The position numbers and the translations under genes are program-made. The notes below the pieces were generated by a model. It worked only from the letters and a program-made list of their open reading frames with translations, did no database searches and was not told where the DNA came from. Below are positions 1-64,000 of a stretch of 64,000 bases of DNA, one piece after another. Position 1 is the stretch's first letter. Each line of letters opens with the position of its first letter. Source of the DNA: Polaribacter porphyrae (GTDB lineage Bacteria > Bacteroidota > Bacteroidia > Flavobacteriales > Flavobacteriaceae); contig NZ_MSCN01000001.1 of NCBI RefSeq assembly GCF_002954685.1, positions 1,021,600-1,085,599 of the forward strand. Direction: 5' to 3'.

Positions 1-538
1 TATTAGTATTACTAATACTATATTGAAGTTTTTCAGTATTAGTTTGTATTTTCTGTGCTATTAAATTAGAGATAAAATGCTCATGTGCAGGTAGTAGAGT
101 ATCAGTTTGCCATAACATACCAATATGATCTAAAAAAGGAATAAAAACATCTTTGAATATCTCTCTGAATGTTTTTTTGTGTAGTAATTTATTATAAGTA
201 TTGTTAAATAAAATTTTATCAAATTGAAACATGGCAACTTTAAATGAATTTATAGCTTCATCATTTGTTGCCATACTAAAAGCCAATTCTCTAGATTTTG
301 TAATGATTTCATCATTACTCATTTTTGCAATTTTAGATATTTTGTAATTGTTTTTATTTAATAAAACTATATTTAAAAGTTTTGTCAAATTATCTGGTGT
401 GTAGTATCTAATATTGGTTTCTGTTCTTCTTGGCTCTAGTAAACTGTATCTTTTTTCCCAAATTCTTATGGTATGTGCTTTTATACCAGATATATTTTCA
501 AGGTCTTTAATAGAAAAATCTTGCTTAATATTGTTCAA
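1..538 (-). CDS. MerR-family transcriptional regulator, cobalamin-domain type (3' end outside window)
   Basis: The reverse strand reads as an open frame of about 179 codons that runs off the left edge. The N-terminus carries a MerR winged-helix with the motif IKAHTIRIWEKRY near residues 19-31, where the family binds its operator. A helical region follows, with W-x9-E-H near residues 142-153 (WQTDTLLPAHEH), the signature of the adenosylcobalamin-binding light sensors CarH and LitR. The part that would show the DxHxxG cobalamin motif is cut off. No ATG lies near the start; a TTG at 536-538 is chosen because the usual family N-terminus begins there and a TAATTTTG -7 box lies about 20 bases upstream. 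It is divergent from an ECF sigma gene. In flavobacteria such regulators commonly sit beside carotenoid genes, which would lie to the left. Confidence 0.85.
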   Translation of the reverse strand, partial: MNNIKQDFSIKDLENISGIKAHTIRIWEKRYSLLEPRRTETNIRYYTPDNLTKLLNIVLLNKNNYKISKIAKMSNDEIITKSRELAFSMATNDEAINSFKVAMFQFDKILFNNTYNKLLHKKTFREIFKDVFIPFLDHIGMLWQTDTLLPAHEHFISNLIAQKIQTNTEKLQYSISNTN

Positions 539-559
539 TTTATTTATTTTTGAGTTAAA

Positions 560-567
560 CAAAATTA
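560..567 (-). promoter_or_regulatory. Candidate -7 box of the MerR gene
   Basis: On the minus strand this reads TAATTTTG, matching the Bacteroidota -7 consensus TAnnTTTG. It lies 21 bases before the TTG start at 538. No TTG is seen at the expected -33 spacing, so only half of the promoter is supported. An activator or alternative recognition could explain that. Confidence 0.35.
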
Positions 568-656
568 ATGATTTTATTTTTAATAAAATTATTTTTAAGA
601 AAATTGTAACAAATTATTTATTTTAACTACTAATTAATAGAACTAACTAAACGTAG

Positions 657-1151
657 GTGCAGAAAGATTTAGAAATTAAATTTTTAGCGGATTTTGAGAA
701 AAATCAAAACATAGCTCATAAAATATGTAGGTTATATACTACAAATAATGATGCTCATAAAGATTTATTTCAAGAAATAACTATTCAACTCTGGAAAAAT
801 TATCCAAAGTTTAGAGGCGATTCTAAATTTAGTACCTGGATGTACAGAGTAGCTTTGAATACAGCTATTTCATTGTACAGAAAATCAACAAGAAAAGTAA
901 AAACGCAAGATATTTCTGATGTAGCTTTTAAAATAAAATCTAATGATTATGATGATACAGAAGAAAGACAACTTAAAGCTTTGTACAATGCTATTCGTGA
1001 ATTGAATGACATTGAAAAGGCTCTGATTTTTCTTTATTTAGAAGATAAACCTTACAAAGAAATTTCTGAAGCATTAGGTATTTCTAGTGTAAATGCTAGA
1101 GTGAAAATGAATAGAGCTAAAGAAAAATTAAAAAATATACTAAACCCATAA
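657..1151 (+). CDS. ECF-type RNA polymerase sigma factor (sigma-70 family)
   Basis: A 164-residue protein of the usual length for an extracytoplasmic-function sigma factor. Region 2 spans about residues 25-78, with DLFQEITIQLWKNYPKFRG and the promoter-melting stretch STWMYRVALNTA. Region 4 spans about 112-160 and ends in a helix-turn-helix (YKEISEALGISSVNARVKMNRAKEKL). It would direct RNA polymerase to a limited promoter set. The start is a GTG at 657; no ATG is available before region 2. The following membrane-protein gene starts 3 bases after its stop, so the two are likely co-transcribed, and that product is a candidate regulator of sigma activity. This last point is inference; no classic zinc anti-sigma motif is visible. 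Confidence 0.9.
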   Translation: MQKDLEIKFLADFEKNQNIAHKICRLYTTNNDAHKDLFQEITIQLWKNYPKFRGDSKFSTWMYRVALNTAISLYRKSTRKVKTQDISDVAFKIKSNDYDDTEERQLKALYNAIRELNDIEKALIFLYLEDKPYKEISEALGISSVNARVKMNRAKEKLKNILNP

Positions 1152-1154
1152 GTT

Positions 1155-1799
1155 ATGGATGTATTAGAAAATTATAAAAAAGCTTGGAGCAAGCAAACAG
1201 AAGTTGCTGAAAAAGTTTCTACCAATGAAATCTACAAAATGGCACACTCAAAATCTTCATCTATTGTAAAATGGATTTTTATAGTCGGCATTTTGGAATT
1301 TATTTTTTGGATTACCATAAATATTTTTACTCCTGATAGTTATAGTTTTTTTGAAATATACAAAGACTTAAATCTTGAAACACTTATCAATATTTTTACT
1401 ATTTTGCATTATATAGTTATTATTGGTTTTTTGTACCTTTTTTATAAAAATTATACTAAAATATCTATTGCAGATAATACCAAAAAACTTATACATAAAA
1501 TTTTAAGAATTAGAAAAACAGTTCGTAATTATGTATATTATAATCTTGCTATAATTGTATTGACTAGTATTATTATTAATATAGTTGTATTTTCTGATGA
1601 AGATAAAATGAATAAGTTCTTTAATCCAGAAAACCTGACAATGAGTATCAATGAAATGATTACATTATCTGTTATAAGTCAATTAATAGCATTGGTCATT
1701 ATTTTAGCTTTATTCTGGTTATTCTATAAACTAGTTTATGGAATCTTACTTAAAAAATTAAACAGAAATTACAAGGAATTAATTAAATTAGACAGCTAA
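1155..1799 (+). CDS. Four-helix inner-membrane protein, unknown function, paired with ECF sigma
   Basis: A 214-residue protein not recognised beyond its layout. A hydrophilic N-terminal segment of about 37 residues (opening MDVLENYKKAWSKQ) is followed by hydrophobic stretches near residues 38-58, 78-97, 128-146 and 170-193, each long enough to cross the membrane. It starts 3 bases after the sigma factor stop. A cytoplasmic N-terminus followed by membrane helices and encoded next to an ECF sigma is the arrangement of many anti-sigma factors, but there is no HxxxCxxC zinc motif, so that role is only suggested by context. A small outer-membrane barrel gene follows 13 bases later and may be in the same transcript. 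Confidence 0.75.
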   Translation: MDVLENYKKAWSKQTEVAEKVSTNEIYKMAHSKSSSIVKWIFIVGILEFIFWITINIFTPDSYSFFEIYKDLNLETLINIFTILHYIVIIGFLYLFYKNYTKISIADNTKKLIHKILRIRKTVRNYVYYNLAIIVLTSIIINIVVFSDEDKMNKFFNPENLTMSINEMITLSVISQLIALVIILALFWLFYKLVYGILLKKLNRNYKELIKLDS

Positions 1800-1812
1800 T
1801 TATTAATTTACC

Positions 1813-2295
1813 ATGAAAAAAATACTGATACTTCTTCTTTTATGCATTTCTTTAACTACGTCTTCACAAAAAACAGATTTTTGGGATAATGTTCAATTTG
1901 GAGGTGGTTTTACACTAGGTTTTGGTAATCAAACTACTATAGGTATAGCACCAAGTGCTATTTATAACTTTGATAATGGTTTTGCTTTAGGTGCAGGTCT
2001 TGGATATTTATATAGTGAAATCAATGATTTCTCTACAAGTGTTTATAGTACTAGTATTATTGGTCTTTATCAAACTAATTTTGGTGTTCAGTTTTCTACA
2101 GATTTAGATTACTATTTTGCAAATCAATCTACACTAAATGGAGGCTCTATAAGCACAAGATTCCCTGCACTTCACTTAGGGGTAGCATATAATCAAGGTA
2201 GGTTTGCCTTTGGTATTAGGTATGATGTTTTATATGATGAAAATAAGAGTGTTTTTGCCTCTCCTATTTCGCCTGTAGTTCGTTTTTACTTTTAG
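1813..2295 (+). CDS. Small outer-membrane beta-barrel protein
   Basis: A 160-residue exported protein. Residues 1-18 are a signal peptide ([18 protein letters not shown], cleavage before Q). The rest alternates polar and aromatic residues in short strands with glycine-rich turns ([31 protein letters not shown]), and the chain ends with VVRFYF, a C-terminal aromatic strand typical of outer-membrane barrels. Homologues in flavobacteria are often labelled alpha-ketoglutarate decarboxylase in databases, which does not fit the length or composition. It is the last gene of the sigma-membrane protein-barrel set, and its stop overlaps the convergent threonine aldolase by 4 bases. Its cargo or role is unknown. 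Confidence 0.8.
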
Positions 2296-3311
2296 AAGTT
2301 TTTTAATTCTTTAAGAAGAACTTCGTGCATTGCATCTGTATAATCTAAATGAGTTGTAATTCTAATTTTTCCCTCACCCATGGGTGTTAATAAAATATTC
2401 TTTGCTTTCATTTTACTAATAAAATTATCAGCTCCAATTTTTTCATCAACATAAAAAATAAGAATATTGGTTTCTACTGGTTCAATTTTTGTAATGTAAT
2501 TACAAGTGGCTAAAACTGTTGCAATTTCTTTTGCTTTTTTATGATCTTTAGCCAAACGCTCTACATGATTATCTAAAGCATAATTTACAGCTGCAGCTAA
2601 AAAGCCAACTTGCCTCATACCTCCACCTAGCAATTTTCTTAAACGTAATGCTTTATGAATATTTTCTTTAGAACCTAATAAAATAGAACCTATTGGTGCA
2701 CCAAGTCCTTTAGAAAAACAAATAGAAATGGTATCAAATAATGCTCCATATTGTGTTGGAGTTTCATTTTTTGCCACTAAAGCGTTAAATAATCTTGCAC
2801 CATCCAAATGAAAGTTCAAATTATTTTTTTTAGCTACTTTCTGTATTTTTTCAATTTCAGAAAAATCCCAACAAGCACCTCCTCCTTTATTTGTAGTATT
2901 TTCAATACAAATCAATTTTGTATAGGGCAAATAAATTTGAGGTTGTACAGCAGCCATTTCTTCAATTTGATTGGCAGTGAACATACCTCTATAACCATCA
3001 ACTAATTTACAAGTTACTCCAGAATTAAAAGCTACTCCTCCACTTTCATAATTATAAATATGTGCATATTTATCACAAATAACCAAATCTCCTGGTTGGG
3101 TATGCAATTTTATAGCGGTTTGATTTGCCATAGTTCCTGATGGAAAAAAAAGGGCAGCTTCCATTCCAAATAGTTTGGCTACTTTTTCTTGTAGCGCATT
3201 TACAGTAGGATCCATTCCAAAAACATCATCACCCACTTTAGCACTCATCATTGCATCCAGCATTCCTTTTGTTGGTTTAGTTACTGTATCTGAAATTAAA
3301 TTTATTATCAT
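2292..3311 (-). CDS. ltaE: Low-specificity L-threonine aldolase
   Basis: A 339-residue fold-type I PLP enzyme that splits L-threonine (and allo-threonine) to glycine and acetaldehyde in the cytoplasm. The N-terminus has the family pattern [16 protein letters not shown] with [25 protein letters not shown] marks the cofactor phosphate region, HLDGAR (D170) contacts the pyridine nitrogen, and FSKGLGAP carries the predicted PLP lysine K201. The ATG at 3311 is preferred; the frame also has a TTG 12 bases upstream that would add MIIN and gives no family match. The 3' end overlaps the convergent barrel gene by 4 bases. No operon partner is evident. Confidence 0.93.
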
Positions 3312-3447
3312 ATTTATTATCAATTAACACCAAGATTAAGCTTAAAAAATCACTTTATAAAAATAAGTTTTAGAAAAAATAAAAAGCCTTTTAGAAAAAA
3401 ATTTAAGCGATTTAAAAATAAGTGATTTTTTTTACATCTTTTAAAAA

Positions 3448-3455
3448 TATTTTTG
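3448..3455 (+). promoter_or_regulatory. Candidate -7 box for the beta-helix secreted protein
   Basis: TATTTTTG matches TAnnTTTG and lies 17 bases before the ATG at 3473. The -33 TTG is replaced by GTG at 3422-3424 (23-base spacer), so the promoter call is tentative. The box supports starting the gene at 3473, because an upstream GTG start would lie before the box. Confidence 0.35.
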
Positions 3456-3472
3456 ATTTTAAATTTAAAATT

Positions 3473-5041
3473 ATGATTAAAAAAATACTTTTTACAATTA
3501 CCATTTCATTATTTTTATTGATGAATACTCATTCTCAAGTAAACCGATTTGTAAATCCAGATGCAACTGGCAATAAAAATGGAACTTCTTGGGCAAATGC
3601 TTACACAAGTATTCAAGATGCACTTAATGCTGCACCTACCAACTTAACACCAGGAAGTATATATAGAATATGGGTAAAAGCAGGAGTATATAAACCAGGT
3701 AATCAAAGAATAAATTTTTTTCACTTTAGAAAAAATCAAATTAGAATTTATGGTGGTTTTAATGGTACAGAAACTCATATATCCCAAAGAAATATCAACC
3801 AAAATAAAACGATACTTTCTGGTGATTTAAATGATAACGATAATGGTAGTTTAAATATCAACGATGCTACAAGACAAGATAATTCTTTTAGAGTTGTTGT
3901 TGTAGAAGCTGTGGGTGTTGTTATTGATGGTTTTACAATTACTGGCGGAAATGCAAATGGTACTTTAAGCGGACAAGATAGAGGTGCTGGTATGAGTGCT
4001 CATAATGGGTCTTTCTCTTTAACAGTTAGAGATTGTATTATAGAGAATAACTTGGCTAGTTTTGCTGGAGGTGCAATTATTATTGATGAGTCTACTGCTG
4101 GTACTTCTTTTATGGATCAAAGCTTTGAACGTTGTTTATTTAGACATAATGAGGCAGAATTAGGTGGTGTATTTTTTATTCGTCAGAATTTAATATCTGG
4201 AGCAAATAGCAACCCTCCTAGAGTTACAATTGTTAATAGTATTGCATATGGAAACAAAGCAACAAACGTAAATAACAATTTTGGAGGTTCCTTTATGTGG
4301 ATTAACAACAATAATGCAAATAGTGGAGGCATCAACAAATTTATTACAGTTTATGTAAGAAATTCTACAATTGCAAACAATGTTGATGATAATGCAGATG
4401 GTGGTGTAATTGTTGCTGGCTCTAACAATTCTGGAGCATTAATACGCTTAAGAATGGACAACAGTATTTTCTACAATAATAAAAAACAAGGAATTGTTTC
4501 ACCTACTTTTAGCAGTTGGAACTTTTCTAATCCTGCAACAGCTGTTGTAGAAAGTTCTCATAGTGAAGATAACTTCAGTACAGTTTCTAATAATAATAAA
4601 GCTAATTTTATCAATGGAAATCCAAATTTTATAGATGCAGCAAACAATGATTTTCGTTTGATGAGCAACTCACCTTGTATAGATTCTGGTTCTAATGCAA
4701 TTGGTGCTGGTTCTGGAACAGTAGATTATGCTGGAAATACGAGAACAGTTAATAACACTATTGATATGGGTGCATTTGAGTTTGATGCTTCTTTGAATAC
4801 CAAAGATTTTTCATCTAAAAATTTAACTATTTTTCCTAATCCTATTTCAGAAACGATACAGCTAAAAAACCCAAAAAATCATATCATTTCTAAAATAATA
4901 ATCTACAATAGTTTAGGGCAAACTGTGCTACAAAAAAACAGCTTTCCATTAAATGTAGAACAGCTTGATAAGGGAATTTATTTTATAAAACTAAAATTAG
5001 ACAACAATGATGAAGTGATAAAGAAAGTTATAAAAAAATAA
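3473..5041 (+). CDS. T9SS-exported right-handed beta-helix protein (choice-of-anchor Q type)
   Basis: A 522-residue secreted protein. Residues 1-22 form a signal peptide. NPDATGNKNGTSWANAY then opens a pectate-lyase-like parallel beta-helix running to about residue 430, with repeated N-rich, V/I-rich turns. SPCIDSGS and DMGAFEF are the end signature of choice-of-anchor Q proteins. The last 75 residues (FPNPISETI ... KGIYFIKLK ... IKKVIKK) are a type A T9SS sorting domain, so the protein should cross the outer membrane and be released or anchored at the surface. The ATG at 3473 is chosen because it begins the signal peptide. A terminator hairpin follows, separating it from the kinase gene. The ligand is unknown; polysaccharide binding or adhesion is typical of the fold. 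Confidence 0.88.
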   Translation: MIKKILFTITISLFLLMNTHSQVNRFVNPDATGNKNGTSWANAYTSIQDALNAAPTNLTPGSIYRIWVKAGVYKPGNQRINFFHFRKNQIRIYGGFNGTETHISQRNINQNKTILSGDLNDNDNGSLNINDATRQDNSFRVVVVEAVGVVIDGFTITGGNANGTLSGQDRGAGMSAHNGSFSLTVRDCIIENNLASFAGGAIIIDESTAGTSFMDQSFERCLFRHNEAELGGVFFIRQNLISGANSNPPRVTIVNSIAYGNKATNVNNNFGGSFMWINNNNANSGGINKFITVYVRNSTIANNVDDNADGGVIVAGSNNSGALIRLRMDNSIFYNNKKQGIVSPTFSSWNFSNPATAVVESSHSEDNFSTVSNNNKANFINGNPNFIDAANNDFRLMSNSPCIDSGSNAIGAGSGTVDYAGNTRTVNNTIDMGAFEFDASLNTKDFSSKNLTIFPNPISETIQLKNPKNHIISKIIIYNSLGQTVLQKNSFPLNVEQLDKGIYFIKLKLDNNDEVIKKVIKK

Positions 5042-5059
5042 AGATGCATCTTTTGTTAA

Positions 5060-5095
5060 AAATCCTCTCACAATTTAAATATTGTAAGAGGATTT
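5060..5095 (+). terminator. Rho-independent terminator after the beta-helix gene
   Basis: The arms AAATCCTCT and AGAGGATTT pair perfectly and the inner CAAT/ATTG extends the stem, with an A/T loop. It begins 19 bases after the stop at 5041 and is followed by a T-rich stretch. Confidence 0.75.
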
Positions 5096-5107
5096 ATTTA
5101 TTTTGGT

Positions 5108-8017
5108 ATGATTATAAATTTCACGTTGAACCAATTATTTAATTTACTATTTGTTGTAATTATAGCTTTTAAAATTGAAGCACAGCAACCAGCTACAATA
5201 GATTTAAGTAAGTTAAAAAATCTACCAAACACTACTTTTTATGATATTTTAGAAGATAGCAATGCCTTTTTATGGCTTGCTTCAGATAAAGGTCTTTTTC
5301 GTTTTGATGGAGATTCTTTTCTTAAATACGATCATCCTACAAAAAAAGGATTAGCAATATTCAATTTAAATTTAGATGATAAAAATAGACTTTGGTGCAT
5401 AAATATTTCTGGACAAATTTTCTATACTGAAGAAAAAAAGCTAATTCCTTTTTTAGATGTTGGTAAAAAATTAAAATACCAACTTGGTACAATTATCATA
5501 AATAAAAATAAACTTTATGTTTTTGACATTTCTCAAGTTTTAGAAATTGACATCAAATCAAAAAAAATAAAACAACTTTTTTTTAACGAAAATAGAATTG
5601 GTAATCCTTTAAAAAAGAATGATAAAATTATCTTTAATGCTGGAGATTGCATTTATGAAATACATAAAAATGGTGTAGAAAAAATACGCACTTTTAAAGC
5701 ATTAAAAAAAGAAGAAACTAGAAATAGTTTAATTTTATTAAACAAGGATTTTTTTGGAGTTCTAAAATATTATGACAGCTATAATTTCTACAATTTAAAG
5801 AATCAAAAAAAACAATTATTAAGAACACCCAAAAAACTCAAAAACAAAAGAATAACTGGTGTAAAGTTTATAAATGATAACATTTGGTTTTTAACCAATA
5901 ATGGAATTCATACTTATCAATTAAGAGAAGATAAACTCTCATTTAAAGAAACTATTTTAAAAGATAATTTTATTACCAATTTATTAATAGATGAAAAACA
6001 AAACTATTGGATAACTACCTTAAAAAATGGAATTTACACAATACCAAACAAGGCTTTAAAAATTATTAATACTGCTGAAAATATATCAGCATTAAAAAAA
6101 ATAAACGACACCACTTTAATTATAGGTTCAGAAAACGGAAGTGTTGCTTATTTAAACGTTAAATCTAAAAAGAGAACACAAATCATCAAGAAAAATAAAG
6201 AACCAATAAGATTAATTTCTAGTAAAATTAACAATAATTCTTATTTATTGACTAGTGATAAAAGTACCTTTTTATTAAAAGAAAATAATACTAATATAAT
6301 ACGTTCTAAATTATTTAGTGGCGTAAAAAACATCATAAAACTACCTAATAAAAAAATACTTATCTGTGATTATGCAAGCGCAAAAATTGTTACTCAAAAT
6401 GATACTAATAAGTTTGAATTTGATTCTTATTTAAAAAATAAAAGGGCAAATTTGGCTTTATACAGCATCTACAACAAATCAATTTATGTTGGTTATATTG
6501 ATAAATTGATGAAGTATGATAGTTTGTTACGCCCTAAAGAAATAGAGCTAAATAGTAAGAGTATTTTCTCTACTTCAATAACACAAACCAAAGATTCTGT
6601 GGTTTGGATTAGCACAACTAAAAACGGAATTTTAGGGTTTGCAAAAGACAGTTTAAAATATAAATTCAATACAAATAATGATTTAATTTCTAATACTATT
6701 TTTAAGATTAAAGCAGATTATAATAACCTATGGATTACAACTGATAAAGGCATTCAATTTATTGATAGATACAATAATAATTTCCCGTCTTTAACAAAAT
6801 CTGATGGTTTAAGTTCTTATGATATTGAAGAAATTGAAATTTTTGATAGTTTGATTGTATTTTTATCTGATAAAAAAATTCATCTTTTTAATAAAGAAAA
6901 GATTTTTAAAAAGAATAAAAAGCCAAAATTCTATATCAGTAAGGTAAGAATTCAAGGAAAAGACACACTAATTAAGGATGTTTACAAATTACCTTACAAT
7001 AATAATAACATTAGTTTTAGTTTTTTTTCGAACGGATTTAAATTAGAAAAAAACATAACTTATCAATATTCATTATCTAAAAAAGAAAATACTGTTCATT
7101 GGAATACACTTCAAGAAAAAGCTTCTAATATTGAGTTTAACAGTCTTTCTTCTGGAAATTACACCTTAAAAATTAGGGCAAAAAATAAAGATGATTTATT
7201 CTCTGAAACTATAAAAATCCTAATTAAAGTTAAAATTCCTTTCTGGAAAAACCCTTTGTTTATTTTCCTACTGATAATTATTATTGCGTCCATTGTTTTT
7301 CATCAATATCAATACAGGTTAATCAAAAAAAACAGAAAACAAGAGTTAAGAGTAAAACAGCTTTTAAAAGAAAAACAGCTCATTGCTGTAAATTTAGAGA
7401 ATTTACGTTCGCAAATGAATCCGCATTTTATATTTAATGCACTTACTGCAATACAAGATTACATAGAATCGAATAAAAAGGATTTAGCATCAGAATATTT
7501 AGTCAAATTTTCACGTTTAATTCGTTTGTATTTAGAACATAGTCGTAAAAATTACGTGCCTTTTTCCGAAGAAATTGAAGCTTTAAAACTATATTTATCA
7601 CTAGAAAAAGAACGTTTTGAAGACGATTTAACAATCTATTTATCTATTGATACTATTTCAGAAAATTCAAGCTATTTAATTCCGTCTGTTTTTATTCAAC
7701 CATATATAGAAAATGCTATAAAACACGGTTTATTACACAAGAAAAGTAACAGAATCTTGAATATCAAATTTTATAAAAATGCTGAAAATTTAATTTGTGA
7801 GATTTCTGACAATGGAATTGGAAGAGAAAAAGCTAGAGAAATTGCTGAAAGAAAGGACTCGAAACACAATTCATTTGCAACCTCTGCAAACAATATGCGT
7901 TTACATTTATTAAACAAAGAAAGAAGAAATAAAATTACAGTTATTACAACAGATATTACAGAAAACAATGGTGTAAATGGAACTAAAGTTGTTGTAAAAA
8001 TACCATTAGAAAACTAA
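5108..8017 (+). CDS. LytS-type sensor histidine kinase with beta-propeller sensor (Reg_prop/Y_Y_Y)
   Basis: A 969-residue membrane kinase. An N-terminal signal or anchor (about 1-25) is followed by a large periplasmic region of two-component-regulator propeller repeats (WLASDKGLFRFDG, WISTTKNGILGF, WITTDKGIQFID) to about residue 610. A Y_Y_Y domain (about 640-705) and one membrane helix near 715-735 come next. The cytoplasmic part has the His_kinase motif SQMNPHFIFNAL with phospho-acceptor H773, then an HATPase_c domain with QPYIENAIKHGL (N box) and DNGIGR. No receiver is fused. The LytTR regulator starts 4 bases after the stop, so the two are a cognate pair. Related propeller kinases in Bacteroidota often sense saccharides; the ligand here is not visible. 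Confidence 0.92.
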   Translation: MIINFTLNQLFNLLFVVIIAFKIEAQQPATIDLSKLKNLPNTTFYDILEDSNAFLWLASDKGLFRFDGDSFLKYDHPTKKGLAIFNLNLDDKNRLWCINISGQIFYTEEKKLIPFLDVGKKLKYQLGTIIINKNKLYVFDISQVLEIDIKSKKIKQLFFNENRIGNPLKKNDKIIFNAGDCIYEIHKNGVEKIRTFKALKKEETRNSLILLNKDFFGVLKYYDSYNFYNLKNQKKQLLRTPKKLKNKRITGVKFINDNIWFLTNNGIHTYQLREDKLSFKETILKDNFITNLLIDEKQNYWITTLKNGIYTIPNKALKIINTAENISALKKINDTTLIIGSENGSVAYLNVKSKKRTQIIKKNKEPIRLISSKINNNSYLLTSDKSTFLLKENNTNIIRSKLFSGVKNIIKLPNKKILICDYASAKIVTQNDTNKFEFDSYLKNKRANLALYSIYNKSIYVGYIDKLMKYDSLLRPKEIELNSKSIFSTSITQTKDSVVWISTTKNGILGFAKDSLKYKFNTNNDLISNTIFKIKADYNNLWITTDKGIQFIDRYNNNFPSLTKSDGLSSYDIEEIEIFDSLIVFLSDKKIHLFNKEKIFKKNKKPKFYISKVRIQGKDTLIKDVYKLPYNNNNISFSFFSNGFKLEKNITYQYSLSKKENTVHWNTLQEKASNIEFNSLSSGNYTLKIRAKNKDDLFSETIKILIKVKIPFWKNPLFIFLLIIIIASIVFHQYQYRLIKKNRKQELRVKQLLKEKQLIAVNLENLRSQMNPHFIFNALTAIQDYIESNKKDLASEYLVKFSRLIRLYLEHSRKNYVPFSEEIEALKLYLSLEKERFEDDLTIYLSIDTISENSSYLIPSVFIQPYIENAIKHGLLHKKSNRILNIKFYKNAENLICEISDNGIGREKAREIAERKDSKHNSFATSANNMRLHLLNKERRNKITVITTDITENNGVNGTKVVVKIPLEN

Positions 8018-8021
8018 AAAA

Positions 8022-8789
8022 ATGAACCTGAATATTCTTTTAATTGATGATGAAAACAAAGCACGTAAGCTGTTAGAAAAATTACTTTTAAATAGTTTTT
8101 CTGATAAAATCAGCAACATTTACAAAGCTAGTAATTTAAAAGAGGGTGTTGAAATTATAAAACAAACAAAACCAGATATTGTTTTTTTAGATATAGAAAT
8201 GCCAGAACATTCTGGTTTAGAAATATTCAAATTATTAGATGATGATACAATCGATTTTCAATTGATATTTGTAACAGCTTATAATCAGTATGCTATAAAA
8301 GCTTTTAAATTATCTGCAATCGATTATATTTTAAAACCTATTGACAAAAAAGAACTGACAGTTGCTTTTAGTAAAGCTTCAAAAAACATTAAAAATAACA
8401 ATCATAGAAATAGTTTAAAGGAAATTAAAAATGCGTTAAATCATTTTTCTATCAATAAAATTGCTTTAGAAATCCCTAAAGGTATTTCTTTTGTTTCTCA
8501 CGATGATATTTACTATTTAGAAGCAGATGGAATGTACACAAAAGTATATTTTTCAAATAATAAGTTCGAATTAATTTGCAAGCCTCTAGGGTATTTTGAA
8601 GAACAATTAAAGTTAAAATCGAGCTTTTATAGAACACATAGATCCTATTTAGTAAACTTAAGACATTTAAAAGAATTGATAAAAAAAGACGGTTATCAAG
8701 TAATTTTAGATGATGATACTTCTATACCCATTACCAAAAACAAACAAAAAGAGTTTATGACTGTTATTGAGGAGTTTTTTAATAATTAA
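8022..8789 (+). CDS. LytTR-family response regulator
   Basis: A 255-residue regulator. The receiver domain covers about residues 1-120, with acidic DD at 9-10, phospho-acceptor D57 in VFLDIEMPEHSG, T in FVTAYNQYA and K in ILKPID. The LytTR DNA-binding domain covers about 150-253 (IYYLEADGMYTKVYF, FYRTHRSYLVNL). It should bind direct repeats in target promoters when phosphorylated by the kinase encoded 4 bases upstream. Its last 4 bases overlap the convergent P-loop kinase gene. It is one of three LytTR regulators in the window. Confidence 0.93.
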   Translation: MNLNILLIDDENKARKLLEKLLLNSFSDKISNIYKASNLKEGVEIIKQTKPDIVFLDIEMPEHSGLEIFKLLDDDTIDFQLIFVTAYNQYAIKAFKLSAIDYILKPIDKKELTVAFSKASKNIKNNNHRNSLKEIKNALNHFSINKIALEIPKGISFVSHDDIYYLEADGMYTKVYFSNNKFELICKPLGYFEEQLKLKSSFYRTHRSYLVNLRHLKELIKKDGYQVILDDDTSIPITKNKQKEFMTVIEEFFNN

Positions 8790-9325
8790 AGACTTTTTGT
8801 AAGAAAATAATTCTTCAACTCTATTTCCTCTTTAGGATTTTTTAAAATCATCCATTCTTTGTGTGAAAAGTCATTTTCTTTCCAATCCTTCATTCTTCTT
8901 TTTCTGTGCCAATAGGTTTTTAAAATCCAAAGAAAAAGACTTTCTTTTGAAAATGTTTTACTTAAAGTTTCATAATTTTCTCCACAGCATTTTTCTTTCA
9001 AAACAATTCTTCTATACGTTCTTATAAAATAGCGTCTCAAAATTAAACTTAAAGGGTAATCTAACCAAACAATTAAAGTTGCCTCTTGCCAAATAGTATC
9101 TTTTAATAAAGATTGATAGCTACCTGAAACAATCCATTCTTTGTGTTTTTCAGTTTCAGCAATTACATCTTTTACAAAAACAGCTTTCTCTTTTTCAATC
9201 CAATTTGGTAAAAAATGAAAATCATCTAAATCTATTTGAGAAATATTAAATTCTTTAGCTAGTTTTTTACCTAAAGTTGTTTTTCCAGTGCAAGTTGTTC
9301 CTGTGATGATTATTTTTCTATCCAT
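8786..9325 (-). CDS. P-loop nucleoside/shikimate-kinase-like ATPase (FlaR/AAA_17 type)
   Basis: A 179-residue cytoplasmic protein with a Walker A motif GTTCTGKT at residues 9-16, followed by LAKEF and a DLDDFHFLP segment, the arrangement of small adenylate-kinase-like proteins often annotated as topology modulation protein or AAA family ATPase. LIVWLDYPLSLILRRY fits Walker B and the following helix, and the R-rich segment RTYRRI may form the lid. No substrate can be named. It is convergent with the LytTR regulator, overlapping by 4 bases, and has no obvious operon partner. Confidence 0.8.
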   Translation of the reverse strand: MDRKIIITGTTCTGKTTLGKKLAKEFNISQIDLDDFHFLPNWIEKEKAVFVKDVIAETEKHKEWIVSGSYQSLLKDTIWQEATLIVWLDYPLSLILRRYFIRTYRRIVLKEKCCGENYETLSKTFSKESLFLWILKTYWHRKRRMKDWKENDFSHKEWMILKNPKEEIELKNYFLTKSL

Positions 9326-9395
9326 AAGAATAATTTTTACACGGATTTCACAGATTTTGACAAATAAAAAATTAAACCATAAACTTGCTCAATTT

Positions 9396-9430
9396 TCCCC
9401 TTTGGGGAAATGTCTGAAAGACAAAGGGGA
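9396..9430. repeat. CCCCTTTG palindromic intergenic element
   Basis: TCCCCTTTG at 9396-9404 pairs with CAAAGGGGA at 9422-9430, and a nested TTCCCC-TTT-GGGGAA palindrome lies at the left end. The 17-base loop contains TCTGAAAGA. GC-rich stems of this kind recur between flavobacterial genes, from memory of such genomes. It ends three bases short of the stop of the metalloprotease gene and could act as its terminator, since the minus-strand transcript reads into it. Confidence 0.6.
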
Positions 9431-9433
9431 TTT

Positions 9434-11851
9434 TTAGTTCCCAATTGGAGAACCATCTGGAATTTTTGGTGCTCTTGATTTTTTAAACGATGTTGGATTC
9501 TTTAAAAATCCATCAATCATTTTAATCATAGCTGCATCATATATTTTTTGTGTGTTTTCAGATTTTTTGTTTTTTAATATTGATTTAATTTCATCCAACT
9601 TAAAAATCACAATTGCATTTACTTGTTTGTATTGGTTTTTATAGGTTGATAAGTAAAACAACTGCTCTAAAACTTTTACATTAATCACATTTTGTAATTC
9701 TTGATGATAGCTGTCTTTATGATTTTTCTTAATGGTTTTTACAATCAATTCATCAATCAACTCTTCTAATCCCAACTGTTTTTTATTTAAACTTTTATGA
9801 GCAATTAATCTTGACATTCTTTGTGGGTTCAATAATAAATTCAAGGTCATTTCAGAAGCAGTTTCTACCGCAGAAAAAGCATCAAAAGCCACACCAAGTT
9901 TACTTTTAAAAGATTCACGAGTTCTTCCATAACCAATGGCTCTTGGAGGAAAAAGTGCTAATTTTTCTTTGGGAATTGCTATTTCATTAACATTTATTGT
10001 TCTTAAAATAGCTTGCAAAGCAATACGTTCTGTAGTGCCAGAAATTGGTTTTACTACAGTTTGGTTACCTCCTTTTACTGCATAACTATACTCTAAACCT
10101 CCAATTAATTTCGCAGTTGCTTCTGCTTGGAATCTATGGAAAAAATACAGTGGTACAAATACATCTTCTAACACAGAATAAGGTTCCCCTGTTTTAATAT
10201 TATCCGTAGAAAAATTTGCTATAGCTTTTTTTCTAATTTTTAAAACGTTATACAATTCATCGTGAATATTACCTCCATTATCCCATAAATGTGCTGTTGC
10301 ACTTGCACTTCCTTGTGGTCTTGCATCAGAATCTGACAAATATTTTAATCCACTTGCATAAGCATCTTCTAAAATCTTATTTAAAGCTTCATTTTCATTG
10401 ATTTCTTCAGGAAAATCTTGATATGAATAAGCCACAGTTACTTTATCCCAGGCACCTATTTTATCATCATAAGCATTAGAAAAATCTATTTTACCATCTT
10501 TTAAAGTAAATTTTGGGTGTGGATAATCCATCACAGAAGTCCTTCCATTCGTGCTTGCTGCAAAATTGTGAGAAAAACCTAAAGTATGCCCAATTTCGTG
10601 AGCAGATAATTGACGGATTCTTGCAATTGCCATTTGTATCGCGAAATTATCATCAACTGTATCATTTTTATAAGGTGCTTGCAAAGCTTGAGCAATTAAA
10701 TAATCTTGACGAATTCGTAAACTCCCTAAACTTACGTGACCTTTTATAATCTCTCCTGTTCTTGGGTCAGAAATATTTGCTCCATAACTCCAACCTCTTG
10801 TAGATCTGTGTACCCATTGTACAACATTGTAACGTAAATCTAACATATCTGCACCTTCAGGTAACATTTTAAATTGAAAAGCGTCTTTATAACCAGCAGC
10901 TTCAAAAGCTTGGTTCCACCAACGCCCACCATCTAATAAAGCACTTCTTACAGGTTCTGGAGTTCCTCTGTCTAAATAGTAAATAATAGGTTCTACAGCT
11001 TCTGATATTTTTGCATTTGGATTTTTCTTTTCCAAACGATGTCTGTAAATAAATCGTTTTGTCAAAGATTCATTTACAGGTGTAGAGTAATCTTGATAAC
11101 TCATTTGCCAAGAACCAGAACGTGGATCGTATTTTCTTGGTTTGTAATTATTATCTGGCAACTCTACAAAAGAATGATGCTGATTAACTGTTACTGCACT
11201 TGCATCTGGAGTTACACTTCTAATATTATATCCTTTTGGAGTTCCTTTAAACGTAAGCATTATATCAAATTCCACATTTTTTGGAAATGCTTTGGTTCTA
11301 TCTAAATTAAAGGCACTTCTACTTTTATCTAAACTGTAATTTCCTTCCTTACTTCTTGCTAATCTTGATGCAACTCCATGTGCATCTCTCATAAAAAACG
11401 AGGTTGCATCAACCAAATATTTTCTTTTTTTTTCTTTATTGATGATAAAGCCGTGTAAAACCGATTTTGCAAATGCTTCTTTTACAGAGTTTTTTTCTTC
11501 TTCATTTTTGGTAATTGCTCTAAAATCTTGATTGGGTTGCACTAACAATAATTTGTTTCCTGCTTTTTTAAAGTGTACTACTACTCCACCTCCTAATTGC
11601 CCTCTGTCTAAACCAATATCATTAGAACCTATCCCTTCAGAAAGCGAACGCACATAAAGAAATTCTGTGTCAAGTTTATCTATTTGAAGGTAAATTTTAT
11701 CTTGATTTTCATCATAATAAAACGTAAAATATCCTTCATATTTTGTAATTCCTTTTTGAAGGTTTTTCCCAGATTTTTCAGTAAAAAATTGAGAAAAACC
11801 CTTGAACGAAATTGAAATAAAAAATAAAATTAGTGGTAATTTTTTCATCAT
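9434..11851 (-). CDS. Exported zinc metalloprotease of the metzincin type (DUF5117/DUF5118/DUF4953)
   Basis: An 805-residue exported protein. A signal peptide (MMKKLPLILFFISISFKGFSQ) leads into an N-terminal region corresponding to DUF5118/DUF5117 (EGYFTFYYDENQDKIYLQID onward). The catalytic motif HEIGHTLGFSHN near residue 418 supplies three zinc histidines (HExxHxxGxxH), and a Met-turn candidate (SVMDYPHP) lies 13 residues further. The rest is the C-terminal DUF4953 part. It probably acts in the periplasm or outside the cell on unknown proteins. The frame extends 34 codons further upstream, but those residues are not signal-like and would overlap prfB, so the tandem ATG at 11849-11851 is taken as the start. 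It is divergent from prfB. Confidence 0.88.
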   Translation of the reverse strand: MMKKLPLILFFISISFKGFSQFFTEKSGKNLQKGITKYEGYFTFYYDENQDKIYLQIDKLDTEFLYVRSLSEGIGSNDIGLDRGQLGGGVVVHFKKAGNKLLLVQPNQDFRAITKNEEEKNSVKEAFAKSVLHGFIINKEKKRKYLVDATSFFMRDAHGVASRLARSKEGNYSLDKSRSAFNLDRTKAFPKNVEFDIMLTFKGTPKGYNIRSVTPDASAVTVNQHHSFVELPDNNYKPRKYDPRSGSWQMSYQDYSTPVNESLTKRFIYRHRLEKKNPNAKISEAVEPIIYYLDRGTPEPVRSALLDGGRWWNQAFEAAGYKDAFQFKMLPEGADMLDLRYNVVQWVHRSTRGWSYGANISDPRTGEIIKGHVSLGSLRIRQDYLIAQALQAPYKNDTVDDNFAIQMAIARIRQLSAHEIGHTLGFSHNFAASTNGRTSVMDYPHPKFTLKDGKIDFSNAYDDKIGAWDKVTVAYSYQDFPEEINENEALNKILEDAYASGLKYLSDSDARPQGSASATAHLWDNGGNIHDELYNVLKIRKKAIANFSTDNIKTGEPYSVLEDVFVPLYFFHRFQAEATAKLIGGLEYSYAVKGGNQTVVKPISGTTERIALQAILRTINVNEIAIPKEKLALFPPRAIGYGRTRESFKSKLGVAFDAFSAVETASEMTLNLLLNPQRMSRLIAHKSLNKKQLGLEELIDELIVKTIKKNHKDSYHQELQNVINVKVLEQLFYLSTYKNQYKQVNAIVIFKLDEIKSILKNKKSENTQKIYDAAMIKMIDGFLKNPTSFKKSRAPKIPDGSPIGN

Positions 11852-11898
11852 TAAAATATTTTCTATAAATCTATGAAATAATGGATTGGTTTTAAAAC

Positions 11899-11927
11899 TT
11901 GAAATCCTAAAAAATAATTTATTTTTG
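11899..11927 (+). promoter_or_regulatory. prfB promoter, TTG-N18-TATTTTTG
   Basis: TTG at 11899-11901 and TATTTTTG at 11920-11927 are separated by 18 bases, an exact fit to the Bacteroidota consensus. Transcription would begin 5-8 bases past the box, almost at the ATG of prfB at 11936. Confidence 0.7.
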
Positions 11928-11935
11928 TGACGCTT

Positions 11936-13030
11936 ATGATTACACAAGATCAACTTAAAGATATTACTACAAGAATTGAGAAATTAAAATCTTATTTAGA
12001 GATTGATAAAAAACTCATAGAAATAGCCAATGAAGAAGAAAAAACTGCAAATCCTGATTTTTGGAATGATCCAAAAGCAGCTGAAATTGTAATGAAAGAA
12101 TTGCGTTTCAAAAAAAAATGGGTTGAAGATTATAACAAAGCTATCACATTAAATGAAGATGTAAATGTTTTGTATGAATTTTATAAAGAAGGTGAGGTTG
12201 AAGAATCTGAAATTACAACACAATTTGAGAATTTAAGCAGTTTTATAGAAGATATCGAATTCAAAAATATGCTTTCTGATGAAGGTGATTCTTTGTCTGC
12301 TACCATTCAAATTACTGCTGGTGCAGGAGGAACAGAAAGTTGTGATTGGGCAGAAATGTTGTTTAGAATGTACACAATGTGGTCTGATAAGCAAGGGTTT
12401 AAATTAAAAACACTCAACTATCAAGCTGGAGATTCTGCTGGGATTAAAACAGTTACTGTAGAAGTTACTGGAGATTACGCTTTTGGTTGGCTAAAAGGCG
12501 AAAATGGAGTACATAGATTGGTCAGAATTTCTCCTTTTGATAGCAATGCAAAACGCCATACAAGTTTTGCTTCTGTATATGTATATCCTGTTGCTGATGA
12601 ATCTATTGAAATTGAAATTAATCCTTCAGATATAGAAATTACTACTGCACGTTCCAGTGGTGCTGGAGGTCAGAATGTGAATAAAGTAGAAACTAAAGTT
12701 CAATTGACGCACAAACCCACAGGTATTCAAATTCAATGCTCAAATTCACGCTCTCAACACGATAATAGAGCAACAGCAATGCAGATGTTAAAATCTCAAT
12801 TGTATGAAATTGAGTTACAAAAACAACAAGCTGCAAGAGATGATATTGAAGCCAACAAAATGAAGAACGAATGGGGAAGTCAGATAAGAAACTATGTAAT
12901 GCATCCTTATAAATTGGTTAAAGATGTAAGAACTGCTCATGAAACAGGTAATGTAGATGCTGTTTTGGATGGCAATATTCAACCATTTTTAAAAGCGTAT
13001 TTGATGTTGAATGGACAAAAGAGTAGTTAG
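11936..13030 (+). CDS. prfB: Peptide chain release factor 2
   Basis: A 364-residue release factor that ends translation at UGA and UAA. The tripeptide anticodon SPF is at residues 199-201 and the catalytic GGQ at 244-246 ([15 protein letters not shown]). The N-terminal helical domain reads straight through the place where most bacteria carry an in-frame UGA and +1 frameshift ([10 protein letters not shown], residues 18-27); no UGA or frame change is present here. The ATG at 11936 gives the standard N-terminus, while a GTG 9 bases upstream lies at the end of the -7 box and is unlikely. The stop codon TAG abuts a long heptamer array that separates it from the arsenate-reductase-like gene. Confidence 0.96.
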
Positions 13031-13134
13031 TATTCAGTATTCAGTATTCAGTATTCAGTATTCAGTATTCAGTATTCAGTATTCAGTATTCAGTATTCAG
13101 TATTCAGTATTCAGTATTCAGTATTCAGTATTCA
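13031..13134. repeat. Perfect heptamer tandem array, TATTCAG x 14.9
   Basis: Fourteen identical copies of TATTCAG plus six bases of a fifteenth begin directly after the prfB stop codon. There are no sequence differences between copies, which suggests recent expansion or ongoing slippage. The array is non-coding, so length changes would alter spacing and not a reading frame. Confidence 0.97.
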
Positions 13135-13142
13135 AAAATGAA

Positions 13143-13179
13143 AAACTTTGAAACTTTGAAACTTTGAAACTTTGAAACT
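13143..13179. repeat. Octamer tandem array, AAACTTTG x 4.6
   Basis: Four perfect copies of AAACTTTG and a partial AAACT follow 8 bases after the heptamer array and end 7 bases before the ATG at 13187. Each unit contains AnnTTTG, close to the Bacteroidota -7 box, and ends in TTG, so the array could act as a set of weak promoter elements. That is inference. Confidence 0.9.
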
Positions 13180-13186
13180 AAAAAAA

Positions 13187-13528
13187 ATGATAAAAATATA
13201 CCACAATCCAAGATGCAGAAAATCTAGAGAAGGTTTAGCTATTTTAGAAGAATCAGGGAGAAAATACGAAGTTGTTAAATACTTGGAAACTGTTCCTTCA
13301 TCAGAAGAATTATCTGTAATAATAAAAAAACTAGGCATTTCTCCTATTCAATTGGTTAGAAAAAACGAAAAAATTTGGAAAGAAAATTACAAAGGAAAAG
13401 AGTTATCAGATAATGAAATCATAAAAGCGATGATAGAAAATCCAAAATTAATTGAAAGACCAATTGTTATCAATAACAATAAAGCTGTTATTGGTAGACC
13501 TCCTGAAAGTATTTTAGAAATCATCTAA
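13187..13528 (+). CDS. arsC: ArsC/YffB-family glutaredoxin-like reductase (arsenate reductase family)
   Basis: A 113-residue protein with a thioredoxin-like fold. It carries the nucleophilic C10 (YHNPRCRKSREG) and three arginines, R58 (QLVRKN), R91 (ERPIV) and R104 (VIGRP), corresponding to Cys12, Arg60, Arg94 and Arg107 of E. coli ArsC, so glutaredoxin-linked arsenate reduction is plausible. No ars operon genes are nearby, which leaves a general redox role open. The ATG at 13187 is preferred; a TTG at 13172 would start inside the octamer array. No separate promoter is visible outside the two tandem arrays. Confidence 0.85.
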   Translation: MIKIYHNPRCRKSREGLAILEESGRKYEVVKYLETVPSSEELSVIIKKLGISPIQLVRKNEKIWKENYKGKELSDNEIIKAMIENPKLIERPIVINNNKAVIGRPPESILEII

Positions 13529-13621
13529 ATAGCCTTTTTCATTTTTGTTTAACTTTTTTTTAACTAGAACAGAATAAACTTAAAGAGAACTTTGCAGTCT
13601 TAAACTAAAAACCAACTAGTT

Positions 13622-16105
13622 TTGACAAAAAAATTCTTGATTGTTCTCTTTTGTTTATGTTCAGCTACAAGTTTACTTTCACAAAAAAACAAACCTACAT
13701 CTATAAAAATTACTGGAAAAGTTATTGATAAAACTACACAACAGCCTTTAGAATATGCTACTGTGGTTCTAAAAAATTTAAAAACAAAAACAATTTCAGG
13801 AGGTATAACAGATGCTAAAGGATTTTTTGATATAAAAACTCCACAAGGAACTTATGATATCAGTTTTGAATTTATTTCATTCAAATCTAAAAAATTACCT
13901 AACCAAGTATTATCCGTAAATAAAAACTTTGGTACAATAATTCTTCAGGAAGATTTAAAATCTTTAGATGAAGTTGTCATCATAGCAGAAAAAACTACAG
14001 TAGATATTAGGCTAGATAAAAAAGTATTTAATATTGGTAAAGATTTATCAATAAGAGGTGGAAATGCAAGTGATGTTTTAGGAAACGTGCCATCAGTTCA
14101 AGTTGATGTTGAAGGCAATGTAAGTTTAAGAGGTAATGAAAACGTTACCATTTTAATTGACGGTAGACCAAGTGCTTTAGTAGGCTTAAATGGTGCAGAT
14201 GCCCTTCGTCAAATACCAGCAGAAGCTATAGAAAAAGTAGAAGTAATAACATCACCCTCTGCAAGATATGATGCTGAAGGTACAGCTGGAATTTTAAATA
14301 TTATTTTAAGGAAAAATAAACTTACTGGTTTTAATGGTTCATTACAATTTGATGTTGGCTACCCAGAAAGATATGGTGCAGCATTTAATGCAAACTGGAG
14401 AACAGAAAAATGGAATTTATTTACAAATACTGGCTTTAGATACAGAGCTGTACCAGGAAATTCTTTTATTGATAGAAAAAACCTTATTTCTGGAACTGAG
14501 AACGCAAGAATTATAGAAAAAAGAAATTTTGGCAGATTAGGTAGAAATTTATTTACAAGTTTTGGAGCTGAATATTATATAAATGATAATTCAAGTGTTG
14601 TAGGTAATATCGTTTATAATATTGGTAATGATGATGATGTAAATACAAATAATATTGAACGTTTCGACTCTTCTGGGATTTTACAAAATCCTTCTTTTAG
14701 AACTGAAAATGAAGCTGAAGATGAGAAACGAATACAATACACACTAGACTATGTAAATAAATTTGATGATAAAGGAAAAAAATTAACAATTAATCTACAA
14801 TATTCAACAGAGGTAGAAGATATTTTGAATAACATTAATGAGTTCAATACGCAAACAAATAATCTTAATGATTTAGAAAAAGTAATTGAAGATCAAGATG
14901 AAAACCGTTTTCTATTACAAGCAGATTATATACATTCTGTAGGTGAAAATATACAATATGAAGCTGGTTATAGAGGTAATTATAGAGATATATTTAACAG
15001 TTTTTTTTTAGAGGAAGCTATAAATAAAGATGCAAATGGTAATGATATACCAATTACTTTAAATACGCCTTTAGTTCCAGACAATAATCTTAACAACTCA
15101 TTCAACTATAAAGAATTTGTTAATGCTGCTTATTTTCAATATGGACAAAAATTTGATAAAATTTCCCTGTTAGCAGGCTTACGATATGAATATACATCAA
15201 TAGAAATCGAACAACAAACCTCAACCTCTTTAGATAAAAAAAGTTATGGAAACTTTTTCCCTACATTAAATATAGGTTACGAATTTAGAGATGGAGAAAA
15301 TATTACTTTAGGATACAATAGAAGAATAAGAAGACCTAGAGGTCGTTTTCTAAACCCTTTTCCTAGCAGATCTAGTGAAAGTAATATTTTTAGTGGTAAT
15401 GTAGATTTAAATCCTGTTTTTACAGATGCTTTAGATATAGGATATTTAAGACGTTGGGAAAAATTTACATTGAGTACATCTATGTACTACAACAGAAGTA
15501 ATGATAATTGGGAATTTATTCAAGAAAATACAGGAGATGTAACAGACAATAATGATCCTGTTTTACGAAGATTTCCAGTAAACTTATCTTTAGAACAAAG
15601 ATTAGGCTTTGAATTTACTTTAAATTATAGACCTTTTAAAGCATGGAATATCAATAGTGATTTTAATTTATTTCATGTAACTACAGATGGAGATTACACA
15701 AATCCTACTTCTGGTAAATTCACAGATTTTAGTTTTGAAAATACCGCTTTTTTTATCAGATTAAATCAAAAAATAACGCTTCCGTCGAAAATTGATTTAC
15801 AAATCAATTCTAATTATAGAGGTGCATCTCAAGCAGCTCAAACTTCTAATAAAGGTATTTTTAGTATGAACATTGCAGCTAGTAAAGATATTTTTAATGA
15901 AAAAGCATCAATTAGTTTAAATGTTAGTGATGTTTTTAATAGTAGAAAAAGAATGTCGACTCTATTTATACCAGGCGAAACAGATCAATATAGTGAGTTT
16001 CAATGGAGAGAACGTCAAATACGATTAAGTTTTGTATATCGTTTCAATCAGAAAAAGAAAAAGATTAGACAAGAGAGAGATGATGATGGTGGAGGAGAGT
16101 TTTAA
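13622..16105 (+). CDS. TonB-dependent outer-membrane receptor with carboxypeptidase-regulatory N-domain
   Basis: An 827-residue receptor. A signal peptide (about 1-20, ending SLLSQ) is followed by a CarboxypepD_reg-like domain near 28-110 (ITGKVIDKTTQQPLEYATVVL). The plug domain covers about 130-225 (SDVLGNVPSVQVDVEGNVSL, GRPSALVG), and a large beta-barrel of the OMP_b-brl_3 type fills the rest. Start: no ATG precedes the signal peptide, and TTG at 13622 gives MTKKFLIVLFCLC. It should import an unknown ligand across the outer membrane using TonB energy. It stands alone, with a strong terminator downstream and no SusD or lipoprotein partner. The C-terminus has a basic and acidic tail (KKKKIRQERDDDGGGEF) past the last barrel strand. 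Confidence 0.9.
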   Translation: MTKKFLIVLFCLCSATSLLSQKNKPTSIKITGKVIDKTTQQPLEYATVVLKNLKTKTISGGITDAKGFFDIKTPQGTYDISFEFISFKSKKLPNQVLSVNKNFGTIILQEDLKSLDEVVIIAEKTTVDIRLDKKVFNIGKDLSIRGGNASDVLGNVPSVQVDVEGNVSLRGNENVTILIDGRPSALVGLNGADALRQIPAEAIEKVEVITSPSARYDAEGTAGILNIILRKNKLTGFNGSLQFDVGYPERYGAAFNANWRTEKWNLFTNTGFRYRAVPGNSFIDRKNLISGTENARIIEKRNFGRLGRNLFTSFGAEYYINDNSSVVGNIVYNIGNDDDVNTNNIERFDSSGILQNPSFRTENEAEDEKRIQYTLDYVNKFDDKGKKLTINLQYSTEVEDILNNINEFNTQTNNLNDLEKVIEDQDENRFLLQADYIHSVGENIQYEAGYRGNYRDIFNSFFLEEAINKDANGNDIPITLNTPLVPDNNLNNSFNYKEFVNAAYFQYGQKFDKISLLAGLRYEYTSIEIEQQTSTSLDKKSYGNFFPTLNIGYEFRDGENITLGYNRRIRRPRGRFLNPFPSRSSESNIFSGNVDLNPVFTDALDIGYLRRWEKFTLSTSMYYNRSNDNWEFIQENTGDVTDNNDPVLRRFPVNLSLEQRLGFEFTLNYRPFKAWNINSDFNLFHVTTDGDYTNPTSGKFTDFSFENTAFFIRLNQKITLPSKIDLQINSNYRGASQAAQTSNKGIFSMNIAASKDIFNEKASISLNVSDVFNSRKRMSTLFIPGETDQYSEFQWRERQIRLSFVYRFNQKKKKIRQERDDDGGGEF

Positions 16106-16124
16106 CTTACTCATTATAGCACAA

Positions 16125-16156
16125 AAAAACTCGTTCAATATTTTGAACGAGTTTTT
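16125..16156. terminator. Bidirectional terminator between the TonB receptor and the small membrane protein
   Basis: AAAAACTCGTTCAA at 16125-16138 pairs perfectly over 14 bases with TTGAACGAGTTTTT at 16143-16156 across a four-base loop. It is flanked by A and T runs, so it can serve both convergent genes. Confidence 0.9.
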
Positions 16157-16177
16157 ATTTTATGTGAACTGCTAGAA

Positions 16178-16351
16178 TTATTTTCCTTCAGCAGCTTTTT
16201 TAGCTTCTCTTTTTAATTTAAAATTCTCCCAAATTGTACCTCCAATCCAATAAGGAACAACAAACGTTAGTAAAAAAATTAACAACCAAAAACCAGCTGT
16301 AAAAATGAACATGAATAAAACTAATCCTGAAAATTCTGAAAAATCTAACAT
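16178..16351 (-). CDS. Small membrane protein, 57 residues, unknown function
   Basis: The protein opens MLDFSEFSGLVLFMF, has one long hydrophobic region (about residues 8-35), then VPYWIGGTIWENFKLKREAKKAAEGK, a positively charged tail. The frame extends 36 codons upstream without signal-like sequence, so the ATG at 16351 is taken. It is single-copy between a terminator and the fumC start, on the opposite strand to both neighbours. Short helix-plus-basic-tail proteins like this are common and uncharacterised in flavobacteria. Confidence 0.7.
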   Translation of the reverse strand: MLDFSEFSGLVLFMFIFTAGFWLLIFLLTFVVPYWIGGTIWENFKLKREAKKAAEGK

Positions 16352-16507
16352 TATTGGGTCTTTAAATTTAATTGATACAAAATTAGATAAATAATTTAAA
16401 AATTCATAATTAAACAGCAAAGTTTTTAACAGCATTTTCAACATTAAAATTGCAAGCATTTCAAGCTATATTTTGTAAATTTACATAACTTTAAATACAT
16501 CAAGAAA

Positions 16508-17908
16508 ATGACAAAATATAGAGTTGAAAAAGACACAATGGGTAAGGTAAATGTACCTGCAGATAAATATTGGGGAGCACAGACTGAACGTTCTAGAAAT
16601 AATTTTAAAATAGGTCCTTCAGGTTCAATGCCTTTAGAAGTTGTGTATGGTTTTGCGTATTTGAAAAAAGCAGCAGCTTACACCAATTGTGAATTAGGTG
16701 TTTTAGCAACTGAAAAAAGAGATTTAATAGCACAAGTTTGTGATGAAATTTTAGAAGGTAAACACGATGACCAATTTCCGTTAGTAATTTGGCAAACAGG
16801 TTCTGGCACACAATCGAATATGAATGTGAACGAAGTAATTGCAAACAGAGCTCACGAAATTGCAGGAAAAGTAATTGGTAAGGGCGAAAAAACCATTCAA
16901 CCTAATGATGATGTTAACAAATCTCAATCTTCAAACGATACTTTTCCAACTGGTATGCATATTGCTTCCTACAAGAAAATTGTAGAAAATACAATTCCAG
17001 GAATTGAACAATTAAGAGATACTTTACTAGCAAAGTCAGAAGCTTTTAACGATGTTGTAAAAATTGGTAGAACACATTTAATGGATGCTACTCCCCTAAC
17101 CTTGGGTCAAGAATTTTCTGGTTATGTAGCTCAATTAAACTTCGGAATTAAAGCTTTAAAAAACACATTAGAACATTTATCACAATTAGCTTTAGGAGGT
17201 ACTGCAGTTGGAACAGGTTTAAACACACCTGCTGGTTATGATGTTTTAGTAGCAAAATACATTGCAGAATTTACAGGATTACCTTTTATAACTGCAGAAA
17301 ATAAATTTGAAGCTTTAGCTGCACATGATGCACTTGTTGAAACACATGGAGCTTTAAAACAGGTAGCAGTTTCTTTAAATAAAATTGCGAACGATATTCG
17401 TTTAATGGCCTCTGGACCTAGATCTGGTATTGGAGAAATCATTATCCCTGCAAATGAACCAGGTTCCTCTATAATGCCAGGAAAAGTAAATCCTACACAA
17501 TGTGAAGCAATGACTATGGTTTGTGCACAAGTTATGGGGAATGATGTTGCTGTAACTGTTGGTGGAACTCAAGGTCATTACGAGCTAAACGTTTTTAAAC
17601 CAATGATGGCTGCAAACGTATTACAATCTGCTCAATTAATTGGTGATGCCTGTAGATCTTTTGATGAAAATTGTGCTGCTGGTATTGAGCCAAATCACAC
17701 AAGAATTACTGAACTAGTTAATAACTCTTTAATGTTAGTAACTGCCTTAAATACTAAAATCGGCTATTACAAAGCTGCAGAAATTGCAAATACCGCTCAC
17801 GAAAATGGAACAACATTAAAAGCAGAAGCTATACGTTTAGGCTATGTTACTCCAGAAGAATATGATGAATGGGTAAAACCGGAAGATATGACTGGTAGTT
17901 TAAAATAA
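16508..17908 (+). CDS. fumC: Class II fumarate hydratase (fumarase C)
   Basis: A 466-residue homotetrameric enzyme of the TCA cycle that interconverts fumarate and L-malate without an iron-sulfur cluster. The N-terminus begins [14 protein letters not shown] with [15 protein letters not shown]. The conserved regions are [39 protein letters not shown] and the superfamily signature [17 protein letters not shown] with its catalytic serine loop. The ATG at 16508 gives the normal N-terminus and length. A terminator follows directly, so the gene appears monocistronic. Confidence 0.97.
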
Positions 17909-17915
17909 ATGAATT

Positions 17916-17951
17916 AAAACCTCGCAATTACTAAAATTAATGTGAGGTTTT
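17916..17951 (+). terminator. Terminator after fumC
   Basis: AAAACCTC at 17916-17923 pairs with GAGGTTTT at 17944-17951 and is followed by a T-rich run, 7 bases after the fumC stop. Confidence 0.75.
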
Positions 17952-18046
17952 ACTTTTCTAACCTTATTTTAAATATATTTTGTAGCTTTAGAACATTATA
18001 TTTTACATTAATTTGTAAATAATTATAACCCTAGTTTAAAATTAGA

Positions 18047-18787
18047 ATGATAAAAACTTACGAAAATACTTTAAGAAAAATCATTGTTGATATTCTTGGT
18101 GCTTCTGATAATAGCGATTATAAAATACCAGAAGAAATAAAAGAAAAATGGTTAGAAAAAAGAAAATTTGAAAAAGAAAAAAATGATGGTTTTCTCTTTG
18201 AAAAAAGAATCATTTATTATTCTGATTTTTTAGATTTAAAAACTATAATTATCAAAAATTGGGACAAATTTGAACCTATTTTTAAAAACAAGAATCGTTT
18301 TTTAGTTTTTTTCGAGGAAATTAATCAATATAAAAATAGTATAAATCAAAGCAGAGCATTAACTAAAAGTCAAGAAGAAATGCTTTCTGGAATCACTACA
18401 GATTTAAAAAATAGTTACACTGTTTACACTAATAAAAACAACAATAGAAACGATTATTTTTTAGCAATTAATACTGTTTCTGATAATTTAGGAACTACTT
18501 GGAACAAATCTGGCGTTAACCAAAAACCAATTCTAAAAGTTGGTGATGAATATGAATTATTAATTGATGCAAATGATCCTAAAGATAGAGATATTGAATA
18601 TGAAATTTATCACTTTGCAGGTACGTTAAGAATACATCAACAAACAAATAGGTTTAACTTTAAAATTAGCGAAGAACTAATTAGTGAAAACACAATGCTC
18701 GTAGTAAAAGTATTCACACCAAAATCTAAATATAAAAACGAAAGCATTTTAAAAATTCATATTACAGTACTACCAGAAATTAGTTAA
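18047..18787 (+). CDS. HEPN-like (Swt1-type) domain protein with degenerate catalytic motif
   Basis: A 246-residue cytoplasmic protein. Residues 1-125 resemble the Swt1-like HEPN domain: an N-terminal helix (LRKIIVDILG), a charged W-containing stretch, YYSDFLDLKTIIIKNWDKF and then EINQYKNSINQSRALT. In active HEPN nucleases the last segment carries RNxxxH; here it reads KNSINQ, with both the arginine and the histidine changed, so RNase activity is doubtful. Residues 150-246 are beta-rich (LKVGDEYELLIDANDP onward) and may form a sandwich domain of unknown use. It is upstream of the esterase-aminopeptidase-ligase set on the same strand but separated by a promoter, so membership is uncertain. The HEPN assignment is from memory of the motif pattern. 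Confidence 0.6.
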   Translation: MIKTYENTLRKIIVDILGASDNSDYKIPEEIKEKWLEKRKFEKEKNDGFLFEKRIIYYSDFLDLKTIIIKNWDKFEPIFKNKNRFLVFFEEINQYKNSINQSRALTKSQEEMLSGITTDLKNSYTVYTNKNNNRNDYFLAINTVSDNLGTTWNKSGVNQKPILKVGDEYELLIDANDPKDRDIEYEIYHFAGTLRIHQQTNRFNFKISEELISENTMLVVKVFTPKSKYKNESILKIHITVLPEIS

Positions 18788-18836
18788 AAACTCTTTTTTA
18801 ATAGAAGTAACTTTTACTGTAAAACTGTTCATTTTC

Positions 18837-18870
18837 TTGTTCATTATCAAGCTTCAAAAATGTATTTTTG
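18837..18870 (+). promoter_or_regulatory. Promoter of the plus-strand esterase-aminopeptidase-ligase set
   Basis: TTG at 18837-18839 and TATTTTTG at 18863-18870 with a 23-base spacer, at the upper limit of the known range. The start of transcription would fall near 18876, about 16 bases before the ATG at 18892. This supports that start over the TTG at 18868, which is part of the -7 box. Confidence 0.5.
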
Positions 18871-18891
18871 CATTTTAAAAATGATGAATTT

Positions 18892-19665
18892 ATGACATTG
18901 ACGGAGTTTGAACCCATTATAGAAACAATAGAAGAAGCCTACGAGATTCCGCATTTGAATGCAACAAGAAAAATTTCTGCAGTTTTACCACACGATTACT
19001 ACCAAAATGATAAAAAATATCCAGTTTTATATTTACAGGATGGTCAGAACTTATTCAATCCTATGGCTGAATATGGAGACTGGGCTATTGACAAATCTCT
19101 AGCTAAACTAGCTGAAAAAGGAGAAGCTGATATCATTATTATCGCCATAAATCACGGAGAAGAACAGAGAATTAGCGAATATTTACCTTATTATCATCCA
19201 CGTTTTGGAAATGGAAAAGGAAAATTTTATGTAGAGTTTTTAATTGAAAAACTTTTACCATACGTAAACAACAAATACAGAACACTTACAGATTTTGACA
19301 ATACAGGAATTGGTGGTAGTTCTATGGGAGGTTTAATAAGCTTGTATGCTGGTTTATCTGCTCCAAGAATCTTTGGAAAGTTGATGATTTTTTCTCCAAG
19401 TCTATGGATTTCTAAAAAGATTTTTGATAATACTAAAAGTTTTATGCCATTAGAAGAAGCAAAAATTTATTTATATGCTGGTGGTAAAGAAAGTCAAGAG
19501 CATTTGCCAAATGCCAAAAAGTTAGGAGGCATTATTAAAGAAAAAATGATAAAAGGATACCATATTGATTTTCATTTTTCAATAAATGAAGAAGGAAATC
19601 ATTCTGAAGTACATTGGCGTAAGGAATTCCCTAAAGCGATTCAATGGTTATTTTACAACAAATAA
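18892..19665 (+). CDS. Alpha/beta-hydrolase esterase (esterase D / enterochelin-esterase-like, PF00756)
   Basis: A 257-residue cytoplasmic hydrolase. YPVLYLQDGQNLF is the characteristic oxyanion-side strand, GIGGSSMGGLISLY carries the nucleophile serine in GxSxG, and the acid and histidine come from the C-terminal half (YLYAGGKES ... GNHSEVHWRKEFP, with the probable catalytic histidine in GNHSE). There is no signal peptide, so the substrate is internal. The stop is immediately followed by the ATG of the M17 aminopeptidase, so the two are translationally coupled. A second esterase of the same superfamily starts the converging operon at 27624. In peptide or amide pathways such enzymes commonly hydrolyse or transfer acyl groups. 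The particular substrate is unknown. Confidence 0.85.
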   Translation: MTLTEFEPIIETIEEAYEIPHLNATRKISAVLPHDYYQNDKKYPVLYLQDGQNLFNPMAEYGDWAIDKSLAKLAEKGEADIIIIAINHGEEQRISEYLPYYHPRFGNGKGKFYVEFLIEKLLPYVNNKYRTLTDFDNTGIGGSSMGGLISLYAGLSAPRIFGKLMIFSPSLWISKKIFDNTKSFMPLEEAKIYLYAGGKESQEHLPNAKKLGGIIKEKMIKGYHIDFHFSINEEGNHSEVHWRKEFPKAIQWLFYNK

Positions 19666-21084
19666 ATGATGATGAAATACACACAAATCAAAAATATAGA
19701 CAGTACTAAAGATTTTATTTTACCTTGTAAAAAAGATGATTTAGCATCAATCCAACAGTTTTTACCCATTACAAAACCAGATTTTGATGGCAGTTTTAAA
19801 ACGCATCAACTGATTTATGGCGAAACTGGAAACCGAATTTATTTAGTTGGTTTGGGTGAGGATAAAAATGCATCACAAATAGAAGCAACTTTCCATAAGT
19901 TTGCTTTTGAAGCTCAAAAATATTGGGATGAAAGTATTCAAGTGTATGCCAACAATTTAGAGGAAACAACTATTCTGAAAATCGGAATTGGTTTGGAAAT
20001 GGCAAACTATAATATTGGTGCGTTTCAATCTGAAAAGAAAGAAAAAAGAAAAACACAAATTTCATTTTCATCAAGTAATGATATCCAAAATATTTTAACA
20101 GAAGGTTATTTCACAGGGCAAACCATCAATAAAATTAAAGCTTTGGTTGATGCTCCACCAAATATTAAAACTCCAGAATATTTAGGAGATTGGGCTAAAA
20201 CCTCATCAAAAAATACAGGTTATAAATGTACAGTTCTCAAAGAAAAACAATTAGAAAAACAAGGTTTTGATGCGGTTTTATCAGTAGGAAAAGGAAGTGT
20301 AAATAAACCTGTTGTTATCATTAACGAATACAAAGCAAAAAATACAGATACTATTGATATTGCTTTAGTTGGTAAAGGAATTACCTTCGATTCTGGAGGA
20401 TTATCTATAAAACCATCCACTAATTTACACTATATGAAAAGTGATATGGGTGGTGCAGCTGTAGTTTTAGGAGTTGTAGAATTGGTGGCAAAGTTAGAAT
20501 TGGAAATCAATATTATTGGGGTTGTAGCTTCTGCAGAAAATGCAGTTGATGCTAATAGTTACAGGCCTGGAGATGTAATTAATTCGTATTCTGGAAAAAC
20601 AATAGAAATTATAGATACTGATGCTGAAGGTCGTTTGGTTTTAGCTGATGGAATTAATTATGTAATCAAAAAATACAACCCAGAATATTTAATTGATCTG
20701 GCAACTTTAACAGGAAGTGTGGTAAGAACTTTAGGATATGCTGCTGCAGGAATGTTTACAAAAAACCAAGAAATGGCAAAAACAATGTCTGATATTGGTT
20801 ATAAAGTTCACGAACGTGTTTGGCAATTGCCACTATTTGAAGACTATGAAGCAGATTTGCAATCTGACGTTGCTGATGTGCGTAATTTCAATGGAAAACC
20901 AATTGAAGGAGCAATAAATGCTGCAAAATTTTTAGAAGTATTTACAGAAAATCACAAAAAATGGATGCATTTAGACATTGCTGGCGTTTCTTTTGGCAGT
21001 TCTCAATTCGCAAAAATGAAAAGTGCATCTGGCTTTGGAATTCAATTAATTACAGAATTCATCAAAGCAAAAGCTAAAAGATAG
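19666..21084 (+). CDS. Leucyl aminopeptidase family protein (M17)
   Basis: A 472-residue cytoplasmic metallo-aminopeptidase. The C-terminal catalytic domain has GKGITFDSGGLSIKPS, MKSDMGGAAVVLG and the signature DTDAEGRLVLADG, which supply the two-metal site (lysine, aspartates and glutamate all present). The N-terminal domain is divergent, as usual for the family. It removes N-terminal residues from peptides, often including Cys-Gly and other dipeptides. The start ATG directly follows the esterase stop at 19665. Three ATGs stand in a row and the first is kept. Its linkage to an esterase and an ATP-grasp ligase suggests a dedicated peptide substrate. That link is inference. Confidence 0.92.
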   Translation: MMMKYTQIKNIDSTKDFILPCKKDDLASIQQFLPITKPDFDGSFKTHQLIYGETGNRIYLVGLGEDKNASQIEATFHKFAFEAQKYWDESIQVYANNLEETTILKIGIGLEMANYNIGAFQSEKKEKRKTQISFSSSNDIQNILTEGYFTGQTINKIKALVDAPPNIKTPEYLGDWAKTSSKNTGYKCTVLKEKQLEKQGFDAVLSVGKGSVNKPVVIINEYKAKNTDTIDIALVGKGITFDSGGLSIKPSTNLHYMKSDMGGAAVVLGVVELVAKLELEINIIGVVASAENAVDANSYRPGDVINSYSGKTIEIIDTDAEGRLVLADGINYVIKKYNPEYLIDLATLTGSVVRTLGYAAAGMFTKNQEMAKTMSDIGYKVHERVWQLPLFEDYEADLQSDVADVRNFNGKPIEGAINAAKFLEVFTENHKKWMHLDIAGVSFGSSQFAKMKSASGFGIQLITEFIKAKAKR

Positions 21085-21186
21085 TTCTAATTTTCGTAAA
21101 TTAAACTCAAATAAAATATCATATTATAAATCAAACTTGTCTTGATTCTTGAATCTAAAACAATGTATGATTCTAAAATAATAACT

Positions 21187-22386
21187 ATGTCTCAAAAACC
21201 AATCAATTTTTTATGCATTTCAACCTATTTTAAAGGCGAAGATTTTTTAAAAAGATGTAAATCTGATGGTAATCATGTTTTTCTTTTAACTAAAAAAGGA
21301 TTAGAAAACGAAAATTGGCCTTGGGAAGCTATAGATGACGTTTTTTATGTTGAAGAATGGAATCAAGAAAATGTAGTCAAAGGAATTGCGTATAAATTCA
21401 GAACGATAAATTTTGAGCATTTTGTAGCTTTAGATGATTTTGATGTAGAAAAAGTTGCACTTTTAAGAGAACATTTTAGAATGCCAGGAATGGGTAGAAC
21501 CACTGCTCATTATTTTAGAGACAAATTGGCAATGCGTTTAAAAGCGAAAGAAGAAGGTGTAAATGTACCTGAATTTACTTCACTTTTTAACAATGATGAT
21601 ATTAATAATTATGCAGATACAATTCCTGCTCCTTGGTTGTTAAAACCTAGAATGGAGGCTTCTGCTACTGGAATTAAAAAAATTCATTCTAAAGATGAGT
21701 TATGGGAAGTTGTAAATAATTTAGGCGATGAAAGAGATAATTATTTGGTAGAAAAATTTGCTCCTGGAGATGTTTTTCATGTAGATGGATTAAATGTAAA
21801 TGGAAAAGTGGTTTTCTCTAGAGCTAGCAAATATTTAGATACACCTTTTGAAGTGGCACATGGAGGAGGAATTTTTAGATCAGCATCATTAGAAATTGGC
21901 TCTAAAATAGAAAAAGATTTACAAAAAGTAAACAAACAAGTTATGAAAGCTTTTGGGATGCAATCTGGTGCTTATCATACCGAATTTATTCAATCTAAAG
22001 CAACAGGAGAATTGTTTTTTTTAGAAACTTCATCTAGAGTTGGTGGTGCTAATTTAGCAGAAATGGTAGAGTATGCTTCTGGTGTAAATCTTTGGGCAGA
22101 ATGGGCATCAGTAGAAAATGCACGAATTAGAAAGCAAACTTATAAATTACCTAAAATTAACAATCAATATGCAGGTATTGTGGTTTCTTTAAGTAGATTT
22201 GAATATCCAGACACTTCTAGTTTTACAGATAAAGAAATCGTTTGGAAAATGCAGAAAGCTTGGCATATTGGATTGATTGTAGTTTCGGATTCTAGTGAAA
22301 AAGTATTGGAATTATTAGACCAATATACGCATAGAATTGGTGAAGAATTTCATGCAAGTTTACCTGCTCCTGATAAGTCTGAATAG
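21187..22386 (+). CDS. ATP-grasp family ligase (third of the cluster)
   Basis: About 399 residues. INFLCISTYFKGEDFLKRCK begins an N-terminal Rossmann-like preATP-grasp domain, a central ATP-grasp fold follows with WLLKPRMEASATGIKK (ATP lysine), YLVEKFAPGDVFHVDG, and FLETSSRVGGANLAEM, which matches the metal-binding E-x-N/S-x-R region. Such enzymes join a carboxylate to an amine through an acyl phosphate. Possible starts are 21163 and 21187; the second begins the recognised fold. It follows the M17 aminopeptidase by about 100 bases and ends 146 bases from the end of a converging ligase operon, with a palindromic element in the gap. The substrate is unknown. Confidence 0.82.
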   Translation: MSQKPINFLCISTYFKGEDFLKRCKSDGNHVFLLTKKGLENENWPWEAIDDVFYVEEWNQENVVKGIAYKFRTINFEHFVALDDFDVEKVALLREHFRMPGMGRTTAHYFRDKLAMRLKAKEEGVNVPEFTSLFNNDDINNYADTIPAPWLLKPRMEASATGIKKIHSKDELWEVVNNLGDERDNYLVEKFAPGDVFHVDGLNVNGKVVFSRASKYLDTPFEVAHGGGIFRSASLEIGSKIEKDLQKVNKQVMKAFGMQSGAYHTEFIQSKATGELFFLETSSRVGGANLAEMVEYASGVNLWAEWASVENARIRKQTYKLPKINNQYAGIVVSLSRFEYPDTSSFTDKEIVWKMQKAWHIGLIVVSDSSEKVLELLDQYTHRIGEEFHASLPAPDKSE

Positions 22387-22401
22387 TTTATTTAACTAAC
22401 A

Positions 22402-22482
22402 TTTGTCACGCTGTAAGCGTATCATAAACTGTTTTTATTATTTAATATCAATATTACTCCTAGATCCTTTTAGGATGACAAA
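22402..22482. repeat. TGTCA/TGACA-bounded imperfect palindrome (copy 1)
   Basis: TTTGTCA at 22402-22408 and TGACAAA at 22476-22482 are perfect inverted ends. Nested ACGCtgtaaGCGT lies near the left end and ATCC-ttttA-GGAT near the right end. It fills the gap between the two converging ligase genes and could terminate both. The same ends occur in the elements at 25706 and 58103. Confidence 0.65.
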
Positions 22483-22532
22483 CTGAATGAATAAAAAAGA
22501 CCTGTAAGATCTAAATATATTTTTAGTAGCTC

Positions 22533-23735
22533 CTAATTCTCAAAAAAACCAGTAGTTCCTCCTACCCAAATTTTATCTTTGTTATATTTTACGCCAACCA
22601 TTTCTCCTTTACTTAAACGAATTAAATTGCTTACTATTTCAGTTGTATTGGTTTTAGAATTATGTAATAACATAATTCTTACTTCACATTTTGCAGGTAC
22701 ATCCATTGTTTCTATAATTGGTTCGTAAGCTACTTTTTCTTGTAATAAATAATTAGATTTGTTTGTGATTTCATCTATCATTTTAGGAGTTACGTGAATT
22801 TGAACTCCTGCTCCAGCAAAAGAATACAAAGGTTTTAAAACATAATTTTCTAAATCTTCTGGAATGGTTTCTAATTTGTCTAAATAAAATGATTTTGGCA
22901 CGAATTCGCCTTTTAATAATGGCATTGTGTACTTACTAATTCTATAAAACCAATTTGGGTGTCCTATCCAAGTGACATCAACTTCATCTAAAAAATTAAA
23001 CTCACTTTTTAAATCTGGTCTTTGATGAAGTTCATCAAAAATAATACGATTGTATATTTTTAAAATTTTAATCTCATTGCCTTTATCATCTTTATAAAAA
23101 AGTTCCTTTCCTTTTTTAATTAAATCTGAAATACACAACACTTTAATGCCTAATGCTTTTTCAGTTGCGTAAAAATCGATTGCTGTTGCTTGTTTGTCTG
23201 GCTCTATTTCTAATAGAATTACTTGCTTTGGATTGGTTTTACCAACAATTTCTTGTTGCAACAAATCAATGTAATCTTTAGTTATCATTCCATTAATATG
23301 CTGTGAGTAATTTTCTGGAATTACGTTTCCAAAATGCTCACGATATTTTCTACCTAACAATTCTTGGAAAAAATATAAAGAAGGAAAACCTTGTAATTCA
23401 ATCAGTTTTGGAACTAAATTTCCATCAGTATCTCTACAAATTCCAAAATCCAATTGCATAAATTTCGAAACTTCATCTTCATTAGGCACGATTGTATTTG
23501 GGTCAAAAAAAGCTCCATCAGTTAATTTTTTAAAATCTGGTTGATGAATTACTTCCATAATTTCATCACAGGCTTTTATCAACCTTTCTTTTAAATCTTT
23601 TGGAATAAAAACAGGTGTTTCAGCTATTTTAAATGGTGGCGTGTATTTATAAGTCGAAATAATATCATCTAAAAAAGCTTGATACTTTTCTTCAGAAAAT
23701 TGTTGATTATAAATTTGTCTGTTATTCTGTATCAT
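22533..23735 (-). CDS. ATP-grasp-like protein, glutathionylspermidine-synthase/circularly permuted type (last gene of ligase operon)
   Basis: A 400-residue cytoplasmic protein. It starts MIQNNRQIYNQQFSEEKYQAF. The C-terminal half holds ATP-grasp-like motifs: NYVLKPLYSFAGAGVQIHV (a lysine and a glycine-rich loop), LLQEKVAYEPI, and CEVRIMLLHNS. The N-terminal half has FMQLDFGICRDTDG and LIELQGFPSLYFFQELLG, which look like substrate-binding elements. The placement of motifs resembles the circularly permuted ATP-grasp group. Its start is 6 bases after the stop of the amidotransferase gene, so it is in the same transcript. It would couple a carboxylate to an amine; the substrates are unknown. Confidence 0.72.
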   Translation of the reverse strand: MIQNNRQIYNQQFSEEKYQAFLDDIISTYKYTPPFKIAETPVFIPKDLKERLIKACDEIMEVIHQPDFKKLTDGAFFDPNTIVPNEDEVSKFMQLDFGICRDTDGNLVPKLIELQGFPSLYFFQELLGRKYREHFGNVIPENYSQHINGMITKDYIDLLQQEIVGKTNPKQVILLEIEPDKQATAIDFYATEKALGIKVLCISDLIKKGKELFYKDDKGNEIKILKIYNRIIFDELHQRPDLKSEFNFLDEVDVTWIGHPNWFYRISKYTMPLLKGEFVPKSFYLDKLETIPEDLENYVLKPLYSFAGAGVQIHVTPKMIDEITNKSNYLLQEKVAYEPIIETMDVPAKCEVRIMLLHNSKTNTTEIVSNLIRLSKGEMVGVKYNKDKIWVGGTTGFFEN

Positions 23736-23741
23736 AAAAAA

Positions 23742-24563
23742 TTAAGATAATATTGGTTGATTTACTTTACGAATTGCCAAACTTAAAAAATTAGGTAAAA
23801 TGGTATGATAAGTTCTTACCAATTTATCATCATCATCCATTCTGTCCATCATTTGGTTATATTTTTCTTCTCCAAAACTTTCTATAACTACTTTTTTATT
23901 TTCTTCAAGTTTAAAGAAAGCTTCCATACTAACAGGTTCTGCTTCTGGATGAAATTGTGTACCCACAAACTCACTAGAAAAACGAACAGCCATAATTGCA
24001 CGCTCTAATTCTATGTGCGTTCTAATTTTTTCTAAACTTAAAATTGATGCTCCTTTTTCTTTAAAAACCTTTAATCTTGGCTGTACTAATTGCCAATCTC
24101 TAGAATCTACTGCATAAAAAGGATCGTTTAACCCTTCTAATAAAACATCAACTTTACCTTCTTTGGTTTTATGAATTGGTAAAATACCAAAAGAGGTACT
24201 TTTTCTCAATTTAATTTCGCCTAACTTAAAATAATCACAAATTACCTGAAAAGAATAACAGATAAAAAATACGTGTTTTTTTTCTTCGGAATTTTTATTG
24301 TGATTCCAAAGATTTTGCATTAACTCTAAATATGGTTTTCTCCAAATTCCTTCTTCTAAAGGACTTCCTGGACCTCCACTTGAAATATAAATATCGTAAG
24401 AAGTATCAGGTATTTCTCCTTTTGCTCTTACATCAAAAACAACAAAATTTACTTCACTATCAAAAGTTGTTACAATTTCTCTAATACAACGTAAACCTTG
24501 ATTGGGTTCATTGTTATTCATATCTAAAATGGCAACTTTTACTTTTTCTTTACTCATCAACAT
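23742..24563 (-). CDS. Class I glutamine amidotransferase-like protein
   Basis: A 273-residue protein with the class I GATase fold: VAILDMNNNEPNQGLRC at the N-terminus, SSGGPGSPLEEGIW in the glutamine-pocket region, a cysteine in FFICYSFQ that aligns with the usual GxCxGxQ nucleophile elbow, and GTQFHPEAEP giving His and Glu of the triad. Both elbow glycines are replaced (F and S around I-C-Y), which is unusual. It may supply ammonia to a neighbouring ligase, or hydrolyse gamma-glutamyl compounds, as some GATase-like proteins do. The gene is 5 bases downstream of the GCS2 gene and 6 bases upstream of the ATP-grasp gene. Confidence 0.85.
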   Translation of the reverse strand: MLMSKEKVKVAILDMNNNEPNQGLRCIREIVTTFDSEVNFVVFDVRAKGEIPDTSYDIYISSGGPGSPLEEGIWRKPYLELMQNLWNHNKNSEEKKHVFFICYSFQVICDYFKLGEIKLRKSTSFGILPIHKTKEGKVDVLLEGLNDPFYAVDSRDWQLVQPRLKVFKEKGASILSLEKIRTHIELERAIMAVRFSSEFVGTQFHPEAEPVSMEAFFKLEENKKVVIESFGEEKYNQMMDRMDDDDKLVRTYHTILPNFLSLAIRKVNQPILS

Positions 24564-24568
24564 AAATC

Positions 24569-25663
24569 TTAAACGCCTAAAATAGTTTGTTCTGTAATAA
24601 AATCTACTACTTTAGTTAAATCTCTGGTTTCTTCAAATGCTTTTAATTGTCTGTCTGCTCCTGTACCTCTTTCTAAAATTTTAAAGATAGATTCTACTTC
24701 TTCTCTAGAACCTAAATCATCTAAAACATCATCTACAAAATCTACAAATTCCGCCATTAATAATTTAGTTTCTACTTCTTTCTCTTTTCCAAAATCAATC
24801 ATTTTTCCATCAATTCCATAACGTCCAGCTCTCCATTTATTTTCATTGATTAACGCTCTATGATATACCATAAAATTCATATTTTGAGAACGAAGTTTGT
24901 ATAATTTTGCTACTAAAGCTTGAATTAAAGCAGCTATACAAACAGTTTCATCAACAGTTAAAGGCACATCACAAATACGAACTTCTAATGTTGGAAAAAC
25001 AGGATGAATACGAATATCCCACCAAATTTTCTTTGGATTGTCTATACATTTGGTTTTTACCAAAAGATTTACATAATTTTCATATTGTGCATAATTATCA
25101 AAAATTCCAGGAATTCCTGTTCTAGGAAATTTATCAAAAACTTTAGATCTAAAAGATTTAAAACCAGTATTTCTACCTTCCCAAAATGGTGAGTTTGTAG
25201 ATAATGCATACAAATGTGGCAAAAAATAACGCATGGCATTTACCAAATGTAAAGCCATATTCTTATCTGCAATTCCTACATGAACATGCAAACCAAAAAT
25301 TAAATTTGACCTTGCTGTGTCTTGTAATTCATTTACAATCTCATCATATCTTGGATTTGGAGTAATTAATTGCGTTTCCCATTTAGAAAAAGGGTGTGTA
25401 CCAGCAGCACCAATTTTATAACCTAAATCTCCAGCAATATTAGAAATAGACCTTCGCAAATGCGAAATTTGCTGTCTTGCATCTTGAATGTCTTCACAAA
25501 TGTTTGTGCCAACTTCTACTACAGCTTGATGCATTTCTGCCTTTACTTGGTCGTTTAAAACCTTTGCTGCATTGGTTACAATTTGCTGATCGTGAGAAGT
25601 TAATTCTCTTGTTGCAGGATCAATTACTTGATACTCCTCTTCTATTCCTAATGTAAATTTCAT
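24569..25663 (-). CDS. Carboxylate-amine ligase of the GCS2/YbdK family
   Basis: A 364-residue enzyme of the glutamine-synthetase-like COOH-NH2 ligase superfamily. The N-terminus MKFTLGIEEEYQVID contains the metal-binding EEEY motif. The mid region has FGLHVHVGI, IHPVFPTLEVRICDVP and NKWRAGRYGID, all diagnostic of YbdK-type glutamate-cysteine ligases. This class activates a gamma- or alpha-carboxylate with ATP and adds an amino acid; YbdK itself has only weak glutathione-like activity, so the true product here cannot be read from sequence. It is in the middle of the minus-strand operon, with a 140-base gap upstream that contains a palindromic element. Confidence 0.93.
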   Translation of the reverse strand: MKFTLGIEEEYQVIDPATRELTSHDQQIVTNAAKVLNDQVKAEMHQAVVEVGTNICEDIQDARQQISHLRRSISNIAGDLGYKIGAAGTHPFSKWETQLITPNPRYDEIVNELQDTARSNLIFGLHVHVGIADKNMALHLVNAMRYFLPHLYALSTNSPFWEGRNTGFKSFRSKVFDKFPRTGIPGIFDNYAQYENYVNLLVKTKCIDNPKKIWWDIRIHPVFPTLEVRICDVPLTVDETVCIAALIQALVAKLYKLRSQNMNFMVYHRALINENKWRAGRYGIDGKMIDFGKEKEVETKLLMAEFVDFVDDVLDDLGSREEVESIFKILERGTGADRQLKAFEETRDLTKVVDFITEQTILGV

Positions 25664-25705
25664 AATGGAAAGTTAATAAATAAAGTTTTATAAAGAATTA
25701 TAAAA

Positions 25706-25779
25706 CTGTCATTTAGAATGAAATGGAAAAATCTTTTAAATTGCTACTTAAGATTTTTCGACTTCACTCAAAATGACAG
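25706..25779. repeat. TGTCA/TGACA-bounded imperfect palindrome (copy 2, inside the ligase operon)
   Basis: CTGTCATTT at 25706-25714 and AAATGACAG at 25771-25779 are perfect 9-base inverted ends. An inner perfect 10-base stem GAAAAATCTT/AAGATTTTTC (25726-25735 with 25750-25759) carries a 14-base loop. It lies between the ATP-grasp and GCS2 genes of one operon, so it may modulate the downstream genes as an RNA structure. Confidence 0.75.
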
Positions 25780-25803
25780 AACAAAATATTTTAACTATAA
25801 AAC

Positions 25804-26886
25804 TTACTTTTTTGTAGTTTTTTTCTTTGTTGCTGCTTTTTTAACAGGTGCTTTTTTAACTGCAACTTTTTTAGCGGGTGTCTTTTTTGCAACCGCTTTT
25901 TTAGCTGGAGCTTTTTTAACCACTGGTGTTGCTGGAGCAATTTGATCGGTTACAAATGTTCCCCAAGTTAAATTCATTTGACCTTTTTTGTACTGCTTTG
26001 CTTTTTCGATTGCCATATTTGCAGCATTTTCTACAATCCACTCAAAATTTTCTTCTCCTACAGAATGTATATCTGCATCTGGAGCAGGATTACAAAAATC
26101 AATTGCATAAGGTATTCCATCTCTTACAGCAAATTCTACTGTATTAAAATCATAACCCAAAGCTTTGTTTAGCTTGATACAATACTCATGAACTGTATCT
26201 AAAATTTTCTGATCAACTGGCTCTCCATTTAAAACATAACGTAAATGATGAGGATTTCTAGGCTCATATTGCATAATATGTACATTATCTGTACCTAAAA
26301 CGTAACATCTAAAGTATTCTTTAAAGTCAATTTCCTCTTGCAACATCATAACAAGGTTTTCAGTTTCACCATGTTTTGCCCATAAATCATCTGGATTTTC
26401 GACTTTGTAAACACTTTTCCATCCACCTCCATCATGAGGTTTCATATATGCAGGAAAACCAATAGTATCAAACATTTTATCCCAATTAAAAGGGTATTTC
26501 ATGTTTCTGAAAGAATTTTCATCAGTATCTGGTGGTCTATGAGAACTTGGTAAAATAAACGTTTTTGGTACAGGAACGCCTACTTTTTCAGCCAAAGCAT
26601 TATTAAAGAATTTTTCATCTGCACTCCACCAAAAAGGATTGTTAATTACAGCAGTTCCTGTAATTGCAGCATTTTTTAAATAGGCTCTGTAAAAAGGAAC
26701 ATCTTGCGAAATTCTATCAATAATTACAGCATATTCGTCCGATTTTGCTTGCTCTACAGTGTCTATTAACACTGCTTCAGCCATCATATCTTTAATGCCT
26801 TGTTCTTTAATTTTTTGATTAACTCTGTCTATAAAAGCTTGTGGAAAGGTATTTTCTTGTCCGAATAAAATTCCAATTTTTCTCAT
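25804..26886 (-). CDS. RimK-like ATP-grasp ligase with lysine-pentad C-terminal tail
   Basis: A 360-residue protein. The N-terminus (MRKIGILFGQENTFPQAF) is a preATP-grasp domain; the ATP-grasp domain has FPAYMKPHDGGGWKSVYKV and MLQEEIDFKEYFRCYV, and ends with NTVEFAVRDGIPYAIDFCNPAPDADI, which supplies the Mg-binding E and N. Residues 324-360 are seven pentads of the form KK-x-x-x (KKAPA, KKAVA, KKTPA, KKVAV, KKAPV, KKAAT, KKKTT), with 17 lysines in 37 residues, like histone H1 tails. The tail could bind nucleic acid or polyanions, or carry acceptor lysines. Second gene of the minus-strand operon, 33 bases after the esterase gene. Substrate unknown. Confidence 0.82.
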   Translation of the reverse strand: MRKIGILFGQENTFPQAFIDRVNQKIKEQGIKDMMAEAVLIDTVEQAKSDEYAVIIDRISQDVPFYRAYLKNAAITGTAVINNPFWWSADEKFFNNALAEKVGVPVPKTFILPSSHRPPDTDENSFRNMKYPFNWDKMFDTIGFPAYMKPHDGGGWKSVYKVENPDDLWAKHGETENLVMMLQEEIDFKEYFRCYVLGTDNVHIMQYEPRNPHHLRYVLNGEPVDQKILDTVHEYCIKLNKALGYDFNTVEFAVRDGIPYAIDFCNPAPDADIHSVGEENFEWIVENAANMAIEKAKQYKKGQMNLTWGTFVTDQIAPATPVVKKAPAKKAVAKKTPAKKVAVKKAPVKKAATKKKTTKK

Positions 26887-26919
26887 ATTATATTTATTTT
26901 GTTAGTTGTTACTCTATTT

Positions 26920-27624
26920 TTAAATTTTTGATAAATAATGTGGAAACATTTGCCTCCAAATTGGCCAATCGTGTTCTGCCCATTTGCGTTCGTCAAACCA
27001 AAAAGGGATATTTTTATCACTTAAAATTTTCGCTAAATTTTGATTTGCTTCTAAACAAATATCCCAATCACTTGTGCCCAAAATAATTTTCATATTCCAT
27101 AAATCTGGATGATTGCTTCCTGGTAAAAAATCTACTGGGTTGTTATAAAAAACATTGTCATCATAATAATCATCTAAAAAAGATTTAATATCAAAAGAAC
27201 CACTTAAACTAAACATATGGCTTACTCTTTCTGGGTGTTTAAACGCAAAATTTGCTGCATGATAACCTCCAAAACTGACACCTGCAACAGCTACTTTTTG
27301 AATTCCTCTTTGATGACAAATAGGGTTTACAACTTCATCCATAATAAATTTATCATACCAAATATGATTTTTGACACGATCTGCAGGATGAATATTCTTA
27401 TCATACCAACTCAATTCATTTATAGAATCTGGGCAGTAAATTTGCACCAAACCTTCCTCTAAAAACCATTTTGCAGACTCAATTAACTTGAAATCTTTAC
27501 ACTCGTAAAAGCGTCCACTAGTTGTTGGGAATAAAATTAAAGGATAACCTGCGTACCCAAAAACCAACATTTCTATATCTTTATTTAATGTTGGCGAATA
27601 CCATTTGTGATAATCTTCTTTCAA
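26920..27624 (-). CDS. Alpha/beta-hydrolase esterase (PF00756-like), first gene of the ligase operon
   Basis: A 234-residue protein with no signal peptide. The family opening is HKWYSPTLNKDIEMLVFGY, followed by YPLILFPTTSGRFYE and the nucleophile elbow VAVAGVSFGGYHAANF with catalytic serine in GVSFGG. The likely acid lies in LGTSDWD and the histidine in AEHDWPIW. It starts with TTG at 27624, since no ATG precedes the conserved N-terminus; a TAATTTTG -7 box lies about 40 bases upstream. It belongs to the same superfamily as the esterase at 18892 but is clearly divergent from it. As first gene of the set it may process the product or precursor of the ligases. Confidence 0.83.
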   Translation of the reverse strand: MKEDYHKWYSPTLNKDIEMLVFGYAGYPLILFPTTSGRFYECKDFKLIESAKWFLEEGLVQIYCPDSINELSWYDKNIHPADRVKNHIWYDKFIMDEVVNPICHQRGIQKVAVAGVSFGGYHAANFAFKHPERVSHMFSLSGSFDIKSFLDDYYDDNVFYNNPVDFLPGSNHPDLWNMKIILGTSDWDICLEANQNLAKILSDKNIPFWFDERKWAEHDWPIWRQMFPHYLSKI

Positions 27625-28057
27625 TATAAAAAACTTAACTGATTTATAAAAATTTTACGATTGCAAAATTACGCTATTTCAAGCAGTTACGTATGAAGTT
27701 TATGATTTTTACCGAAAACAAAATAATGTGTTTGAATTATTAATAGCCTGTTATAAAAATGTTACTTTTTTTGTAGAATTATTCGATTTAGAACATTTAA
27801 AACAACTATATGCTAATATTTTAGAGCATTAAGCTTGACTATATTATAGATAAATAAACGTTTGGTATAAAATATAAATTGGCATACTAGATAAATGAGA
27901 TAGAAACTAAATAAAAAAAGGTATTTTCCCTATTAATTTTCTCAACAAAAAACTCGAACTTCGCTAACTCTGGATATAAAAGAGTTAAAACTCTTAATAT
28001 CAGAAATGAGTTAGCAAATTTTAAAATTTAATAAAAATCTGAAAATTATATTCTCTA
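27625..28057. other. 433-base intergenic region: -7 box, orphan open frame, hairpin
   Basis: Left part: on the minus strand TAATTTTG at 27664-27671 is a candidate -7 box for the esterase operon. Middle: plus-strand frame 27650-27832 is open for 60 codons without ATG and ends ANILEH, with protein-like composition but no recognised family, so it may be a gene remnant. Right: a compound hairpin at 27963-28015 sits after the stop of the MATE gene. No RNA gene was recognised. Confidence 0.5.
27963..28015 (-). terminator. Compound stem-loop downstream of the MATE gene
   Basis: GCTAACTC (27963-27970) pairs with GAGTTAGC (28008-28015), inside it GATAT with ATATC, and inside that AGAGTT with AACTCT around a two-base loop, with small internal loops between stems. 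It lies 43 bases after the MATE stop. It may end that transcript, although no clean T-run follows. Confidence 0.5.
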
Positions 28058-29431
28058 TCACTTTTCTTTAATCAATTTTAATGTCAATTTATTAAATCGA
28101 ATAAACAACAACACTGAAGCTGTGGTTAAACCTGCTAAAAGACCCAACCAAATACCAAAACTACCAAACATTTTTTCTTTTCCTAGAAAATATGAAACAG
28201 GAAAACCAACACACCAATAAGAAATAAAAGTTAAAATTGTGGGGATTTTTACATCTTGTAAACCACGCAAAGCACCTAAAACCACAACCTGAATACTATC
28301 AGAAATTTGAAAAAAGGCAGCTGCTAACAATAAATTGGAAGCAATAGAAAGTACTTCCATATTATCTACATAATTTTCTGCATCATTTAAATCTACATAA
28401 ATATTAGGTAAGCTTTTGTGGAAGATAAAAAACAATAAGGCAAAAAAGGTTGCCAATAAAATACCTAGTAAAAAAATAGAAAATGCTATTCTGCGTAATT
28501 CTTTATAATTCTGTAATCCTTTTTGATTCCCAACTCGAATCATAGAAGCAACACTTAAACCCATTGCCACCATAAATGTCATTGAAGATAAATTTAACGC
28601 AATTTGATTTGCTGCTTGCGGATTTTTACCTAGCAAACCACTCAACCAAATTGCGGCTGTAAAAATAGCAACTTCAAAAAACATTTGCATAGCACTTAAA
28701 GAACCTAGATTGATGATTTTTTTAATCATTAAAAAATCAAAAACAAATATTTTAATATTTTTTACAATTCTTGCAGAACTTTTTTTATAACGTAATAAAG
28801 TCCACAGATAAATAACCATAATTATTCTGGAAGCTAAAGTTCCATAAGCTGCACCAACAATTCCCATTTCTGGAAATCCGAATTTACCGAAAATCAAAAT
28901 ATAGTTTAACCCAATATTTACAATATTCGCCAAAAGTGTAGCATACATTGGGTATTTGGTCATAGACATTCCATCACTAAATTGTTTTATGGCTTGGAAA
29001 ACTATCAACGGAATTAAAGAAAATGCCACCAAATCTAAATACGGAATTGCCAAAGCCACAACTTCTTCAGGTTGTTTCATTAAATACATTAACGGCTTCG
29101 AAAAATAAATCCCTAAAAATAAAATAGTCCCCAAAACTGTACATAAAAACAATCCGTGTTTGTATGTGGATCTTGCTTGTTGTAGGTTATCTGATGAATC
29201 TGCTTCTGCTATTAATGGTGTAATTGCAGTAGAAAAACCAATTCCAATAGACATTGCAATAAACATAAAACTGTTACCTAAAGAAACTGCTGCCAATTCT
29301 GCAGTACCTAATTGCCCAACCATTATATTATCAATAAAAGACACAAAAGTATGACCTAACATTCCCAGCATTACTGGTGCAGCAAGTTTCCAATTGTATT
29401 TAAATTCTGATGTGTACTGAGCTAAATTCAA
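28058..29431 (-). CDS. MATE-family multidrug efflux transporter (NorM-like)
   Basis: A 457-residue inner-membrane protein with about 12 hydrophobic segments. The conserved N-terminal MATE region is YNWKLAAPVMLGMLGHTFVSFIDNIMVGQLGTAELAAVSLG, here best taken as two pieces, AAPVMLGMLGH and DNIMVGQLGTAELAAVSLG; the second bundle repeats the pattern near residue 250. It exports cationic drugs or toxins with an H+ or Na+ gradient. The TTG at 29431 is preferred: the residues upstream of it show no MATE match, and a TATCTTCG sequence resembling a -7 box sits there. The alternative is a TTG at 29479. It is a single gene, divergent from tpx. Confidence 0.9.
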   Translation of the reverse strand: MNLAQYTSEFKYNWKLAAPVMLGMLGHTFVSFIDNIMVGQLGTAELAAVSLGNSFMFIAMSIGIGFSTAITPLIAEADSSDNLQQARSTYKHGLFLCTVLGTILFLGIYFSKPLMYLMKQPEEVVALAIPYLDLVAFSLIPLIVFQAIKQFSDGMSMTKYPMYATLLANIVNIGLNYILIFGKFGFPEMGIVGAAYGTLASRIIMVIYLWTLLRYKKSSARIVKNIKIFVFDFLMIKKIINLGSLSAMQMFFEVAIFTAAIWLSGLLGKNPQAANQIALNLSSMTFMVAMGLSVASMIRVGNQKGLQNYKELRRIAFSIFLLGILLATFFALLFFIFHKSLPNIYVDLNDAENYVDNMEVLSIASNLLLAAAFFQISDSIQVVVLGALRGLQDVKIPTILTFISYWCVGFPVSYFLGKEKMFGSFGIWLGLLAGLTTASVLLFIRFNKLTLKLIKEK

Positions 29432-29531
29432 ATTAAAATAATAATTTTTCGTCTGCGAAGATACGTATAAGATTGGCAAATTTTTATGAGTAAGTGTCTA
29501 GAATTAAAAAGGTATTTATCAATAAAATTAT

Positions 29532-29539
29532 TACATTTG
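29532..29539 (+). promoter_or_regulatory. Candidate -7 box of tpx
   Basis: TACATTTG matches TAnnTTTG and lies 22 bases before the ATG at 29562. No TTG lies at the -33 spacing. Confidence 0.4.
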
Positions 29540-29561
29540 ATAAAAACTAAAAATACATAAA

Positions 29562-30059
29562 ATGGCAGCTATTACATTAGGAGGAACTCCAGTTACTACA
29601 GTAGGAAATTTACCAGAAATTGGAACTAAAGCAACTGATTTTACATTAACATCATTAGATTTATCACATAAAAGTTTATCAGATTTTTCTGGTAAAAATA
29701 TCATTTTAAACATTTTTCCAAGTGTAGATACTGGTACTTGTGCAACTTCTGTTAGAGAATTTAACAAAAAGGCTACAGAATTAGAAGACACAGTTGTATT
29801 GTGTATTTCTAGAGATTTACCATTTGCTCAATCTCGATTTTGTGGTGCAGAAGGTATTGAGAATGTAGAAATGTTGTCTGATTTCGCAACAGGTAAATTC
29901 GGTAAAGACTATCAAGTTGAATTTGCAGATGGTCCATTCAAAGGATTACATTCTAGAGCAATTGTTGTGATTGATAAAAACGGAACGATTACTCATACAG
30001 AGCAAGTTGCTGAAGTTGCTGATGAACCAAATTACGAAGCTGCATTAAAAGCGATATAA
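29562..30059 (+). CDS. tpx: Thiol peroxidase (atypical 2-Cys peroxiredoxin)
   Basis: A 165-residue peroxiredoxin that reduces alkyl and lipid hydroperoxides using thioredoxin. Peroxidatic C60 lies in FPSVDTGTCATSVREF and resolving C94 in SRFCGAEGI, matching Cys61 and Cys95 of E. coli Tpx. The N-terminal strand (ITLGGTPVTTVGNLP) and the LHSRAIVVID segment are standard. The protein is cytoplasmic with no signal, although related enzymes occur in the periplasm. dgkA starts 2 bases after its stop, so they form an operon. Confidence 0.96.
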   Translation: MAAITLGGTPVTTVGNLPEIGTKATDFTLTSLDLSHKSLSDFSGKNIILNIFPSVDTGTCATSVREFNKKATELEDTVVLCISRDLPFAQSRFCGAEGIENVEMLSDFATGKFGKDYQVEFADGPFKGLHSRAIVVIDKNGTITHTEQVAEVADEPNYEAALKAI

Positions 30060-30061
30060 AG

Positions 30062-30442
30062 ATGAAAAACCCTAAAGATGGTTTTATTAGAGGTAGATTA
30101 CGAAGCGTAAAATTTGCTTTTAAAGGACTATGGATTTTAGTTACTACCGAAGATAGCATTAAAGCTCAACTTTTTTTTGCATTAATCGCCACTATTTTAG
30201 GGTTCTTTTTTGAAATTTCTGCAACTGAATGGGCTGTCCAATTTTTAGCAATAGGTTTGGTTTTAGTTGCTGAAGCTTGTAACTCTGCTATTGAAGAAGT
30301 TGCGGATTTTATTCATCCAGAATTTCATATAAAAATAGGTTTAATTAAAGACATAGCTGCAGGTGCACCAACATTTGCAGCATTAATTTCTTTGATTATT
30401 GCTGGGATTATCTACATTCCGAAAATTATGGGTATCTTATAA
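30062..30442 (+). CDS. dgkA: Diacylglycerol kinase (undecaprenol kinase family)
   Basis: A 126-residue inner-membrane enzyme with three predicted helices (about 35-55, 60-80 and 100-122). The family motif VAEACNSAIEEVADF with the catalytic glutamates is at residues 75-89. It phosphorylates diacylglycerol or undecaprenol with ATP, linked to phospholipid recycling and the envelope stress response. The N-terminus MKNPKDGFIRGRLRSVKFAF is amphipathic, as in relatives. Two bases downstream of tpx; its stop overlaps the end of the convergent LytTR regulator by 6 bases. Confidence 0.93.
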   Translation: MKNPKDGFIRGRLRSVKFAFKGLWILVTTEDSIKAQLFFALIATILGFFFEISATEWAVQFLAIGLVLVAEACNSAIEEVADFIHPEFHIKIGLIKDIAAGAPTFAALISLIIAGIIYIPKIMGIL

Positions 30443-31189
30443 TTTATTAAACATTTCCAACCTTTTTATAAACGTTGTTTTTTTACGTTTCGAAACTGGT
30501 AGTGTAGAATTATCGCTCATAACTACATAACCACCATCTTTATGCAAATAACTTTTTAAATGATTTAAGTTGATTAAATGTGAGTGATGAATTCTCTCAA
30601 AATTAAAAGGTATTAATAATTCTTCTAGCTCTTTTAACGTTTTAGAAATCAGCAATCGTTTGTCATTTGTGAAATAGATTTGTGTGTAATTTCCTTCTGA
30701 TGTGCATTTTAAAATAGTTGCAATTTGGTGGATAAAAATACCTTCAGATGTTTGCAAAACAATCTTTTTATTGGCAATTGTATTTTGCTGATTTTGGATA
30801 TATGCTTCAATCTTTTTATTCAAATTTAATTTGTTTTCTTTCTCAATTTTAGCAACTGCAACTTGTAATTCTTTACTGTTAATTGGTTTTAACAAATAGT
30901 CTAAAGCACTAAATTTTATAGCTTGCAACACATATTCACTATAAGCTGTTGTAATGATGATTTTAAAGTTAATACTTATAAAATGCTGCAAAATATCTAA
31001 ACCTAAACCATCAGAAAGTTGAATGTCTAAAAAAATTAAATTGGGTTTTAATGCAGATATTTTAGCAATGCCCTCTTTTACAGATTGTGCTGTATCTAAC
31101 ACAATTACTGTTGGGCAATTTAAAGCTAATTCTTGCTTTAGAGCAGAAATTGCTTGAGGTTCATCTTCTATAATTAATGCATTTATCAT
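30437..31189 (-). CDS. LytTR-family response regulator (second system)
   Basis: A 250-residue regulator. The receiver covers about 1-120 with acidic pair E8-D9 in ALIIEDEPQA, phospho-acceptor D55 in LIFLDIQLSDG, TAYSEYV and LLKPINSK. LytTR covers about 145-245 (IHQIATILKCTSEGNYTQIYF, FERIHHSHLINLNHL). Its start lies 7 bases after the stop of the histidine kinase upstream on the same strand, so the two are co-transcribed. It overlaps the convergent dgkA gene by 6 bases. Many relatives have D at position 8, but an ED pair is also common. Confidence 0.92.
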   Translation of the reverse strand: MINALIIEDEPQAISALKQELALNCPTVIVLDTAQSVKEGIAKISALKPNLIFLDIQLSDGLGLDILQHFISINFKIIITTAYSEYVLQAIKFSALDYLLKPINSKELQVAVAKIEKENKLNLNKKIEAYIQNQQNTIANKKIVLQTSEGIFIHQIATILKCTSEGNYTQIYFTNDKRLLISKTLKELEELLIPFNFERIHHSHLINLNHLKSYLHKDGGYVVMSDNSTLPVSKRKKTTFIKRLEMFNKL

Positions 31190-31196
31190 CTTTAAT

Positions 31197-34052
31197 TTAC
31201 CATATTTTTAAAAGCGGAATTGTAATAATAACTTGAGTTCCTGTTGATTTTTTATCTTCCATTAAATCTATAAATTGTAAATTGCATTTTGTAATTTCTT
31301 GAATTTCTATTAATGCCAATCGTTCTTTTGTTATAGAAATTGCTTTTGAGGTATGCCTTGTTTTTTTATTTTTTTGTGATGCTTTTCGTCCAATTCCATC
31401 ATCATTTACAATACAAATTAATGAGTTTTCTTTTTTATGAAATGATACAATAATTTTTCCTTTGGATGATTTTGGAGAAACTCCGTGAATAACTGCATTT
31501 TCAATAATGGGTTGCAACAATAAAGTAGGAATACTGGTTTCTTTTGCATTCAGGTTTTTATCAATAATAATCTGATAATCAAACTTATGCTGATAGCGAA
31601 CTTGAGTCAATTGCAAATACAAACCTAACATTTCTACTTCTAAAGAAAGTGGAATATATTGCTCTACATTTTCTAAAAGTAAGCGTAATAATTTAGAAAA
31701 ATTAGAAATATAATTGCTGGCTTCTTGCACATTTCCTTCAGAATAATATCCTTTAATGGTATTTAAAGCGTTAAAAATAAAGTGTGGATTCATTTGCAAA
31801 CGCAACGCTTTTTGCTCTAAAGCCAACATTTGATTTTCTAAAGCAATATTCTCTTTTTCTAATAAAATTGATTTCTTTTCTTTTAAAAATTGTTTTTGTA
31901 GATAATTCAATCTTAATTTTAAGAAATAATAAATTGCTAATCCAATTCCTAAAATCAGCAATAGTAAAAACCACCAAGTTTGCCAAAAAGGTGTAGCAAT
32001 TGTAAAACTGATTTTCTTTACTTCACTTTTATGACCAAATCCATTTACTGCATATAAGGCAAAGTTGTAATTACCAGCTTTTAAATTTTTATAATTAACA
32101 GTTCTCTCTTCTGTACTACTCCAATCAGTGTTATTTAGTTTATAAAAAAAATTAAGATTTCCTTCATCTAAAAAAGAAATTCCATCATACTCAAATTTTA
32201 AATTATTATCTGTGTATTTTATTGTTTTATTTAGTGAAAAATTTATTTTTTTATTATTGGCATAAATACTTTTAAAAGAAACAATAGGAGGAGTATTTTT
32301 TTTAGTAAAATAATTTTTATGAAAATAGATTAATTGGTCATTTGTAGCAATATAAAGTGTATCATTAACTAGAGAAAAATCGTTTATCTTTTTGTTTTTG
32401 AATGCTAAAAATGTATTAAAATCTTTAATAGTAAAGTTAGACCCTGATAATGTAATACTGTTTATACCTTTGTTACTTCCAACTAAATATGTTGCAGTTG
32501 CTGTTTTTTTAATAGTAGTTATTGTATTATTATTAAGTCTATCTTTTTTAGAAATTGAAAACTTGACAACATCATTATCTAAAATAATGAGTCCTTTAGA
32601 AGATGTTGCCACTAAAAGTAAATTAGATTCATCGTCATAAAATATTTGATTTATAGATGATTTTAGTTCAGGAAATTTATCTCCCAAAAAAATGAGTGCA
32701 TTATTTTTATAACAGTATAATCCAATATTTGTACCCAAATAAATTGAAGAATTTACGTTTTTAATAGTATAAATTCTTCTGTTTAAAAATCTATTATGAT
32801 AGATTTTATCATATTCTTTTTGATCTAACTCATTTTTAGAAATTTTTGATAAATAAGCAGTTGCTAAAAAAAGTGAATCTCCCTGTTCTAAAATATCATT
32901 TAGATTTATAGGAATTTCTATTTCATAATTTTTTGTAATTTTTTTTAAACCAACTTTACCAATAATATAAGTAGTTTCAGTAAAAAATCTAATTTTAGAG
33001 ATTTCATCTTTTCTCCAATTTTTATTAAAAGTTTTTTTTGTGAAAGTATTATTTTTTTTGATGTAATAATCATTTTCCATTCCTCCAAACCAAATTTCAT
33101 TATTATCATTATTTGCAATAGTATTTATAGCAATGTCTCTTTGTAAAATAGAAAAAGAGGGTATTAGAAATATACCATCTTGTAGTGTAGTTAACCAATA
33201 GTTACCTTCAATATCTTTAGAAATACTTGTAACAGTTTTTTCTTTAAAAAAGTGTTTTACAATTTTTTTGTTTTCAACTAGAAAAACTCCTTTTCTAGTA
33301 CAAATCCAAATTTTAGAACTTGACTCTTTGTAAATGTTTATAATTTCAAAATCATTTGGCAATGTTATTATTTGCTTAAACATACCAGATGAATTAACCT
33401 TATAAAGTCTATTAAAATTATTAAAAAAGACTTCTTTTTTATGATGAAAAACTCTGTAAGGTACTTTACCAATATCTATTTTGGTTAGTTTTTTAGAAAT
33501 AGGATTATAAATACCTGAAGAGTTTAAAATAGCAAGCTCATCCCCTATTTTCCAAATGCCAGAAGTATTTATTTTTATATTTTCTATACTATTTACAGTA
33601 TTATCAGTACTAATTTCTGTTAGATTTCCATTTCTTGATATTAAATAAATGTTATTATCTTTATCTTCATAGAAATCGATTAGCATATTTTTACTTTCAA
33701 TCTTCTGAATAATAGTTGAATTTTCTGAATTATAAATAGTATCATTTTTAATATAAGATGGAGTTCCATTTAAGGTTAACAGCCATTTTCTACCCTTAAA
33801 ATCTTCCCTTATTTTAAAAACTTCGTTATCTGTAAGCCCATCATCAGAACTGAATAGTACAAAATCTTTACTATTATATTTAATAACTCCAACATCTGTA
33901 GCAAACCAAATAAAACCTTCTTTATCTTGATGTGCATCATAAATGGTATTTGTTGGCAAACCATCATTGATAGTGTAATTTATTGTATAAGGTTCTTGCC
34001 CAAAATTGTTGAAGCAAAAAAGAAAAGTTAAAATGTATAAAAACTTTTTCAA
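31197..34052 (-). CDS. LytS-type sensor histidine kinase with beta-propeller sensor (second system)
   Basis: A 951-residue membrane kinase, paralogous in layout to the gene at 5108. A signal or anchor (MKKFLYILTFLFCFNNFGQ) leads into a propeller region with WFATDVGVIKYN, WICTRKGVFLV and WLTTLQDGIFLI to about residue 585. A Y_Y_Y domain (about 620-680) and a membrane helix near 690-710 follow. LQMNPHFIFNALNTIKGYY gives the phospho-histidine near residue 756, and HATPase_c follows with QPIIENAVIHGV and DDGIGRKASQ. Its cognate LytTR gene begins 7 bases after the stop. The extracytoplasmic sensor is in the periplasm; its ligand is unknown. Confidence 0.92.
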   Translation of the reverse strand: MKKFLYILTFLFCFNNFGQEPYTINYTINDGLPTNTIYDAHQDKEGFIWFATDVGVIKYNSKDFVLFSSDDGLTDNEVFKIREDFKGRKWLLTLNGTPSYIKNDTIYNSENSTIIQKIESKNMLIDFYEDKDNNIYLISRNGNLTEISTDNTVNSIENIKINTSGIWKIGDELAILNSSGIYNPISKKLTKIDIGKVPYRVFHHKKEVFFNNFNRLYKVNSSGMFKQIITLPNDFEIINIYKESSSKIWICTRKGVFLVENKKIVKHFFKEKTVTSISKDIEGNYWLTTLQDGIFLIPSFSILQRDIAINTIANNDNNEIWFGGMENDYYIKKNNTFTKKTFNKNWRKDEISKIRFFTETTYIIGKVGLKKITKNYEIEIPINLNDILEQGDSLFLATAYLSKISKNELDQKEYDKIYHNRFLNRRIYTIKNVNSSIYLGTNIGLYCYKNNALIFLGDKFPELKSSINQIFYDDESNLLLVATSSKGLIILDNDVVKFSISKKDRLNNNTITTIKKTATATYLVGSNKGINSITLSGSNFTIKDFNTFLAFKNKKINDFSLVNDTLYIATNDQLIYFHKNYFTKKNTPPIVSFKSIYANNKKINFSLNKTIKYTDNNLKFEYDGISFLDEGNLNFFYKLNNTDWSSTEERTVNYKNLKAGNYNFALYAVNGFGHKSEVKKISFTIATPFWQTWWFLLLLILGIGLAIYYFLKLRLNYLQKQFLKEKKSILLEKENIALENQMLALEQKALRLQMNPHFIFNALNTIKGYYSEGNVQEASNYISNFSKLLRLLLENVEQYIPLSLEVEMLGLYLQLTQVRYQHKFDYQIIIDKNLNAKETSIPTLLLQPIIENAVIHGVSPKSSKGKIIVSFHKKENSLICIVNDDGIGRKASQKNKKTRHTSKAISITKERLALIEIQEITKCNLQFIDLMEDKKSTGTQVIITIPLLKIW

Positions 34053-34254
34053 GTGAGAGTATTTCAGTAAAAGTAACGATATAAAATCAAATCTTTATAA
34101 CGTTTTTAAGACAGTTATTTTAGATACAAAATCAATTATCTTAAAATAAGTATCGGTTAGTAAAAAATTTCAATCACTTTTCATTTTAGAACTATATTAC
34201 ATCTTCATTTTTAATTTCTTTGATTATAAATCATTGAATTTAAAAATCTATTTT

Positions 34255-37245
34255 ATGAAAAAAATTATACTATTTTTTACTTTATTTTCTTTAAACTATA
34301 TACAAGCTCAAGCATTGCTAGTTAAAGATATTCAAGCTGGCTCAACTTCTAGTATGCCAACTTATACTGAAAATAGGGTGGATATAAATGGTAATCTTTT
34401 ATTTACAGTTTATAATAGTACTACAGATGATTATCATTTATGGAATACTGATGGAACAGAATCTGGCACAAAATTAATGAAACCTTTTGTAGATTATCAA
34501 GGTTTTCCTGCTCACGCTTTTACTTATTCATCAACTTTTGATAGAGTCTTTTTTGGTGCAATAGAAAGTTGTACGGGTTTTAGGCAAAGAATGTTCTCTA
34601 CAGATGGTACAATTACCAATACAAATTTACTTTCAGGTAATTTTTCTTTCGTTAAAGAAATTACAAATTTTAATAATAACATCTATTATTATGCTTCAAC
34701 TTTAAGTGGTTTAGAGTTGGCATATTTTGATGGTACAAGCCAAAATATTATAGATGTAAATCCTGGTACAACTTCTAGTTTTCCTAGAAACCTAAAAGCT
34801 ATTGGCAATAAACTATATTTTGCTGCAGAAGCAAATACTAATGAAGGTATAGAACTTTGTATGAGTGATGGAACAGCTACAGGAACAATAAGGCTCAAAA
34901 ACATCAATATTAATGGAGATACGAACAACTTTATATCAAAACATAGTTTACCACAAGATTTTATTGGCTATAATAACAAAGTATATTTTACTGCAGATAA
35001 TGCAATTAATGGTCGAGAACTTTGGGTTACAGATGGCACAGAAACGAATACAAAAATGATAACAGATATGCATCCAGGAGCTAATGACAGTTTTTACGTT
35101 GCTCCAAATTTTACTGTTTATAAAAACGAATTGTATTTTACAGGTTTTACCCCAGCAACTGGTGTAGAACTTTATAAAATGAATGCAAACGAAACCATTA
35201 CAAATGTACTTGACATAAATCCTGGAGGTGCAAACCATAGTTATCCAAAAGATTTATTCGTTTTTGATGGCAAACTTTTTTTCTCTGCTGATGATGGTAC
35301 AAATGGTTATGAATTATGGTATACTCAAAATACAGGAGCAACATCTAAAAGTACAAATGCAATTACAACAGCTCTTTTTAAAAATATAAATACAATTGCA
35401 ACTGAAAGTAGTAACCCAACAAATTTTATTGCGTTTGATGGTAAAATGTATTTTACTGCAGATAATGGAACAAATGGAATAGAATTGTGGGAATCTGATG
35501 GTTCTGTTGGAGGAACAAAGTTAAAACAAGACATAAATCCTACAGGAGATAGCAACCCAAGAGATTTTATAGTTTCTAATAATCTGTTATATTTTTCTGC
35601 TGATGATGGCACAAATGGAGATGAGCTTTGGAAGTTTTCTAACAATTTTATTATCGGGAGTTTATCTCCAAATGATGATGCCATTGATATGGCTTTATCT
35701 GGAGAAAATTTAAAAATTACGCTAAACAAAGAAATAGTCAAAGGAACAGGAAATATTATAATTTATAAAAGTAGTGATGATTCTGTTTTTGAAACTATAA
35801 ATGTAAACAGTAGCAATGTAACTATTAATAGCAATACAGCAGTTATTAACCCAACTTTAAACTTTTCTGCAGCTGAAGATTATTATGTTTTTATTGATAA
35901 TGGTGCTTTAAAAGATGGAAGAAACAACTCTTTTACAGGAATTGCTGATAAAACAATATGGAATTTTAAAACTGCTGGTGTTCAAAATCAAACCATAACT
36001 TTTAATACACTACCAAATAAAATTTTTGGAGATGCAGATTTTCAATTAACAGCCACTACAAGTTCTAATCTATCTGTTTCTTACACAAGTTCTAATACAA
36101 ACGTTGTTACTATAAGTGGGAATACTGTAACCATTATTGGTGCTGGTTCTACAATTATAACTGCAAGTCAATCTGGGGATGCTAATTTTAGTGCTGCACC
36201 TAATGTTACTCAAACATTAACCATAAACAAAGCCAACCAAACTATTAGTTTTGGACAGTTACCTGATAGAACCTTTGGCGACGCTGATTTTCAATTGACT
36301 GCAACTTCAAACTCAAATTTACCTGTAACATATTTAAGTTCTAATACCAATGTAGCAACTTTAAATGGCAATATTGTTACAATAGTAGGTGCAGGTTCTA
36401 CTAATATTACAGCTTCACAAAGTGGAAATACAAATTATAGTACTGCACAAGATGTTACAGAAACATTAACTGTAAAAAAAGGAATAAGAAATGTAACTAT
36501 AAATCCAATACCTACAAAAACCTTTGGTGACCCTAACTTTTTTATAAACTCTTCTGTAGATGGTATTCCACAAAATGATAATACTGTGTATCATTATTAT
36601 GCAGGCAATAGTAATATATCAATAGATATAAATACAGGAGAAGTTAGCATCAATGGTACTGGAACATTTGGATTCACAGTAGATTATATTGAGACAGCAA
36701 ATTACTTGGCAAACCAAGCAAATGGAAGTTTTATTGTTCAGAAAGCAGACCAAAGCATTACTTTTAATATTTTACCAGATAAAGCAGTTGGGGATGCAGA
36801 TTTTAGTTTAACAGCAACTTCAAGTGCTAATTTACCAATTACCTATTCAAGTTCTGATACAAATGTAGCAACTGTAAATGGAAATATCGTTAGCATAGTT
36901 GCTATGGGTAATACTACAATTACTGCTAGTCAAAATGGTAATACAAATTACAATGCTGCAGTAGATGTTACACAAAACCTAACAGTAACAGCAACAGCTT
37001 CTACAAAAGATTTTGAAAGTATTGGTGTTAAATTATATCCTAACCCAACATCAGGTCTTTTCAGTTTAATCCATACTACAGATATTAATAGCATAATAAT
37101 ATACAATACTCTTGGTCAAAAAATAAAGGAATTTATCAACCCTAAAGAGTCAGTATTCATTATAAGAGAACTCAAAAAGGGGATATACATGATTAAAATA
37201 AAAAATGAAAAAGGAACAGCAACTTCAAAAATTATTAAAATTTAA
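34255..37245 (+). CDS. Large T9SS-exported protein with ELWxxDGT and Ig-like repeats
   Basis: A 996-residue secreted protein. A signal peptide (MKKIILFFTLFSLNYIQAQ) is followed by ELWxxDGT repeats over about residues 20-470 (ELWVTDGTETNTK, ELWESDGSVGGTK, LWNTDGTESGTK). Next come an Ig-like region with NGRELW-like turns, then at least three tandem Ig/MBG-like repeats over about 585-905 (ITFNTLPNKIFGDADFQLTA, ISFGQLPDRTFGDADFQLTA, ITFNILPDKAVGDADFSLTA) and a T9SS type A sorting domain at the end (YPNPTSGLFS ... KGIYMIKIKN). An adhesin or surface-binding role is the usual inference. The ATG at 34255 begins the signal peptide; a start 21 bases earlier adds nothing signal-like. Confidence 0.88.
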   Translation: MKKIILFFTLFSLNYIQAQALLVKDIQAGSTSSMPTYTENRVDINGNLLFTVYNSTTDDYHLWNTDGTESGTKLMKPFVDYQGFPAHAFTYSSTFDRVFFGAIESCTGFRQRMFSTDGTITNTNLLSGNFSFVKEITNFNNNIYYYASTLSGLELAYFDGTSQNIIDVNPGTTSSFPRNLKAIGNKLYFAAEANTNEGIELCMSDGTATGTIRLKNININGDTNNFISKHSLPQDFIGYNNKVYFTADNAINGRELWVTDGTETNTKMITDMHPGANDSFYVAPNFTVYKNELYFTGFTPATGVELYKMNANETITNVLDINPGGANHSYPKDLFVFDGKLFFSADDGTNGYELWYTQNTGATSKSTNAITTALFKNINTIATESSNPTNFIAFDGKMYFTADNGTNGIELWESDGSVGGTKLKQDINPTGDSNPRDFIVSNNLLYFSADDGTNGDELWKFSNNFIIGSLSPNDDAIDMALSGENLKITLNKEIVKGTGNIIIYKSSDDSVFETINVNSSNVTINSNTAVINPTLNFSAAEDYYVFIDNGALKDGRNNSFTGIADKTIWNFKTAGVQNQTITFNTLPNKIFGDADFQLTATTSSNLSVSYTSSNTNVVTISGNTVTIIGAGSTIITASQSGDANFSAAPNVTQTLTINKANQTISFGQLPDRTFGDADFQLTATSNSNLPVTYLSSNTNVATLNGNIVTIVGAGSTNITASQSGNTNYSTAQDVTETLTVKKGIRNVTINPIPTKTFGDPNFFINSSVDGIPQNDNTVYHYYAGNSNISIDINTGEVSINGTGTFGFTVDYIETANYLANQANGSFIVQKADQSITFNILPDKAVGDADFSLTATSSANLPITYSSSDTNVATVNGNIVSIVAMGNTTITASQNGNTNYNAAVDVTQNLTVTATASTKDFESIGVKLYPNPTSGLFSLIHTTDINSIIIYNTLGQKIKEFINPKESVFIIRELKKGIYMIKIKNEKGTATSKIIKI

Positions 37246-37282
37246 TTAACTCCCTACTTTATAATTAATAAATAGTTAGCAC

Positions 37283-37356
37283 AAAAATTGATTTGAGTTA
37301 ATGTTATTCTAGAATTGGGGGATTCACCTATTTTAATATTAGCTCAATCAATTTTT
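37283..37356 (+). terminator. 23-bp stem-loop between the T9SS cargo gene and ftsK
   Basis: The left arm (37283-37306) and right arm (37334-37356) pair over 11 bases, one bulged T, then 12 more pairs including two wobbles, around a 27-base loop that holds GGGGGATTCACC. It lies 37 bases past the T9SS stop and about 105 before ftsK. The outer arm ends A5/T5, as in a bidirectional terminator, but its length and loop are larger than usual, so a regulatory RNA is possible. Confidence 0.55.
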
Positions 37357-37461
37357 ATCTTTAATAAAAAGCACTTAAAAACTTGTTGATTTATTTCATC
37401 AATCAAAAAGTTTAAAAAACTAATTTACTATATTTACAGCCTATTGATTTTATAAATATTA

Positions 37462-39918
37462 ATGGCTAAAAAGAAAACTAGTACAAATAAATCAACCATA
37501 GTAAAAGAAAGAAAGAAACCAGTTTTCTCTTTCTTAAAAACAAGGCAATCTAAAACTCTGATAGCAACATTTTTAATGTTGTTTTCTGTTTTTTTGTGTA
37601 TTGCTTTTATTTCTTTTTTCTTTAATTGGCAAAATGACCAAAGTACTCTAAATTATCTAACAGATAGAACTGTAAAATCTGAAAACCTTCTGGGTAAAAT
37701 TGGTGCTAGTTTAAGTCATTTTTTTATTTATAAAGGTTTTGGAATTGCTGCTTTTTTAATATGTTATCAGTTATTTGTAACTGGTGTTAATATATTGTTT
37801 AAAAAAACATTTTCTAAAATTATCATTTCTTGGAACTGGACATTAATTGCAATGCTTTGGTTTTCTGTAGCTTTTGGATTTATAGAGAAAAAACTCGCAC
37901 TATTTTCTGGGATTATTGGATATGAACTAAATTTATTTTTGCAAGATTTTACAGGCAAAACTGGTTTAATCATCATATTGATATTTTTAGCAATTATCTA
38001 TTTTATTTTTAGATTCAAAGCTACTTTTAACGCTTTAATTGATAAATTAAAAGAACAAAAAATACAAAGAGAAAAAAGAAAAAAACTTAAAGACGAAAAT
38101 TCAAAAGAAATTATCACTGAAAATACAGATAAAAAAGACAAAAAAGTTGATGATACTAAAAAAGAAAAATCAGAATTTGAATTATCTGTAGAAAACTTAC
38201 AACCTACAATTACAAAACATTCTGATGTTGCTACTAATAAAGAGGAAATTTCTCTACAAATTGAAAAAGAATATCAACCAACATTAAAAGTTGAACAAAC
38301 TAAAGAGGAAACTGTTAGCGAAATTAAAGATGTAGGTATAGATGTTGCAATTGCCAAAGAAGAAGAATCCTCAACAGAAAATTTATCTGATAAAATATTA
38401 AAAGATTTTGGTGAGTTTGATCCTACTTTAGAACTTTCAAATTATCGTTTTCCGACGTTTAATTTATTAAAACAATACAATGAAAGTATTTCTATAGATC
38501 CTGATGAATTAGAGGCTAACAAAAATAAGATTGTTGAAACTTTAAAGAATTATAAAATTGGTATTTCTGAAATAAAAGCTACAGTTGGTCCAACAATTAC
38601 TTTGTATGAAATTGTTCCAGAAGCAGGTATTAGAATATCCAAAATTAAAAATTTAGAGGATGATATTGCACTCTCACTAGCTGCTTTAGGAATTAGAATT
38701 ATTGCACCAATTCCAGGAAAAGGAACTATTGGTATTGAAGTGCCTAATAAAAAATCGACTATAGTTTCCATGCATTCTGCAATTTCTTCCAAGAGATTTC
38801 AAGAATCGCAAATGGAACTGCCTATCGCTATTGGTAAAACCATTTCTAATGAAACTTTTGTAGTCGACTTGGCAAAAATGCCACACTTATTAATGGCAGG
38901 TGCTACTGGGCAAGGTAAATCTGTTGGTTTAAATGCTGTTTTAACATCACTTTTATATAAAAAACATCCTGCTGAAGTAAAATTTATTTTGGTTGATCCA
39001 AAAAAGGTAGAGTTAACATTATTCAATAAAATTGAGCGTCATTATCTAGCGAAATTGCCAGATACTGAAGAGGCAATTATTACTGATACAAGTAAAGTTG
39101 TTACTACGTTAAATTCACTTTGTATTGAAATGGATAATCGATACGATTTGCTAAAAGCAGCCATGGTTCGTAATATAAAAGAATACAATCAGAAGTTTAA
39201 AAAGCGTAAGTTAAACCCAAATGATGGGCATCAATTTTTACCATATATTGTTTTAGTTATTGATGAGTTTGCAGATTTAATTATGACAGCTGGTAAAGAA
39301 GTAGAAACTCCTATTGCACGTTTGGCACAGTTAGCCAGAGCCATTGGGATTCATTTAATAGTAGCTACACAAAGACCTTCTGTAAATGTAATTACAGGTA
39401 TTATCAAGGCAAATTTTCCATCAAGAATTGCCTTTCGTGTAACTTCTAAAATAGATTCTAGAACTATTTTAGATGCACCAGGTGCAGATCAATTAATTGG
39501 ACGTGGAGACATGCTTTATTCTGGAGGAAATGACATTACTAGAATACAATGTGCCTTTGTTGATACACCTGAAGTTGAGAAGATTACAGATTTTATTGGT
39601 TCACAAAAAGCGTATTCTGAAGCCTATCAACTACCAGAATATGTAGATGATGAAAGTGGCACAAGTATTGATGTAGATATCGAAGATAGAGATAAATTAT
39701 TTAAAGATGCAGCAGAAGTTATTGTTACAGCACAACAAGGCTCTGCATCTTTATTGCAAAGAAAATTAAAACTAGGCTATAATAGAGCTGGTAGGTTAAT
39801 AGATCAATTAGAAGCTGCTGGCATAGTTGGTGGTTTTGAAGGTAGTAAAGCAAGACAAGTTTTAGTACCAGATTTATTAGCACTAGAACAATTATTAGAA
39901 AACGAAAAGAATCAATAG
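37462..39918 (+). CDS. ftsK: DNA translocase FtsK
   Basis: An 818-residue division-associated motor that pumps chromosome DNA at the septum and activates dimer resolution. The N-terminus has about four membrane helices (about 30-175), then a charged linker (about 190-330) rich in K and E. The motor follows, with Walker A GATGQGKS (K486), Walker B LVIDEFADL, and QLARAIGIHLIVATQRPSV. The C-terminal gamma winged helix that reads KOPS-type sequences is LLQRKLKLGYNRAGRLIDQL. The linker is short compared with E. coli FtsK but typical of flavobacteria. lolA begins 2 bases after the stop, so the genes are coupled. Confidence 0.96.
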   Translation: MAKKKTSTNKSTIVKERKKPVFSFLKTRQSKTLIATFLMLFSVFLCIAFISFFFNWQNDQSTLNYLTDRTVKSENLLGKIGASLSHFFIYKGFGIAAFLICYQLFVTGVNILFKKTFSKIIISWNWTLIAMLWFSVAFGFIEKKLALFSGIIGYELNLFLQDFTGKTGLIIILIFLAIIYFIFRFKATFNALIDKLKEQKIQREKRKKLKDENSKEIITENTDKKDKKVDDTKKEKSEFELSVENLQPTITKHSDVATNKEEISLQIEKEYQPTLKVEQTKEETVSEIKDVGIDVAIAKEEESSTENLSDKILKDFGEFDPTLELSNYRFPTFNLLKQYNESISIDPDELEANKNKIVETLKNYKIGISEIKATVGPTITLYEIVPEAGIRISKIKNLEDDIALSLAALGIRIIAPIPGKGTIGIEVPNKKSTIVSMHSAISSKRFQESQMELPIAIGKTISNETFVVDLAKMPHLLMAGATGQGKSVGLNAVLTSLLYKKHPAEVKFILVDPKKVELTLFNKIERHYLAKLPDTEEAIITDTSKVVTTLNSLCIEMDNRYDLLKAAMVRNIKEYNQKFKKRKLNPNDGHQFLPYIVLVIDEFADLIMTAGKEVETPIARLAQLARAIGIHLIVATQRPSVNVITGIIKANFPSRIAFRVTSKIDSRTILDAPGADQLIGRGDMLYSGGNDITRIQCAFVDTPEVEKITDFIGSQKAYSEAYQLPEYVDDESGTSIDVDIEDRDKLFKDAAEVIVTAQQGSASLLQRKLKLGYNRAGRLIDQLEAAGIVGGFEGSKARQVLVPDLLALEQLLENEKNQ

Positions 39919-39920
39919 AA

Positions 39921-40577
39921 ATGAAAAAAATTACAATTTTATTTTTAGGTATATTTATGAGTATTGCAACTTTTTCACAAAATTCTGAAAAAGCAAAATC
40001 TTTATTAGATGAAGTTTCTACAAAAATGGAAGCTTATAAAAACATGTATATTGGTTTTAGCCAAACATTAAGCAATGAAGAAGCTGGTATTAAAGAAGGT
40101 GATGAACCTCCAATAAGAGGCGAAATTAATTTACAAGGCGAAAAATACAACCTCAACTATTTAGGAAACAATTTTATTTATGATGGTAGTAAACTGTATG
40201 TTATTAATAAAGATGAAAAGGAAGTTTCTATAACTGATGGTAATTTAGATGGAGATGATGGCTTTATTTATCCATCAAAATTAATAACATTTTATAAAGA
40301 AGGTTACACTTTTGAGATGGGTAAATTAAAGAATATGAATGGTAGAAAAATCCAGTTTGTTACGTTAAACCCTATTGATAGTGATTCTAATATTATAAAG
40401 GTTGAATTAGGCATTGATGCAAAAACAAAGCACATTTATAAGTTAATTCAAACTGGTGCTAATGGTGCAAAAACTAGCTTTACTATCAATAAATTTAAAA
40501 GCAATCAAAATTTATCTGATAGTTTTTTTACCTTTGATAAACAAAAATACGAAGACCTAGATTATATAATAGATTGA
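39921..40577 (+). CDS. lolA: Outer-membrane lipoprotein carrier protein LolA-like
   Basis: A 218-residue periplasmic chaperone for lipoprotein transfer to the outer membrane. Residues 1-19 are a signal peptide (MKKITILFLGIFMSIATFS). The mature chain shows the LolA pattern MYIGFSQTL (FxQ), RGEINLQGEKYNL, IYDGSKLYVINKDEKEVSI and LITFYKEGYTFEM, then KFKSNQNLSDSFFTFDKQKY. Residues that line the hydrophobic cavity are not determined from sequence alone. It starts 2 bases after ftsK and is followed by a hairpin before lptF/G. Confidence 0.9.
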   Translation: MKKITILFLGIFMSIATFSQNSEKAKSLLDEVSTKMEAYKNMYIGFSQTLSNEEAGIKEGDEPPIRGEINLQGEKYNLNYLGNNFIYDGSKLYVINKDEKEVSITDGNLDGDDGFIYPSKLITFYKEGYTFEMGKLKNMNGRKIQFVTLNPIDSDSNIIKVELGIDAKTKHIYKLIQTGANGAKTSFTINKFKSNQNLSDSFFTFDKQKYEDLDYIID

Positions 40578-40603
40578 TTGTTTTCAATTAACACAAAATT
40601 AGT

Positions 40604-40634
40604 AGCATCTTATTGATTAAGATGCTATTTTTGT
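40604..40634 (+). terminator. Hairpin plus T-run just before the LptF/G gene
   Basis: AGCATCTTA (40604-40612) and TAAGATGCT (40618-40626) form a perfect nine-base stem with a five-base loop, followed by ATTTTTGTTTTTT. It lies 26 bases after the lolA stop and only 14 bases before the ATG at 40640, so it can end the ftsK-lolA transcript and may also limit the LptF/G start. Confidence 0.7.
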
Positions 40635-40639
40635 TTTTT

Positions 40640-42079
40640 ATGAAGATTTTAGATAGATACATCTTAAAAAGCTTTTTAGTACCATTTTTTGCTACTTTTC
40701 TAATCGTTCTTTTCGTTTTAGTAATGCAAGCTTTGTGGCAAACTTTTGAGAATATTGCTGGTAAAGGCATCAGTTTTATGTTTATTCTCAAGTTTTTGTA
40801 TTACACCACTTTAATGATAATTCCGCAAGCATTACCTATTGGTGTTCTACTATCTTCTATAATGGCTCTAGGTAATTTAGGTGAAAATTATGAATTTGCT
40901 GCTGCAAAATCTGCTGGTATTTCTTTACAACGTTTGGTAAGACCCATTGCTATTTTAGCAATTGGTTTAAGTATTGTTAATTTTCTATTCTTAAACAATG
41001 TATATCCTTATGCCATTTTTAAGCAAATAAATTTAAAGAATAATATTAGAAAAAAACAGCCTGCATTGGCTTTAGTTCCAGGAAGTTTTAACGCAGATAT
41101 TCCTGGATATCAAATTAAGTTTGATGAAAAATATGGAGAAGAAGAAAATTTGTTGAAAAATGTTCTAATCTATGATTTAACTGGTAATAGAGGTAATCAA
41201 AAAGTAATCACAGCAGAAAGAGGCAAAATTTCAAATACAGAAGGTAGCAAGTATATTACTTTTTTCCTTTATGATGGTAATTATTATGAAGAACATGTAA
41301 AAACAGCAAAAACAACTGCAAAAAGAAAAAAAATGGCAGCCTCTAGTGCTGTTTTTAAAGAATATGAAATTAATATTGATTTAGGAAATATTGGTATTGA
41401 TTCTACTACTTCAAAAACGCATCCAGGCATGTTTACCTTAAAAGAAATTAAAGATACTATCCCAAAACTAAAAAATGCTTATGATGAAGCTCTAGAATTA
41501 AGAGCAAAAAATATTTTTTTAACATCTGGAGGAAAAAAATTATATAAATATCCTGATTCTTTAAAAGCAAAAAATATTGACCAAAATATTATTGAGAATT
41601 TCAATTTAAGAGATAAAATTTCAATTATAAATTCCGCCATTACAAAAAATAGTAGAATGATAGGTTCTATTACTAGCAATATAAAATCTGCAAAATGGAG
41701 AAAAAAAATTGTGAATTTTTATGATACAGAGTATTACAATAGAATGGCTTTCTCATTATCTTGTGTTATTCTTTTTTTTATTGGTGCTCCTTTAGGTTCA
41801 ATTATTAGAAAAGGAGGTTTTGGATTACCAATGATACTGGCTATTGCAGTTTATGTTCTCTATTTCTTTGCAAATACTTTTGGTAAAAATTTAGCTGAAG
41901 AAAGCTCAATCACTTCATTATTGGGTTCATGGATTTCTGCAATAATTATGATACCAATTGCAATTTTATTAACAACAAGAGCTACAAAAGACAAAGGTAT
42001 TTTTAATCTTGACTCTTTTTTACAACCTATTACTAATTTCTTTAGAAAAATATTTTCGAAATCAAGCAAAAAGGCATGA
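40640..42079 (+). CDS. LptF/LptG-family permease
   Basis: A 479-residue inner-membrane permease of the LPS transport system. KILDRYILKSFLVPFFATFLIVLF is the standard N-terminal helix, best read as two pieces, KILDRYILKSF and FFATFLIVLFVLVM. AALGNLGENYEFAAAKSAGIS-like text appears as MALGNLGENYEFAAAKSAGI. A periplasmic jellyroll-like domain fills about 125-385, and the last helices include GAPLGSIIRKGGFGLPM. LptF and LptG cannot be told apart from this sequence alone. The ATG at 40640 gives the normal start; a TTG at 40613 would lie inside the upstream hairpin. It overlaps ribB by 4 bases (ATGA). Confidence 0.92.
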   Translation: MKILDRYILKSFLVPFFATFLIVLFVLVMQALWQTFENIAGKGISFMFILKFLYYTTLMIIPQALPIGVLLSSIMALGNLGENYEFAAAKSAGISLQRLVRPIAILAIGLSIVNFLFLNNVYPYAIFKQINLKNNIRKKQPALALVPGSFNADIPGYQIKFDEKYGEEENLLKNVLIYDLTGNRGNQKVITAERGKISNTEGSKYITFFLYDGNYYEEHVKTAKTTAKRKKMAASSAVFKEYEINIDLGNIGIDSTTSKTHPGMFTLKEIKDTIPKLKNAYDEALELRAKNIFLTSGGKKLYKYPDSLKAKNIDQNIIENFNLRDKISIINSAITKNSRMIGSITSNIKSAKWRKKIVNFYDTEYYNRMAFSLSCVILFFIGAPLGSIIRKGGFGLPMILAIAVYVLYFFANTFGKNLAEESSITSLLGSWISAIIMIPIAILLTTRATKDKGIFNLDSFLQPITNFFRKIFSKSSKKA

Positions 42080-43218
42080 CAACACAGACGTTACAAACAA
42101 CCAAATTGAACACAATAGATGAAGCCATTAACGATATTAGAAATGGTAAAGTTATTATTGTTGTTGATGATGAAAATAGAGAAAATGAAGGCGATTTTTT
42201 AGCTGCTGCTGAAAAAGTTACACCAGAAATGATCAACTTTATGGCTACCCATGGTCGTGGATTAATTTGTGCGCCACTTACTGAAAGTAAGTGTAAAGAA
42301 TTAGAACTAGGAATGATGGTAACCAACAACACAGACCCTATGGAAACTGCATTTACAGTTTCTGTAGATTTACGTGGTAAAGGAGTTACTACTGGTATTT
42401 CTGCATCAGATAGAGCATTAACAATTAAGGCTTTAATAGATACAGAAACCAAACCCTTTGATTTGGCTAGACCTGGTCACATTTTCCCTCTAAAAGCCAA
42501 AGCTGGTGGTGTTTTAAGAAGAACTGGTCATACAGAAGCTGCCATAGATTTTGCACGCTTAGCAGGGCTTAAACCTGCAGGTGTAATTGTAGAAATAATG
42601 AATGAAGATGGAACCATGGCACGCTTACCACAGTTACTTGAAGTAGCAAAAAAGTTTGATATCAAAATCGTTTCTATTGAAGATTTAGTGGCATATAGAA
42701 TGGAGCATGATTCTTTAATTGAGAAAAAAGAAGATTTTGATATTGAAACTAGATTTGGTAAATTTAGATTAAGAGCTTATCAACAAACAACTAATAATCA
42801 AATACATATAGCTTTAACAAAAGGAACTTGGACTAATGAAGAAGGTATTTTAACAAGAATAAATTCTACTTTGGTTAACAATGATATTCTTGGAACGTTA
42901 ACCAATAATGCTGATAAGAAATTAGACCAGATGTTTCAAGTGATTAATGATGAAGGTAAAGGAGCTATATTGTTTATTAACCAACAAAATCAATCTAAAA
43001 ATTTATTGAGTAGGTTGTCAATTTTAAAAGAAAACCAAGCAAAAGGAGAAAATAAAGCACCTACAATAGCAATGGATCAAAGAGATTTCGGAATTGGAGC
43101 ACAAATCTTACACGATTTAAATATTAGCAAACTAAAGTTAATTACCAATACTCAACAAACAAAACGTGTTGGAATGATTGGTTATGGATTAGAGATTGTA
43201 GATTATGTAAAGTTTTAA
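42076..43218 (+). CDS. ribB: 3,4-dihydroxy-2-butanone-4-phosphate synthase with degenerate GTP cyclohydrolase II domain
   Basis: A 380-residue riboflavin-pathway protein. Residues about 12-205 are a complete RibB domain with DDENRENEGD, THGRGLIC and GHTEAAIDFARLAGL, which converts ribulose 5-phosphate to the four-carbon precursor. The C-terminal region (about 212-377) aligns with GTP cyclohydrolase II but has lost the three zinc cysteines: where family members have ECLTGDVFGSLRCDCG, this reads TLVNNDILGTLTNNAD. The RQEGRGIGL motif reads NQQNQSKNLL. Late parts are kept (QRDFGIGAQILHDL, VGMIGYGLEIVDY). So ribA activity must come from another gene. Overlaps LptF/G by 4 bases. Confidence 0.93.
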   Translation: MTTQTLQTTKLNTIDEAINDIRNGKVIIVVDDENRENEGDFLAAAEKVTPEMINFMATHGRGLICAPLTESKCKELELGMMVTNNTDPMETAFTVSVDLRGKGVTTGISASDRALTIKALIDTETKPFDLARPGHIFPLKAKAGGVLRRTGHTEAAIDFARLAGLKPAGVIVEIMNEDGTMARLPQLLEVAKKFDIKIVSIEDLVAYRMEHDSLIEKKEDFDIETRFGKFRLRAYQQTTNNQIHIALTKGTWTNEEGILTRINSTLVNNDILGTLTNNADKKLDQMFQVINDEGKGAILFINQQNQSKNLLSRLSILKENQAKGENKAPTIAMDQRDFGIGAQILHDLNISKLKLITNTQQTKRVGMIGYGLEIVDYVKF

Positions 43219-43242
43219 ATTTGATAAATTGAATTCATAATA

Positions 43243-43935
43243 ATGGGAATATTTAGCTTTTTTAATAATAAAAAACAAGCAAGCCATATTAGATATTCAA
43301 AAGATAATATTCCTAATAGCGTAAAAGCAATTGACCTCCATTTAGATCGTTTTTTTGATAAAAAAGAAGATATTGTAGTTTTGGATGAAATAGAATCTAA
43401 AACAATCCATAGAGATATTTATATTATCAAAGCTAATCAAGAAAGACCTTTTCATATTTTATTAAGTTGTGGAATGAGTGCACTTCCAATGGAAATTCCT
43501 GATGATATAGAATCTTCCGAATTTTGTGAAGTTATGATGTTACTTCCTAAAGACTGGAATATTGAATATGAATCTTTTAGTGATGAAAAAAATTATTGGC
43601 CTTTTAGATTGATGAAAGAATTAATGATACTTCCACATCCAAATGAAACTTGGCTGGGATATGGTCATACATATACGTATGAGGATTCTGAAGAATATAC
43701 AGAAGGTTTAGGCTTTAATTCTGTTATTCTGTTAAGTTCTATGGAATTATCTTCAGAGTTTACTGAAATTAAATTAAACAATAATAAAGTAATAGATATT
43801 TATACTCTTATACCATTGTATAAAGAGGAATTAAGATATAAAAAAGAAAATGGAACTACTAAACTATTAGAAAAATTTGATGATTTTAATATTGAAGAAA
43901 TTATTAAAGTTGGTAGAAAAAATGTTTGTATTTAA
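43243..43935 (+). CDS. Suppressor-of-fused (SUFU) domain protein
   Basis: A 230-residue cytoplasmic protein. The SUFU-like core is visible: VLDEIESKTIHRDIYIIKA, FHILLSCGMSALPM, FCEVMMLLPKDWNI, WPFRLMKELMILPH and TWLGYGHTYTYED. In bacteria this domain is frequently an immunity protein against polymorphic toxins, or is a stand-alone protein of unknown use. No toxin gene is adjacent here, and the spacing (24 bases) and codon use do not separate it from ribB. Function unknown. Confidence 0.82.
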   Translation: MGIFSFFNNKKQASHIRYSKDNIPNSVKAIDLHLDRFFDKKEDIVVLDEIESKTIHRDIYIIKANQERPFHILLSCGMSALPMEIPDDIESSEFCEVMMLLPKDWNIEYESFSDEKNYWPFRLMKELMILPHPNETWLGYGHTYTYEDSEEYTEGLGFNSVILLSSMELSSEFTEIKLNNNKVIDIYTLIPLYKEELRYKKENGTTKLLEKFDDFNIEEIIKVGRKNVCI

Positions 43936-43992
43936 TAAGTCTAACTTGTCTCTTACTCCTAACCACCTAATTCACGCCTTTAACCACAAAAC

Positions 43993-44691
43993 TTAAAATC
44001 TCAAACCTCCACTCTCTAATTCAATTGGCTCTTTATCTTTTTGAAACAACCTAGCAGTTAAATTTCCACATAAACAAATCTTATTACCTAATACTTCTAA
44101 CCAACTTCCTTCACGCAAACCTAACACAGGTGTATTATTAAAAACATGAAATTCTTTTATTCTAGTTTCCCTTGTTTCACCTTTGTGAGTTGAACCTTTA
44201 ATTGGATCAAGGTAATGTGCATTTATATTAAAAGGAATACAGCCTAAAGTAGTAAAACTTGGTGGATAAACTATAGGCATATCATTAGTAGTCATCATAG
44301 TAACTCCACAAATATTACTCCCAGCACTTGTGCCTAAATATGGAGTTCCGTTTTCTAAAACTTTTTTTAAGGTTACTAAAATATCATGCCTATATAATTG
44401 ATTTACCAATTCAAAAGTATTACCTCCTCCTGTAAAAATTCCTTCAGCTTTTTCTATAGCAATATTAGGGTTATCAAATTGATGAATGCCTTGTACTACA
44501 ATGTCTATTTTTGAAAATGCTTTTGCTACAATATTTGTATATTCATTATAAGAAATTCCACTTGGGCGTGCATAAGGGATAAAAAGTATCGTTTTTATAT
44601 TCTTAAAAAAATCATTTAGTGTTGGCAACAAATATTCTAAATAACCACTTCCATAAATGGTAGAAGTGCTAGCTATAATCATATTTTTCAT
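43993..44691 (-). CDS. pepE: Dipeptidase E (peptidase E, family S51)
   Basis: A 232-residue cytoplasmic serine peptidase that cleaves Asp-X dipeptides. The nucleophile is S122 in LGTSAGSNI, and D137 (TTNDMP) and H159 (NINAHYLDP) complete a triad matching E. coli PepE (S120, D135, H157). TGGGNTFEL is also conserved. A GGAG ribosome-binding-like sequence lies just before the ATG at 44691; an internal ATG three codons later is an alternative. Divergent from the lipoprotein gene at 44761. Confidence 0.94.
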   Translation of the reverse strand: MKNMIIASTSTIYGSGYLEYLLPTLNDFFKNIKTILFIPYARPSGISYNEYTNIVAKAFSKIDIVVQGIHQFDNPNIAIEKAEGIFTGGGNTFELVNQLYRHDILVTLKKVLENGTPYLGTSAGSNICGVTMMTTNDMPIVYPPSFTTLGCIPFNINAHYLDPIKGSTHKGETRETRIKEFHVFNNTPVLGLREGSWLEVLGNKICLCGNLTARLFQKDKEPIELESGGLRF

Positions 44692-44760
44692 GCTCCAAAA
44701 ATAATTTTTTTATTTTATATATGTTATCTACATTTACCGAAATCAATAAACTTAAAATCT

Positions 44761-45294
44761 ATGAAATTAAAACACTTTTTAATAATTGCTTTTTTAGCAA
44801 CATTTACAGCTTGTGATACTGATGACAATCTAAATATTAGTATTACAGAAGCTGATTTAATTGGTACTTGGAATTTAAAAGAGCAAAGAATTGAAGATGG
44901 TTCCGTTTCTTATGTCAGTAGTGGTAAAAATATTACTGCTTTATATAGTGCTTATGCAAAAGAGATTAATATGACATTAACTTTTGCAGATAATCCTAAA
45001 AAAGCAAGTACAGAAGGTAAATATACTATAGTTGCTACTGCAACTTATAATGGAAGAACAGAAACTGAAGAGGAAGAAGTCTATGCCATAAATGACCCAA
45101 ATGAAAACCCAAATTGGGAATTAGATGGTAATAATATTACTTTTAGTAATGATAAAAATATCCCAGCAAATCTTGTTGTTGATAGTTATGATGGTAAAAC
45201 TTTAAGACTTAAAGCAATAGTTAATCAAACAGAAAAAGACGGTTTAGAAAGTATTACTATTAAAGGAACTATGTATATGGTTCTAGAAAAATAA
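44761..45294 (+). CDS. Lipocalin-like lipoprotein
   Basis: A 177-residue lipoprotein. The signal is MKLKHFLIIAFLATFTAC with the lipobox cysteine at residue 18. The mature chain contains ADLIGTWNLKEQRIEDG, the GTW motif that starts lipocalin-like and related small beta-barrel families in Bacteroidota, then beta strands with DNPKKASTEGKYTI, and a C-terminal GTMYMVLE. It is probably exposed in the periplasm or at the outer membrane. Ligand unknown. A strong terminator follows, so it is monocistronic. Confidence 0.75.
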   Translation: MKLKHFLIIAFLATFTACDTDDNLNISITEADLIGTWNLKEQRIEDGSVSYVSSGKNITALYSAYAKEINMTLTFADNPKKASTEGKYTIVATATYNGRTETEEEEVYAINDPNENPNWELDGNNITFSNDKNIPANLVVDSYDGKTLRLKAIVNQTEKDGLESITIKGTMYMVLEK

Positions 45295-45321
45295 AAAACA
45301 TTTTTTATAACTAGAATTCTT

Positions 45322-45353
45322 AAAATCATCATAAAATTTATGATGATTTTTTT
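45322..45353 (+). terminator. Terminator after the lipocalin-like gene
   Basis: AAAATCATCATAAA and TTTATGATGATTTT are perfect 14-base arms around a single A, followed by more Ts. In RNA the stem would open by a few pairs to form a loop. It lies 28 bases after the stop. Confidence 0.85.
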
Positions 45354-45418
45354 GTTTAACAAAAGTTTACAATTGCATTAATAGAGTTTTAAGAGTAGCT
45401 TCTGTTTTCTTTGTTTAC

Positions 45419-46192
45419 ATGAAGAAACAACTAATAACTTATTTTTTATTTTTTGTAGGTATATGTTTTAGTCAACAAAGCAAAAAACTTATTCATGGAT
45501 ATATTATAGTTGAAAAAACTGCGATTTCAAATGTACATGTCATCAATAAAAGTTCCAACATAGGAACAATTACAAATGATTTTGGTTGGTTTGAAATTCC
45601 TGTTTCTTTAGATGATACACTTCAATTTACACATGTAAACTTTGAAACTAAAGAAATCAAAATTTCTAAAGACATATTTATAGAAGGAAAAATCAACATT
45701 ACATTAAAAGAAAAAGTTTACATACTAGAAGAAATTGTTTTAGAAAAACCAAAAAGTATTTTTCATATTGATAAAGATATACTACCTCCACCTAAAGTAA
45801 ATGCAAAAACTTTAAGACTCCCCTATGCTAATACCAAACCCAAGAAAGATAAAGCCATTGTAAAATTCAGGTCTGGTGGCGTTGTTAATTTAGATAATCT
45901 TATAAATGCAATAAATGGAAATAATAGAAGAGAAAAAATGCTAAAAAAAATTACGTATGAAGACAAAGTACTTTCTGAAATAAGAAAATATTTTACAGAT
46001 GATTTTTTTATAACAGACTTAAATATCAAAAAAGAAAATATTAACCCGTTTTTAAATTATTGCTTCAAAAAAGGAATTATCAATTTATTCAATAAAAAGC
46101 AAAACATTATACTCACAAAGGTTTTAATGAAAGAAAGTAAAGTATTTCCTCAAAAAATAAAAACTGAAGTTGCATTAATTAATAAAAACTGA
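45419..46192 (+). CDS. Exported carboxypeptidase-regulatory-like protein (first of trio)
   Basis: A 257-residue exported protein. Signal peptide about 1-18 (MKKQLITYFLFFVGICFS). A CarboxypepD_reg-like beta-sandwich follows to about residue 105 (HGYIIVEKTAISNVHVINKS, NDFGWFEIPVSLDDTL, TLKEKVYILEEIVL). The C-terminal region of about 150 residues is helical and lysine-rich and not recognised. The same layout is seen in the next two genes, so this is a tandem family. Its stop TGA shares a base with the ATG of the second gene (TGATG). Such stand-alone domains usually sit on outer-membrane proteins; here no barrel or sorting domain is present. Confidence 0.78.
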   Translation: MKKQLITYFLFFVGICFSQQSKKLIHGYIIVEKTAISNVHVINKSSNIGTITNDFGWFEIPVSLDDTLQFTHVNFETKEIKISKDIFIEGKINITLKEKVYILEEIVLEKPKSIFHIDKDILPPPKVNAKTLRLPYANTKPKKDKAIVKFRSGGVVNLDNLINAINGNNRREKMLKKITYEDKVLSEIRKYFTDDFFITDLNIKKENINPFLNYCFKKGIINLFNKKQNIILTKVLMKESKVFPQKIKTEVALINKN

Positions 46193-47001
46193 TGCTTTTT
46201 AAAACCAAACTACTTTTTCTTGTCCTTATTTTTAGTTGCTCCTATTTTAATGCTCAAAATAAAAAAACAATTTTTAAAGGTAAAATTATTGATTCCTTAC
46301 ATATTGTTGCAAATGCCAATATTATTAATTTAAAAACCAATCAAGGCACTTTTTCTAATGATAATGGTATATTTCGAATTAGAACTTCAAAAAATGATAG
46401 TTTAAAAATAAGTGCTATTGGTTATGAAACAAAATTCTTCGTTGTTAAAGCACATCATTTAAATGAAGATATCAATCTTATATTTTTAATGTCAAAAACA
46501 TACCAACTTGATGAAATTATTGTAAAAAAGCACAATCTTATTGGTTCTTTAGCTATTGATTTTAAAAAAACACCCGTTGATAAAAATATAGAGTTGGTAG
46601 ATAAGATAGTATCAGATATTAAAAAAATGGATTTTTATGCAATTTCAAAAACACCAATTGGAATTGATGAAGCTCATTTAATGAAAGCTGATATTGTAAG
46701 GCTACCTAACAATAGGTTTGAAGGAATGGGTATAAAATCATCAAGTAGTTTTGCAAAAGATACTTCTTTTATAGAAAAACTTGAAGAAGAAAATAAAATA
46801 GCTAAAGATATTTTAAGTGAACTCGGAGATTACTTTTTCTTTATAGAACTCAAAATACCTAAAAATGAATATAATAATTTTTTTGATTACTGTTTATATA
46901 AAGATATCGTTAACTTATATAAAAAAAATCAAACTTTAAAAGTTATACAAATATTTAGAAAAGAATGTATCTCTTTCTTAAAACTTATCAAAAAGAAATA
47001 A
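46192..47001 (+). CDS. Exported carboxypeptidase-regulatory-like protein (second of trio)
   Basis: A 269-residue protein: signal peptide (MLFKTKLLFLVLIFSCSYFNAQ), beta-sandwich domain to about residue 110 (FKGKIIDSLHIVANANIINL, SNDNGIFRIR), and then the unrecognised C-terminal part, ending ISFLKLIKKK. It shares long stretches with the third gene (NLKTxQGTFSND; HNLxGSL; ELGxxFFFxELKIP), including 18 identical bases near the 5' end, so the two duplicated recently. Its start overlaps the first gene's stop by one base. Confidence 0.8.
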   Translation: MLFKTKLLFLVLIFSCSYFNAQNKKTIFKGKIIDSLHIVANANIINLKTNQGTFSNDNGIFRIRTSKNDSLKISAIGYETKFFVVKAHHLNEDINLIFLMSKTYQLDEIIVKKHNLIGSLAIDFKKTPVDKNIELVDKIVSDIKKMDFYAISKTPIGIDEAHLMKADIVRLPNNRFEGMGIKSSSSFAKDTSFIEKLEEENKIAKDILSELGDYFFFIELKIPKNEYNNFFDYCLYKDIVNLYKKNQTLKVIQIFRKECISFLKLIKKK

Positions 47002-47077
47002 TCTTTTAACAAAAGTTTAAAAATTGAAATCGCCAAAATTAATTGTTTAATAACTACTTTGTGATGGAAATTTTTAT

Positions 47078-47884
47078 ATGAAAACCAAACTACTTTTTAC
47101 TGTAATTTTATTTTACGCTTTCTCAAATTTACATGCTCAAAAAATAAAAAAAATAATTAGCGGTGTTGTTACTGATTCTTTAGGAGTAGTTGTAAATGCA
47201 AATATTATAAACTTAAAAACAAGCCAAGGTACTTTTTCTAATGATAGTGGCTTATTTCGAATATTTGCTGTAGCAGGAGATACATTAAGCGTATCTTCAG
47301 TACAACATATAAAAACGAAAATTGTTGTTACAGACGCTATTATTAACAACAAAACAATTTCAATAACACTTAAATCTAATACCTATAAATTAGATGAGTT
47401 TGAGTTGAAACGTCACAATCTATTAGGCAGTTTAAGCTCTGATCTTAAGAAGGTTAAAACAAATAAAAAAGACTCTTTGTTAAGAGATGTTATGGATTTT
47501 TCTAATATTGATATGAAAGCTAATGTTGCAGACGATTATATAGATAAAAGAGTAAGACCTCAAATCAATGAAACTGATCCAACAAGAGCTTTCGTAGGTG
47601 CAGGTACTGCAGCTGCTATACCTTTTAAATATTCTCAACGTTTATGGGCTTTACGTAAAAAATTATCCCAAAAGAAAGCATTTCCCTATAAAATCTTATC
47701 AGAACTAGGAGAGAAATTTTTCTTTGACGAATTAAAAATACCAATTGATAAATATTTTCACTTTTTAGATTACTGCAACCCTCTTGGTATTGAAGATTTA
47801 CACAAAGAAGGTAAAATATTAGATGTGATTAAAATATTCAGAACAGAGAGTGTCTCTTATCATAAAATCATAAAAAAAGAGTAA
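47078..47884 (+). CDS. Exported carboxypeptidase-regulatory-like protein (third of trio)
   Basis: A 268-residue exported protein: signal peptide about 1-20 (MKTKLLFTVILFYAFSNLHA), the beta-sandwich domain to about 110 (ISGVVTDSLGVVVNANIINL, SNDSGLFRI), and the C-terminal region shared with the second gene (ELGEKFFFDELKIPIDKY). It carries an insertion of about 20 residues (RPQINETDPTRAFVGAGTAA) not seen in the second. A 76-base gap separates it from the second gene. DUF6702 follows 31 bases after its stop. Confidence 0.8.
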   Translation: MKTKLLFTVILFYAFSNLHAQKIKKIISGVVTDSLGVVVNANIINLKTSQGTFSNDSGLFRIFAVAGDTLSVSSVQHIKTKIVVTDAIINNKTISITLKSNTYKLDEFELKRHNLLGSLSSDLKKVKTNKKDSLLRDVMDFSNIDMKANVADDYIDKRVRPQINETDPTRAFVGAGTAAAIPFKYSQRLWALRKKLSQKKAFPYKILSELGEKFFFDELKIPIDKYFHFLDYCNPLGIEDLHKEGKILDVIKIFRTESVSYHKIIKKE

Positions 47885-47915
47885 TTTGGCTTCGTATTTG
47901 ATATTTTACTAATAT

Positions 47916-48413
47916 ATGAGATTCAAAAAAACATATTTACTACTATTATTAATTCCTCTTTTTTCCTTTTCTACTCATAAATATTATTTGAGTTTAACAC
48001 AAATTAAATATAAAGAAGAAGCGAAGGCTATTCAAATTATTATTAATGTTTTTATGGATGATATTGAACTCGCCCTAAATAAAGATTATAATATTGATTT
48101 ACAATTAACCACCAAAGATGAGTTAAAAAATAACGATACATATTTTGAAAAATACTTGAACCAAAAATTAGATTTTAAAGTAAATGGTGATGACAAAAAG
48201 TTCAATTATATTGGTAAAGAATATGATGGTGATTTAGTATTTTTTTATTTAGAAATAGAAAATATAGAAGCAATAAACACAATAGATATAAAAAATACCA
48301 TTTTAATTCACCATTTTGAAAAACAACAAAATTTAATAAAATCTAAAGTAGGCACAACATACAAAAGTGTGTTGCTTACAAAAGATAAAAATATAGCCAA
48401 TTTAAAATATTAG
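47916..48413 (+). CDS. DUF6702 family exported protein
   Basis: A 165-residue protein with signal peptide MRFKKTYLLLLLIPLFSFST and a beta-rich mature chain opening HKYYLSLTQIKYKEEAKAIQII, then VFMDDIELALNKDYNI and NKLDFKVNGDDKKFNYIGKE-like text. The opening and the DDIELAL stretch are the family hallmark. In flavobacteria this gene is usually directly upstream of an M1-family peptidase, as here (30-base gap). Function unknown; probably periplasmic. Confidence 0.8.
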   Translation: MRFKKTYLLLLLIPLFSFSTHKYYLSLTQIKYKEEAKAIQIIINVFMDDIELALNKDYNIDLQLTTKDELKNNDTYFEKYLNQKLDFKVNGDDKKFNYIGKEYDGDLVFFYLEIENIEAINTIDIKNTILIHHFEKQQNLIKSKVGTTYKSVLLTKDKNIANLKY

Positions 48414-48443
48414 TAATTCATTAAAATCAAAAACCACACATTC

Positions 48444-50552
48444 ATGAAAAAAATTAGTTTTATTCTATTTTCTTTTGCATTTATTGGCACTTTTTATGCC
48501 CAAAAAGCAAAACAAGGACATACGAATACCAATAAGTTTAGACAATTAAAACAAGAATTAGCAACACCAAATTCAATTAGAACTGCTTCTGGTGCACCTG
48601 GTAAAGACTACTGGCAACAGAAGGTAGATTATGTTATGGACATCACTTTAGATGATGATAAACGTAGAATTTCGGGTAAAGAAACCATTACTTATAAAAA
48701 TAATTCTCCAGACTATTTACCATATTTATGGGTACAATTAGATCAGAACATGAGAGCTGCTGATTCTAAAACTCCAGATATTAGTTCTGGAAAAATTAGA
48801 AAGAAACTACCTAAAAGATGGTATGATAGATCTTTTCCTGATAAACCTTTTGATGGTGGCTTTAATATAATGAGTGTTACAAATACTGATGGTAGTAAAT
48901 TATCACACACTATTAATCAAACCATGATGCGTATTAATTTACCAGAACCTTTAGCATCTGGAGAAACTTTTAAATTTAACATTTCTTGGTGGTATAATAT
49001 AAATAATCATAGAACACAAGGTGGTAGATCTGGTTACGAACATTTTGAAGAAAATGGAAATAACAATTATGTAATAGCACAGTTTTACCCAAGAATGTGT
49101 GTATACGATAATGTAGAAGGCTGGCAAAATGACCAGTTTTGGGGAAGAAGTGAATTTGCATTAGAATTTGGAGATTTTGATGTAAACATTACTGTACCAG
49201 AAGATCATATGTTAGGAGCTACAGGAGTTTTACAAAACAGAAGCGAAGTTTTTTCTAGAAAAGAATTAAAACGATATGCAACTGCTAAAAAAACGTTTGA
49301 TAAACCTGTTATCATCAGAACGCAAAAAGAAGCAGAAAAGATAGAGAAGTCAAAAGCAAAAGGCACAAAAACATGGAAGTTTAAAGCTAAAAATGTTAGA
49401 GATTATGCTTTTGCGACATCAAGAAAATTTATTTTTGATGCAATGGCTGTAAACATTAATGGTAAAACAGTAATGGCAGAATCTCTCTATTCTAAAGAGG
49501 CAAATCCTTTATATGGAGATCATTCTACAAGAGCAGTTGCACAAACACTAAAAACATATTCTAGATATACTTTTGATTATCCGTATCACAAAGCTATTTC
49601 AGTAGATGGACAAATGGGAATGGAATATCCCCAAATATGTTTTAACCCAGGTAGACCAAATCCTGATGGTACATATTCTGACAGAACAAAATACAGAATG
49701 ATAAAAGTAACCATTCATGAAGTTGGGCATAACTTTTTCCCAATGATTGTAAACTCTGATGAAAGACAATGGACTTGGATGGATGAAGGTTTAAATTCAT
49801 ATATGGAAATGTTAGCAGAGTTAGATTACGATCCTAACTTCCCTATTACAAGAGGATATCCAAAAAATATTGTAAGATATATGAGTGGCAATCAAGATAG
49901 AATTGCACCAATAATGTCTAAAGGAGATAATGTATACAGCTTTGGTAGTAATGCTTATGGTAAACCTGCAACTGGTCTTTGGATGTTGAGAGAAACTATT
50001 ATGGGTAGAGAATTATTCGATCATGCTTTTAAAACATATTCACAAAGATGGAAATTTAAACACCCTACTCCTGCTGATTTCTTTAGAACTATGGAAGATG
50101 CTTCTGGCATAGATTTAGATTGGTTTTGGAGAGGATGGTTTTACACAACAGATGTTACTGATATAGGCATAAAAGGTGTAAAAAAATTCAGTGCGAAAGA
50201 AGGAGAAAAATCAGTTGAATTTATAGAAGATACTTCAGAGGGTTTAGGTTTTGCTTCTAAACAAGATAAATATCATTATGAAATTACTTACAATAAACCT
50301 GGAGGTTTAGTAATGCCAATAATTGTAGAATTCACGTACAAAGATGGTACAAAAGAAAAGAAAATGTATCCTGCAGAAATTTGGAGATATAATGATAATG
50401 AAGTTACTAAAGTCTTTTCTTCTAACAAACAAGTGGAAAGTATTATGATAGACCCAGATTTAGAAACAGCAGATGTTGATACTTCTAACAATAGTTTTCC
50501 TAAAGAAAAAGCGAATAAGTTTGATAAGTTTAAGAAAAAAATGAAAGGTTAA
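48444..50552 (+). CDS. M1-family metallopeptidase (exported)
   Basis: A 702-residue exported zinc aminopeptidase-like enzyme. Signal peptide about 1-19 (MKKISFILFSFAFIGTFYA). The gluzincin motif is HEVGH with H425, E426, H429 and the third ligand E448 exactly 18 residues after the second histidine (WTWMDEGLNSY). GQMGMEYPQI replaces the usual GAMEN exopeptidase motif. C-terminal FFRTMEDASGIDLDWFWRGWF is typical of this Bacteroidota subgroup. It likely degrades peptides in the periplasm. A strong terminator follows. Confidence 0.92.
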   Translation: MKKISFILFSFAFIGTFYAQKAKQGHTNTNKFRQLKQELATPNSIRTASGAPGKDYWQQKVDYVMDITLDDDKRRISGKETITYKNNSPDYLPYLWVQLDQNMRAADSKTPDISSGKIRKKLPKRWYDRSFPDKPFDGGFNIMSVTNTDGSKLSHTINQTMMRINLPEPLASGETFKFNISWWYNINNHRTQGGRSGYEHFEENGNNNYVIAQFYPRMCVYDNVEGWQNDQFWGRSEFALEFGDFDVNITVPEDHMLGATGVLQNRSEVFSRKELKRYATAKKTFDKPVIIRTQKEAEKIEKSKAKGTKTWKFKAKNVRDYAFATSRKFIFDAMAVNINGKTVMAESLYSKEANPLYGDHSTRAVAQTLKTYSRYTFDYPYHKAISVDGQMGMEYPQICFNPGRPNPDGTYSDRTKYRMIKVTIHEVGHNFFPMIVNSDERQWTWMDEGLNSYMEMLAELDYDPNFPITRGYPKNIVRYMSGNQDRIAPIMSKGDNVYSFGSNAYGKPATGLWMLRETIMGRELFDHAFKTYSQRWKFKHPTPADFFRTMEDASGIDLDWFWRGWFYTTDVTDIGIKGVKKFSAKEGEKSVEFIEDTSEGLGFASKQDKYHYEITYNKPGGLVMPIIVEFTYKDGTKEKKMYPAEIWRYNDNEVTKVFSSNKQVESIMIDPDLETADVDTSNNSFPKEKANKFDKFKKKMKG

Positions 50553-50606
50553 CATTATCTACTTTTATTTTACTTAAATAATATTAGGTAAAACTATACA
50601 AATTAG

Positions 50607-50637
50607 AAACAGAAAGCTTTTAAAGCTTTCTGTTTTT
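50607..50637 (+). terminator. Terminator after the M1 peptidase
   Basis: AAACAGAAAGCTTT (50607-50620) and AAAGCTTTCTGTTT (50622-50635) pair around one T and are followed by a run of Ts. In RNA a small loop would open at the tip. Confidence 0.88.
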
Positions 50638-50679
50638 TTATTTTTAAAAAGGTCAGTATCTTTAAGCAAAGTTTTTTAG

Positions 50680-52008
50680 ATGAGTAGTGATTACAAAGAC
50701 AATAAGTTTAAGGAATTATTAGATAAGCTTCAGCAAGAAAGCTGGCAATTAGAATTACTGATTTCTGGTTTTGCTATTTTTGGTTTAATAACTGCCATTC
50801 CTCATATTAAAACAGCAATGTTAATTGCTGAAAATGATAGAGAATTTATTCCTTTTATATTTCTTTTAGTTGCATTTGTTGCTTGCTGTATTTTAATTTT
50901 CAATCTATTAATACATGTAATTTTAAGAGGATTATGGATTGGAGCTTTAGGCTTACGTTATGTATCTGGTGATATTGATTTTGAAAAACTAAACTATCAA
51001 AATAAGTTTACAACCTATTTAAAAAAAAGAATAGTTTCTTTTGATAAATATGTAGCTACTTTAGAAAACTATTGTAGTGTGCTATTTGCTGTATCCTTTT
51101 TATTGATTTTTTATGTTGTAAGTATCTCATTATTAATGGTTAGTTTTGTGGGAGTAGCATCATTAATTATTTCAAACGATGATTTCCCTGAAATACCTAG
51201 AACTGTAGTTGGTATTGCTTTAATGCTTTTTTTAGCTATAGGCAGTTTACTTGTATTTTTAGATTTTTTAACTCAAGGATATATTAAAAAGAAAAAATGG
51301 CTTTCTAAAATCTATTTTCCTTTTTATTGGGTCTTTAGTTTTCTTACATTAACCTTTTTATATAGACCTTTAGTTTATAATTTTTTAGATGATAAATTTA
51401 CTAAAAGGTTAAGTTTTTTTCTAGTACCATCTTACATTGCTATCTCTGTTTTAATTTCATTTAAACATACAAAAACAAATTATCTTATAGATGCAAAATA
51501 TGTAAATTCAACATATATAAATTCTAAAAATTATGAAGATTTACTTACTGAAGATGATGATTTTGGAAAAGTAGCTACAATTCAATCTAAAATAATTCGT
51601 GAGCCTTATGTAAAAGTATTTAAAATTTTTACTGAAAGTATTGAGAATAGAATTTACAACTATCATCCATCTTTAAAACCAGAAAAAGATAGAAGAGGTT
51701 TTAGTACAGATATTATTACATTCAACTCAACAGAATCTATAAAATCAAGAGATAGTTTAACTAAAAAGTATTTGGAAGTTTTTAATGAAATGCATCAAAT
51801 TTATATTGATACAATTCGGTTTGAAAGTGATTTTTTAATTTCAAAAAATAAAAAAGATCAATTAGGTTTTGAAACTTACGTAAATATAAAAAAACTTGCT
51901 GAAGGTAAACATTATCTTAAAGTAAAAAGGTTAATTAAAAGAAATCGAAAAAAAGATACCATAAAAAGAACAGAAGTTAATATTCCTTTTTGGTACTTTA
52001 AACAATAA
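50680..52008 (+). CDS. Polytopic membrane protein, unknown function (first of paralogous pair)
   Basis: A 442-residue membrane protein, not recognised. The soluble N-terminus begins MSSDYKDNKFKELLDKLQQES, followed by WQLELLISGFAIFGLITAIP and about six hydrophobic segments to residue 260 (near 27-46, 60-85, 130-155, 165-190, 210-225 and 242-258), with FVACCILIFNLLIHVIL in the second. A C-terminal hydrophilic domain of about 180 residues (DRRGFSTDIITFNS) would lie on one side of the membrane. The gene at 52018 is a clear paralogue, sharing WQLELLISGFAIFGLI, RGLWIGAxGLRYVSGDIDx and FLYRPLVYNxLDDKF. They form an operon with M28 and M23 peptidases. Confidence 0.82.
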   Translation: MSSDYKDNKFKELLDKLQQESWQLELLISGFAIFGLITAIPHIKTAMLIAENDREFIPFIFLLVAFVACCILIFNLLIHVILRGLWIGALGLRYVSGDIDFEKLNYQNKFTTYLKKRIVSFDKYVATLENYCSVLFAVSFLLIFYVVSISLLMVSFVGVASLIISNDDFPEIPRTVVGIALMLFLAIGSLLVFLDFLTQGYIKKKKWLSKIYFPFYWVFSFLTLTFLYRPLVYNFLDDKFTKRLSFFLVPSYIAISVLISFKHTKTNYLIDAKYVNSTYINSKNYEDLLTEDDDFGKVATIQSKIIREPYVKVFKIFTESIENRIYNYHPSLKPEKDRRGFSTDIITFNSTESIKSRDSLTKKYLEVFNEMHQIYIDTIRFESDFLISKNKKDQLGFETYVNIKKLAEGKHYLKVKRLIKRNRKKDTIKRTEVNIPFWYFKQ

Positions 52009-52017
52009 TAAGATTTA

Positions 52018-53331
52018 ATGAAAAACGAATATAATGATAGTAAGTTTAAAAAGCTTTTAGATAAGCTACAGCAAGAAAGTTGGCAATTAGAATTATTAAT
52101 CTCTGGTTTTGCTATTTTTGGTTTAATTTCATCTTTAAACTATTTAGAAAAATTTCTTAATGAAGCAATAGCATTAGAAAGTTATAGCAAATACCTCTTA
52201 CCAATTGCATACATTGCATGCTGGGTTTTAATCATAAATCTTGTAATTCACGTAGTTTTAAGAGGTTTATGGATAGGTGCCATTGGTTTACGCTATGTAT
52301 CTGGAGATATAGACTACGATTCTTTAAATTATAAAAAAAGATTTACTGAATATTTAAAGAAAAAGGTTGGTTCTTTTGATAAGTTTATAGGTGTATTAGA
52401 AAACTATTGTAGCATCTTATTTGCATTAACTTTTTTATATCTTTTTTATATAATTTCTTTTTTTACTATTATACTAGTTATTGTTTTTGCTGGTAATATT
52501 TTTATAAAATCTGGGCTATTACCAGATTTTTTAGGCTATTTTCTACTTGGCATATTTGGTTGTTTTTTTATTTTTCTAGCCTTTATCGTTTTTATTGATT
52601 TTATAACACAAGGCTTCTTAAAGAAAAAAGAGTGGACTTCTTTTTTATATTTTCCTATCTATAAAGTTTTTTCTGTAATTACACTCTCATTTTTATATAG
52701 ACCTTTAGTTTATAATGTATTAGATGATAAGTTTAGTAGAAGACTTACTTTTATTTTAACACCAATTTATATTTTAATTTTTTTTCTAACAACATTTCAA
52801 AATATTCGATCTAATTACGTTTTAAAAAGTAATAATTCTTCTGTTCATTTTTCTAATAAAAATAACTATTTAAATACTTTAGGTAAAAACAAATACGTTT
52901 CAGCGGCTGCAATACAATCTAAAATAATAAAAGATAATTATATATATGTATTCATTCCATTTAAGGAAAAAATTGAAAATTTAATTTTCGATCAATATAA
53001 AAATTTACAACCTTTAGATGATAAAAGAGGTTTCAGAACAGATTTTTTCTCATCAAAAAAAAATATAAAAAATAAAGATAGTTTAACTTCATTATATTTA
53101 AAAGCTTTCCAAAAAATTTATACTTTTAAACTAGATAGCTTATTATTAAAGCCAGAATTTTCTACAACAGAAATAAATAATCAGCTTGGTTTCGAGACAA
53201 TTATTCCTTTAGATTCAATTAATTATGGCAAACATATTATCAATATAAAAAGGTTTATTACCTTAAAAAATCAAAAAAAATTAAAAAAGGAACATATTAT
53301 TGATATTCCTTTTTGGTACATTAAACAATAA
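52018..53331 (+). CDS. Polytopic membrane protein, unknown function (second of paralogous pair)
   Basis: A 437-residue paralogue of the gene at 50680, with the same six-segment layout and C-terminal hydrophilic domain (DDKRGFRTDFFSSK). It starts 9 bases after the first gene's stop and ends 2 bases before the M28 peptidase, so all three are tightly coupled. Both copies keep the same short motifs, so the pair may form a hetero-oligomer. That is inference. Confidence 0.82.
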   Translation: MKNEYNDSKFKKLLDKLQQESWQLELLISGFAIFGLISSLNYLEKFLNEAIALESYSKYLLPIAYIACWVLIINLVIHVVLRGLWIGAIGLRYVSGDIDYDSLNYKKRFTEYLKKKVGSFDKFIGVLENYCSILFALTFLYLFYIISFFTIILVIVFAGNIFIKSGLLPDFLGYFLLGIFGCFFIFLAFIVFIDFITQGFLKKKEWTSFLYFPIYKVFSVITLSFLYRPLVYNVLDDKFSRRLTFILTPIYILIFFLTTFQNIRSNYVLKSNNSSVHFSNKNNYLNTLGKNKYVSAAAIQSKIIKDNYIYVFIPFKEKIENLIFDQYKNLQPLDDKRGFRTDFFSSKKNIKNKDSLTSLYLKAFQKIYTFKLDSLLLKPEFSTTEINNQLGFETIIPLDSINYGKHIINIKRFITLKNQKKLKKEHIIDIPFWYIKQ

Positions 53332-53333
53332 AA

Positions 53334-54677
53334 ATGAAAAAAATAACTTTACTTCTTATACTTTTAGCATCAGTAACATTAGCACAAACAGATTACAAAA
53401 TTTATGATATTATTGATGCTGTTTCTGCTGATAGAATTAAGGCTGATGTAAAAACTTTAACTGAATTTGGTACAAGAAATACATTTTCTGATACCATTTC
53501 TAACACAAGAGGAATTGGAGCTGCAAGAAGATGGATTAAATCTGAATTTGATAAAATATCTACAAATTGTAATAATTGTTTAAATGTTTTTTATCAAAAA
53601 GATTTAGTAACTAAAAAAATGGGAAGTAGAGTTCCTCATGATGCTTATGTGGTTAACGTAGTTGCTATACAAAAAGGCACAAAATATCCAAACAGATATG
53701 TAATTATGAGTGGAGATATAGACTCTAGAGCCAGTAATACAATGGATTATACAACAGATGCACCAGGTGCAAATGACAATGCTTCTGGAATGGCTGGTAC
53801 TATTGAAGCAGCTAGAGTATTGAGTAAATATCAATTTGAAAGTAGTATTATCTATGTAGGTTTATCTGGTGAAGAGCAAGGACTTTTCGGAGGTGCAGGT
53901 TTAGCAAAATTTGCTAAAGATAAAGAGTGGGACATTATTGGCATCTTAAACAATGATATGATTGGCAATATTACAGGTGTTGATGGTGTTATCGATAATA
54001 GAGCATTTAGAATTTTTTCTGAACCCATAACCACTAATGAAAAAGATCCAAAGAAACTAGCAAGACAAGCAAGAGCTAGGCGTTTTTATGGTGGTGAAGT
54101 TGATGGCATTTCTCGTCAATTAGCAAGATACATTCATAAAAATGTAAAAACCTATATGCCAGAAATGAACCCAATGATGATTTATAGACTAGACAGATTT
54201 GGACGAGGAGGACATCACAGACCTTTTAACGATTTAGGTTTTGCTGGTATTAGAATTATGGAAGCTCATGAAAATTACACACAACAACATCAAGATATTA
54301 GAACTGAAAATGGTATAAAATATGGAGATACTTTTGAACATGTAAACTTTGAATATGCAAAAAAACTAACTGCAGTAAATGCTATTAATTTGGCTTCTTT
54401 AGCTTGGGCTCCAGATGCACCAAAAGAAGTAGCTATTGGTGGTATTGTTCAACCATCAGCAAAATTAAAATGGAGCAAGGTAGAAGGTGCTAAAGGTTAT
54501 AAAATTTATTGGAGAGATACTACTTCACCTACTTGGGATTACTCAAGATATGTGGAAGGAACAGAATTTACTTTAGAAGGAATTGTTATTGACAATTTCT
54601 TTTTTGGAGTGGCAACTGTTGGCAAAAACGGTTATGAAAGTGTAGTTACTTTTCCTAATAAAATTTGGAGAAAATAG
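53334..54677 (+). CDS. M28-family exported peptidase with C-terminal Fn3-like region
   Basis: A 447-residue exported zinc peptidase. Signal peptide about 1-18 (MKKITLLLILLASVTLAQ). The catalytic region has GANDNASGMAGTIEAARVL (bridging Asp), VGLSGEEQGLFGG (Glu pair) and LNNDMIGN (Asp). The usual first zinc ligand, His in GHxDS, is replaced: the sequence reads SGDIDSR. A histidine in FEHVNFEYAK late in the domain is kept. A C-terminal segment (VQPSAKLKWSKVEGAKGYKIYW) is Fn3-like. The stop TAG directly precedes the ATG of the M23 gene. It may trim peptides in the periplasm. Confidence 0.87.
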   Translation: MKKITLLLILLASVTLAQTDYKIYDIIDAVSADRIKADVKTLTEFGTRNTFSDTISNTRGIGAARRWIKSEFDKISTNCNNCLNVFYQKDLVTKKMGSRVPHDAYVVNVVAIQKGTKYPNRYVIMSGDIDSRASNTMDYTTDAPGANDNASGMAGTIEAARVLSKYQFESSIIYVGLSGEEQGLFGGAGLAKFAKDKEWDIIGILNNDMIGNITGVDGVIDNRAFRIFSEPITTNEKDPKKLARQARARRFYGGEVDGISRQLARYIHKNVKTYMPEMNPMMIYRLDRFGRGGHHRPFNDLGFAGIRIMEAHENYTQQHQDIRTENGIKYGDTFEHVNFEYAKKLTAVNAINLASLAWAPDAPKEVAIGGIVQPSAKLKWSKVEGAKGYKIYWRDTTSPTWDYSRYVEGTEFTLEGIVIDNFFFGVATVGKNGYESVVTFPNKIWRK

Positions 54678-55472
54678 ATGTTTAGAATTGTTATTATATG
54701 TTTGTTTTTTAATTCTTGTACTAAAAGTCAAGAAAAACCATATTTTATTAATTTTGAGTTCAAAAATGATACTATACAAGTAATAGCAAAAAGTAACTGG
54801 GCTTGCCCTACTCATTTTAAAATTAAAAATAAGAAAACTCAAAAAGATACTATTTTAGATTTTAATCCTTACGAACAAAAAAAAGTATTGACTTTTCTTA
54901 AAAGTAAGAAAGATTCTACTCAAATTTTAAACCAATATACTTTTAATTTTTATTACGGTACTTCATACCCTATAAAAAGTTACGATACTTTGTATAACTA
55001 TGCATTGCCTTTTCTAAAAGGAAAACGTTACAGAATAATACAAGGTCAGAATACCAATTTTACTCACAATAGCCCTACTTCTAGGTACGCCATAGATTTT
55101 AGGATGAAAGTAGGACAAACTGTTTGTGCTATGAAAGATGGTATTGTTATCTCTGTTAAAGAAGACTCTAATAAAGGAGGCAAAAACAAAAGATATTTGA
55201 ATGATGGTAATTATGTAATGTTATTTCATGAAGATGGTTTATATACGCAGTATGTTCATTTAAAGAAAGATGGAGTTATAGTAAAAAAAGGTGATACAAT
55301 AAAAAAAGGACAACCTATAGCCTATTCAGGAAATACAGGATATTCAACAGAGCCTCATTTACATTTTGGTGTTTTTAAAGCAACACCCAAAGGGTTTATC
55401 TCTATTCCTTATATTTTAGATTCTATTCCCACAAAAAAATATAAAAAAGGGAAATTTGCCTTTAACAATTAG
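54678..55472 (+). CDS. M23-family metallopeptidase lipoprotein
   Basis: A 264-residue probable lipoprotein (LFFNSC lipobox, C15). The C-terminal half is an M23 (LysM-type endopeptidase fold) domain: HNSPTSRYAIDFRMKVG supplies zinc H and D, YTQYVHLKKDG gives a further histidine, and TEPHLHFGVF gives HxH. These cleave peptidoglycan cross-bridges or glycine-rich peptides. The N-terminal part (about 20-130) is a beta-rich region shared by this subgroup. It is the last gene of the four-gene set and directly abuts the M28 gene. Two exported peptidases linked to two membrane proteins suggest a cell-wall or peptide-handling role. Confidence 0.88.
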   Translation: MFRIVIICLFFNSCTKSQEKPYFINFEFKNDTIQVIAKSNWACPTHFKIKNKKTQKDTILDFNPYEQKKVLTFLKSKKDSTQILNQYTFNFYYGTSYPIKSYDTLYNYALPFLKGKRYRIIQGQNTNFTHNSPTSRYAIDFRMKVGQTVCAMKDGIVISVKEDSNKGGKNKRYLNDGNYVMLFHEDGLYTQYVHLKKDGVIVKKGDTIKKGQPIAYSGNTGYSTEPHLHFGVFKATPKGFISIPYILDSIPTKKYKKGKFAFNN

Positions 55473-55578
55473 TTTTAACAAAATATTCTTAAAAATTTGT
55501 TAAATACAATGTTAAATAACACTTTTAATTTCTTAAATAAAAGTATTACTATTATATTTACGTATAAAACTATTAATT

Positions 55579-56157
55579 ATGAAAAACTTACTCTACCTAG
55601 CATTAATTTTTATTATTCAGCCTATTTTTTCACAAGAAGAAGTAGATTTGAAATTCTACAATAAAGATTTTTTGAAAATTGATGTACTAAATAAAAATGA
55701 TAAAACTTATAAGATTCCAGAATGGAAGATTATTGAAACTAAATCATTTAAAATTAAAGAAAACTCTGAAGGAAAGTTTTTGGTAAATAAAAAAGAAAAA
55801 GATTATTTTAACAAAATTACTTCTACAAATGATATGAAATATATTGATGCAAAAAACATACATTTAGCTACAGATATAAAACAGAAATTTGTTGATAATA
55901 TTATAATTAAAAAACTTGATGAAGAATTAAAAAAGAATATTATTCTTAATGAATCATTTACTTACGGAGATAGAAATATTGATTTATATAGAAACTATTC
56001 TAATTTAGAAAATAAGTTGATTGTATACGGAAATATATCAGAAAATGTAGAAATACAAATAGGAAAAAGTCTTTATCCGTATTTAAATAAAATGTACAAA
56101 ACAGATATTGAAAAAACATTAAACACTAGCCTTAACATTTTAGCTATTAATTTTTAA
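55579..56157 (+). CDS. Exported hypothetical protein, 192 residues
   Basis: Signal peptide about 1-18 (MKNLLYLALIFIIQPIFS), then a lysine- and asparagine-rich chain with DLKFYNKDFLKIDVLNKNDK and a C-terminal segment FTYGDRNIDLYRNYSNLENK. No family recognised. It stands alone with a terminator hairpin downstream and a 106-base gap upstream that contains a weak inverted repeat (TTTAACAAA/TTTGTTAAA) with no T-run. Length and composition suggest a periplasmic protein. It may be a genus-specific gene. Confidence 0.6.
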   Translation: MKNLLYLALIFIIQPIFSQEEVDLKFYNKDFLKIDVLNKNDKTYKIPEWKIIETKSFKIKENSEGKFLVNKKEKDYFNKITSTNDMKYIDAKNIHLATDIKQKFVDNIIIKKLDEELKKNIILNESFTYGDRNIDLYRNYSNLENKLIVYGNISENVEIQIGKSLYPYLNKMYKTDIEKTLNTSLNILAINF

Positions 56158-56184
56158 AATCAGTTCCCCAGCTTTAGTAGTATA

Positions 56185-56236
56185 AAATAATCAATCACAA
56201 ATTTGAAACAAAAATTAGTGATTGATTATTTTTTTA
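56185..56236 (+). terminator. Terminator after the 192-residue exported protein
   Basis: AAATAATCAATCAC (56185-56198) pairs perfectly with GTGATTGATTATTT (56218-56231) across a 19-base loop, followed by Ts. It lies about 28 bases after the stop. Confidence 0.85.
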
Positions 56237-56265
56237 GGTTTCATGATATTTTCTATTTTTAATTC

Positions 56266-56841
56266 ATGAAAAATAAAGAAGAATTATATTTCAAAAATGA
56301 TATTGAGTGGCGTAATTGGCTAGCTATTAATTACAATATTTCAAAAGGGGTTTATCTTATTTTTTTTAAAGTAGAAAATACTGAACCATCTATGAGATGG
56401 GAAGAAGCAGTTAAAGTAGCACTATGTTATGGCTGGATAGACTCTACTGTAAAAAGTTTAGGAAATGGTAAAAGACGACAATATTTCTGCCCAAGAAACT
56501 CGAAAAGTGTCTGGAGTGCACTAAATAAAAAATATATTAAAGAATTAACTGCCAATAATTTAATGCATAAAAGCGGTTTAAAAATCATAGAAATTGGCAA
56601 GTTAAATGGTTCTTGGACTGCTTTAGATGCTGTTGAAAAAGGGATTATTCCCAACGATTTACAAACAGCATTTAATAACAATAAAAACGCTTTTGTAAAC
56701 TACAAAAACTTTGCTCCTAGTTATAGAAAGAATTATTTATATTGGTTAAATCAAGCAAAAAGAGAAACTACAAGAAAAAATAGAATTTCAGAAATTATAA
56801 CTTTTTGCGAACAAAATATTAAATCTAGAAGCACTCGTTAA
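56266..56841 (+). CDS. YdeI/OmpD-associated family protein
   Basis: A 191-residue cytoplasmic protein. KGVYLIFFKVENTEPSMRWEEAVKVALCYGWIDSTVKSL is the family hallmark, best seen as MRWEEAVKVALCYGWIDS, followed by RRQYFCPRNSKSVWSALNKK and a C-terminal helix pair. Members have been linked to polymyxin, bacteriocin or stress tolerance in other bacteria. The biochemical function is unknown. A gene with a DUF1905/YdeI-like domain begins 2 bases after its stop, so the two form a pair. Confidence 0.88.
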   Translation: MKNKEELYFKNDIEWRNWLAINYNISKGVYLIFFKVENTEPSMRWEEAVKVALCYGWIDSTVKSLGNGKRRQYFCPRNSKSVWSALNKKYIKELTANNLMHKSGLKIIEIGKLNGSWTALDAVEKGIIPNDLQTAFNNNKNAFVNYKNFAPSYRKNYLYWLNQAKRETTRKNRISEIITFCEQNIKSRSTR

Positions 56842-56843
56842 TC

Positions 56844-57332
56844 ATGAAAACCGATGTTTTTAAAATAACTCATATTGATAAATACAATATATTTATCCCA
56901 GCTGAAATTTTTCAACCTTTTGCAGATCAAAAAATGAATCGTGTAAAAGTTGAAATTAGTCATCAACAGAAAAACATTGATTTTTATGCTGCTATAAAAA
57001 GAGATAAAAATTCTGGAGATTTTAAAATGATGTTCAGTAAAGCCAAACAAAAAGAACTAAATTTAGATTTGGGAGATGAATTTACCATTCAACTTTTTGA
57101 AGATACTTCTAAATACGGAGTAGATATGCCAGAAGAATTAGAAGCAGTTTTAATGAGCGATTATGATGCTTACCAAATTTTTGAATCTTTAACAAAAGGC
57201 AAACAAAGAAGTATTATTTATGGTGTTTTGCGTTTTAAAAATAGTCAGCAAAAAATTGATAAATCTTTAATTATGTGCGAGAATTTAAAGAGAGGAAACC
57301 ATGAACCTATTAAAATGTTTAAACTAGAATAA
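56844..57332 (+). CDS. DUF1905/YdeI-domain protein
   Basis: A 162-residue protein. The N-terminal half is the beta-barrel-like DUF1905 domain (KVEISHQQKNIDFYAAIKRD, GDFKMMFSKAKQKELNLDLGDE), and the C-terminal half carries the YdeI helix pair (EELEAVLMSDYDAYQIFESL, KGKQRSIIYGVLRFKNSQQK). It starts 2 bases after the YdeI-family gene, so they are co-translated. It ends right against the stop of the convergent third LytTR regulator. Confidence 0.82.
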   Translation: MKTDVFKITHIDKYNIFIPAEIFQPFADQKMNRVKVEISHQQKNIDFYAAIKRDKNSGDFKMMFSKAKQKELNLDLGDEFTIQLFEDTSKYGVDMPEELEAVLMSDYDAYQIFESLTKGKQRSIIYGVLRFKNSQQKIDKSLIMCENLKRGNHEPIKMFKLE

Positions 57333-58061
57333 TTAATACATCAACTTCTTAATCGTTTCCATATAACCTCTGCTTACTCTTACAACATCTTTGTTCAGCA
57401 TAGTAATATCATAACTTTTTCCATATTTATTGAGTTCTTCAATTTTATTGATATTGATAATTGAAGAACGATGTACTCTTAAAAAAATCGCATCATTTAG
57501 CTTTTCTTCTAATTGTGATATTCCATAATTGCTTAAAAATGTTTTATTATTTGTAATAATTTTAGAATAATCTCCAAAAGCTTCAATTCTGATGATATCG
57601 TCCACAGCAATAGTAACTAATTTGTTTTGATATTGTACCAATATTTTTTCTGGATACTTTTCTGAATCCATCAACAAACTATTTGTCAGTTCTTTAGCTG
57701 AATTTTCTGCAATTTGTGTTGGAATTTTATCAATTGCTTTTTTGAATCTATCTTTAGTATAAGGTTTCAGAAGGTAATCTACAGCGTGAACTTCGAATGC
57801 TTTTAAAGCATACTCATCAAAAGCTGTAGAAAAAATAATATGTGGTAATTCTTGTAAATGTGTTAATACATCAAAACCAGTTAACCCAGGCATTTGAATA
57901 TCTAAAAAAACCAAATCTGGCTTAAACTCGTTTATTATTTTTACAGCATCTACTCCATTGTTAGCTTCACCCAATAAAATTAAATCAGGAAAATCTTTTA
58001 AATACTCTTTAATGAGTTTTCTCCCAGCCTTTTCATCATCAACAATAATTACTTTTTTCAT
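57333..58061 (-). CDS. LytTR-family response regulator (third system)
   Basis: A 242-residue regulator. The receiver covers about 1-118 with DD at 8-9, D54 in VFLDIQMPGLTG, STAFDEYA and LLKPYTKD. LytTR covers about 140-240 (IIRIEAFGDYSKIITN, FLRVHRSSIININKI). It lies downstream of the histidine kinase gene on the same strand, with a 118-base gap that contains a palindromic element. It has the AlgR/LytT layout and would activate or repress unknown genes. Confidence 0.93.
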   Translation of the reverse strand: MKKVIIVDDEKAGRKLIKEYLKDFPDLILLGEANNGVDAVKIINEFKPDLVFLDIQMPGLTGFDVLTHLQELPHIIFSTAFDEYALKAFEVHAVDYLLKPYTKDRFKKAIDKIPTQIAENSAKELTNSLLMDSEKYPEKILVQYQNKLVTIAVDDIIRIEAFGDYSKIITNNKTFLSNYGISQLEEKLNDAIFLRVHRSSIININKIEELNKYGKSYDITMLNKDVVRVSRGYMETIKKLMY

Positions 58062-58102
58062 TACTTCTTTATAATATTAAATCTATTTTTAAAATTAAGA
58101 AA

Positions 58103-58170
58103 TGTCATTTTAAGCGAAATGAAATCGAAAAATCTAATGTTACAGATTTCTCCACAACGTCGAAATGACA
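58103..58170. repeat. TGTCA/TGACA-bounded imperfect palindrome (copy 3)
   Basis: TGTCATTT at 58103-58110 pairs with AAATGACA at 58163-58170. An inner AATCT-aatgttac-AGATT stem is nested. It lies between the third histidine kinase and its regulator, in co-oriented genes. Confidence 0.7.
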
Positions 58171-58179
58171 GAAAAATTA

Positions 58180-59226
58180 TTACAATTCAAAACTAATTTT
58201 TAATCCTTTAGGGGAATTATCAGATAATTTTAAAGAACTATTATACATTTTTTCTAAACGTAATTTTGTATTGGTTAAGCCAATTCCTTTATTAAAAACA
58301 GTTTCTTTATTTTTAATACCAATGCCTGTATCAGTAATTTCAAAAAATAATTTATCTTCTTTCTTTTTAATTTTTATGTTGATTTCTCCTCCTTCAATCA
58401 AGCTAGATAAACCATGTTTTATAGAATTTTCTACCAAAGGTTGTAATAACATTGGTGGCACTTTTTCATTTAAAATTTCTTTATCAACATCAATATTAAT
58501 TTGTAAACGCTCTTCAAAACGTTCTTTTTCTAGTTGTAGGTATTTATTTACAAAACTCAATTCTTCTTGTAATGAAACTTTTTCTACCTGACTTGCTTTT
58601 AATTGATAGCGAAATAAATCTGATAATTCTGCAATCATATTTCTCGTTTTCTCTTGTTCTGCAGGCACAGAAGCACTTATGGTATTGAACACGTTGTATA
58701 AAAAATGCGGATTTAATTGTGCTTTTAGTGCAGATAATTCGCTTTTTAAAGCCACTTGTTTTAACTCACCTTCTAACTTTATTTTCTTTTGATTGTCTAT
58801 AAAATATCTATAGGCGAAAAAGACACCAAATTGAATAAACATAAATAAAGTAGGTATATACCAATCCCAAACAGAACCTGTACCTATTAAATGCTTAATA
58901 TCTATAGAATCTAAATAGGCATATCTCCAACTTCTTACAAAATAGACACAAATAGGAATTAAAACACCAACTGTTATCATTTGTAAAAAATGAGGTTTAT
59001 TTTTTAATAATCTTATGCCCAAAAACCAAATAAGTATAGATGCTAAAAAATAAAAAAAGTATTGCATTCCAGCCATAAACCAGTAATCACGTAGATTTGC
59101 CCACCCAAAAAACCCTTCATCTTTAAAACCACCTATATTATACCACAAAACAATTCTATACAGAAAGGAAAAGAAAATATAGAATAAAAAAATGAGTAAA
59201 ACTTCTTTCTTTTTGATGTTTTTCAT
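58180..59226 (-). CDS. LytS-type sensor histidine kinase with four-helix membrane domain (third system)
   Basis: A 348-residue kinase. About four membrane helices lie in residues 8-140, with no large periplasmic sensor. Then LKAQLNPHFLYNVFNTIS supplies the phospho-histidine, and HATPase_c has QPLVENSIKHGL and TDTGIGIKN. The start at 59226 (MKNIKKKEVLLIF) is favoured by a TAGATTTG -7 box about 18 bases upstream; a start at 59262 would precede that box. The regulator is the next gene downstream. This is the simpler LytS/YpdA layout, in contrast to the propeller kinases. Confidence 0.9.
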   Translation of the reverse strand: MKNIKKKEVLLIFLFYIFFSFLYRIVLWYNIGGFKDEGFFGWANLRDYWFMAGMQYFFYFLASILIWFLGIRLLKNKPHFLQMITVGVLIPICVYFVRSWRYAYLDSIDIKHLIGTGSVWDWYIPTLFMFIQFGVFFAYRYFIDNQKKIKLEGELKQVALKSELSALKAQLNPHFLYNVFNTISASVPAEQEKTRNMIAELSDLFRYQLKASQVEKVSLQEELSFVNKYLQLEKERFEERLQINIDVDKEILNEKVPPMLLQPLVENSIKHGLSSLIEGGEINIKIKKKEDKLFFEITDTGIGIKNKETVFNKGIGLTNTKLRLEKMYNSSLKLSDNSPKGLKISFEL

Positions 59227-59243
59227 ACACATAATATTTATTA

Positions 59244-59251
59244 CAAATCTA
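59244..59251 (-). promoter_or_regulatory. Candidate -7 box of the third kinase
   Basis: The minus strand reads TAGATTTG, 18 bases before the ATG at 59226. TTC at about 20 bases upstream may stand in for the -33 TTG. Only the -7 box is a clear match. Confidence 0.45.
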
Positions 59252-59415
59252 AAAGTAATCATTTATTATAAGAATTGCTTTTCTACGAGTTGTCCTATTT
59301 GCAGTTAAAATGCCCTAGACAATTTATCGGTTTATAGCACCATTCACAGACTTCTAGTTTTTTAATATCTATCAATCTGACATCTTTGCAGTGTAAACAA
59401 TAAAATTAATCAAAA

Positions 59416-61812
59416 ATGAAGAATTGCATACTTATTATTATTTTACTTATTACTTTTTCAGGATTTTCTCAATTTAAAATTTCAGGAAAAATTACTGATG
59501 ATAAAAATACTCCTTTAGAAGCTGTTGCAGTTTCATTAATCAATTTTAATACTAAAAAATTTGTCAAAGCAGCTATTACCAATACAAAAGGGAACTTTTC
59601 ATTATTAAATATAAAAGAAGATAATTATTTTTTAAAGATAGAAAGTTTAGGTTTTCAAACCTACAAAACTAGAAGATTCAAGTTATCAGAATCTATTGAT
59701 TTTGGAAATTTACCATTAAAAACTTCTTCAGAAAAACTGGATGAAGTAGTTATAAAAACAGAAAAACCAATGGTACAAGTTTTGGCAGATAAAACTGTTT
59801 TTAATGTGCAAAACACCATTAATGCTGCTGGTGATTCTGGTTTTGATTTGTTAAGAAAAGCACCAGGAATTGTTATCGATAACAACAATAACATTATTGT
59901 AGAAGGTAAAAACGGAGTGCTTATTTATATTGATGGAAAACCATCAATTTTAAGAGGAGAAGATTTGGTAAACTTCTTGCAGACTTTACAGTCAACAGAT
60001 ATTGAATCTGTAGAAATTATTACACAACCTTCATCTAAATACGATGCAGAAGGAAATGCAGGAATTATAAATATCGTTTTAAAAAGAGACAAAACGTTAG
60101 GAACAAATGGAAGTTTAACAAGTGGCTACACTCAAGGAGATTTTGGGCGTTTTAACAATTCTGTTTCTTTTAATTATAGAGCTAAAAAAACAAGTTTGTA
60201 TGGTTCCATTAGCAATGCACAAGGAGATAATTTTGGTTTTTTGAATCTTTATAGAATACAAAATAATACTATTTTTGATGCTAAAACAGAAACAGTTTCT
60301 GATTATAACAGAACAAATACACGTTTTGGATTTGATTATTTCGCGAATAAAAAATCTACTTTTGGTATAATTCTATCAGGTAATTTTAGTGACTTGTTAT
60401 CAAATTCTAATTCCCGAACACCAATTACACCACAAAACCAAAATAATCCTGATAACGTTTTAGTTGCTGGAAGTGACACAAATTCTGATGTTTATAATTT
60501 GTATGGAAACGTAAATTATAAATTTGATAACAAAAAAGGAACTACCTTTAATGTAGATGTTGATTTTGGTAAATACAGCAGAGATAGAGATAATTTGCAA
60601 CCTAACAGCTATTTTAACGGAGATGAAACACAAGTTATTAGTGAAACTACTTTTTTTATAGTATCACCAACCACAATCAACCTCTTTTCTGCAAAAGCAG
60701 ATTATGAGCAAAAATTTTTAAGAGGAAAATTGAGTTTTGGTGTGAAATTTTCTAAAATTAATACAGAAAATGATTTTGACTTTTTCAATAGAAATAATGG
60801 AAATAATGTTTTAGATAATACAAGATCTAATGATTTTGATTATAATGAAACCATAAATGCTGCGTATATCAACTTTAATAAAAAATTTAAAAAATTTAAT
60901 TATCAGATAGGTTTAAGAGTAGAAAATACAGATTCTAAAGGAACTTTAACAAGTATGCAAGCCAATAACAACAATGTAGTTCCACGTAATTATACCGATT
61001 TTTTTCCAAGTGCAGGAGTTACCTACAAAGTCAATCGAAATAATTCTTGGGCATTAAATTATAGCAGAAGAATTCAAAGACCTAATTATCAAAATTTAAA
61101 CCCTTTTGAAAATAGAATTGATGAGCTTTCATTCAGAAAAGGAAATCCTTTTTTGCAACCTCAATACACTAATAATTTTAAACTATCTCATACCTATAAA
61201 TATCGTTTAAATACTTCTTTGAGTTATAGTTTTATCAAAGATTTGTTTGCTCAAATTACAGAAGCAGGTGCAAACAATCAAAACTTTATCAATGTTAGAA
61301 ATGTTGCTAATCAAAGAGTCTATAATTTAGGCGTTTCTTATCCATCTAAATTTACAAATTGGTGGAGTTATTACATCAGTATAAATGCTTCAAGAAATGA
61401 ATTTATTGCAACAAACCCTGACTTTTTGAGTATTTCTCAAAACTCATTAAGTTTTTATGCTCAAAATACGTTTAAGCTTCCAAATGATTTTCGTTTTGAA
61501 GTTTCTGGTTGGTACAATTCACCATCTATTTGGGGAGGAACTTATAGAACCAATAGCCTAGGTTCGTTGAATTTAGCACTTCAAAAAAAGTTTTTGGATG
61601 ATAAGTTAAATGTAAGAATTGGTGTTGATGACGTATTATTTACCTCTCCTTGGAGTGGAACTACCCAGTTTGGAGATTTATTTATTGATGGTTCTGGAGG
61701 ACGAGATAGCAGGCAATTCAAAATAAACCTAACTTATAATTTTGGTGGTAATGAAATTAAAAAAGCACGAAAAAGAAAAACAGGAATTGAGGATGAAAAG
61801 AGTAGGATTTAG
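59416..61812 (+). CDS. TonB-dependent outer-membrane receptor with carboxypeptidase-regulatory N-domain (second)
   Basis: A 798-residue receptor with signal peptide (MKNCILIIILLITFSGFSQ), a CarboxypepD_reg-like domain to about 95 (KISGKITDDKNTPLEAVAVS), a plug domain (DLLRKAPGIVIDNNNNIIVE, DGKPSILRGEDLVNF) and a barrel of the OMP_b-brl_3 type. It resembles the receptor at 13622 in layout. A GGNEIKKARKRKTGIEDEKS tail follows the final strand. There is no SusD-like partner. A symmetric terminator lies downstream. Ligand unknown. Confidence 0.9.
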   Translation: MKNCILIIILLITFSGFSQFKISGKITDDKNTPLEAVAVSLINFNTKKFVKAAITNTKGNFSLLNIKEDNYFLKIESLGFQTYKTRRFKLSESIDFGNLPLKTSSEKLDEVVIKTEKPMVQVLADKTVFNVQNTINAAGDSGFDLLRKAPGIVIDNNNNIIVEGKNGVLIYIDGKPSILRGEDLVNFLQTLQSTDIESVEIITQPSSKYDAEGNAGIINIVLKRDKTLGTNGSLTSGYTQGDFGRFNNSVSFNYRAKKTSLYGSISNAQGDNFGFLNLYRIQNNTIFDAKTETVSDYNRTNTRFGFDYFANKKSTFGIILSGNFSDLLSNSNSRTPITPQNQNNPDNVLVAGSDTNSDVYNLYGNVNYKFDNKKGTTFNVDVDFGKYSRDRDNLQPNSYFNGDETQVISETTFFIVSPTTINLFSAKADYEQKFLRGKLSFGVKFSKINTENDFDFFNRNNGNNVLDNTRSNDFDYNETINAAYINFNKKFKKFNYQIGLRVENTDSKGTLTSMQANNNNVVPRNYTDFFPSAGVTYKVNRNNSWALNYSRRIQRPNYQNLNPFENRIDELSFRKGNPFLQPQYTNNFKLSHTYKYRLNTSLSYSFIKDLFAQITEAGANNQNFINVRNVANQRVYNLGVSYPSKFTNWWSYYISINASRNEFIATNPDFLSISQNSLSFYAQNTFKLPNDFRFEVSGWYNSPSIWGGTYRTNSLGSLNLALQKKFLDDKLNVRIGVDDVLFTSPWSGTTQFGDLFIDGSGGRDSRQFKINLTYNFGGNEIKKARKRKTGIEDEKSRI

Positions 61813-61868
61813 AAGAAATACAGCTAAATCTCCCCAAAAGAAAAACCTTTAAATAATTAAAAACAAAA

Positions 61869-61896
61869 AAGCTTCAAAAATTGATTTTTGAAGCTT
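61869..61896. terminator. Bidirectional terminator between the TonB receptor and the HmuY-like gene
   Basis: AAGCTTCAAAAA (61869-61880) pairs perfectly with TTTTTGAAGCTT (61885-61896) across a four-base loop. The convergent arrangement of the neighbours suits a shared terminator. Confidence 0.85.
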
Positions 61897-61917
61897 ACTA
61901 GTTAACAAAACAAGAAT

Positions 61918-62544
61918 TTACTCAAAACTCTTTTCTCCTACGTTTGGATTATACACATAGTTAAATGTATAATATCTTCCATTTGCTGGATTTGAAGCAT
62001 CCAAATCTTTATAATAACTAATAATTTCCATTTTTGCATAATTACCATCCAGTGTTTTTACAACTATAATTTTTCCTGCAATTGTACTGATAATATTTGT
62101 CTGTCCATTGTAAGTATACCAACCATTTCCACTTCCCCAAGGCAAAGCATAAGTTCCATTAGAATCTTGACCAAAATTGCTTTCTGCTGGTGCTTCTTTT
62201 ACATCAGAAAAAGTACTGCTAACCAATGCTAAAGAAGCGTTACCAGTTCTTGTAGGTTCATCTGTTAAACCAATTGACCCACCTCCATTTACTAAAATTT
62301 TTGTTGCTCTAAAAGCGATATCCCAATCATCACTAGTTACAATTGTACCTGTTTTAAAACTAAACTTTACAAACTCTCCAGATTCTACTGGTGGGTTTAC
62401 AGTTCTATCTGTTACAGCAGGAGCAGGTAAATTTTCTACTTTTTGAGCAACTACAGGCTCTAAAACTACTTCGTTATCTTTGTCACAAGACACCATAATT
62501 ACGCTTACAAAAACGATGACTAAAATTGATTTTAAATTTCTCAT
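61918..62544 (-). CDS. HmuY-like lipoprotein (heme-binding family)
   Basis: A 208-residue lipoprotein with signal MRNLKSILVIVFVSVIMVSC and a lipobox cysteine at 20. The mature chain resembles the HmuY family: SGEFVKFSFKTGTIV, DDWDIAFRATKILVNGG, GWYTYNGQTNIISTIAGKIIVVKTLDG and ISYYKDLDAS, then a YYTFNYVYNP ending. HmuY of Porphyromonas captures heme and passes it to the TonB receptor HmuR; here the gene is 25 bases downstream of a TonB receptor gene. Heme as ligand is inferred from family, not from visible coordinating residues. Confidence 0.85.
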   Translation of the reverse strand: MRNLKSILVIVFVSVIMVSCDKDNEVVLEPVVAQKVENLPAPAVTDRTVNPPVESGEFVKFSFKTGTIVTSDDWDIAFRATKILVNGGGSIGLTDEPTRTGNASLALVSSTFSDVKEAPAESNFGQDSNGTYALPWGSGNGWYTYNGQTNIISTIAGKIIVVKTLDGNYAKMEIISYYKDLDASNPANGRYYTFNYVYNPNVGEKSFE

Positions 62545-62569
62545 TATTACTATTTATTGATTTATATAT

Positions 62570-64000
62570 TTAAAAATTGAATCGAATTCTACTGTATACT
62601 GTTCTTCCTAAAAGTAAAACTGCATCATTATTTGGAAAGGTACTTTCATTCTCTAAACCTCTTTCATCAAACAAATTATCTATACCTATTTGTACATTCA
62701 TAGTATCTAGAAAAGTTTTATCTAAAGCAATATTTACTTGAACATTTCCTGCCACAAAATCATCATATTTATCTATGATGTTTTGGCTATTATTGGTATC
62801 AAAAAGTGCATATTTACTTCTATACAATGCTCTAACATTTGCATTAAATTGATATTTTCTATTACTGTAAAATAACTTTGCATTTGCAGTATGTCTAGAT
62901 CTATTTGGTAATCCAAAATAATCTTGCTTGGTCAATAGTTCAGAAGGAGAACTTGGAGCTCTTCTAAAAAAAACCGTCCCAGAATTTATTAAATCTAATT
63001 GCTCTTTGTCTTTAGCTTCCAAATATTGATAACCTCCTATAAAACGTAAATTATCAGCTATTTTATAGTTAATATCTAACTCTACACCTTGTGTAAAAAC
63101 TTCATCTCTATTTTCATAATAAAAAACAGAGGTACCTGCTCCCAAACCAGGTAAAACTGGAGTACCTACAGGAGTGTTTACAGGTTTTTGTAAAGCAATC
63201 GTGTTAATTAAATCTTTAATGTCATTTCTAAAAAAGTTAATATTAATTTTTAGGTCTGATGTAGGTTTTACTTGAAATCCAAAATTGTATCCAATAGAAG
63301 TTTCTGGATTCAAATCTTTATCTAAAACAGCTACATTAGGTTCATTTCCATATAACTCGTGTAACGTTCTTGTACCTAATACTATATAACCTCCAGAATT
63401 GTTAATAAAGTTGAAAAATAACTGTCTAAAATCTGGTGCTTTAAAACCAAAACCAACAGAACCTCTAGCTGTTAGCCAACTGTTAATAGTGTATGTTGAT
63501 GATATTTTAGGGCTAAAAGCAGATTTGTATTTGTTGTGTGCATCAAATCGTGCACCAACAACTGTGTTCATATTTTTAAGAGGATGAAAATCATATTGAA
63601 GAAATACATATTTTGCATTAAAGGTTTCTTTTTTTGAAAAAAACGTTCTATCTAAAGCATCAAAATTAATACCTATACCAGCATTTAAAGTGCTGTTGCT
63701 AAAATTGGCAGTGGTTCTAATTTCTGGTCTAAACAACGTTTGATTAAATAGTGAAGTAGCATTATTAAATTGACTTTCTGTCTTAAAACGAGTAGCGTAA
63801 AACGTATAATCGAAGCTCCATTGATCATTTAAAATATGATTCAATTCTGTGTTTAAATTCCAATCTACCTGTTTGTTAACAACATTTTGAATTTCAGAAA
63901 AATAACGTTGAGAAGTCAACAAACGTAATCGATCAGAAAACTCATATGTCAATTGTAAGCTTGCTGTGTAATTTTGATAAGCTTCAGTAGTATTCCCCTG
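62570..64000 (-). CDS. TonB-dependent receptor, C-terminal part (5' end outside window)
   Basis: An open frame continues to the right edge of the window. It covers about 477 codons of a beta-barrel: QGNTTEAYQNYTASLQL at the edge, then amphipathic strands, a TonB-receptor motif (GSVGFGFKAPDFRQLFFNF), EMS-like loops and the last strand ending TVYSRIRFNF. The N-terminus with plug and possible carboxypeptidase-regulatory domain is not in the window. It lies upstream of the HmuY-like gene, and the pair is probably a heme-uptake operon (HmuR-HmuY type). Confidence 0.88.
   Translation of the reverse strand, partial: QGNTTEAYQNYTASLQLTYEFSDRLRLLTSQRYFSEIQNVVNKQVDWNLNTELNHILNDQWSFDYTFYATRFKTESQFNNATSLFNQTLFRPEIRTTANFSNSTLNAGIGINFDALDRTFFSKKETFNAKYVFLQYDFHPLKNMNTVVGARFDAHNKYKSAFSPKISSTYTINSWLTARGSVGFGFKAPDFRQLFFNFINNSGGYIVLGTRTLHELYGNEPNVAVLDKDLNPETSIGYNFGFQVKPTSDLKININFFRNDIKDLINTIALQKPVNTPVGTPVLPGLGAGTSVFYYENRDEVFTQGVELDINYKIADNLRFIGGYQYLEAKDKEQLDLINSGTVFFRRAPSSPSELLTKQDYFGLPNRSRHTANAKLFYSNRKYQFNANVRALYRSKYALFDTNNSQNIIDKYDDFVAGNVQVNIALDKTFLDTMNVQIGIDNLFDERGLENESTFPNNDAVLLLGRTVYSRIRFNF

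Follow-up and report, generated by a model that had tools for sequence, protein, structure and literature searches.

What do the eight genes between positions 18,868 and 27,624 of the window (i.e., the 64,000-nucleotide stretch of Polaribacter porphyrae DNA that was analysed) make, and do they work together? A preliminary description, made from the sequence, took them for two converging gene sets encoding a peptide- or amide-making system. We compared the encoded proteins with curated families and predicted structures and surveyed the genes in related genomes.

A core operon and an accessory module

All eight open frames are present, three on the plus strand and five on the minus strand, and the family assignments initially listed hold, for two of the genes on grounds other than Pfam:

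18868 (TTG) or 18892 (ATG)..19665, plus strand: estA, PF00756 esterase, accessory module (Pfam PF00756, E 1.5e-28)
19666..21084, plus strand: M17 leucyl-aminopeptidase-family peptidase, accessory module (PF00883, E 5.2e-111; DTDAEGR motif in the translation)
21142..22386, TTG start, plus strand: AGrizA, RizA-like ATP-grasp L-amino-acid ligase, accessory module (Pfam ATP-grasp_4, 6e-8)
22533..23735, minus strand: GSPlike, putative ATP-grasp ligase of the GSP synthase/YgiC/eukaryotic GSS fold (predicted structure)
23742..24563, minus strand: GATase, class I glutamine-amidotransferase-like protein (PF00117, E 3.6e-9)
24569..25663, minus strand: YbdK/GCS2 carboxylate-amine ligase (PF04107, E 3.9e-68)
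25804..26886, minus strand: AGrimK, RimK-like ATP-grasp ligase with an H1-like C-terminal tail (TIGR00768 rimK_fam, 4.7e-10, below cut-off)
26920..27624, minus strand: estB, alpha/beta-hydrolase esterase of the PF00756 type, opening the core operon (Pfam Esterase, E 1e-7)

The AGrizA frame starts with TTG at 21142, and ATG codons are also available further in. In window order, the intergenic gaps are 0, 57, 146, 6, 5, 140, and 33 bases, the gap of 146 bases separating the ends of the converging AGrizA and GSPlike genes; four of the six gaps within the sets fall in the range of 0 to 33 bases that had been given for most of them. Both converging sets exist as described, but they are better read as a conserved core operon (the five minus-strand genes) and an accessory module (the plus-strand trio).

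An Rfam scan of 18000-28600 at the gathering threshold found no structured RNA, and a simple scan for terminators between the converging sets (22300-22620) found none. None of the eight proteins had a PADLOC (anti-phage defence) match at E 0.001. Among the four proteins scanned against PHROGs for phage origin, only estB gave matches, all weak, and a tblastn search of a plasmid collection with AGrimK returned no match at E 0.001.

Co-inheritance of the gene set

We searched 198 genomes of the window's class, which are not phylogenetically independent. AGrimK matched 37 of them at E 0.001 or better; seven (E 2.2e-5 to 7.8e-4) were dropped because they matched by the tail alone or as generic ATP-grasp proteins. 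One more (G035) was set apart; its RimK-like homologue is 32% identical, and no partner gene was found with it. This leaves 29 core genomes, two of which (G119 and G160) have partial AGrimK matches. AGrimK and GATase occur in the identical 29 genomes (overlaps of gene lists were judged by eye), and the genomes with GSPlike (28), YbdK (26), and AGrizA (6) all fall within that set, as do all 23 with estB at 45% identity or more. Among carriers in this sample, AGrimK proteins are 57 to 73% identical. Co-retention holds even where the genes lie on separate contigs or are widely spaced on one contig (G022, G129, G110, and G066).

The operon is also kept in a second collection of loci. Among the best 80 of 568 relatives, many of whose loci are short, GATase and estB were each found in 73, YbdK in 71, and GSPlike in 70. 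The M17 gene was at the locus in 21 of these best 80. Matches to estA numbered 53 of the best 80, of which 36 were only 23 to 32% identical and represent a different PF00756 gene; in the other 17, judged by eye, an estA at 43% identity or more adjoined M17 and/or AGrizA.

The arrangement recurs far beyond chance (the chance figures ignore kinship and take 30 AGrimK genomes as the core). The initial proposal thus withstood the genomic checks that could have refuted it: AGrimK, GATase, and GSPlike, accompanied in almost every case by YbdK and in most by estB, are inherited as a set, to which the accessory module of AGrizA, M17, and estA is sometimes added. Co-occurrence of the same set, even with its genes far apart, argues for a dedicated pathway rather than chance neighbours. 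Since YbdK is missing from 3 of the 29 core genomes and GSPlike from 1, not every step of that pathway can be universal. No other conserved open frame (e.g., for a transporter or regulator) was found at 29 clustered loci, which therefore give no hint of the fate of the product.

The ligases and their partners

The preliminary description called the last minus-strand gene ATP-grasp-like. Its protein, GSPlike, has no Pfam match at E 0.01 and reaches no Pfam or NCBIfam cut-off, but the assignment as an ATP-grasp ligase stands by fold. The AlphaFold model (pLDDT 91.8) matched yeast GSS in Foldseek (E 5.9e-15) and, in VIA, YgiC and YjfC (Z 26.2), GspS (Z 24.6), and human GSS (Z 23.8) over approximately 346 to 368 residues. 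On the basis of this model, GSPlike is predicted to be a ligase with the glutathionylspermidine synthase/YgiC/eukaryotic glutathione synthetase fold. It has the same full-length fold as E. coli YgiC/YjfC and GspS (rmsd 3.5 to 3.6 over about 346 residues), whereas its sequence identity to them is 11 to 15%, and the Pfam GSP_synth model (PF03738) scores 14.6 bits against the window protein (cut-off, 29.3) and matches 4 of 21 GSPlike members at E 0.1 or better, all below threshold. Homologues share the motifs IE-x-Q-[GA]-F (88/88) and KPL-x-SF-x-G (86/88). E-x-Q may be the counterpart of the metal-site acidic motif E-x-N, and, judged by motif comparison, the loop that follows it looks shorter than that of YgiC. 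KPL-x-SF-x-G may correspond to the catalytic KP loop, with which it lined up in a single weak alignment (E 0.28). Unlike YgiC, YjfC, and GspS, GSPlike always occurs, in the 198-genome sample, in genomes with RimK-like and GATase-like partners. A passage in PMC12568646, together with the title of Pederick et al. 2023 cited there, reports YgiC and YjfC as peptide-spermidine ligases, and a passage in PMC12506659 describes YgiC as lacking glutathionylspermidine synthase activity. The acceptor of GSPlike is therefore not given by its fold alone.

YbdK scored 542.8 bits against NF010039 (PRK13515 carboxylate-amine ligase; cut-off, 371) and 322.1 bits against TIGR02050 (cut-off, 176.4), and it matched PDB 1r8g ("ybdK") at E 4.1e-52. 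By curated family score, it is assigned as a YbdK-type carboxylate-amine ligase; it differs from the YbdK family at large in that, among the 198 genomes, it was found only alongside this gene set (26/26). As to whether the ligases belong to housekeeping subfamilies with known products, GSPlike and AGrimK fall outside them, while YbdK belongs to the named subfamily NF010039, whose entry gives no product.

A GCS2 enzyme and a ligase with the eukaryotic GSS fold within one operon could make a glutathione-like low-molecular-weight thiol, with YbdK as glutamate-cysteine ligase and GSPlike as the glutathione-synthetase analogue; in other systems, enzymes of the PF00756 and M17 families take part in thiol metabolism. 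However, such a pathway leaves two further ligases without a role, and YbdK is missing from three of the core genomes. The bacillithiol enzyme BshC is retained in all 29 core genomes (186/198 overall; E 1e-20), so bacillithiol is not replaced, and the product would have to be a second thiol. We consider a thiol pathway very improbable.

The GATase triad (C102, H205, and E207) is invariant in 18 aligned homologues, and the motifs IC[HY]SFQ and QFHPE occur in 84 and 92 of 94 homologues, respectively. A profile search also matched homoserine O-succinyltransferase, though weakly (E 4.2e-4). From these sequence features, the protein may be an ammonia donor, or instead a hydrolase or acyltransferase. 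In estB, the serine elbow reads GVSFGG, and G-x-S-x-G-G is present in 81 of 91 homologues (the misses are possibly fragments).

Gamma-glutamyl tags are added and removed in ergothioneine synthesis (EgtA/EgtC) and by PuuA/PuuD. The present operon likewise pairs a putative glutamyl ligase with a hydrolytic amidotransferase-type enzyme, but the partner comes from other enzyme families and there are extra ligases. By analogy with PuuA/PuuD, polyamines or other amines might be masked for catabolism, YbdK or GSPlike adding glutamate or a peptide to the amine and the GATase-like enzyme taking it off. The intact class I GATase triad agrees with this scheme, as do the top VIA matches of GSPlike, i.e., YgiC/YjfC and GspS, which are spermidine-using ligases (for YgiC/YjfC, according to the passage in PMC12568646). 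The 29 clustered loci, with their lack of any further conserved open frame, speak against it, and so does NspC (carboxynorspermidine decarboxylase), which is not associated with the core (6/29 core genomes and 36/198 overall at E 1e-20) and is absent from the window's genome. Masking of this kind appears quite unlikely.

In the accessory module, about 260 residues of AGrizA matched PDB 4wd3 ("L-amino acid ligase"; E 2.9e-23), which we take to be RizA, and the L-amino acid ligase 30vh (2.6e-9). It is thus related in sequence to solved RizA-type structures; unlike RizA-type ligases, it is confined to genomes with the core operon (6/6 in the 198-genome sample).

AGrimK reached no Pfam cut-off (R2K_2, 17.5 bits versus 26.2) and lay far under the NCBIfam RimK/LysX cut-offs (TIGR00768, 39.3 bits versus 143.4). 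For the AlphaFold model of residues 1-319 (pLDDT 88.7), Foldseek ranked D-Ala-D-Ala ligase first (E 8.6e-15) and RimK seventh, while VIA placed E. coli RimK at the top (Z 23.0; rmsd 2.7; 262 residues). The top VIA matches include the RimK-RpsF complex entry 5zk6 (RimK Z 23.0 and 22.5), followed by ArgX/LysX. The model suggests that AGrimK shares the fold of RimK, LysX, and ArgX (Z 19.6 to 23.0; most rmsd values 2.6 to 2.9) and works like RimK, yet by score it is no member of the RimK family; it also differs from these enzymes in that many members are tailed and that it sits in a multi-ligase operon.

Basic tails and the alternative of a macromolecular acceptor

The window's AGrimK ends in a Lys/Ala/Pro-rich, H1-like tail (about residues 320-360). 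Basic C-terminal tails are present in 62 of 108 AGrimK sequences, a combination of two collections in which species may repeat (the tails of L038 and L149 are near-identical). Most are H1-like, and a few are AT-hook-like or helix-hairpin-helix. Strict H1-like C-termini occur in 47 of 106 AGrimK proteins, whereas none was seen among 1,016 other open frames of these loci or among 461 other operon-family proteins. AT-hook-like motifs, sought with a simple pattern, were seen in 4 of 108 (G[RK]P is repeated 10 times in L035 and 3 times in L046). The tail of L092 scores 27.3 with HHH_5, marginally above the cut-off of 27, and a few tails end in a helix-hairpin-helix module common to ribosomal protein bL21 (our naming of the protein).

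Such tails are odd for a soluble small-molecule enzyme and count against a small-molecule product; they suggest that the ligase may be tethered to ribosomes or nucleic acid. Held there, AGrimK could attach amino acids or a prebuilt peptide-amine to a macromolecule, such as a protein of the ribosome or nucleoid, and trimming of the added group could fall to the GATase-like enzyme, the M17 peptidase, and the esterases. The VIA ranking of RimK, including its RpsF complex, and then of ArgX/LysX, which ligate onto protein carriers, fits this alternative, as does the restriction of strict H1-like tails to AGrimK among locus proteins. Against it, 37 of 108 AGrimK tails are shorter than 25 residues (e.g., in Chryseobacterium and Algoriphagus) in operons that are otherwise intact, Foldseek places D-Ala-D-Ala ligase above RimK, and small molecules are the usual substrates of GSP-fold and YbdK ligases. 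Moreover, such tails occur genome-wide on other proteins: weak tail-only matches to open frames other than AGrimK were found in G101, G053, and G111, and the L159 genome holds 12 matches to the helix-hairpin-helix module, some on coiled proteins, so tails can spread without function. We regard modification of a macromolecule as somewhat unlikely. Its more specific form, in which YbdK and GSPlike (sometimes with AGrizA) build a peptide-amine that tail-anchored AGrimK puts on an acceptor in the ribosome or on DNA and that dedicated enzymes remove, is a distinctly unlikely one.

A proposed non-ribosomal peptide-like product

The preliminary description found no precursor-peptide gene, and this held: the widest small-ORF cluster spans 11 of 109 loci, in a search that is weak for fast-evolving peptides, and by eye the clusters resemble shadow ORFs or the termini of longer genes. 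In a graspetide (RiPP) cluster, ATP-grasp enzymes would cross-link a ribosomal peptide, and AGrimK does resemble the graspetide ligase PsnB in fold (VIA Z 19.9). According to a passage in PMC8939145, the precursors of graspetides evolve rapidly in Bacteroidetes, and one could therefore escape a similarity search. Nevertheless, RimK, ArgX, and LysX outrank PsnB as fold matches, and several unrelated kinds of ligase form one set here, whereas graspetide clusters need one ATP-grasp kind. A graspetide origin is extremely improbable. A general link to cyanophycin was likewise rejected, as CphA is absent from the window's genome; it is moderately enriched in carriers (20/29 core genomes versus 68/169 others) and adjoins the operon only in L041 (among 28 loci; convergent) and L165 (among the best 80 of 568), which are closely related to each other.

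Four ligases with no conserved small ORF fit a non-ribosomal product, and the families and folds involved (RimK, YgiC/YjfC, GspS, L-amino-acid ligase, and YbdK) are all those of amino-acid or peptide ligases, which supports a pathway of this type. We predict that the operon, common to many environmental Bacteroidota, probably builds a small peptide-like molecule or tag. We put at roughly one-half the probability that it serves Bacteroidota as a dedicated, non-ribosomal amide-bond pathway making a small peptide-like compound; the favoured product class is a non-ribosomal small peptide or peptide-amine. Of the initial proposal of a peptide- or amide-making system outside known pathways, the co-conserved multi-ligase set stood, while no particular product gained support.

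In the proposed pathway, whose order we infer, the ligases would act in turn, taking free amino acids or amines as substrates and yielding a gamma-glutamyl peptide or peptide-amine. YbdK would form a carboxylate-amine bond, possibly gamma-glutamyl, and the resulting acid would then be coupled to either an amine or an amino acid by GSPlike. The GATase-like enzyme, whose gene adjoins that of GSPlike, would supply ammonia to GSPlike or hydrolyse a gamma-glutamyl bond. AGrimK would append one or more amino acids, in many lineages perhaps while tethered to nucleic acid via its basic tail, and AGrizA, where encoded, would provide a dipeptide building block. The esterases and the M17 aminopeptidase may free or recycle the product, in line with the "assembly and trimming" initially suggested.

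Iyer, Abhiman, Burroughs, and Aravind reportedly predicted in 2009 amidoligase neighbourhoods in which ATP-grasp and GCS2 ligases, with peptidases or hydrolases, make peptides or tags. The five-gene operon may already be among them; our analysis documents its GSP-fold gene, the co-occurrence of its genes in one set of genomes, and the AGrimK tails. We did not find this gene set in the titles and abstract openings of the open-licence papers searched.

The AGrimK tails raise the question of whether amide chemistry is done on the ribosome or nucleoid. That the ligases are so strictly co-inherited in 13 or more families of one class points to a single product, for which we found no name. To our knowledge, the cellular role of E. 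coli YbdK and YgiC/YjfC is poorly known, and the operon offers a handle on these relatives.

Gene content and fold assignment

The eight genes of the preliminary description were all confirmed as open frames, at the positions given there, in the window, which lies in a genome of 3.9 Mb; to judge from the named relatives, the class is probably Bacteroidia. They form two convergent sets separated by 146 bases, and a further frame precedes them:

Minus strand, in transcription order: estB (esterase), AGrimK (RimK-like ATP-grasp), YbdK (GCS2), GATase (class I amidotransferase-like), GSPlike (GSP-synthase-fold ATP-grasp); the core operon
Plus strand: estA (esterase), M17 aminopeptidase, AGrizA (RizA-like L-amino-acid ligase); the accessory module
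18047-18787, upstream of estA: ORF of 246 residues, with no match in Pfam or NCBIfam at E 0.01 or, by tblastn, in the other 108 loci examined

Pfam and NCBIfam back five labels (i.e., esterase, M17, ATP-grasp for AGrizA, GATase, and GCS2). YbdK scores over the NF010039 cut-off and matches the Escherichia coli YbdK structure 1r8g (E 4.1e-52), while the closest PDB relatives of AGrizA are L-amino-acid ligases (4wd3; E 2.9e-23). AGrimK, which among the best 80 of 568 named relatives comes nearest to a Polaribacter aestuariivivens protein (95% identical), did not reach the RimK family cut-off; the top rank for its model was D-Ala-D-Ala ligase in Foldseek and RimK in VIA (Z = 23.0; rmsd, 2.7; 262 residues). 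GSPlike had no Pfam match at E 0.01, and no NCBIfam model scored above its cut-off. Its confident predicted structure (pLDDT, 91.8) matched YgiC and YjfC (Z = 26.2), glutathionylspermidine synthetase (Z = 24.6), and human glutathione synthetase (Z = 23.8) in VIA over nearly the full length, at 11 to 16% identity. The earlier label "ATP-grasp-like" for this gene was correct, though understated; the model has the GSP-synthase/YgiC/glutathione-synthetase fold.

Distribution and arrangement of the gene set

Conservation in related genomes, a point raised by the preliminary description, was borne out: the set is co-conserved, with the partner genes nested inside the AGrimK carriers. AGrimK was present in 29 of 198 genomes drawn from the window's class, a count that excludes seven weak or tail-only matches and keeps separate a homologue in genome G035. 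The GATase profile recovered the identical 29 genomes. GSPlike (28 genomes; absent only from G118, an assembly in 220 contigs), YbdK (26; absent from G001, G142, and G166), estB at a level of at least 45% identity (23), and AGrizA (6) all occurred exclusively within this set, and 35%-identical estB paralogues were found in five genomes outside it. Carriers fall into 23 genera, with 13 family codes represented, and near relatives, including G134 of the window's own genus, have none of these genes. Some carriers (G022, G129, G110, and G066) have the genes dispersed yet retained. The probability of such co-occurrence by chance (approximately 1e-28 or less for the core; 6e-6 for AGrizA) is too optimistic, since phylogeny was ignored; the repeated, near all-or-none pattern stands independently of these figures. 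The G035 homologue (L059:8631-9599) is 32% identical to AGrimK, with several otherwise conserved residues changed, and that genome yielded no match to any partner gene.

The named loci are the best 80 of 568, some truncated by contig ends; the number with a match to the window protein was 73 for GATase and for estB, 71 for YbdK, 70 for GSPlike, 24 for AGrizA, and 21 for M17. By title, all are Bacteroidota or members thereof except L146, a MAG labeled Ignavibacterium. The accessory module is placed in more than one way: it converges on the core in the window, as in further flavobacteria (L090 and L093-L096); Chryseobacterium relatives and L041 have it upstream on the same strand; and two Saprospiraceae (L112 and L123) show a mixed layout. 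Clustering of neighboring ORFs in 28 other loci plus the window revealed no further family in more than four loci. Many loci (e.g., L105, L107, and L113) carry a second PF00756-like esterase, 23 to 32% identical, on the strand opposite estB and different from estA. Two genomes of genus g25 encode, in the space separating estB from AGrimK, related proteins of approximately 190 residues with a signal-peptide-like start (L054:8128-8688 and L055:8271-8843).

C-terminal tails of AGrimK

The window AGrimK ends in approximately 41 residues rich in Lys, Ala, and Pro. Of 108 AGrimK sequences, 62 had a basic tail at least 25 residues long, 9 had one at least as long but less basic, and 37 had a tail shorter than 25 residues or none. 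Under a strict definition, 47 of 106 AGrimK proteins bore such a tail. In a control confined to these loci, 0 of 1016 other ORFs did, as did 0 of 461 proteins from the other operon families; tail-only matches show that other proteins elsewhere in the genomes also bear such tails. L035 and L046 AGrimK contain repeated AT-hook-like G-R-P motifs. At its C terminus, L092 AGrimK has a helix-hairpin-helix domain, scored by Pfam HHH_5 at 27.3 bits (cut-off, 27). This domain shares 74% identity with the bL21 C-terminal extension in the window's genome and 72% with bL21 of the L092 genome (both bL21 proteins named from sequence); the same motif occurs in L108 and L159 AGrimK.

The bL21 extension in the window's genome (L199, G000:C1:2562338-2562577) consists of a Lys/Ala linker and the helix-hairpin-helix. 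The genome of L159, a Saprospiraceae MAG, has 12 matches to this module (L200, L206, L209, and L212), on bS16 and S1 (named from sequence) and on long repetitive coiled proteins; there it is a spreading tail module. Because several coiled proteins carry it, the module is not exclusive to nucleic-acid binders.

The occurrence of three nucleic-acid-type tail kinds on one ligase suggests that AGrimK may localize to DNA or RNA.

Proposed pathway and product

Replacement of bacillithiol by the operon is disfavored because the bacillithiol enzyme BshC is present in 29 of the 29 carriers. Carboxynorspermidine decarboxylase (NspC) was found at the search threshold in 6 of 29 carriers versus 36 of 198 genomes. 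Cyanophycin synthetase (CphA) is moderately enriched (20 of 29 versus 88 of 198) and absent from the window's own genome. A CphA gene convergent to the operon lies at L041:13285-15915 and L165:13330-15954, close relatives with 91% identical proteins; such adjacency is limited to L165 among the best 80 of 568 relatives and to L041 among the 28 others. A search for a precursor peptide gene at the operon loci found none.

The GATase triad is unchanged in 18 aligned sequences. GATase and GSPlike are 6 bases apart in the window, and elsewhere (for example, in L032, L037, and L046) the two genes overlap, which fits a complex. A passage of PMC12568646 reports that YgiC and YjfC are peptide-spermidine ligases, and GspS activity is said in a passage of PMC12506659 to be absent from YgiC. 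On the basis of the triad, the gene adjacency, and these reports, GSPlike would join a small acid to an amine, an amino acid, or ammonia; YbdK would form a carboxylate-amine bond; AGrimK would add amino acids; and the hydrolases may release or recycle the product. We assign a probability of about one-half to a small peptide-like compound as this product and a clearly lower one to a macromolecular target.

Multi-ligase amide pathways as a kind were reportedly outlined by Iyer et al. 2009. Searches of the open-licence literature turned up no paper recognizable as a description of this gene set.
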